Part shown: positions 1-26,432 of the stretch, piece by piece
Position numbering within the stretch: the stretch's first letter is position 1
How the letters are laid out: the number at the start of each line of letters is the position of its first letter
Program-made: the position numbers and the translations under genes
The notes under the pieces: generated by a model
Databases searched by the model: none
Told to the model about the DNA's origin: nothing
What the model saw: the letters and a program-made list of their open reading frames with translations, nothing else
Source: a virus
Strand: one strand, 5' to 3'
IMG/VR virus record: IMGVR_UViG_3300029267_004853
Span: 1 to 26,432 of that record
DNA length: 26,432 bases

Positions 1-3000
1 CCGCTTCTTCGCTGTAGTTACCGGAAGTGTCGACCGCCTTGACGTAGAAGGTGTGCGTCCCGTTAAGGAAACCGCTCAGCGCGTACTGCCGGTTGTCCCG
101 TCCAACCGTGTCGATCTTCGTTGCGTTGTCCCAGCCGCCGGACGAGCCGGCGTGCCGCCGGATCTCGAATCCGGCAAGGTCGAGAGGTGGGGTGTCGCTA
201 TACCCCCACCGAAGGAGACCCTGCTCGAGGATCAGCCCTGTCGGGCTGGGTGGGGGTGAGGACTTCCCGATGACCAGGACACCTTCTCCGTCGCCGTCCT
301 CATGGACCCAATTACTCCCCATATTCCCGGCACCCATTGTCCGGATGCGGAACTCGTAGCGGCGACCCTGCTCGATCCTCTTGCTGATGTAGAGGCGGTC
401 CGGCTTGCCCGTGAAGGTCTCACCCTCCCCCCAGGGGCGATTCTCTATACCCTCCTCCGTCCATTCCCTCCAGTCGACATGCACCGCCTCAATGGGCGAA
501 TACATCCCCGTCTCGTACCGGAGGGCAATCACCACCTGGGGCAGAAGGTTACCGCTGGCTCGATAGAGGACGCTCTCATCGGTCTGGATCAAGACGACGA
601 CCGGCGGCGCCGGACTCATCGATCGAATCGAGGGGATGTCGCTGATCTCGGGCTCATACGAGTGGAGGATGGTCTCATCGTACATCCCAGGGGCGTATTC
701 GATCAGATGGAGTGTCGCCGTCAGGTCTTCCGCGGGTTCGATCCCATCGATCAGCCAGCGGCCGAAGAGCGTATGATTCTGAGGAGACGTCCACTTCCCC
801 CACGTGAAGAGGTCCCCCTCATTCGGCTGAGGTTGTCCGGCTGGAATGGGGACACTGAGAGCGCACTCCGTGATGAACTGCGGCGGCCCGCCGTAAGTGA
901 TTGCAGGCGTGGGGATGAATTGGTAGAACGGCTCGGTGTCCTTCGCTGACCGGATGTACAGGACGTAGTTGTCGGCATCGATCGGCAGCTCGTTGTCCAC
1001 CGTGATGGATGTAACGTCCCCCCCGACGTTCCTCGTGACAGCCTTGATCCGTCCCCGGCTCACCCCCTGAAGCGGGGCGTCCCAGGAGACGCCCACGAGG
1101 TCTCCGACCGTGCAGACCAGATTCTCGATGTCGACCTGGAGCTGAGCCTTCTCGAGCCGGAGCTGATGCTCCCGGATCTTGTACCCTGCGAGGAGCTCCA
1201 CCTGCGTCTTCCCGCAGGCCCCCCACATGTCCATCTTCTGGATGTTGGTAGCATCCTCGCTGTTCTCATCGTAGCCGTCTCGATAAACGACGATCTCGGT
1301 CTCCTGCCAGTTGTGAAGGCGCTTGCGGTAGTTGCACCGGATGCCGTGGAGAAGGGGTGGCAGACGCCGGATACTCCGGAATCCCCAAGAGTTCCGGGGG
1401 GTGAAAAGCTGAACGATGCCATCCTGTTCGCGATCGACCACTGCGCCGAACTTGCCGTCGGTTCGAACGGGCCGGGCGCGAGACACGCCGCAGACCGCCT
1501 CGATCGCCTGCTGCACGGTCCGCCGTCGGTCGAAAACGGCGTTGAACTCATACCCTTTCAAGTCCGTGTACTCGGCCCACTCTTGCAGCTGCTCGAGGTT
1601 CAGGCGATCGACGGACAAGGGATTGAAGGCCGCCGAGCCGGTGAGGATGTCGCGGTAGACCGCAGCGGGCTGCTTGCTCAGACCGTACGTCCACGTGCTT
1701 CCGTTCCAGTAGGTCAGATAGCTGTGGCCCACGCAGTTGAGTTTCGTCCAGTCGATGGATTGATAGAAGCTGCCCTCCCCGGCCCCATCCTCACTCTCTC
1801 TCTTCCATGGGATCAGGAGTGCGATCGTCGCCACATTCTTCTTCTTGATCACGTCCACCCAGGTGATCTCGTGGATCTCATCCAGGACCACGGTGTCGTG
1901 AACAACGAGCTCAGCATCCTCGGGAACATCATGGACACGATCGCTGTTGGGACCCCTCCGATATCTGATCTCCCACCTACATGGCTCCGAAAGATCGAAG
2001 GCGTCCATGAGATTGCAGCGCAGCCTGAACCAACTGATCGCGCCGCTGTTTCCAGATGGGCGGTCGGAGTGGTTCTCATGATTGAAGAACTCGGTCACGA
2101 AGAGAGTCGCGAACTCTCCCCCGCCCACGGGCCGGGCCTGGATCTCGAGCTCCAGATAGAGCGCGAACCACCTTTGCCAACGCCACTCGACTCCCAGGCC
2201 TTCGGTGTACTTGAACCAGAGCTCGAACTCATTGCACGTTTCTGTCGTCGTCCTCGAGATCCACCCTGAGTCTTCCGGGAGGTCATCCTCCACCGGATCA
2301 CCATACTGAGCGATGATGACAGACGGAGGGGAGATGCTTCGGGGCTGTTCGTTGTCGTCGTCCCCATAACGGATCTCGTACTGGCCATCCTGATCAGATG
2401 GATTCTCAGGCGTTCGCTCTGTCAGGAGATCCTCGATCGGGGTGTTGGCGATCTTGATGTCAGAGATGTGGGTGTGGCCCAGGCTGACGGAGTAGATGAG
2501 GTACACCCAGTCCCCGTCGTTGTAAGGCAGGGATCCGAACGGGGGATAGCTCAGGTGCTCACCATAGATCTTGGGAAACACCGCGAAGGGCGTGAGCTGA
2601 TTCTCCCGGTTGACGGTGGGAACCGCCGGCTCCTCCATCTGCCTCTGGTCAGGCGTGGGGGCAAACTGGTCGATCAGTACCGTTGCAGCCTTATGGCCAA
2701 TCGCTGCGCCACCGAATCTCAGCACGCTCGTGCCGATCTTGCCCAGGCCGCCGATTCTCCCAGCGAGCCAGCCTCCACCCCACCCGCCTGCAGCGAACCC
2801 ACCGACTGTCAGGGCCAACCGGAGGATGTCCTTGCCCGAGTTCTCCCCGTCCCCACCGGCGGGGAGGGCACGGATCGCCACGTCGGCCCCCGGGCCCGGG
2901 CGGAAGAGGTCCCATGCCGTTCGTGGAATCGAGTCCCCCCCCACCGACACGCCGAAGTCGAACTCCGGGCGGTCGATCTCGAGCAACCTCAGGATCTGAC

Positions 3001-3106
3001 GGACGGTGAGATTGGCGGGGACCAGGCGCTCGATCCGATGCGCGGCACCCATCTTGAAGGGGTGAAGAGCCGCGATCACGCGGCAGGTATCCCGCGTGGC
3101 GATCAT
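1..3106 (-). CDS. Tail-tip / host-specificity protein J-like (partial, runs off left edge)
   Basis: Reading the minus strand from ATG at 3106 gives an uninterrupted frame to base 1, at least 1035 codons; the stop lies outside the window. The ATG overlaps the stop of the NlpC/P60 gene (ATGA) and follows GGAGG at 8 bases. The order of regions matches lambda J-type tip proteins. There is a short N-terminal domain, a Gly/Ala-rich hydrophobic stretch (about residues 95-125), then the segment around 'VFPKIYGEHLSYPP', then 'YLIYSVSLGHTHISDIKI', which is the family's typical 'ISDIKIANTPI' region. A long tip body follows. Near residues 945-1035 is a fibronectin-III-like domain ('PTGLILEQGLLRWGYS', later 'YVKAVDTSGNYS'). 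Family knowledge: these proteins form the tail tip, bind the host receptor and close the tail tube. The C-terminal receptor-binding part is missing here. The long plus-strand frames across this gene are shadows. Confidence 0.88.
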   Translation of the reverse strand, partial: MIATRDTCRVIAALHPFKMGAAHRIERLVPANLTVRQILRLLEIDRPEFDFGVSVGGDSIPRTAWDLFRPGPGADVAIRALPAGGDGENSGKDILRLALTVGGFAAGGWGGGWLAGRIGGLGKIGTSVLRFGGAAIGHKAATVLIDQFAPTPDQRQMEEPAVPTVNRENQLTPFAVFPKIYGEHLSYPPFGSLPYNDGDWVYLIYSVSLGHTHISDIKIANTPIEDLLTERTPENPSDQDGQYEIRYGDDDNEQPRSISPPSVIIAQYGDPVEDDLPEDSGWISRTTTETCNEFELWFKYTEGLGVEWRWQRWFALYLELEIQARPVGGGEFATLFVTEFFNHENHSDRPSGNSGAISWFRLRCNLMDAFDLSEPCRWEIRYRRGPNSDRVHDVPEDAELVVHDTVVLDEIHEITWVDVIKKKNVATIALLIPWKRESEDGAGEGSFYQSIDWTKLNCVGHSYLTYWNGSTWTYGLSKQPAAVYRDILTGSAAFNPLSVDRLNLEQLQEWAEYTDLKGYEFNAVFDRRRTVQQAIEAVCGVSRARPVRTDGKFGAVVDREQDGIVQLFTPRNSWGFRSIRRLPPLLHGIRCNYRKRLHNWQETEIVVYRDGYDENSEDATNIQKMDMWGACGKTQVELLAGYKIREHQLRLEKAQLQVDIENLVCTVGDLVGVSWDAPLQGVSRGRIKAVTRNVGGDVTSITVDNELPIDADNYVLYIRSAKDTEPFYQFIPTPAITYGGPPQFITECALSVPIPAGQPQPNEGDLFTWGKWTSPQNHTLFGRWLIDGIEPAEDLTATLHLIEYAPGMYDETILHSYEPEISDIPSIRSMSPAPPVVVLIQTDESVLYRASGNLLPQVVIALRYETGMYSPIEAVHVDWREWTEEGIENRPWGEGETFTGKPDRLYISKRIEQGRRYEFRIRTMGAGNMGSNWVHEDGDGEGVLVIGKSSPPPSPTGLILEQGLLRWGYSDTPPLDLAGFEIRRHAGSSGGWDNATKIDTVGRDNRQYALSGFLNGTHTFYVKAVDTSGNYSEEA

Positions 3107-3567
3107 CCGGTCCACCTCCAGGCAGACACCAGTCGATGGGTCCACCTCGAGGTGGCGCCCCGGTACCGCTCGATGACGGTGTCCTTCCCCTTCTCCACGT
3201 GGAGCATCGTGTGCCGCGGCGTGATCACGAGACCCACGTGCCACCGCTGGTGAACAGCGGGACCGCTCGGAGATCCCGGTTGGCGGGGGGTGGGGACGCG
3301 GAAGAGGAGCACATCCAGCGGCTGCTCCGATCCGAGCTCGATCTCCTCGAAGCAGCGTCTGGCGCCAGCGGAGACTTGCTCGAGGTCGATCCTGTCCGCG
3401 GCATTCAGGTAGCCCTCGGAGAGCAGGGGCAGCTCAATGCCGAGTTCCTGGGCATAGACCAGATAGGGCACACCCCAGCAGTCGATCCCCTCGCAGTCTC
3501 GTCCTTTGCTCTTGAAAGGGATGCCCACATACCGGTCTGTCCAGCCGGGTTCCAGTTGGGTGATCAT
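3103..3567 (-). CDS. NlpC/P60 family tail-tip peptidase (lambda gpK-like)
   Basis: A 154-residue protein starting 'MITQLEPGWTDRYVGIPFK'. The NlpC/P60 fold is recognisable. 'GRDCEGIDCWG' carries the likely catalytic cysteine C30, 'RWHVGLVI' the histidine H110, and H123 is a plausible third polar residue. Family knowledge: such enzymes cut peptidoglycan stem peptides (D-glutamyl-diaminopimelate bonds), and in lambda-like phages the protein sits at the tail tip near J for assembly and cell-wall penetration. The gene overlaps both neighbours by four bases, so the three are translationally coupled. The length is that of a stand-alone NlpC domain; the JAB/MPN domain of full lambda K is absent. Confidence 0.9.
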   Translation of the reverse strand: MITQLEPGWTDRYVGIPFKSKGRDCEGIDCWGVPYLVYAQELGIELPLLSEGYLNAADRIDLEQVSAGARRCFEEIELGSEQPLDVLLFRVPTPRQPGSPSGPAVHQRWHVGLVITPRHTMLHVEKGKDTVIERYRGATSRWTHRLVSAWRWTG

Positions 3568-3857
3568 GGCTTCGCCCCATCGGGTAGGGGCACCGAACCC
3601 GCGGCGAAGTGATAGGCCTCATGATAGAGGATCTTGTAGTAGCTGAGGTTAGACCTCTCCTCCCACCAGTCCTCCTGGTCGCTCATCGGATCCTGCAGCC
3701 ACGCGAGGACCACACGGCCCATCCGTACCTGCTCCCCGTACTGGGCAAGCCGGCGGTAGTATTGCGGGTCTGCTGTAGTGAGAGCCCGCATGAGATCGAT
3801 ACGGTTGCTGATCTGGTTGTTCGTCCAGGTGATGGCGCCCGAGTGTTTCGCGTGCAT
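3564..3857 (-). CDS. Small tail-region protein with an HExxH motif, function unknown
   Basis: 97 residues from ATG at 3857, preceded by AGGAGG four bases upstream; longer in-frame extensions lack a ribosome site and would overlap the previous gene. I do not recognise the family. The N-terminal half is helical ('NNQISNRIDLMRALTTADP'). Near the C-terminus is 'KILYHEAYHFAAG', in which HEAYH (residues 79-83) fits the zincin metalloprotease HExxH pattern with hydrophobic flanks. The protein ends 14 residues later and no obvious third zinc ligand is visible, so a catalytic role is uncertain. It lies between the exported protein and the NlpC peptidase, so a role in tail-tip assembly or wall entry is inferred from position only. 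The stop overlaps the NlpC start. Confidence 0.75.
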   Translation of the reverse strand: MHAKHSGAITWTNNQISNRIDLMRALTTADPQYYRRLAQYGEQVRMGRVVLAWLQDPMSDQEDWWEERSNLSYYKILYHEAYHFAAGSVPLPDGAKP

Positions 3858-3865
3858 CGTGCCTC

Positions 3866-5245
3866 CTACTGTGTCTGCACGGTCCAGACGACTGCGCAAC
3901 TGCACTGGTTCGCCGCCCAAGCGCCGCCAACCGTTGCTGTCATGACGATGGAGTCGGTCTTCGCCCACCAGTTGAACCCCTCGGGCTCTTTGCCACTCAC
4001 GATGAGGGGGTGATAGCGGAAGAGATCATTCGGGCACTGGCACCAGCTCACGGAAAGCACGAGGCGGGAGGATGTCATCCCGGGGACGTACCAGGCCACA
4101 CGACTATGCGATCCATCGTTATCCGACAGACACAGGGTGTCAGAGTGAATCGTGCCGAGCGCAGGCCACTCGAGGAGCTTCCGTTCCTCCGGCGTCTCCC
4201 AGTTGATCTGCTTCGAGGATGTGTAGGTGGCGAGATCGCCCTCAGCCGGCGTATTGGCATCCTTGATGTCGTCCGTGTTGACCCCATCTTCGACGTGATA
4301 GACCTTCCCGTCGCTCTGGGCGTAGTGACTTCCACCGAAGGTCTGCGCTGTGGCCTCCCCGATGCCATTGCCCACCAGCCACTTCGCTGATGCACCCAGG
4401 TCGATCGCGGCCGCGTTGATCCCCCCTGACCCGTCGTCCCACTGCGTTCCCCCAACCGTGACCCGATCCCCAACGTGTAGGGTCTCGGGGATGGCGAGCG
4501 TTGCATACAGGCTCTCAGCGAGCGCCTTGGCCACGTGAACCGAGTCGATCACTTCGATTGCGCTGCCGGACGCCGCCAGGGCGGTGACCGTAGCCGTGTC
4601 GAACTCGGCATTGATCCCGAAAACCGGAATGGTGTCCCGGCCCACGGCGCCCCACCACTCGCGATATTCCGACTCGAGCAGCAGCGTCTCCGGCAGCGCA
4701 TCCAGCGGAACCGTGCTGCTGTCTGTCAGCGTGATCGTGAAGGCCGAGTCAGCCATGTGCCGCGGGCAGATGATGCTCTCCTGGAGAGCCGACTCGGGCA
4801 CCGCGGCGGCGAGGAAGGCCTGGTCGTGGATGCTCGCCGGCGGCACATACCAGCCGAGGACGAGAAGGCTATCGGCTAGCACGTACTCATGCTGATCGGA
4901 TCGGAAATAGGCCGTGAAAATGTTGGTCGTGTCCGGCTTGTCCAGCAGGCACCAGCGGGTGATGCCCGGCAACACAGTCTCGAAGGTGGCCTCGACGGTA
5001 TCAACGTCGCCCGAGGCTTGAGACAGGTACACCAGGACAGTGGAGTTCGAGGCATAGTCCTCATCGTCGGTCAGGAGCACGCCGAGGGAGTCCCAGAACC
5101 AGAAACACGTCTTGTAGGCGCGATCCCCTTTCGGCTCGGCCGCCCCCGGCCCCTTCGTTAACCACCACTGGTAGCCGCATCCTCCAACGAGGAAGACGAT
5201 CCCCGCGATGCGGGCCGCGCGCTTCAGTCCATTCCACCAGGTCAT
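3866..5245 (-). CDS. Predicted lipoprotein or membrane-anchored protein encoded in the tail operon
   Basis: 459 residues from ATG at 5245, which overlaps the stop of the upstream gene (ATGA) and follows GGGAGGAG. The N-terminus 'MTWWNGLKRAARIAGIVFL' continues into 'VGGCGYQWW'. This has positive residues K8, R9 and R12, a hydrophobic core, and a lipobox-like VGGC with C23, so it reads as a lipoprotein signal or short membrane anchor. The remainder is a long, mostly beta-rich, Ser/Thr/Asp-rich region without a family I recognise. Near the C-terminus are Cys pairs ('SWCQCPND', 'ANQCSCAVV'). Its place between the minor tail proteins and the tip genes suggests either a virion protein with a membrane-active N-terminus or an exported phage protein such as a receptor-masking lipoprotein. 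I cannot choose between these. Confidence 0.8.
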   Translation of the reverse strand: MTWWNGLKRAARIAGIVFLVGGCGYQWWLTKGPGAAEPKGDRAYKTCFWFWDSLGVLLTDDEDYASNSTVLVYLSQASGDVDTVEATFETVLPGITRWCLLDKPDTTNIFTAYFRSDQHEYVLADSLLVLGWYVPPASIHDQAFLAAAVPESALQESIICPRHMADSAFTITLTDSSTVPLDALPETLLLESEYREWWGAVGRDTIPVFGINAEFDTATVTALAASGSAIEVIDSVHVAKALAESLYATLAIPETLHVGDRVTVGGTQWDDGSGGINAAAIDLGASAKWLVGNGIGEATAQTFGGSHYAQSDGKVYHVEDGVNTDDIKDANTPAEGDLATYTSSKQINWETPEERKLLEWPALGTIHSDTLCLSDNDGSHSRVAWYVPGMTSSRLVLSVSWCQCPNDLFRYHPLIVSGKEPEGFNWWAKTDSIVMTATVGGAWAANQCSCAVVWTVQTQ

Positions 5246-5847
5246 CCCGGAACTCCTCCCTTTGGCGCAAACGGCTGGACATAGATGGGTGCGCCGCCAC
5301 CTCGCCGGGGCGCGGGCGCGGGGCCGGGGGGCCCAGGGGCGCGAGGCTCCTCGACCGGAACGGGGCCAAAGATGGCGGGCAGGTACATGGGGCTCATCGC
5401 GTAGCCGGGGAAGCCTTCCTGATGAATCGGCTCCACGGATAGGACCGCTTCGATGAAGCCCACGTCGTACGGCACGGTCTGGATCTCGAGCTCCTGGGGT
5501 CCCCACTGGATGTCGTTCGGGCTATCGTGAAGGATCACCGAGATGGTTGCCATTACCGGCCGGTCCTGGCGGCGGAGGATCGAGATTAGGTCCTGGTGAA
5601 CATTGTCGATCTGAAGCCGCAGGTCTGGGATCTCCCCCGGCACGTCCGACAGCAGTGTCACCCGGAAGGGCCACCACTCATAGGTCTGGCCACCGCTCTC
5701 GATGTTCTGCCAGTCGTTGACGTAGTACTTGTGGAATGGGAACGCAGCACCATCCGTGCTCTCCAGCTCCACGAGAATCAGCCACGCCTTGTCGGTTGAC
5801 TGGGCGAAGGCCGACTGGACGGCGGCAGCGGTCAGAGGTCGTGTCAC
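5242..5847 (-). CDS. Minor tail protein, DUF1833-like (lambda gpL position)
   Basis: 201 residues starting at GTG 5847. The GTG overlaps the upstream stop (GTGA) and has GGAGG seven bases before it; this is better supported than in-frame codons further upstream. Around residues 57-83 the pattern 'YEWWPFRVTLLSD' then 'LRLQIDNVHQDL' resembles DUF1833-type phage proteins, in which 'IDNV' is characteristic. The C-terminal 35 or so residues are rich in Pro, Gly and Arg and look disordered. Family knowledge and position (after the tape measure and the gpM-like gene, before the peptidase and tip) place it in the distal tail. The exact role is not established. Confidence 0.75.
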   Translation of the reverse strand: MTRPLTAAAVQSAFAQSTDKAWLILVELESTDGAAFPFHKYYVNDWQNIESGGQTYEWWPFRVTLLSDVPGEIPDLRLQIDNVHQDLISILRRQDRPVMATISVILHDSPNDIQWGPQELEIQTVPYDVGFIEAVLSVEPIHQEGFPGYAMSPMYLPAIFGPVPVEEPRAPGPPGPAPAPRRGGGAPIYVQPFAPKGGVPG

Positions 5848-6221
5848 GGGAACACCTCCACCGTAAACGTGACCTCCCAATTGTCCCCTCCCAGGTAGAC
5901 CCACTCGGGATCCGGAGGGATGTAGAAGCGCATCGTGACGGTCTCTCCCGTATCTGGGACCTCCCACTCGAACTCGAGGCTACCGTCCTGCGTGTCCTCC
6001 TCGAGGAAGGCGATGAACCCGTTGGGACTCGGATCGGTGAGCTGGGCGTATGTGAGGATCAGGCGCTCGGGGATGATCCGGGGCGCACAGGATCCTCGCT
6101 TCCGGACCTTGGCGGGACCCTCGCTGACGGGTGTCCGGATCACATTCCGGCGAGCTCGCAGGATGGTGCCCGCGATCGTGGGCATCTCAGGCAGCGCCGC
6201 TGGCCAGACGATCGACGGCAT
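5844..6221 (-). CDS. Minor tail protein (lambda gpM position)
   Basis: 125 residues; the start shares a base with the tape-measure stop (TAATG) and follows GGGGAG at nine bases. The pattern is typical of small distal-tail proteins of siphophages: an opening 'WPAALPEMP', then 'EGPAKVRKRG' (about residues 34-43), a central helix 'ERLILTYAQL', then 'GSLEFEWEVPDTGETVTMRF', and a final 'WEVTFTVEVFP'. In lambda-like tails a protein at this position links the tape-measure/tube end to the tip complex. The assignment rests on this pattern and on gene order. Confidence 0.75.
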   Translation of the reverse strand: MPSIVWPAALPEMPTIAGTILRARRNVIRTPVSEGPAKVRKRGSCAPRIIPERLILTYAQLTDPSPNGFIAFLEEDTQDGSLEFEWEVPDTGETVTMRFYIPPDPEWVYLGGDNWEVTFTVEVFP

Positions 6222-8941
6222 TACCGGCTGCTCCCCTGCGGATAGACCCCGAAGCGACGCAATGAGCTGTCATAGCGCCCGGAATCGAAACCGCCGTTCA
6301 CGATGTTATGGACCGTGATCTCGAGGGTTCTCGCCCCGCCCGCGCTTGAGTACTCCTGAGCCTGAACCTGGGCGGGAGTGTGGTTGTTGATGATCACCTG
6401 CAGCGGCCCGCCCATGGCCCGCATCTGGGCGGGGGTGAAGACACCCTCCCCCCGCCGGGCGATGATCGGCACCTCGTTGCGACCGATCATGCCGCCGCCG
6501 TGGAACCGGGGGGCGCCGGCGAAGGCCATGGCGGGAACCATACGGCTTCCCAATCCCCCTCCCCCAACAATGCCTCCTCCATGGGCAACCTCGGCCGCAG
6601 CACCCGGGAAGATCGCTTCGAAGAGGGGCTTGGTGATCTGGTTCCTCACGAACATCGAGAGGAAGTCGGACTCGATCGAGTTGATGAGGTCCCGGAACGA
6701 CGACTTCCCGGTCATGACCATGTCGGTCACGGTACTCGTGAAGTTGTCCTTCCAGCCTTGGAGGATGTTCGAGAAGTCATCCCCGAAGTGCTTTTGAATC
6801 ACCGTACCGAGGCCGGCGAACTCCTTCTTGACCTCCTGCACACCCTTGGTAACCCTGGAACTCGGCCCGAATGCCGCCAGGACCCCATAGGCCTCGGCCA
6901 TCTTCTTCATGGTCTCCACGGGAGCCTGCTCGACCTCACCCCACATCTGGCCCATGTAGGCCTTCACCTGCGCCACAAGGTCCTTCAGGAAGTCACCCGC
7001 AGCTCCCGGGAGCTCTCTGGCCACCTCGGCCAAACCCTCGCCGATCCCTACGATCGCATCTCGCGTGACGCCGGCCGCGCCCTCTCCGAACTCCTTCAGC
7101 TTGAGACCTGCATCCTTCGCAAATGCGTTCACGCCATCGAGGGCCTCATCGAGCTTCAACTCATCGATCGTCTTCCCCATCCAACCGGCCACATTGCGAT
7201 AGAGCCCAGAGAAGAACCCGATCACCGTGCCCACGGCGTTCCGGATCCACTCGAAGACATCCCCTAGCCTCTCGACGAGCCACTTCTTCGCCGCTGCATA
7301 GACCTCATAGACCCGAGTGGCGACGGCCTCATAGAGACCCGTGAAGAAGCCCGCAACGCTTTCCAGTGCACCCTTCACCCAGTTCCCGATCTGAACCCAG
7401 CCCTCGACGACCCACTTCTTCGAGTCCTTGTAGGCTTGGACGACCCACTTCTTGATCTCACCCCCCCACTTCTTCCAGACGCCGATCATGATCAGCGCGA
7501 CGCCGATCACGGCCCAAACCTGCCAGGAGATCGCGGCCAGCTTTGGAAGCACCTGGGTGGTGATCGTCTTCCCGAACTTCGTGGCTGCCTTTCCCAGCTT
7601 CTCGAGCCCCTGCCGTGGATGGGCCAGAGCTGTTCCCAGCTGAATCACTCCCTTGGTAGTGCCCCCCAGGAGCCCGACGACCGGACTCAGCAGGGCAGGG
7701 ATGGTGGCGAGGCCCTGACCGAAGAGACCGAGGGCCATGAGGGCTGGGCCCAGGGCGGCTGTGAACGCGGCAACGACGACGACCGTTCTCTTCCCTCCGG
7801 AGCTCAGGTTCTTGAACCAGTTCGCCGCGGCCTTGAGCACATTGACCAGCGGCTTCCCGGAGTTCGTCACCTCCAAGATCACCGGGCCGATGGCATCGCC
7901 CATGACCTGGAAGGCAACCTCGGCGTTGGCCTTGAGTCTCTTCCAGGCGAAGCCCAGCACGTTGATCCCTTCGGTCTGCGCCTTGAACGCCGCATCCGTA
8001 GCGCCGGCGGAGCTCGCCATCAGCTTCAGCTTCTCGTCGAAGACCGCGGACTGCGATCCGGTGAGAGCGAAGGCCGCAGTCAACGCCTCAGCCCGGCCGA
8101 AGAGTTTGGCCACGCCGGCGCTCGTTCCGTCGGTCTGCGCGACAAGGAGCCTCAGTGACCCCGTCAGGCCGTGTTCGGCGATCATGGCCTCCGCGGTCTG
8201 AAAGCCGAGCTTCTTGATGCCCGCGGCCATAGCATCTGTCGGGCTCATCATGGCCCGGAGGATCGAGCTGTACTGGGTACTGACCCTGGCTGCGTCACCC
8301 GTGACACCGGTGAGGGTGGCGTAGGTCGCGAAGAGCTCTTCCTGCTTCACGCCCAGCTTGGCCGCGTTCGGGATCACGGTGCCGATGCTCGCCGCCAGCT
8401 GGGGGAAGTCGGTCTGTCCGAGCTTCACGGTCTGGAACGCAAGGTCTGAGGCTTTCTGGAGGGCGGCGGCCGATGTATCACCGTATCCCTTGGTCGTCGC
8501 AGAGAGGAGCGCGATCGAATCCTTCGTCGACGCCACGCCTGCCACCGAAGCCTTCGCCGAGATCGCCAGGCGCTGAGCCGTCTCCGCGGAGTCGCCGAAA
8601 GCGGAGATCACTTCATAGAGCCCGCCGGTTAGGTCCTTTGCGCCCTTCCCTGTCTCCCCCATCAGGCTCTGGACTTCGCCCTTAAGTTCCTGAAGTCGCT
8701 TGATGTTGCCGGGGATGAGGGTGCCGACGTTGGCCATGCCCTCGTTGATGTTCGTGGAGAACTTGAGGGCGGCGCCGCCAGCGGCGGCGAGAGGCAGCGA
8801 GAAGCCGGAGGTCATATTCGACCCGATGTTCCGCATGCGACCGGAGGAGCGCTGCATCATGCGCTCCGCGCGCTTGAGACCCTTCTGCAGGTCTCCGGTC
8901 GTGGCTGTCAGCCTGACGACAAGGCGTCCGACTGTGGCCAT
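6221..8941 (-). CDS. Tail tape measure protein
   Basis: 906 residues from ATG 8941 with GAGGAG upstream. The N-terminus ('GRLVVRLTATTGDLQKGLKR', then a Gly/Ala stretch and 'GLYEVISAFGDS') is the TP901-1 type tape-measure core. Hydrophobic segments lie at about 386-427 and 472-493. Tryptophan-rich amphipathic helices fill about 490-590. The C-terminal part resembles the lambda gpH C-terminus: 'GWKDNFTSTVTDMVMTGKSS' (729-748), 'NQITKPLFEAIFPG', then Gly/His-rich 'RFHGGGMIGRNEVPIIARRG' (812-831). Family knowledge: it sets tail length, fills the tube and is ejected into the host. By the usual rule of about 0.15 nm per residue, a tail near 135 nm is inferred. It follows the chaperone genes as expected. 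Confidence 0.93.
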   Translation of the reverse strand: MATVGRLVVRLTATTGDLQKGLKRAERMMQRSSGRMRNIGSNMTSGFSLPLAAAGGAALKFSTNINEGMANVGTLIPGNIKRLQELKGEVQSLMGETGKGAKDLTGGLYEVISAFGDSAETAQRLAISAKASVAGVASTKDSIALLSATTKGYGDTSAAALQKASDLAFQTVKLGQTDFPQLAASIGTVIPNAAKLGVKQEELFATYATLTGVTGDAARVSTQYSSILRAMMSPTDAMAAGIKKLGFQTAEAMIAEHGLTGSLRLLVAQTDGTSAGVAKLFGRAEALTAAFALTGSQSAVFDEKLKLMASSAGATDAAFKAQTEGINVLGFAWKRLKANAEVAFQVMGDAIGPVILEVTNSGKPLVNVLKAAANWFKNLSSGGKRTVVVVAAFTAALGPALMALGLFGQGLATIPALLSPVVGLLGGTTKGVIQLGTALAHPRQGLEKLGKAATKFGKTITTQVLPKLAAISWQVWAVIGVALIMIGVWKKWGGEIKKWVVQAYKDSKKWVVEGWVQIGNWVKGALESVAGFFTGLYEAVATRVYEVYAAAKKWLVERLGDVFEWIRNAVGTVIGFFSGLYRNVAGWMGKTIDELKLDEALDGVNAFAKDAGLKLKEFGEGAAGVTRDAIVGIGEGLAEVARELPGAAGDFLKDLVAQVKAYMGQMWGEVEQAPVETMKKMAEAYGVLAAFGPSSRVTKGVQEVKKEFAGLGTVIQKHFGDDFSNILQGWKDNFTSTVTDMVMTGKSSFRDLINSIESDFLSMFVRNQITKPLFEAIFPGAAAEVAHGGGIVGGGGLGSRMVPAMAFAGAPRFHGGGMIGRNEVPIIARRGEGVFTPAQMRAMGGPLQVIINNHTPAQVQAQEYSSAGGARTLEITVHNIVNGGFDSGRYDSSLRRFGVYPQGSSR

Positions 8942-8957
8942 GATCTCCTCTTGCCTC

Positions 8958-9535
8958 TCATCGTGGGCGGCTCATCGCCCGTTGCAGAAGCTGCTGGGCG
9001 CGAGCCACGTGCCCCGTGGTCGTGGTCTCCTCTCCATCTCCCGAGAAGAACGCGATCCAGTCGGTGAACCTCCGGCTTCCTATCTGCCGGAGGATGACTG
9101 GGGGATCAGGACAACTCATGAGCGTCGCGAGCTCGAACGCGAAACGCCACTCATGGTCGTCCCTCATCCGTTTTTTGCCGCGGTCAGCTCCTCTTCAGTG
9201 ATGCCGCTCAGCCTCATCGCCACCTGGCTGATGGCTTCGAGGGCCGACGAGCTGCACTGAAGCAGCTGGGACGTGTCGCCCTCCTCGAAGACCGGCTCGC
9301 GTGTCTCTGGGTCAAAGGTCGAGGCGATCACGAGCAAGGGCGTGAACACCCTGAAGTCGATCGTCTGCTCGCCCTTGACGGTCTTCAGTGCCCGGTTCTG
9401 GATGTCGGTCCTCTTCTCGGCCGTCATCTCCCGGACCAGCACCGTCACATCCCACTGCTTGACGTGGAGCTCCTCCTCGGCGAGGGGAGATCCCTCGAAG
9501 GCCTTCTCTCGAATGGCCATCTTCACGCTATCCAA
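8958..9535 (-). CDS. Tail assembly chaperone GT fusion made by -1 frameshift
   Basis: Predicted product of a -1 shift at 9170-9176. The first 122 codons of the upstream frame (9535 to 9170) are followed by CGG (9170-9168) and the 69-codon frame 9167-8958, giving 192 residues. The extension ('RDDHEWRFAFELATLMSCPD') reads like the T part of G/GT chaperones and ends just before the tape-measure start. Family knowledge: in lambda the GT fusion recruits tail-tube subunits to the tape measure. The extension's own ATG overlaps the zero-frame stop, so independent initiation is possible. I favour frameshifting because heptamer, frame and position all fit. Confidence 0.8.
9164..9535 (-). CDS. Tail assembly chaperone, zero-frame product (lambda gpG analogue)
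   Basis: 123 residues. The start is TTG at 9535, chosen because AGGAGG lies six bases upstream; the in-frame ATG at 9520 is too far from it. The protein is helical and charged ('REMTAEKRTDIQNRALKTVK') and lies directly before the tape-measure gene, the conserved place for the G chaperone that coats the tape measure during tail assembly and is not in the mature virion. Its 3' end contains the slippery sequence at 9170-9176, three codons before the TGA. The stop overlaps the ATG of the short downstream frame, which is its frameshift extension. Confidence 0.85.
   Translation of the reverse strand: MDSVKMAIREKAFEGSPLAEEELHVKQWDVTVLVREMTAEKRTDIQNRALKTVKGEQTIDFRVFTPLLVIASTFDPETREPVFEEGDTSQLLQCSSSALEAISQVAMRLSGITEEELTAAKNG
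9170..9176 (-). other. Programmed -1 ribosomal frameshift site (A AAA AAC)
   Basis: The minus strand reads GCA AAA AAC GGA TGA in the chaperone frame, so the heptamer A AAA AAC is in the right phase for simultaneous slippage of the tRNAs on AAA and AAC. A shift by -1 leads straight into the 69-codon frame downstream. From about 9155 to 9117 the RNA can form a hairpin with paired blocks CATGAG/CTCATG, CGT/ACG and CGCG/CGCG, two small bulges and an 8-base loop. It starts about 14 bases after the heptamer, somewhat further than usual, so a stimulatory role is tentative. Confidence 0.8.
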
Positions 9536-9547
9536 CGAACACCTCCT

Positions 9548-9976
9548 CTAGCTCGTAGTCCGAACCCAGTCGTCTTCTGCCTGCTCGAGGGTGATCGAGC
9601 ACTTCGCGAGCTCGCCCACGCCACCCGAGGCACCGGCGCCATCGTAGTTCGGCAGGATCGCGGTTCCCGCGTGCTGCGGGTTGGACGCGGAGACGGCCGC
9701 ATCCTCTGACTTGATGATCACCGTGAACGGATCGGCACCCACCAGCGCATCGAGGACCGAGTCGAGGTTCTCGAGGTCCTGGTTGAACTCGATCGAGATG
9801 CCGACATCCTTCAGGCCTACCGTCCGCTGCTTGCCGGTGCGGGGGCTGCCTGACGTGCCGAACGTCGTCTTGTCAATCGACTCCGCGGAGTACGTGATCT
9901 TGACCGTCGTCCCGTAGCCGCCTACTTCGTTCCCGTCCATGCTGACGTAGGCATTCTTGATTACTTTCTCTGCCAT
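9548..9976 (-). CDS. Tail tube-like protein (second, shorter)
   Basis: 142 residues from ATG 9976 with GGGAGGG about ten bases upstream. The pattern is that of tail tube subunits: a short N-terminal strand 'NAYVSMDGNEVGGYGTTVKI', then 'AESIDKTTFGTSG', a central 'LKDVGISIEFNQDLEN', then 'VSASNPQHAGTAILPNYDGA' and a closing strand. It lies between the larger tail protein and the chaperones, the normal site of the major tail protein. Which of the two tube-like proteins is the main subunit cannot be decided from sequence alone. Its stop is embedded in the ribosome site of the chaperone gene. Confidence 0.75.
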   Translation of the reverse strand: MAEKVIKNAYVSMDGNEVGGYGTTVKITYSAESIDKTTFGTSGSPRTGKQRTVGLKDVGISIEFNQDLENLDSVLDALVGADPFTVIIKSEDAAVSASNPQHAGTAILPNYDGAGASGGVGELAKCSITLEQAEDDWVRTTS

Positions 9977-9991
9977 CTTGGCAGCCCTCCC

Positions 9992-10708
9992 CTACTTGAT
10001 TGCCAGTTCGACCGCGAACAGGAACGACGGGGTACTCCCTCCGATCGTCCACGTGATCCGCCACCATGTATCTGCGAAGGGTCCACTCACCGGGGTGAGG
10101 TAGACACCGTTCTTGTACGTCTGCTGGGCGAAGGTGCCGCGGGTTGTGGGATCCGAGAAGCCCTCCGCATTGTCGCTCTCGATCTCAACACCCAGAGTCG
10201 GAGAGGACCCGGTGGCAGATAGGACGTGGAGACCCGCGTAGAGCTTCTGCGTATCACTGACCGCGCCAAGTTCACGAGGGGTCCCGGTGCCGTCGTTCGA
10301 TGCCGCGCGGTTCTCCATCACCGTCCCGCGGAGGATGTCATCCATCCCCTCGCCTTCGATCGAGAACTTGTAGAGCTTCCCCACCTCGGCGCCGGGCTCG
10401 TACTGGAGGACGTTCGCCAGTCCGAAGTGGACGACATCCCCCGCGGTGAAGTCCTCCGGGCTGAAGGACGCCAAGGTATTCCCCAGGCCCACCTTTCCCC
10501 ACAGGACCTCGTCCGCCCCCTCATCGCCCAGATCTACCAGTCCCCCGCCCGAGAAGGCCCAGAACATCAGCCCACACCGCCGCTGACGACCACTCGTCCG
10601 GAATCGCGTCGCATCCAGAGACTCCGCGCCGCGGGCGATCGCGATCTCGTTGTGATCGCTACTCAGGTCGTAGCCGCCGAATCGGATCGTCGTATCCTTG
10701 AGCACCAT
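9992..10708 (-). CDS. Major tail protein (tail tube subunit), larger
   Basis: 238 residues from ATG 10708, preceded by GGAGGA; the longer open frame upstream has Arg/Ser-rich out-of-character translation and no ribosome site. The N-terminus 'MVLKDTTIRFGGYDLSSDHN' and 'GAESLDATRFRTSG' are typical of siphophage tube proteins. The C-terminal part ('KLYAGLHVLSATGSSPTLGV', later 'DTWWRITWTIGG') matches the second domain of such proteins. Family knowledge: subunits stack as hexamers around the tape measure. The gene follows the tail completion genes, as expected. Confidence 0.78.
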   Translation of the reverse strand: MVLKDTTIRFGGYDLSSDHNEIAIARGAESLDATRFRTSGRQRRCGLMFWAFSGGGLVDLGDEGADEVLWGKVGLGNTLASFSPEDFTAGDVVHFGLANVLQYEPGAEVGKLYKFSIEGEGMDDILRGTVMENRAASNDGTGTPRELGAVSDTQKLYAGLHVLSATGSSPTLGVEIESDNAEGFSDPTTRGTFAQQTYKNGVYLTPVSGPFADTWWRITWTIGGSTPSFLFAVELAIK

Positions 10709-10712
10709 GGGT

Positions 10713-11021
10713 CTATCCTCCCGACTCCGGTGTCCGATCCTCCGGCCCCAAACCGGTGTCGCCCTTGAAACCGCACACACTGCAGATCCACGCCCGTGGG
10801 TTCCCCATCGACCGGGCGTCGAGCCGCTTCTCCTTCGGGTGCTGGCAGAGCTCCGGGTCTGTGTTTCCAGGAGCCGCCGGGGGACCAGTCCCCGAGTCGG
10901 GGCCGGCAAGCCCCTGGATCACAGACAGAAGCTGCTGCTGGGCGACCACGACCTGGCCCTGGAGGAGGTTGAGATGCGACTGCACCGTCGCGAGCTGCTG
11001 GATCAGTACCCTCTGGTCCAT
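10713..11021 (-). CDS. Small protein: coiled coil plus Cys/His cluster, function unknown
   Basis: 102 residues from ATG 11021, with GAGAGGG seven bases upstream and only two bases after the previous stop. The N-terminal 38 residues ('QQLATVQSHLNLLQGQVVVA') form a likely coiled coil. A Gly/Pro linker follows, then a cluster 'CQHPKEKR' (C59, H61) and 'WICSVCGF' (C80, C83) that could bind one zinc ion. Small proteins of this layout occur in the connector-tail junction region of some phages, but I know no function. It is probably co-translated with its neighbours. Virion component or assembly factor are both possible. Confidence 0.7.
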   Translation of the reverse strand: MDQRVLIQQLATVQSHLNLLQGQVVVAQQQLLSVIQGLAGPDSGTGPPAAPGNTDPELCQHPKEKRLDARSMGNPRAWICSVCGFKGDTGLGPEDRTPESGG

Positions 11022-11023
11022 GT

Positions 11024-11422
11024 TTATGCCCTCTCGTGGAGGATCTTGAAGTCGAGCGCGATGTGCCGCGGCTGCCGCGGGTCGCCCGACAGGTCGACTT
11101 CGCCAATGTGTTCGATGTTCTCGACCGCCACGCCACCCACGCCCCCGAGGGTGCCGCCGAACCAGTCGAGCGTAGAGGTAACAACCTGCGCGAGCTGCTG
11201 CGCTTGGAGGGAGGTCGCGGCGAAGACATCGATCTGCACCCGGGGCCAGTCGGAATTCCCACCTCCAAAGGTCCGCACCTTCGGGTTCCCGATGAGCCGG
11301 AACGCGAGGGCCGGGAGGCCTCCGTTCTGTGGGCGCTCGTTGTAGTGCACGCGGGTGCCCACCAGATCGGTCACCGCCTGGGTGGCGAGGAGATGCGCCC
11401 GTATGGCTTCCATGATCGTCAT
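11024..11422 (-). CDS. Tail completion protein (HK97 gp10-gp11 region, DUF3168/gp17-like)
   Basis: 132 residues; the start overlaps the previous stop (ATGA). The sequence 'IRAHLLATQAVTDLVGTRVH', then 'LPALAFRLIG', 'VQIDVFAATSLQAQQLAQVV' and a final 'RHIALDFKILHE' follows the DUF3168 pattern of SPP1 gp17-like tail-to-head joining proteins. These form the ring at the head-proximal end of the tail that docks on the connector. Length, order and coupling are all normal for the family. Confidence 0.85.
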   Translation of the reverse strand: MTIMEAIRAHLLATQAVTDLVGTRVHYNERPQNGGLPALAFRLIGNPKVRTFGGGNSDWPRVQIDVFAATSLQAQQLAQVVTSTLDWFGGTLGGVGGVAVENIEHIGEVDLSGDPRQPRHIALDFKILHERA

Positions 11423-11919
11423 GCAGCAGCTCCCACGGGCGCTCCCACCGTCGCGTCCTGGATCAGCGCCCAGAGGGAGTTGATGATGTATCGCTCCGCT
11501 GATGTGGCGTTCATCTCGAAGGCGGGGCGCAGGAACGGCCTGGCCGAGTGCTTGACGCCCTTTCGATCCGTGAAGCCGTACTCCGCGAACTGCGCGTACC
11601 AGTTCTCCGCGTACGGACCGATCCGAGCCTGGATGCCAGGATCGAAGCCGCGCGGGTCGCGGACCACGGTGACCATGACCGAGTCAGCCATGTGGACTGT
11701 CGCACCATGGCTGGGCTCACCCTCCGAGCGGATCCCCTGGGCATTGGCGAGAGACTCTGCCTGGTCACGGATCGGCTGGCTGGCCTCACGGAGGATCAGG
11801 GTGATCTCCTGCTCGGAGACCGCCTTCCCAATCTTCCGCAGCCTGCGGATGATATCGTTCGCTCCCTGGACCACGCCCCGATCGAGCGTCCTGGACGGAT
11901 AGACGATCTCGCCCGCCAT
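11419..11919 (-). CDS. HK97 gp10-like tail/head-tail joining protein
   Basis: 166 residues from ATG 11919, sharing TGATG with the upstream stop. It carries the hallmarks of the HK97 gp10 family: an N-terminal helical part with 'IIRRLRKIGKAVSE', a central 'VVRDPRGFDPGIQARIGPYA' and 'WYAQFAEYGF', and the conserved C-terminal 'HSARPFLRPAFE'. Members are minor virion or assembly proteins at the head-tail joint, encoded next to the head closure and tail completion genes exactly as here. Confidence 0.87.
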   Translation of the reverse strand: MAGEIVYPSRTLDRGVVQGANDIIRRLRKIGKAVSEQEITLILREASQPIRDQAESLANAQGIRSEGEPSHGATVHMADSVMVTVVRDPRGFDPGIQARIGPYAENWYAQFAEYGFTDRKGVKHSARPFLRPAFEMNATSAERYIINSLWALIQDATVGAPVGAAA

Positions 11920-12248
11920 CAGATTTCCGCCCCTTCCGTGCAGAGCAGGATCATCTCCCGGTTCCGCCCCCTGAAGTTGTTCACCGCGACGATGTCGAAC
12001 CGCCGGCTTCCCCAGAAGATCACCATCTCGTTGTTGAGACCTGGCAGGTACCGGATCTTCCAGCGTGCCGCGAGCTTCGGATTGATCTTCTGCGCTTCGA
12101 AGAGCTCCTCGCCCCGGAGCTGCTCGTACGATCCGCGGACCGTCTCGAACTCCACCAGCTCGCCCACGTCCTCACCCAGGCTGTTCAGCTCCTGCTCGGT
12201 GGGCTTGCGCTTGATGACGATCTGCTCCCGCAGCGATCCGGCTCTCAT
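11919..12248 (-). CDS. Head-tail adaptor / head closure protein (SPP1 gp16-like)
   Basis: 109 residues from ATG 12248, overlapping the preceding stop (ATGA). The opening 'MRAGSLREQIVIKRKPTEQ' and the strands 'VRGSYEQLRGEELFEAQKI', 'ARWKIRYLPGLN' and 'RRFDIVAVNNFRGRNREMIL' are the standard layout of phage head-tail joining proteins of the SPP1 gp16 / Phage_H_T_join family. They plug the connector after DNA packaging and provide the tail docking surface. Nothing is unusual. Confidence 0.88.
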   Translation of the reverse strand: MRAGSLREQIVIKRKPTEQELNSLGEDVGELVEFETVRGSYEQLRGEELFEAQKINPKLAARWKIRYLPGLNNEMVIFWGSRRFDIVAVNNFRGRNREMILLCTEGAEI

Positions 12249-12856
12249 GACCGCTCATCCTCGTCGTCATCGAACTCCGTGATCTCCCACTGCGCAGCGA
12301 TCCGATCGAACGCCATGGCGGTCTCGACCTTGAGGATGCTGGGGCCGATGATCACCGTCTCGCGATGCTCATAGGCATCTCCCAGGATCAGGAGGATTGC
12401 CTGCTTGAGGATCTCGGGAACCGCCGAGGCGTCACCGAAGCCGGCGATGTACTCGATCGTGACCGCGTTGGGGACAGCGCGGGTCGTGGGCCAGACTGTG
12501 CCGGGAACCGGCACGATCCGGCCGGGAGACGAGTAGATATCGACCAGAAAGTCATCGTCCTCTGTCAGGCTCTGGGTGTCTCCCGCGCTGTCCACGTACT
12601 CCACTGAGGTAATCGACTGCAGCGGTGGATAGGGGAGCAAGAGCTCCTCACTGCCCCAGGGGAACCGTTCGCGCCTGAGAACAAGTGTCTGCGTCAGAAG
12701 CGCGAGACCGAGTTGCTCTTCGATGAACTGCCGGCATGCCGTCAGCTTGCTCGAGATGAGCGTATCGTCCGCGCTGATCGTGACGCCAAGGTGATTCTTG
12801 GCATCGGCCAGCACGATCGGCTCCCCACTCGGGGGTGTCTCGACCTGGACCGACAC
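12245..12856 (-). CDS. Head-tail connector protein (HK97 gp6-like)
   Basis: 203 residues from GTG 12856, which shares a base with the previous stop (TAGTG) and has GAGGGGG about ten bases upstream. 'LADAKNHLGVTISADDTLIS' and 'ACRQFIEEQLGLALL' followed by 'LLLPYPPLQSITSVEYVDSA' are typical of gp6-like connectors, and the later 'ILKQAILLILGDAYEHRE' fits the C-terminal helix. Members form a ring of 12 or 13 subunits under the portal. The C-terminus is strongly acidic. Confidence 0.9.
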   Translation of the reverse strand: MSVQVETPPSGEPIVLADAKNHLGVTISADDTLISSKLTACRQFIEEQLGLALLTQTLVLRRERFPWGSEELLLPYPPLQSITSVEYVDSAGDTQSLTEDDDFLVDIYSSPGRIVPVPGTVWPTTRAVPNAVTIEYIAGFGDASAVPEILKQAILLILGDAYEHRETVIIGPSILKVETAMAFDRIAAQWEITEFDDDEDERS

Positions 12857-13173
12857 TAGTCGGCGTCCCCCTCATCCTGCGTGGGACGGGAGTCGCCTCC
12901 CCTCTTGGACTCGCTGGCCGAAGGACCCAGCGCGTTCTCGGCCGGCCGGCGCGTGGCGCGCTCGACCCTGCCCTTACCCTTTCCCCTCCCCCGCTTCTTG
13001 GCCGAAGCCTTCTGCTTGCCCCTGACGGGGCGCGTGGCGTACTTGGCAAACCCCGACTTCACGAAGTCCTTCGCCTGCTTCTCCGGAAGATCGATAAGCC
13101 CACCAGCATCGCAGGTCCCCTCCGGGCCCGCGTAGGTTGTGAGCATCTCGACCGTCCGCGTCTTCTCTGCCAT
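12856..13173 (-). CDS. Small head-region protein with basic, low-complexity tail
   Basis: 105 residues from ATG 13173, chosen because GGAGG lies just upstream and the ATG follows the previous stop by one base. The N-terminal 40 or so residues ('VEMLTTYAGPEGTCDAGG', 'LPEKQAKDFVKSGFAKYA') resemble the small gpFI-like proteins often found beside connector genes. The rest is low complexity: a Lys/Arg/Gly-rich stretch (about 50-80), then an acidic Ser/Asp-rich end. A link to capsid maturation or packaging is inferred from position only. Confidence 0.7.
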   Translation of the reverse strand: MAEKTRTVEMLTTYAGPEGTCDAGGLIDLPEKQAKDFVKSGFAKYATRPVRGKQKASAKKRGRGKGKGRVERATRRPAENALGPSASESKRGGDSRPTQDEGDAD

Positions 13174-13174
13174 C

Positions 13175-13630
13175 TCAACCTCCAACCGTGACGTAGAATG
13201 TGCCGGCTGTTTCCTCGGTCGCGCTGCCCACCGTGAACATCAGTCGCTCCCTCGCGACAACGAACGGCACGCCTCCCCACTTCTGATCCGCGGCAATCGA
13301 ATCGAACCCGGCCGTGACGATCCCCGCCCGAGGGTGCCAACAGGGGTGTGTGCCGCGAGAGGAGAGGCTGTCGACCGACAGGATCTGCTGGGCGCTTCGC
13401 TCCGTGGTGATCACGACTCCCGTCGTGTCGCCAAACGGCGTCGTTCCGTCCTCCACGTATTCGACTGACCAGATGAGGCCGTTCAGGACGGGGGAGTAGG
13501 CTGTCGCCGTGGAAGCCCCTGCCCCCACCGTGACGGTCACCTCATGCCGCTCGAAGTAGGCGCTCTGAACAACCGCCGCCAGACAGAGCAGCACGAGGAA
13601 GGCCACTCCGATGATCCTTGCCATCCGCAT
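13175..13630 (-). CDS. Signal-peptide-bearing beta-rich protein in the head operon
   Basis: 151 residues from ATG 13630, preceded by GGGGGAGGG seven bases away. The N-terminus 'MRMARIIGVAFLVLLCLAAV' followed by 'VQSAYF' reads as a Sec signal peptide with cleavage after VQSA, or as a membrane anchor. The remainder is predicted beta-rich ('GLIWSVEYVEDGTTPFGDTT', 'SAQQILSVDSLSSRGTH', 'VVARERLMFTVGSA') and resembles small structural-region proteins found near capsid genes, which as far as I know usually have no signal peptide. Virion decoration or an exported protein are both possible. Confidence 0.78.
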   Translation of the reverse strand: MRMARIIGVAFLVLLCLAAVVQSAYFERHEVTVTVGAGASTATAYSPVLNGLIWSVEYVEDGTTPFGDTTGVVITTERSAQQILSVDSLSSRGTHPCWHPRAGIVTAGFDSIAADQKWGGVPFVVARERLMFTVGSATEETAGTFYVTVGG

Positions 13631-13648
13631 GGCTGAACCCTCCCCCGG

Positions 13649-13906
13649 TTATTCCGTGGCCAAGATCCCCGCCAAGCGCAGCTTGGCCAGGAGGGCATCG
13701 ACCTTGTCAGAGATGGCCTGGACCTCGGCCTGCGTCGGACTGCCGCTGATGGTCTGATCGAGATCGGCCTCCGCGTCCTGCTGACCCAGGGCGCCGCCGC
13801 TCTCGACCACGACCGCACCTCCCGACTGCACGGTGATGGTCCCACCGTCCGCGACGACGACTTCGTCACCGCCCTGCGCGTGGTAGACCTTCGTTTGATA
13901 GGACAT
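13649..13906 (-). CDS. Head fibre-like small protein
   Basis: 85 residues from ATG 13906 with AGGAGG upstream. The start 'MSYQTKVYHAQGGDEVVVAD' and the alternating 'GGTITVQSGGAVVVESGGA' give a short repetitive beta segment. 'ADLDQTISGSPTQAEVQAI' then leads to 'SDKVDALLAKLRLAGIL', the C-terminal helix seen in small head-fibre-like phage proteins encoded next to the capsid gene. Such proteins often decorate the head, probably as trimers. The upstream hairpin at 13926-13947 may affect its translation or mRNA stability. Confidence 0.75.
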   Translation of the reverse strand: MSYQTKVYHAQGGDEVVVADGGTITVQSGGAVVVESGGALGQQDAEADLDQTISGSPTQAEVQAISDKVDALLAKLRLAGILATE

Positions 13907-13925
13907 GTCGCCTCCTCATCGGGGG

Positions 13926-13947
13926 GTGGGGCGAGCTGTCGCCCCAC
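13926..13947 (-). terminator. GC-rich hairpin between decoration and head-fibre genes
   Basis: GTGGGGCGA (13926-13934) pairs perfectly with TCGCCCCAC (13939-13947) around a 4-base loop, a 9-bp stem. No U-tract follows on the minus strand, so it is not a classical terminator. RNA stabiliser, processing site or attenuator are alternatives. It sits about 10 bases upstream of the ribosome site of the next gene. Confidence 0.45.
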
Positions 13948-13967
13948 GTCTCCCCTGGTTGTCAGGC

Positions 13968-14405
13968 CTACTTCGTGCCCTCCGCCGGACTCACGTGCTT
14001 CTCGTAGTTGACGAGATCCGTCACCGCCATCGTCGTCGGCTTCTTGCCCGGGCCGTAGAGGATGTAGAAGGCCATCTCGGCCATGGCGTGCGAGCCATCC
14101 TTCGTGACCACGCCCCGCACGTAGCGCTTCATGGGCTTCACCAGGTCGATGACGAAGATCTGGTTGTCGTCGTCATGGGCCACCGCCTGGGCGGTTCCCT
14201 CGAGATCCGCCGCATCGGTCAGGCCGGAGTCGTCCCCCTGCTCCATGTGCACATCGCCGACGGCGGAGTCCGCGATGGTGCCGAACTTGGTGACGAACAG
14301 GACGCCTTCCCAGCGCTGCGTATCGAGCGTGGCACCCTCGCGGGTCGCCGTACCCGACGCATAGTCGAGTGCGCTGACGATCTTGATATCCTCACTGAGG
14401 TTCAT
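13968..14405 (-). CDS. Putative capsid decoration/stabilisation protein
   Basis: 145 residues from ATG 14405, with a GGGGGAAG ribosome site. It directly follows the major capsid gene. The sequence ('VLFVTKFGTIADSAVGDVHM', 'GLTDAADLEGTAQAVAHDDD', 'IFVIDLVKPMKRYVRGVV') is a beta-rich pattern that I associate with small virion proteins next to HK97-fold capsid genes. No enzymatic motif is visible. Decoration of capsid surface sites is the likely role, inferred from position and fold type. The gene is flanked on both sides by perfect GC hairpins, which its neighbours lack. Confidence 0.72.
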   Translation of the reverse strand: MNLSEDIKIVSALDYASGTATREGATLDTQRWEGVLFVTKFGTIADSAVGDVHMEQGDDSGLTDAADLEGTAQAVAHDDDNQIFVIDLVKPMKRYVRGVVTKDGSHAMAEMAFYILYGPGKKPTTMAVTDLVNYEKHVSPAEGTK

Positions 14406-14441
14406 GGGTCTTCCCCCGTTCTCTCTGATTCGATCTCCCAC

Positions 14442-14464
14442 GGGGCGGGCCGTGCGCCCGCCCC
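14442..14464 (-). terminator. GC-rich hairpin just downstream of the major capsid gene
   Basis: GGGGCGGGC (14442-14450) and GCCCGCCCC (14456-14464) form a perfect 9-bp stem with a 5-base loop, 23 bases after the capsid stop. No U-tract follows. Structures here often tune capsid mRNA levels; that role is inferred. Confidence 0.5.
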
Positions 14465-14487
14465 CGCTTCACTCCGTCAGGCCGCGG

Positions 14488-15759
14488 CTAGGACGCCGCG
14501 AGCTGCACCCGTACGAACGCCTCCTCGAGGATGGGCTGGCCGTCGGTTTCCATCCGGCCGACGAAGCCCGTCTGGTTCGTGAGCGCGTAGAGTTCGACCA
14601 GGCGCTGAACCTGCATGTCGAGCGCATCGACGATCTTGTAGAACCGGAAGTCACCGAGGATGGCGACGTACTGGCTGGCGGAGAACGTGTTGGGCGCGTA
14701 CGCGCTCAGGTGGACCGGGAAGCCGAGCAGACGATCGGGCTCACCCACGCGCATCGACTCGCGCCAGAGGTAGCGACCCTCACCGTCCTTGAGGAGCGCG
14801 ATCTGGAGCGCCGTATCCGCGTGCATCCCCCACCGGGCCTGCGGCCAGTACTCCTGCCGCAGCTTGTACTTCGCGCGTGTGAGACCATCGACAGTAACCG
14901 CGTCGACGGCGTTACCAGTGCTGATGTCGCGACCCGTCGAGATCCCATCGTCGGAGGCCGTGAAGAGACCGAGAGGCTTACGAGCCCCGTTCCCCGTCAT
15001 GAAGGCCTTCTCGTGGGTGACCTTGAACTTGTACTCCACCCGCTCGCGGACGATGCGCTCGACATCCATCAGCGCAATCCGGAGCAGCTTGTTGCTGACC
15101 TTGATGAGCTTCGAGACCTGGTGAGGTTCCATCTCACGCTTCCCGAACTCCATCTCGGTGTCTTCCTGGGCCTCGCCGATCTCGGCCGTCCAGTCGGCGT
15201 CAGAGGGATCGGCCTCGAGCGTGGGCCGGCCCATGCGAGCCGCCTTGCCGATCGTCTCGGTGCTCGCGTACTGGCGGATCCAGAGCAGGTTGTCGAGGTT
15301 CTTGATGATCTCGGCGACGAACTGCTCGGGCGCCACCAGGTAGGCTCCACCCGAGTCCGAGTCAGCCTGCAGCACCGCCCGCTGCTCTTCCCCCTGCAAC
15401 CCGGCTTCCCCGCGCGAGAGGTACCGCCGGAACATGTCCCGGTACTCACGGGTAGCCGTCGGGCTGCCGCGGAACTGGGGATCGTCATCACCGCCCGACG
15501 GGGGCTGACCATCGCCCTCCTCGGGGTCCGGACGCTCCGGATCATCCAGGGACTCGTTCAGGCGCTCCTCGAGCTTCTCCTGCTTCACGCGAGCATCGAT
15601 CTGCTCGCCCATACCCTGGATGTCCTTCCACATCCGCTCGTACTGCTCCTTGTCCTCCCCGTCGAGGTAGCCGGGGCTATCCTTCTCCGCCTTCTCCAGA
15701 AGCGCGCGGCTCTGGGCGATCAGGCGGTTTCGCTTTTCGAGCAACTCCTGCAGCGTCAT
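14488..15759 (-). CDS. Major capsid protein, HK97 fold with N-terminal scaffold domain
   Basis: 423 residues from ATG 15759, with AGGAGG ten bases upstream. Residues 1 to about 70 are a charged coiled coil ('LLEKRNRLIAQSRALLEKAE'), the delta/scaffold domain. Residues 70-97 are an acidic, Pro/Gly-rich linker. The mature HK97-fold shell protein then starts: 'VLQADSDSGGAYLVAPEQFV' (residues 129-148) matches the N-arm start, and 'HEKAFMTGNGARKPLGLF' and 'GFPVHLSAYAP' are conserved core elements. Protease cleavage is expected around residues 120-130, by analogy with HK97. It lies directly after the protease gene, as usual. Confidence 0.95.
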   Translation of the reverse strand: MTLQELLEKRNRLIAQSRALLEKAEKDSPGYLDGEDKEQYERMWKDIQGMGEQIDARVKQEKLEERLNESLDDPERPDPEEGDGQPPSGGDDDPQFRGSPTATREYRDMFRRYLSRGEAGLQGEEQRAVLQADSDSGGAYLVAPEQFVAEIIKNLDNLLWIRQYASTETIGKAARMGRPTLEADPSDADWTAEIGEAQEDTEMEFGKREMEPHQVSKLIKVSNKLLRIALMDVERIVRERVEYKFKVTHEKAFMTGNGARKPLGLFTASDDGISTGRDISTGNAVDAVTVDGLTRAKYKLRQEYWPQARWGMHADTALQIALLKDGEGRYLWRESMRVGEPDRLLGFPVHLSAYAPNTFSASQYVAILGDFRFYKIVDALDMQVQRLVELYALTNQTGFVGRMETDGQPILEEAFVRVQLAAS

Positions 15760-15772
15760 TCCTTGACACCTC

Positions 15773-16573
15773 CTACAGATGGATGAACTCAGCTTCCGCG
15801 AGCTCCAGACTCCGCCGGAGAAGTGTCACGGAGGGCCCCTGCCCACTCGTGTCTCCACCCGTGTCACCGGACTCGGGCCCCTGCCCAGCCTCCGGGGGAA
15901 GCAAACCGCGGAGCTGATCGATCGATTCACGGATGGCCGCGAGGTCATCCGCTCTAAGCTCCAGCCCGTGCTCGGCTCGGCCGAGCGCCGGGGCGAGTGT
16001 GCGAAGATCCATGCCGACCGCGCCCATCACGGAGCGGAGCTCACGCAGGCCGACATGGGATTCCGTGTAGGCCGGGAAGGTGACGGGACCGAGGTCGTAG
16101 AGCTTGCAGCTCAAGAGCTCGCGCAGGTCGTCACCGTCCTCGAAGAACTTCGTGGTCCACCGCTCCCCACCCGGGTTGACCTCAAAGGAGAAAGAGCACT
16201 GGGTTACGTCCCCGCGGTCGATGGAGACAGCCAGGTCCTTCGCATAGCTGGTATCCGGGAGCGGGTTCCGGAAGTGGAGCCCCTCGGCAAGATCGTCGAT
16301 CGTCAGGGTCTTCGCTGTGTTCCGGCCGAGAATGAGGCTCGCCTCATGGTTGAAGAGGCACCGGATGTCATCGTCAACGATGGTCACCGCGAAGGTCCCG
16401 GGCCGAACGATCTCCTTGAAGCCCCACATCGACTCTGAGTAGGAGTTGTACACCGACGCCAGGCCGTCGAGCTCGGGAGGCGTCGAACCCTCTTGCAGGA
16501 TCCGGATGTTCGCCAGAGGGTAGGTTCTCCGGATGATCCGTCCGTGTTCCGCATCCCCGCCGCGCTTTGCCAT
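15773..16573 (-). CDS. Prohead maturation protease (HK97 gp4-like, peptidase U35)
   Basis: 266 residues from ATG 16573 with AGGAGG upstream. The family signature is clear: 'LDGLASVYNSYSESMWGFKE', 'IVRPGTFAVTI', then 'FNHEASLILGRNTAKTL' with the catalytic His (H76) and 'QCSFSFEV' with the likely catalytic Ser (S127 or S129). The C-terminal 70 residues, helical and Gly/Pro-rich, may target the enzyme into the prohead. Family knowledge: it removes the scaffold domain of the capsid protein and then itself. It is encoded between portal and capsid, the standard arrangement. Confidence 0.94.
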   Translation of the reverse strand: MAKRGGDAEHGRIIRRTYPLANIRILQEGSTPPELDGLASVYNSYSESMWGFKEIVRPGTFAVTIVDDDIRCLFNHEASLILGRNTAKTLTIDDLAEGLHFRNPLPDTSYAKDLAVSIDRGDVTQCSFSFEVNPGGERWTTKFFEDGDDLRELLSCKLYDLGPVTFPAYTESHVGLRELRSVMGAVGMDLRTLAPALGRAEHGLELRADDLAAIRESIDQLRGLLPPEAGQGPESGDTGGDTSGQGPSVTLLRRSLELAEAEFIHL

Positions 16574-16585
16574 CTCGAACCTCCT

Positions 16586-18607
16586 CTACACCTCCGGCCT
16601 GATCTGGCAGTCGCAGCCGGCGTGGAGCGGGGGGTGCCCCACGGGTCGGCGGACCCTGAGCGCCGTGCCGTCTGAGCCTGTGAAGTCACCGGGATCAACG
16701 AACGTCTCCTCGACGCCCACCACGCGGTTGTCGAGGATGTTGCAGAAGGGGCAGTTCTTGCCGATAGTGACCCACCGGAGCTTCACGATCCCCCCCATGA
16801 CGAAGACCTTCTTCGCCACCGCGTTGCTCTGCTGGACCGTCTCGCGGGTCGCGATCTTACCCGGCCGCTTCTCTTCCCACTCGTCGAAGCGCTGCCGGAG
16901 GGCGCCCGTCGGCTCTTCCTGCTTCTCGATCGCCTCGGCGAGGACCTGGCGAATCTGACCTTCAGACGAGAAGGAGTGCCGGTTGGCGTAGCCCTCGATC
17001 AGGCCTTGGACGAACGCCTGGAAGGTGGCCAGGTCCTGGTCGCCTTCTTCAGGATCAACATCGATCTCCTTCGTGGCCGCGGCGCGCACCGCCTCGGCGA
17101 AGGAGCTGATCACCGGGCCCATCTGCTTCCGGATGTACTCCCGGTGCTCCTGGTAGAACTGCTCGAGCCAGACGAGGAAGCTCTGGAGATCACGCTGGCC
17201 GAAGGCCTTCTCGGCCTGGGGTAGGATGTCGTTCCGTTCGCGCTTGACGATCCGGAGCCCCGCATTGGCGAAGACATCTCGGTAGGCTTTCGCCAGCTTC
17301 TGCCGACCGGTCGCAGCCGTGACCCGTGCCTCGAGACGCCGCATCGACCGCCGTATCTGCCTCGAGGAGCTCTCCTCCCCCGGCTCCTCCTCGAGGAGGT
17401 TCATGGCGTTCTGCTTGTTGATCGGCGCCTGGTAGATCTTGCCCTGGCCGCCCGGCTGGGGAGGCATGTTCTCCTTCCGGCGCCACTCGTCGGCGTTGAT
17501 CACCGAGTGCTCGTGGGCGATCGCCAGCGCTTCGAACCGGCTCTTGATGTCGCCCCGGAGGAGCTCGTCGACCAGGAACTCGATGAAGTGGGTCTTCTGC
17601 TCTTCCGGGGTGAAAAGCATGATGTTGACCCGTCTCTCGATCCGACGAAGCAGGATCCGAAGGCAGTAGATGACGAACTCGAGCGACTGGTGCTCGATAT
17701 TGTCGAACGTCGCCCGCTCGAGGTCGCCCAGGAGGTGCATCTGGGACATCCCGCTCCCGCGGGCGGTCTCCTGCAGCTGGTGGCGCCGGACGGCGAGAAG
17801 CTGGGCCTGCTCGGGAGTGACCCCACGGTCCTGCCACTCCATCCCATCCTCGAGCACCGCGGTCTCGTGGGCGTTGTCGAGGCCCCCGTGGGTCTTCTTC
17901 CACATCCGCTTCAGCCGCCGGCGCCCCTTCCGTCCCAGCTTCTTCGGGTGCCTCAGGAATCCACCCTGGAGCGAGCCGTCCTTGAAGATCTTCCCGGCGT
18001 AGTCCTCGGCCGCGATGCCGAGGGCGAGGGGGTTCTGGAGGAGCCAGAGCGGGTCATACGGTGTGAGACCGTTGCCCGACAGATTCGAGATGTAGAGCAC
18101 TTTGCGGAGGGGGATGTAGCGAGGGCCCCCGCGGGGAGGCGTGTATCTGTAGATCAGCTTGCCCTTCTCACCCCGCATCGCCTTCACGCGGTCGGGAGCG
18201 TAGGGCCAGAGACTCGTGACCTGGCCCTTGCCGTTCCGGTCGATCCGGGCGCAGGACTTCCCGCGGTGCATGATGTGGAAGACCGTCGTCTCCCAGAAGA
18301 TGAACGAGTCCATCTCCTCGTTCGGCTGATCATGGACGACGCGATAGGTAGGGTGATCCGGGTCGCGCTCCCGGGCTTCGGGCCCGGTGCGCCGGTAGAC
18401 GACACACGGGAGGGATGCGACAACGCCCGCCACAAGGCGGGCGATCGAGAGGAACGGAGGGTGCTGCAGGGCGCGGAGCGGTGTCACCGCGATGCCCGTC
18501 GTGGAAGCCTTGCTCCCACCGAGGAACGAGTTCAGAGTCTCATCGTCAAGATCGAGCAGACGACGAGCTACGTTGTAGTACCTTCCCAGCCGGCGAACGA
18601 TGCTCAA
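16586..18607 (-). CDS. Portal protein fused to a Mu-F / SPP1 gp7-type head morphogenesis domain
   Basis: 673 residues, starting at TTG 18607, the only usual start codon in the open frame upstream of the conserved region; the nearest GGGAG is 13 bases away, so the start is less certain. Residues 1 to about 400 are an HK97-type portal ('LRALQHPPFLSIARLVAGVV', 'HIMHRGKSCARIDRNGKG', 'GSGMSQMHLLGD'). After a charged linker (403-430), the C-terminal domain ends with 'GKNCPFCNILDNRVVG' (C619, C622) and 'GHPPLHAGCDCQIRPE' (H658, H662, C665, C667), typical of the F/gp7 domain. Family knowledge: the portal is the DNA gate and nucleates the head; gp7-like proteins bind the portal and enter the head. Normally these are separate genes. 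Confidence 0.93.
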   Translation of the reverse strand: MSIVRRLGRYYNVARRLLDLDDETLNSFLGGSKASTTGIAVTPLRALQHPPFLSIARLVAGVVASLPCVVYRRTGPEARERDPDHPTYRVVHDQPNEEMDSFIFWETTVFHIMHRGKSCARIDRNGKGQVTSLWPYAPDRVKAMRGEKGKLIYRYTPPRGGPRYIPLRKVLYISNLSGNGLTPYDPLWLLQNPLALGIAAEDYAGKIFKDGSLQGGFLRHPKKLGRKGRRRLKRMWKKTHGGLDNAHETAVLEDGMEWQDRGVTPEQAQLLAVRRHQLQETARGSGMSQMHLLGDLERATFDNIEHQSLEFVIYCLRILLRRIERRVNIMLFTPEEQKTHFIEFLVDELLRGDIKSRFEALAIAHEHSVINADEWRRKENMPPQPGGQGKIYQAPINKQNAMNLLEEEPGEESSSRQIRRSMRRLEARVTAATGRQKLAKAYRDVFANAGLRIVKRERNDILPQAEKAFGQRDLQSFLVWLEQFYQEHREYIRKQMGPVISSFAEAVRAAATKEIDVDPEEGDQDLATFQAFVQGLIEGYANRHSFSSEGQIRQVLAEAIEKQEEPTGALRQRFDEWEEKRPGKIATRETVQQSNAVAKKVFVMGGIVKLRWVTIGKNCPFCNILDNRVVGVEETFVDPGDFTGSDGTALRVRRPVGHPPLHAGCDCQIRPEV

Positions 18608-18732
18608 CCGTACATCTGAGCTCCCTGGGGACTCAGGGTTGCGGGACTCTCGACTTCTTCAACCGTGGGACTCTTTGGTGGGACTCATGCCCTGAGTAGC
18701 AAAGCACTCGATCGCGTGCAAGAGAAAAACAC
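18608..18732. repeat. Gene-free gap with four GGGACTC repeats
   Basis: Between the large terminase stop and the portal start, GGGACTC occurs at 18628, 18643, 18667 and 18680, all in one orientation. ACTCAGGG (18631-18638) and CCCTGAGT (18690-18697) form an 8-bp inverted repeat around three of the copies. No gene or clear promoter is visible. Function unknown; a regulatory or packaging-related site is possible. Confidence 0.55.
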
Positions 18733-20460
18733 TCAGAGCGTCAGAATTCCTGCTTCTTCGTACGCGCTGTCTTCTCCGAGGTTCAACATCGCGCGCCCGC
18801 ACGCCATGATGCCGGCTGCAATCCCGTCGATCCGCTCGCGCTCATGCTCCTTGCTTGGCCTTGGGTTGCCGTTCGTATCCCACAGCAGCTCGAGGTTGTT
18901 CGCGTTCCAGCGCAGCACCTTGTGGCCACCGTGGGCCAACCGGCCGGCGCGGACGAGTGCTAGGAAGTACTTCGTGGGCTCCCCCATCGTGTAGAAGCCC
19001 TGACGCATCTGAACCATCTCGAAGCCGTCGCCGGCGAGCTGAGTCGAGAGCTGCGTTGCGTTCCAGGGATCGAATCCGATCTCCTGGATGTCGAACTCCT
19101 CGCCGTACTCGTTGATGCGCCGGCGGATGATGTCGTAGTCGATGATGGGCCCGGGCGTGAGCTCGATCAGACCCTCGTCGACCCACCTGCCGTACATCTC
19201 CCGCTCTCGCTTGGGGTACTCCTTCATCGATCCCTCAGGGAGCCAGAACTGTGGGATGAGCGGCCACATGCCGCTCTCGAGGGGCCAGACGAGGTCGAAG
19301 GCAGTGAGATCCCACTTCGAGCTAAGATCGAGGCCCCCGTAGGCGACATAGTTCCGCAGCGGCTTGCGTTTCGGGATTCGGTCGCAGGCATCCCACTGGT
19401 GCATCGGGATAGCCCGCACCTTCTGCTCGGTCCAGATGCCCAAGTCATCCCGCAGGAAGGTATTGAAGAAGCCGGGCATGGCCTCGGCCTTCTTCCGGTC
19501 CGCGCGAATGTCCTCGAGCTTGACCGTGATCCCGAGGTTCGGGTTGCCCTTTGTGTAGAGGGTCTCGTCGCGGTAGTCGTCACCCGGGTCCGGCTCGGCG
19601 ACGAAAGCGAAGAATCGATCATCTTCGACAATACCCCGGAGGACATCCTCGGCGTACTGCCTGAGCTCCCAGCAGATCCCCTCGCGGCCCGCGCCAGGGG
19701 TTGTGATGTCGAACATGAGGGGCTGCGTCCTCGAGCGCATGGAGGTCTCGATCACATCGTGGAGCTTCCGAGTCTTGTGCTTGTGGATCTCGTCCACGAT
19801 CGCGCAGTGGGTGTTGAGACCGTCAGTTGTGTCGGCGTCCGCCCCCAGGGGCTCGAACTTCGACTCGGTGGTGGCCACCGACATGTTGTCCTTCAAGATC
19901 TCGACCCGACTATTGAGATGCGGAGATCGCTTCACCATGAGCTTCGCGGCTCGATGAGAGATCCGGGCTTGGTCCTTCTTCGTCGCGGCGCTGTATACCT
20001 GGGCGGCTGCCTCCCCGTCAGCCAGGAACATGTAGTTGCCAACCACGCCCCCACCCCACACGGTCTTGCCCTGCTTCCGGGCGGTCTGGGTGTAGGAAAG
20101 CCGGAAGCGTCGGAAGCCGCCCTCCCGCATCCACCCAAAGAGGTTCCAGAGCACAAACGCCTGGAACGGACTTGGGCCGAAGGGTTCACCAGCCCCGCGG
20201 CCTTCGTAGTGCCGGAGGAACGGGCAAAAGTCCAGGACGTGCTGGGCAGCATCGGGATCGAAGTAGAGGCCTCGCCTCGATCCGGTTTCCAGATCGCGAA
20301 GGTGTCGTTCGACGGCAAGCCTCACCAACTCGCCGGTGACGATCTTCCCGCAGAGAACACCGTCAACATACTGCTCAACAGGACTCAATCCTCTATCCAC
20401 ACTGCAGAATGGCGGCAAGTGCCCCAGGATCTCAGTCGGACACCCTCCGCTCCCGCCCAC
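18733..20460 (-). CDS. terL: Terminase large subunit (HK97-like, Terminase_1)
   Basis: 575 residues if GTG at 20460 is used. The ATPase carries the P-loop region 'TQTARKQGKT' (124-133), Walker B 'CAIVDEIH' (219-226) and 'DITTPG' (251-256). The nuclease acidic residues are D378 ('GGLDLSS'), D464 ('EIGFDPWN') and D545 ('RIDGIAAG'). Family knowledge: it cuts concatemeric DNA and pumps it through the portal. The start is unclear because conserved sequence begins near residue 26 ('SPVEQYVDGVLCGKIV'). GTG 20460, TTG 20418 and GTG 20400 are candidates, and none has a good ribosome site. With GTG 20460 it overlaps the end of the HEPN gene by 29 bases. Confidence 0.95.
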   Translation of the reverse strand: MGGSGGCPTEILGHLPPFCSVDRGLSPVEQYVDGVLCGKIVTGELVRLAVERHLRDLETGSRRGLYFDPDAAQHVLDFCPFLRHYEGRGAGEPFGPSPFQAFVLWNLFGWMREGGFRRFRLSYTQTARKQGKTVWGGGVVGNYMFLADGEAAAQVYSAATKKDQARISHRAAKLMVKRSPHLNSRVEILKDNMSVATTESKFEPLGADADTTDGLNTHCAIVDEIHKHKTRKLHDVIETSMRSRTQPLMFDITTPGAGREGICWELRQYAEDVLRGIVEDDRFFAFVAEPDPGDDYRDETLYTKGNPNLGITVKLEDIRADRKKAEAMPGFFNTFLRDDLGIWTEQKVRAIPMHQWDACDRIPKRKPLRNYVAYGGLDLSSKWDLTAFDLVWPLESGMWPLIPQFWLPEGSMKEYPKREREMYGRWVDEGLIELTPGPIIDYDIIRRRINEYGEEFDIQEIGFDPWNATQLSTQLAGDGFEMVQMRQGFYTMGEPTKYFLALVRAGRLAHGGHKVLRWNANNLELLWDTNGNPRPSKEHERERIDGIAAGIMACGRAMLNLGEDSAYEEAGILTL

Positions 20461-21940
20461 GAGGCCACCGGGGCAGGAAGCGGTTGCGTAATTCGCGGTT
20501 GTGTCGAACCAGCTCCGTGCGCTCCTTCTCAGTGAACCCCATCTCCCTTAGAAAGCAAAGCTCCATCAACCCTCGCAATGCGCTCGTGAGGTCCACAAGA
20601 TTCTCATCAATCGAGCCCTCACTCGTGGGAAACCTCCCCGTATGGATGAAGGTGTTGCGCCATCGGACAATCTTCTCGGCCGTGGCCTTAGGGTCCTTGA
20701 CAAAGCGGCCGATTTCATTGCTGTTCTCGGCGAATAGCGCGCGAAGCCGATGGCGAAGTGCGAATTCGTTCAACCACATGAAGCTTGCTTCCGCCTTGGA
20801 TCGGAGGCGCATCAGACCCTCCTCAGTGACCTCCTCCCTCCACTCCCGTGGAACACCTTCCGGAATGGAAGAAAGAAGCCCTGGCACGATGGTGCTCTTG
20901 AAGAAGGCGGGGCTCAATAGCACATCGGAGTGTCGGATCTTGTGATAGGCTTCAATTGCCTGCACGAGGGAGAGAAACTGCCATTCAACCGAAGGATGTG
21001 CTCCAATCGCGGCCATGTAGAGCATATACATGGGACGGAGATCGCGCCTCGCGGTCACCCAGTGCCGAAGCAGATCGGGAAGACGCTCAACTACACTCCC
21101 ACGACTGAAGAGGAAGTCGCCTGGATGACGGCTTTGTCCAGACGGATCTGAATCCGGCGAGATGAACAAGACCCGAACCGGCACATGGTAAGCCTCTCCA
21201 TTCGCCTCTCCCTCAGGCCGGGGGCTCTCGATCCAGATGTCCAGCGGGGGGCATGGACACATCGTCGCTATCGACAGAAAGGCTTCAACGCATCGGATCT
21301 CCTCATAGAGATCATTGAACGACCGGGGTGTGTTAGTGTGGAATGATACCAGTGGCAGTTCGCGGAGTGTAATCGCTCCGTCCGCGTCGGGTCCCATGGG
21401 GTAGCTCTCGAGGTGGACTGCGAGGGTGATGGTCGAATCCTCATCGATCTCGATTGTCTCCGGCGGTATTGCCCGATAGGAGAGGTCCAAATCGACACCC
21501 CTGCCAAACTCCACGTTTATGCCCCTCATCCAGATCCAGCTGTACAGGTTCCGGTAGCGGACCGAAGCGGTCTCCAGGATCGCCTCCTCGCAGTCCGCGA
21601 AGTGAGCTCCTACAAAGGCGAGACTGGTGGAGATTCGCCAGGTTCCCACGGGACTCGGCTTTTTCTCATCAGCGGGAAGAACCATGGATCTGCCAAGAGT
21701 GAAGCAGGCGGCGAGCGTGATCTTCTCCATGTCGGTTGTCTCGCCAAAGATGACATTGGAGTCCTTGAAGTGCGCTCCGAAATCCTTAGGTGGATCCGGG
21801 ATAGTCAACTCAAGGATACCGCCTGAGTCCCGAGAGAAGGTGAGTGTTCCCGAATACTTCGTGTCGGGCTCACTTGGGGTCCACCATGCACCGTGCGCTG
21901 TCGTTCTGTCAGACAACGTGATCCAATTCCACCTGTGCAT
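20432..21940 (-). CDS. ApeA-like HEPN-domain protein (putative anti-phage ribonuclease)
   Basis: 502 residues from ATG 21940, chosen because GGAGG lies eight bases upstream. The N-terminal half resembles the ApeA N-terminal beta domain: 'GAWWTPSEP', 'SGTLTFSRDSGGILELTI', 'NVIFGETTDMEKITLAACF'. The C-terminal part is helical and of HEPN type: 'EWQFLSLVQAIEAYHKIRH', then 'IVRWRNTFIH', where R428 to H433 form the R-x4-H ribonuclease motif. Family knowledge: ApeA is a bacterial abortive-infection defence protein, and HEPN domains are metal-independent RNases. It lies between the two terminase genes, overlapping the terL frame at its end. Its base composition appears less GC-rich than its neighbours, which suggests a late insertion. 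A role in excluding other phages is inferred. Confidence 0.82.
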   Translation of the reverse strand: MHRWNWITLSDRTTAHGAWWTPSEPDTKYSGTLTFSRDSGGILELTIPDPPKDFGAHFKDSNVIFGETTDMEKITLAACFTLGRSMVLPADEKKPSPVGTWRISTSLAFVGAHFADCEEAILETASVRYRNLYSWIWMRGINVEFGRGVDLDLSYRAIPPETIEIDEDSTITLAVHLESYPMGPDADGAITLRELPLVSFHTNTPRSFNDLYEEIRCVEAFLSIATMCPCPPLDIWIESPRPEGEANGEAYHVPVRVLFISPDSDPSGQSRHPGDFLFSRGSVVERLPDLLRHWVTARRDLRPMYMLYMAAIGAHPSVEWQFLSLVQAIEAYHKIRHSDVLLSPAFFKSTIVPGLLSSIPEGVPREWREEVTEEGLMRLRSKAEASFMWLNEFALRHRLRALFAENSNEIGRFVKDPKATAEKIVRWRNTFIHTGRFPTSEGSIDENLVDLTSALRGLMELCFLREMGFTEKERTELVRHNRELRNRFLPRWPRGRERRVSD

Positions 21941-22062
21941 CTCGGTCACCTCCAAACACGCTGACCTACCCTATTCTGTCGCCGTTACCCGGTGTGAGGG
22001 TTCGATGTCCCCTGATATGGAAGCTTGATCCGGGTAGCCCTGGCTGAGAAGGAACGACAGCA

Positions 22063-22548
22063 TCAGTCACGTCGTGATGATGACTTCGTCTTCATGAAAG
22101 CCTCGAACTCATCCTCATGACGGCCCTGCGGATACGCAAGCCGAGAACGCGAACTGGGGGTGAATCCGAACTCGGCGCCCCAGGATTGCAGGAGCTTCTG
22201 GCAGGTGTTTATGATCCCAACCTCGGGGCGCTGCTGGACCGCACCGTTCGGCGTGTCGAAGGTGAGGCTGCCGGCCTCTCGCAGCTCTTCCTCGGCCTGG
22301 ACCATCCTTGAATAGGTCTGGCAGTAGCAGGCGAGCGCCACGCGATCGAATGTGGTTGCGAGGCCGAGCCGCCTCAGCTCCTTGATCTGCCGGCGCCACT
22401 CGGCGCGTGCAGCCTCATCCAGCCACTTGGGCGGGATGAGTGAACCTGCCTTGGGCTGGATCACGGAGTCCTTGGGGCTCCGCTTGCCCGGATTCCCCCG
22501 CAAGTCCTTCTGCGGAAACGGAATCGGCTTCCTACCTCGGGCCGCCAT
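22063..22548 (-). CDS. terS: Terminase small subunit (P27 family)
   Basis: 161 residues from ATG 22548. 'GRKPIPFPQKDLRGNPGKR' at the N-terminus is the P27-family opening, and the helical core 'AARAEWRRQIKELRRLGLAT' is followed by the conserved 'EFGFTPSSRSRL' near the C-terminus. Family knowledge: it recognises the packaging site in phage DNA and regulates the large subunit. Here the two subunits are separated by the HEPN gene, which is unusual. Confidence 0.92.
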   Translation of the reverse strand: MAARGRKPIPFPQKDLRGNPGKRSPKDSVIQPKAGSLIPPKWLDEAARAEWRRQIKELRRLGLATTFDRVALACYCQTYSRMVQAEEELREAGSLTFDTPNGAVQQRPEVGIINTCQKLLQSWGAEFGFTPSSRSRLAYPQGRHEDEFEAFMKTKSSSRRD

Positions 22549-22616
22549 CCTCGGCTACCCCCCCCTTGAATTTCGCGGCGACACGCCCATGGCTGCCGCT
22601 TCGGTCACAGCCTTTG

Positions 22617-23132
22617 TCACCTAGAGATTGACACCCCCATACCCCCTCGCCGGCGCCGGCGCCGGCGCAACCGGATCTGATCCTCCCAGGGCCCCCACCG
22701 TTCAATATGCCACGCGGTCCAGCCCTGCCGGTCCCGCGCGGTCTTCTCCTTGTGACATTCGTCGGACAGCGACTGGTAGTTCTCGTCGTTGTCTGTTCCA
22801 CCCATCGACTTCGGCACGATGTGATCGACCGTGACCGCAGCCTCGGGGCGCCGCCCCATCCTCAAGCACTCCTCACACAGCGGATCGCGGTTGAGCTTGC
22901 TCCCCTTCCTCGCTCGCCAGTCGCTGCCATACCCGCGCGCTGCGGTCTTCCCTCTTCTCTCATCCTCTCGGCGCCACCGCCCTCGTGTGTGCTGCGGGCA
23001 GTAGGGATCCTGTCCCATCTCCACCAGGGCCGGACACCCCGGATGTCGGCACGGTTTCTTCGGCAGCCTCTTCTGCAGCGTCCTTCCTCCAGTCCATCTA
23101 CCCTGAGAGGCATCGAACTCGTGCCTTGGCAT
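22617..23132 (-). CDS. HNH endonuclease of the packaging module
   Basis: 171 residues from ATG 23132, with GGAAG four bases upstream; its start overlaps the end of the preceding gene by 35 bases. A first Cys/His cluster (C28, C33, C45, H48) precedes the HNH core: 'CEEC' (C86, C89), 'VDHIVPKSMGG' with D103/H104, N118, and 'ECHKEKTARD' with C126/H127. Family knowledge: HNH proteins beside terminase genes, such as HK97 gp74, assist terminase in cutting cos DNA, which hints at cos-type packaging here. The C-terminus is an arginine run (156-162) encoded by a GCCGGC-type microsatellite near 22650-22675. Confidence 0.92.
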   Translation of the reverse strand: MPRHEFDASQGRWTGGRTLQKRLPKKPCRHPGCPALVEMGQDPYCPQHTRGRWRREDERRGKTAARGYGSDWRARKGSKLNRDPLCEECLRMGRRPEAAVTVDHIVPKSMGGTDNDENYQSLSDECHKEKTARDRQGWTAWHIERWGPWEDQIRLRRRRRRRGGMGVSISR

Positions 23133-23673
23133 ATGCTTCCATCAGTGCTGACCATCGACCCTCCAGGGCGCCCAACACGTTATCGCATCCGCGGCGTGCC
23201 TCCTTACGTCCGATTTTGCCGTCGCAGAACGTCGACAAGACTGCCAGCAGGGAAGTGTATGCACTGCACGGCTGCCCTTGCGCGATCTGCTGGGCAAGCC
23301 AGGAGGTGTCCACACTCACATTGAAGTATCTCCACGTACACTCCAGGAACTGATGAGCCTCGCTGGGCCACGACCCTCCCATGCTCCTCGAATGAGCCTG
23401 AAGCACTCGCGCCAAAGCCGTGACCTTCTTGCGCAGAGGGTCGAGCTCGGTCTTCACTCTGTACGCTCTTGAATAGACCTCGTTGTTGGGCAGATCAGGG
23501 TCAACGAGCATGTCCCTGATACTCATAATCCCCTGTCTGTAGTCACCATCGATTGCCGTGAGATCACTGAAGATCGGATCGATGTAGTCCTCGAAGATGC
23601 GTCTCTTCCTCTCCCGGTTCAGCTCAAACAACGCCACTAGCTTCGTTAGCACAGCGAGGAGGACGTCAATCAT
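23098..23673 (-). CDS. Helical protein of unknown function
   Basis: 191 residues from ATG 23673 with a GGAGATAGGG purine stretch upstream. I do not recognise the family. The N-terminus has a short hydrophobic helix ('MIDVLLAVLTKLVALFELN'), then a long helical part ('DYIDPIFSDLTAIDGDYRQG') of a type I have seen in unnamed bacterial proteins. No catalytic motif stands out. It ends inside the start of the HNH gene, so the two may be co-translated. Less GC-rich than the structural genes. It could be an accessory (host-interaction) gene. Confidence 0.7.
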   Translation of the reverse strand: MIDVLLAVLTKLVALFELNRERKRRIFEDYIDPIFSDLTAIDGDYRQGIMSIRDMLVDPDLPNNEVYSRAYRVKTELDPLRKKVTALARVLQAHSRSMGGSWPSEAHQFLECTWRYFNVSVDTSWLAQQIAQGQPCSAYTSLLAVLSTFCDGKIGRKEARRGCDNVLGALEGRWSALMEAYAKARVRCLSG

Positions 23674-23805
23674 CTTTCCCTATCTCCGTCAACCTATGGG
23701 GTGCCCTAGAAAGGCCCCCAACTTACTACCCTGTGCGCGAAGCTGCCCGCGCGGTCTAGGGTCTCCGGCCTCCTAGAAAACACACCCCCCCTACCCCCAT
23801 CGCTC
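23674..23805. other. Gene-free gap with nested inverted repeats
   Basis: CCCTAGA (23704-23710) and TCTAGGG (23755-23761) flank an inner stem GCGCG (23735-23739)/CGCGC (23748-23752). On the minus strand, TTGACG lies shortly before the next gene, too close to serve as its -35 box. I see no convincing promoter or terminator. Confidence 0.35.
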
Positions 23806-24492
23806 TTAGTCTCCTGTCTCGATCGACCGGGAGCCTCGGCGGGGCTCGATATCCTCAGGGCGCGAACTGTCCTCTACACCCAACATCTTCCTCATTTCGT
23901 GGACAATGCGCACCTGAAGGTGACTCACCTTCAGACTGTCCTCTGCCCAACTCTGCAGGACCCAATCGCGGACCCCGTCTAGTCCTCCTGGAGGATCGAG
24001 TTCCTTCGCGAGGTTGTAGACGCTGGGGCGAAGAAGAATGGGGATGAGCTCAAGGACAAGCCCCACGAATTCCGGGCTGAAGTAGAGCTGGTGCTCCTCG
24101 AAGAAAGCATTCAACTCCGTTGCCGCACGCAGCTCGGGCACATCTCCACCGGTGTGGCGCCACAGCGTCATCGCTAGGCCCGTCTCGCTTATGGCAGCGT
24201 GCAGAAGTCTGTCGAGCTTCCCAATCACCATTGCGCGTGTCTCATGTAGCGATGCCTCCCGGATTGTTTTCTGACTTGACCGGACCCGGAGCTCTTCCCG
24301 AAACTCCTCTAGCTCCTTCGCGAAGTTCGTCTTCACAGACTCCACCGTCTTGGTAATGTCGCCAATGTCCTCCTTGGTGGCGAGGTTCTTCCCCTTCTCC
24401 TCTGCATACGACCTGAACTGGCGGTAGACCAGTCCGATCACGAGCAGCCCAAGAAGAATGATCCCCTGCCCGATCAGAATCCACGTATCCAT
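23806..24492 (-). CDS. Single-pass membrane protein with coiled coil, unknown function
   Basis: 228 residues from ATG 24492, with GAGGT just upstream and eight bases after the previous stop. The N-terminus 'WILIGQGIILLGLLVIGLVY' is one membrane helix (about residues 4-23). A charged coiled coil follows: 'EKGKNLATKEDIGDITKTVE' and 'KTNFAKELEEFREELRV'. The motif 'KGKNLATKEDI' recurs in unnamed proteins of many bacteria. The C-terminal half is a helical soluble domain facing, most likely, the cytoplasm. No function is known to me. The close spacing suggests that it works with the 270-residue protein encoded just upstream. Confidence 0.75.
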   Translation of the reverse strand: MDTWILIGQGIILLGLLVIGLVYRQFRSYAEEKGKNLATKEDIGDITKTVESVKTNFAKELEEFREELRVRSSQKTIREASLHETRAMVIGKLDRLLHAAISETGLAMTLWRHTGGDVPELRAATELNAFFEEHQLYFSPEFVGLVLELIPILLRPSVYNLAKELDPPGGLDGVRDWVLQSWAEDSLKVSHLQVRIVHEMRKMLGVEDSSRPEDIEPRRGSRSIETGD

Positions 24493-24500
24493 TGCCTACC

Positions 24501-25313
24501 TCACTCGCGCGCGCCTGCCGACGCGGGTGCCCGCATCGCGGGTCCAGACCGAGGCGTTTCCGGCAACCCGAACTTCGATTGGAGATAGCGCTTCGTTCCG
24601 TCCAGGGTCTTCGGATCCATCTTCCCGACTGCAGACGCGAGCATTCTCACAAGCGGCTCGGCGTCGGCCTGTAGAGCATTCAGTTCTCTCTTCTTATCCT
24701 TGATGTTTGCACTCCTGCTCTCGGTCCCCACAACGAAGTAGTGGCCCTCAACGTCATTCCACGGGAACTCACGATTCACGCCAAAGATGCCAGCGTCTGG
24801 CTGCACCGGCGTGAGGCCCTTGGATTCCTCCAGAGTCCGGAAAAATGCTCTCTCCGCGCGGTCAGCGAGCCGAGCGAGTAGCGGGTCGGGCAGACTTGTG
24901 AAGAGACTCAGCACTGCCGAGCTCCTGAGATTGGCGATCACACCCGCTCTGAAGATGAGGTGCACTACATGCCGAGGGATAACCACTGCCCAATGGGGAT
25001 AGAGCTTCTGGCGGAGTTCGCCGGGGGCACTCCTTCGCAGTTTGTTGGCGCACCACATGATGCAATCTGGTAGTCGGCCCAACTCATCCTCAAGAGCCGG
25101 CCTGAATGCGCTGCTTGCGACAGCCTTTGCCACGTCTTTGAAGACACTGGCTCTCGCGCGCGCCTCTCCACGGAATTGAGGGACCTTCATGCCCTTCATC
25201 CGTTCGGCCAATACATCGACGCCCTTGCCCAGGAACCATTCATCCAGGTCGCCCTTCTCAAGCACTTGACCTGCAATCTTCAGACCCGTGCCGACCCACT
25301 TCATCGTCCCCAT
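24501..25313 (-). CDS. Protein of unknown function, co-transcribed with a membrane protein
   Basis: 270 residues from ATG 25313, preceded by GGGAGGGG eight bases upstream; a TTG seven codons earlier lacks such a site. No recognised domain. The N-terminal part is Gly/Lys-rich ('MGTMKWVGTGLKIAGQVLEK'). The middle is helical with 'LPDCIMWCANKLRRSAPGEL'. A later segment 'VEGHYFVVGTESRSANIKDK' may be a small beta unit. It lies immediately downstream of the TCATGACGCT repeat array, so it is the gene most likely to be controlled by it. Confidence 0.72.
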   Translation of the reverse strand: MGTMKWVGTGLKIAGQVLEKGDLDEWFLGKGVDVLAERMKGMKVPQFRGEARARASVFKDVAKAVASSAFRPALEDELGRLPDCIMWCANKLRRSAPGELRQKLYPHWAVVIPRHVVHLIFRAGVIANLRSSAVLSLFTSLPDPLLARLADRAERAFFRTLEESKGLTPVQPDAGIFGVNREFPWNDVEGHYFVVGTESRSANIKDKKRELNALQADAEPLVRMLASAVGKMDPKTLDGTKRYLQSKFGLPETPRSGPAMRAPASAGARE

Positions 25314-25603
25314 GGCTTCGTCCCCTCCCGCCAACGCTCGGAATCATGACGCTCTTGACAAATCGGCGCCCAGAAATCATGACGCTTACGCCCAAAAGCG
25401 TCATGGATATGCACCCTCAACCGCCTCTCTCAGCAGAAGCGTCATGATTTTCGCCGTTGTTTTCATGACGCTTTTCACGCGCCCTTCTCGGGGTGCGGCG
25501 ACTCGCCTCTTCGCGCCTGGGTGCGTGCCAGGTGCTGAAGCCGAGCCAGCAGAGCCTGATGGAGCTGCTCGGTCACTGCAGATCGGCTTTGCTGGCAGCA
25601 TCA
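25314..25603. repeat. Intergenic region with five TCATGACGCT repeats (25344-25472)
   Basis: Copies lie at 25344-25353 (+), 25377-25386 (+), 25397-25406 (inverted, one mismatch), 25438-25447 (inverted) and 25463-25472 (+). Copies 2 and 3 can form a 10-bp stem with an 8-base loop; copies 4 and 5 form an 11-bp inverted repeat with a 15-base spacer. Most centre-to-centre distances (33, 20, 41, 25) are near multiples of a helical turn. This suggests a multi-site operator upstream of the gene starting at 25313. A 68-codon minus-strand frame (25401-25607, GTG start overlapping the previous stop, GGGAGG upstream) crosses the array; I doubt that it is a gene. Confidence 0.75.
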
Positions 25604-26260
25604 TCACGGAGCCTCCCAGACAACATGCTTCTCCCGGTCAAACATCACAATGGACGCTGTCGATCGTTTTGTAGTCGTTCCGGTGCTCGGGGTGACCAGC
25701 TCAGTCCCGCCAACTGCAATTGAATAACCCTGCGAGCCTTCTAAACACAACTGCGTTCGGCCAGCGTAGTCGCTGCCTAGGGTTGTATGCGAGTTGACCA
25801 TCCCATCTGTCTGCAGCTCCAAGGACGTCATGATCGACGATGCCCACAGCTCCACTCTCCCTTTGCAGCTGTCACCGCGCACCTCGTCATCCGAGCGAAG
25901 TGTTAAAGCCGACCGGGCTGATTGGGCCGAGAGACTCGCCCACACTCCGCCGTGGTCGTCGCGAAAGAACAGACCCACACCCACCTCATATGCACGGAGG
26001 ATAACCCGCTCATTCCCCTTGTGGTCGTGCAGCACAAGCGACGCGGCTCCATCTGCCACGCCGTCGAGGACCGCCCGTGTCGTCCCCGCTTCGTCCACAA
26101 TCACGAGGCGGCGAGCCCGAAGCTCGTCCCACACTTTCTCCCCGGGAGATTGCCCCATTAAGGCTAGGCAGCTCACGGCAGCCAGGACCAGGATTCCCCC
26201 GCGCTTCAGGGTTCGGTTCTGCCCCTCCAACTTCTCCAGCCGCCTCTCAAGCGTGTCCAT
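25604..26260 (-). CDS. Membrane-anchored beta-rich protein, unknown function
   Basis: 218 residues from ATG 26260, preceded by GGGAGGGG; an upstream in-frame extension lacks a ribosome site. The N-terminus 'MDTLERRLEKLEGQNRTLKR' is a short coiled coil, followed by a membrane helix 'GGILVLAAVSCLALMG'. Beyond it are short repeats of the kind 'RLVIVDEAGTTRAVLDG' and 'ASLVLHDHKGNERVILRA', likely a beta-solenoid or beta-sandwich. Similar unnamed proteins with 'LVLVDxxGxxRAxL' repeats occur in varied bacteria and phages. It probably sits in the membrane with the C-terminal part exposed. Function unknown. Confidence 0.72.
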   Translation of the reverse strand: MDTLERRLEKLEGQNRTLKRGGILVLAAVSCLALMGQSPGEKVWDELRARRLVIVDEAGTTRAVLDGVADGAASLVLHDHKGNERVILRAYEVGVGLFFRDDHGGVWASLSAQSARSALTLRSDDEVRGDSCKGRVELWASSIMTSLELQTDGMVNSHTTLGSDYAGRTQLCLEGSQGYSIAVGGTELVTPSTGTTTKRSTASIVMFDREKHVVWEAP

Positions 26261-26432
26261 TCCGTTCCCCTCCCGGTATGTGTGTGCGGTCCGGCTCATG
26301 CGTTGGGAAGTCCATGGCGTCGTGGCTAGGTCGCTATCGTCAACAGGCTTCCCCCGGAGGATCCCAGAATCCAAACTATTGCGTCAACCATACAAGCGCG
26401 CCTGCTCGGGTCGTCTTTGTCGCTGAACAGCC

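Follow-up and report, generated by a model that had tools for sequence, protein, structure and literature searches.

A divergent ApeA-like HEPN protein encoded between the terminase genes of a virus contig

A gene for a 502-residue ApeA-like protein lies between the small and large terminase genes (terS and terL) of an IMG/VR virus record. The window analysed here is the whole of that record, 26,432 bases in length, and all of its listed genes lie on the minus strand. ApeA-type proteins are bacterial defence genes, the anti-phage activity of the family being taken here from citations; here, a gene of this type sits within the packaging region of a virus. Its product is a diverged representative of the known ApeA family, in an unusual location. 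We favour, with moderate confidence, the reading that it is an ApeA / PDC-S58 member acting as an infection-triggered HEPN RNase, carried as cargo at the terS-terL junction and kept for blocking competitors.

The terS-terL junction and its neighbourhood

Four accessory ORFs, an HNH endonuclease gene, terS, the apeA-like gene, terL, the portal gene and the head protease gene follow one another on the minus strand. Genes for the major capsid protein, connector and tail proteins, the tape measure and the central tail fibre come after them on the same strand. The features around the junction are as follows:

22617..23132, minus strand: HNH endonuclease, upstream of terS (Pfam HNH, 5.7e-10; phrog_144, 3e-30)
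22063..22548, minus strand: terS, small terminase (Pfam Terminase_4, 1.4e-24; phrog_83, 2e-41)
21946..21953, minus strand: Shine-Dalgarno sequence GGAGGTGA, identified from the sequence, with a spacer of 5 nt to the apeA-like ATG
20432..21940, minus strand: apeA-like gene, 502 aa, with ApeA_NTD1 and an Apea-like HEPN domain (Pfam, PADLOC)
18733..20460, minus strand: terL, large terminase (TerL_nuclease, 8e-46; TerL_ATPase, 4e-34; phrog_9, 2e-156)
16586..18607, minus strand: portal protein, directly after terL (Pfam Phage_portal, 1e-79)

The length of 502 aa is counted from the ATG; the program-made ORF begins at a TTG five codons earlier. The original prediction had given the gene a strong ribosome site of its own, and GGAGGTGA, 5 nt upstream of the ATG, bears this out. 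The gap between terS and the apeA-like gene is 122 nt. On the other side, homology to terL begins near 20395, approximately 40 nt past the apeA-like stop codon, and the longest terL ORF overlaps the apeA-like gene by 29 nt. No sigma-70-like promoter was found in a scan around the apeA-like gene, nor any terminator-like site on its strand; host signals may differ from those scanned for, and the result weighs little. Promoter and terminator predictions were rarer than in shuffled sequences. Folding of the 122-nt gap was no better than that of shuffles (z = +1.24), giving no sign of a structured RNA. The apeA-like gene may be transcribed together with the packaging genes, as its shared strand, its spacing and the close junction to terL suggest.

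TerL relatives were taken from IMG/VR to compare this junction between phages. TerS was recognised upstream in 77 of the 88 loci examined, and in 74 of the 77 the end of TerS lay within approximately 214 bp of the TerL match, against approximately 1.67 kb in the window. The claim that terS and terL are normally adjacent, and that the apeA-like gene is inserted at a normally tight junction, is therefore supported. Larger gaps were found in three relatives, which is a lower bound, the 11 loci without a recognised TerS having contig ends or unlike neighbours:

L155:517-1381: gap of 861 bp, N6/N4 methyltransferase
L156:1961-3944: gap of 2,040 bp, C5 methyltransferase
L165:823-3961: gap of 3,178 bp, AdoMet synthetase-like gene (N-terminal-like) and a ParB-methyltransferase fusion

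Because these three relatives hold methyltransferase or AdoMet synthetase-like inserts, the terS-terL junction is an occasional cargo site. Their cargo could shield phage DNA from host restriction, and phage weapons and shields may be sought at this junction.

The position of the gene also bears on a different role, in which the protein would be a late lytic-cycle RNase whose cuts in host or early phage RNA promote late functions, with no action against competitors. It shares its strand with the packaging genes and lies some 40 nt from the terL homology, and the scan showed neither a sigma-70-like promoter nor a same-strand terminator separating the two. However, the junction is closed and lacks the gene in 74 of 77 relatives, family members elsewhere are found on plasmids, on chromosomes and beside restriction-modification (R-M) genes, and indiscriminate cleavage would also halt the late translation of the phage itself. 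We regard this role as quite unlikely.

Further observations were made on the neighbouring genes. The four accessory ORFs (23098-26374, minus strand) have no significant match in Pfam, PHROGs or NCBIfam; one of them has a membrane-helix-like start followed by a charged, coiled-coil-like region. The proteins scanned from this possibly incomplete contig of 26 kb included no recognisable integrase or repressor, and no inhibitor or self-protection gene for the apeA-like protein was recognised in it. By their position, the four upstream accessory ORFs are candidates for a self-protection role. The portal protein has 673 aa, the last 290 or so of which fall outside the Pfam portal match; by eye, a C-terminal Cys/His-rich stretch recalls head proteins of the Mu gpF type, a domain that Pfam does not show there. 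As homology to central tail fibre J (window 2-3244, minus strand) continues right to the edge of the contig, the record is probably truncated at the tail-fibre end.

Family membership, active-site motif and structure models

The domains were assigned by profile searches and the motifs examined in an alignment of homologues:

21059..21895, minus strand: ApeA N-terminal domain 1, residues 16-294 (PF18862), mostly beta in the model
20525..20974, minus strand: Apea-like HEPN domain, residues 323-472 (PF18739), all helical in the models
20951..20953, minus strand: E330, which with K334 forms the second HEPN motif, Ex3[KR] (alignment)
20642..20659, minus strand: R428-N-T-F-I-H433, the HEPN R-x4-H motif (sequence, homologue alignment)

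Both Pfam domains scored far above their curated cut-offs, ApeA_NTD1 at 3.1e-35 (122.4 bits against 25.5) and HEPN_Apea at 6.9e-16 (59.4 bits against 24.4). The best PADLOC match was PDC-S58 (model PDLC05048, 3.1e-50), which was covered from position 5 to 444 of 461 and spanned residues 14-482 of the 502. The PADLOC Cas13-ApeA models, which are HEPN-only, matched at 3.2e-22. Eight relatives matched the same PADLOC models more strongly, the window protein being the weakest of the nine scanned. An E. coli relative, which is not known to be the experimentally tested ApeA, is present in NZ_LR778147. No PHROGs or NCBIfam model matched the protein, and no relative was found in the PDB by sequence, either with the single protein or with a 50-row profile as query. 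With the Pfam and PADLOC profiles and an invariant R, N and H, the original assignment of an ApeA-like N-terminal domain joined to a HEPN domain stands, and membership of the ApeA/HEPN family is supported at the level of sequence. Two Pfam domains far above cut-off, together with a second contig described below, indicate that the ORF is not a chance one.

Homologues were drawn from plasmids, IMG/VR and 62 genome contigs of many phyla. R428 and H433 are at the positions predicted (R-N-T-F-I-H, bases 20659-20642), and R428, N429 and H433 are conserved without exception across the 50 aligned homologues, each only 17-25% identical to the window protein. R-x4-H was present in 60 of the 62 genome loci, and in the two exceptions the extracted ORFs were short (158 and 314 aa). 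Retention of the motif, on which the prediction had depended, was thus judged on distant homologues; apart from one twin contig, the collections contained no close homologue of the apeA-like protein, and TerS as a single-protein query likewise found only the twin. The pattern used to fetch the genome loci spanned FL..Q..E, outside R-x4-H, and therefore the invariance of R, N and H among these loci is no artefact of the search. The invariance of F322, L323, Q327 and E330 is partly produced by that pattern; E330 is invariant in 50 of 50, but its column sits within it. HEPN domains have been defined by Rx4-6H with a polar residue after the R, and by Ex3[KR] as a further motif (PMC3710099); the window protein has R428-N429-x3-H433.

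The window protein is nonetheless divergent. The residue before H433 is I432, where 46 of 50 homologues have T, and the branch leading to the protein is among the longest of the tree, at 2.39 changes per column. A long branch together with I in place of T suggests that its substrate or trigger may have shifted. Its partner in the tree was a cyanobacterial sequence (L031), a pairing which we distrust as long-branch joining only.

Divergence of this kind could also be read as that of a counter-defence decoy, a protein that binds host ApeA or its trigger and blocks it. HEPN proteins work as homodimers (PMC13405049), and strong divergence with I432 before H433 agrees with such a role. In a decoy, loss of R or H would be expected, but all catalytic residues are kept here, which makes the decoy improbable.

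In the AlphaFold2 model (pLDDT 83.6, pTM 0.84) the N-terminal half is beta-rich and the C-terminal half helical. R428-H433 lies at the C-terminal end of helix 417-434, matching the location that Anantharaman et al. give for the motif in HEPN domains (PMC3710099). The C-terminal, HEPN part was all helical when modelled (pLDDT 85), and Foldseek gave it no PDB match better than E = 1.5. The structural comparison proposed with the original prediction thus returned no significant match, so the assignment of the HEPN fold comes from profile and motif.

With the full model as query, many of the top Foldseek matches were Hcp or phage tail-tube beta barrels, covering part of the N-terminal domain (E approximately 0.01-0.05, TM by target up to 0.58, approximately 10% identity). 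Homology of the N-terminal domain to Hcp or tail tube was not accepted, as an FMN-binding protein scores alike; if true, the resemblance would bear on what this domain senses.

Composition, origin and relatives elsewhere

The GC content of the apeA-like gene is 57.3%, compared with 62-65% for the structural genes, and its GC3 is 0.681 where the codon usage of the structural genes would give 0.835 (z = -9.5). The accessory ORFs at 23098-26374 are as low, with GC3 of 0.69-0.72, and the codon distance of the apeA-like gene is 0.61 to these ORFs and 1.13 to the structural genes. The gene had been described as less GC-rich than its neighbours; this is correct for the packaging and structural genes but not for the upstream accessory ORFs. 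A foreign codon usage shared with the accessory ORFs fits acquisition by the same route. No long flanking repeat was found as an insertion footprint. One imperfect 15-nt pair (13/15; 20421-20435 and 22177-22191, the second within terS) was set aside, since chance can give such a pair.

A second IMG/VR contig has the same arrangement, with one mismatch in 14,846 bp (99.99%) and an identical apeA-like protein. It is the same or a near-identical virus, and extends approximately 1.9 kb past the end of the window opposite the tail fibre. This contig bears on whether the arrangement is an assembly artefact, a host gene joined to a phage contig, as a metagenomic-type record and a composition unlike that of the packaging genes might suggest. 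Against an artefact, the twin spans the whole arrangement (the samples are possibly related and their independence incomplete), and terL and terS flank the apeA-like gene within tens to 122 bases. Such an artefact is extremely improbable.

The foreign codon usage would equally suit passing cargo, that is, a recent acquisition from a host, heading for loss and having no selected function. Only one virus lineage carries the gene at the terS-terL site, with no close relative for selection analysis. This alternative we hold to be unlikely, given an open frame of 502 codons, an intact motif, a strong ribosome site and a protein that is identical in two contigs.

A tblastn search of 50,697 phage records, in which the queries were the window protein and three further family members, gave no relative. 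In IMG/VR, pattern-based scans turned up roughly a dozen records with ApeA relatives besides the twin contig, so that ApeA relatives are rare in phages. None of the apeA relatives found, twin contig aside, shares the location between terS and terL. Several of those from IMG/VR are extra genes at structural modules:

L022: ApeA relative after the baseplate hub gene
L021: ApeA relative beside tail genes, opposite strand
L026: ApeA relative between the tape-measure and head regions, opposite strand
L025: ApeA relative upstream of scaffold and coat
L028:6513-12733 (= L089), Lysinibacillus halotolerans prophage: integrase, apeA, HNH, terS, terL, portal

A further IMG/VR locus (L178:6829-11420) has its ApeA relative inside a type I R-M operon, between the specificity gene and hsdR; a DUF3800 gene is also present. 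This agrees with the remark that the ApeA-type HEPN family occurs in R-M operons (PMC3710099). Plasmid-borne relatives were found near toxin-antitoxin or restriction genes.

Proposed function and comparison with known systems

In the function that we propose, the beta-rich N-terminal domain probably senses an infection signal. The HEPN domain, once activated and dimerised, would cut RNA through R428 and H433, and this cutting would stop translation in the infected cell. The gene was probably picked up as cargo between terS and terL, may share an upstream promoter with the packaging genes, and would be kept because competing phages are blocked in a cell carrying this phage. The trigger would not be supplied by the phage's own cycle, or would be supplied too late to matter. 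The only lead to a trigger is a 2026 preprint, cited in PMC13405049, which to judge from its title concerns deoxydinucleotides and ApeA. If this lead applies, breakdown of host DNA by an infecting phage would activate the protein, and a phage that leaves host DNA intact would be spared.

The cargo and defence reading draws on the relatives, which sit by R-M or toxin-antitoxin genes and at structural modules, and on the foreign codon usage. Defence is further indicated by the PADLOC defence-candidate models, which cover nearly the whole protein, by an R, N and H that are invariant despite 17-25% identity, by a modelled position of the motif, at the end of a helix, that agrees with the HEPN description (PMC3710099), and by the precedent of Tha, a prophage-encoded anti-phage HEPN ribonuclease (PMC11087260). 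Against it stand the long branch, the I before H433 and the HEPN part's lack of a match in the fold search, as well as the lack of a lysogeny gene among the scanned proteins and of a self-protection gene. A narrower form of the proposal, which we consider rather unlikely, is that an RNase tied to the packaging operon accumulates only after commitment to assembly, as a late lock against co-infecting phages that supply the trigger. DNA degradation or replication by the co-infecting phages would then set off the protein, which the phage's own late stage would not do. The original prediction had offered late action against competing phages, or prophage-borne exclusion that spares its own phage, as possible functions, and both stay at the level of hypothesis. 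Should the gene be functional, it would be well suited to testing how a phage withstands an infection-triggered RNase that it encodes itself.

Of the closest known systems, PDC-S58 (PDLC05048 / PDLC05046) gives a nearly full-length match, and the phage and chromosomal relatives tested match the same models. Compared with these relatives, the window protein is approximately 22% identical, has the weakest score and is encoded among phage packaging genes. ApeA (Gao et al. 2020), compared through profiles only, has in common with it both ApeA-named Pfam domains, R-x4-H and the Cas13-ApeA match to the HEPN part; ApeA is known as a bacterial defence gene, whereas the window copy lies in a phage late module.

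Tha-1 and Tha-2 of Staphylococcus aureus prophages are likewise phage-encoded, single-gene HEPN proteins with R-x4-H (PMC11087260). During the lytic cycle the phage encoding Tha turns off this anti-phage ribonuclease, which has 301 aa and no discernible N-terminal domain, lies in the cI operon and has a known inhibitor gene, ith (PMC11087260). Unlike Tha, the window protein has 502 aa and an ApeA N-terminal domain, is encoded between terS and terL, and has no recognised inhibitor. In the Lysinibacillus halotolerans prophage (L028 / L089) an ApeA relative adjoins a same-strand TerL_ATPase / Terminase_4 module accompanied by an HNH gene. That relative is upstream of HNH-terS-terL, not between terS and terL, and belongs to a different ApeA branch; it represents an ApeA lineage, distinct from that of the window, beside another set of packaging genes.
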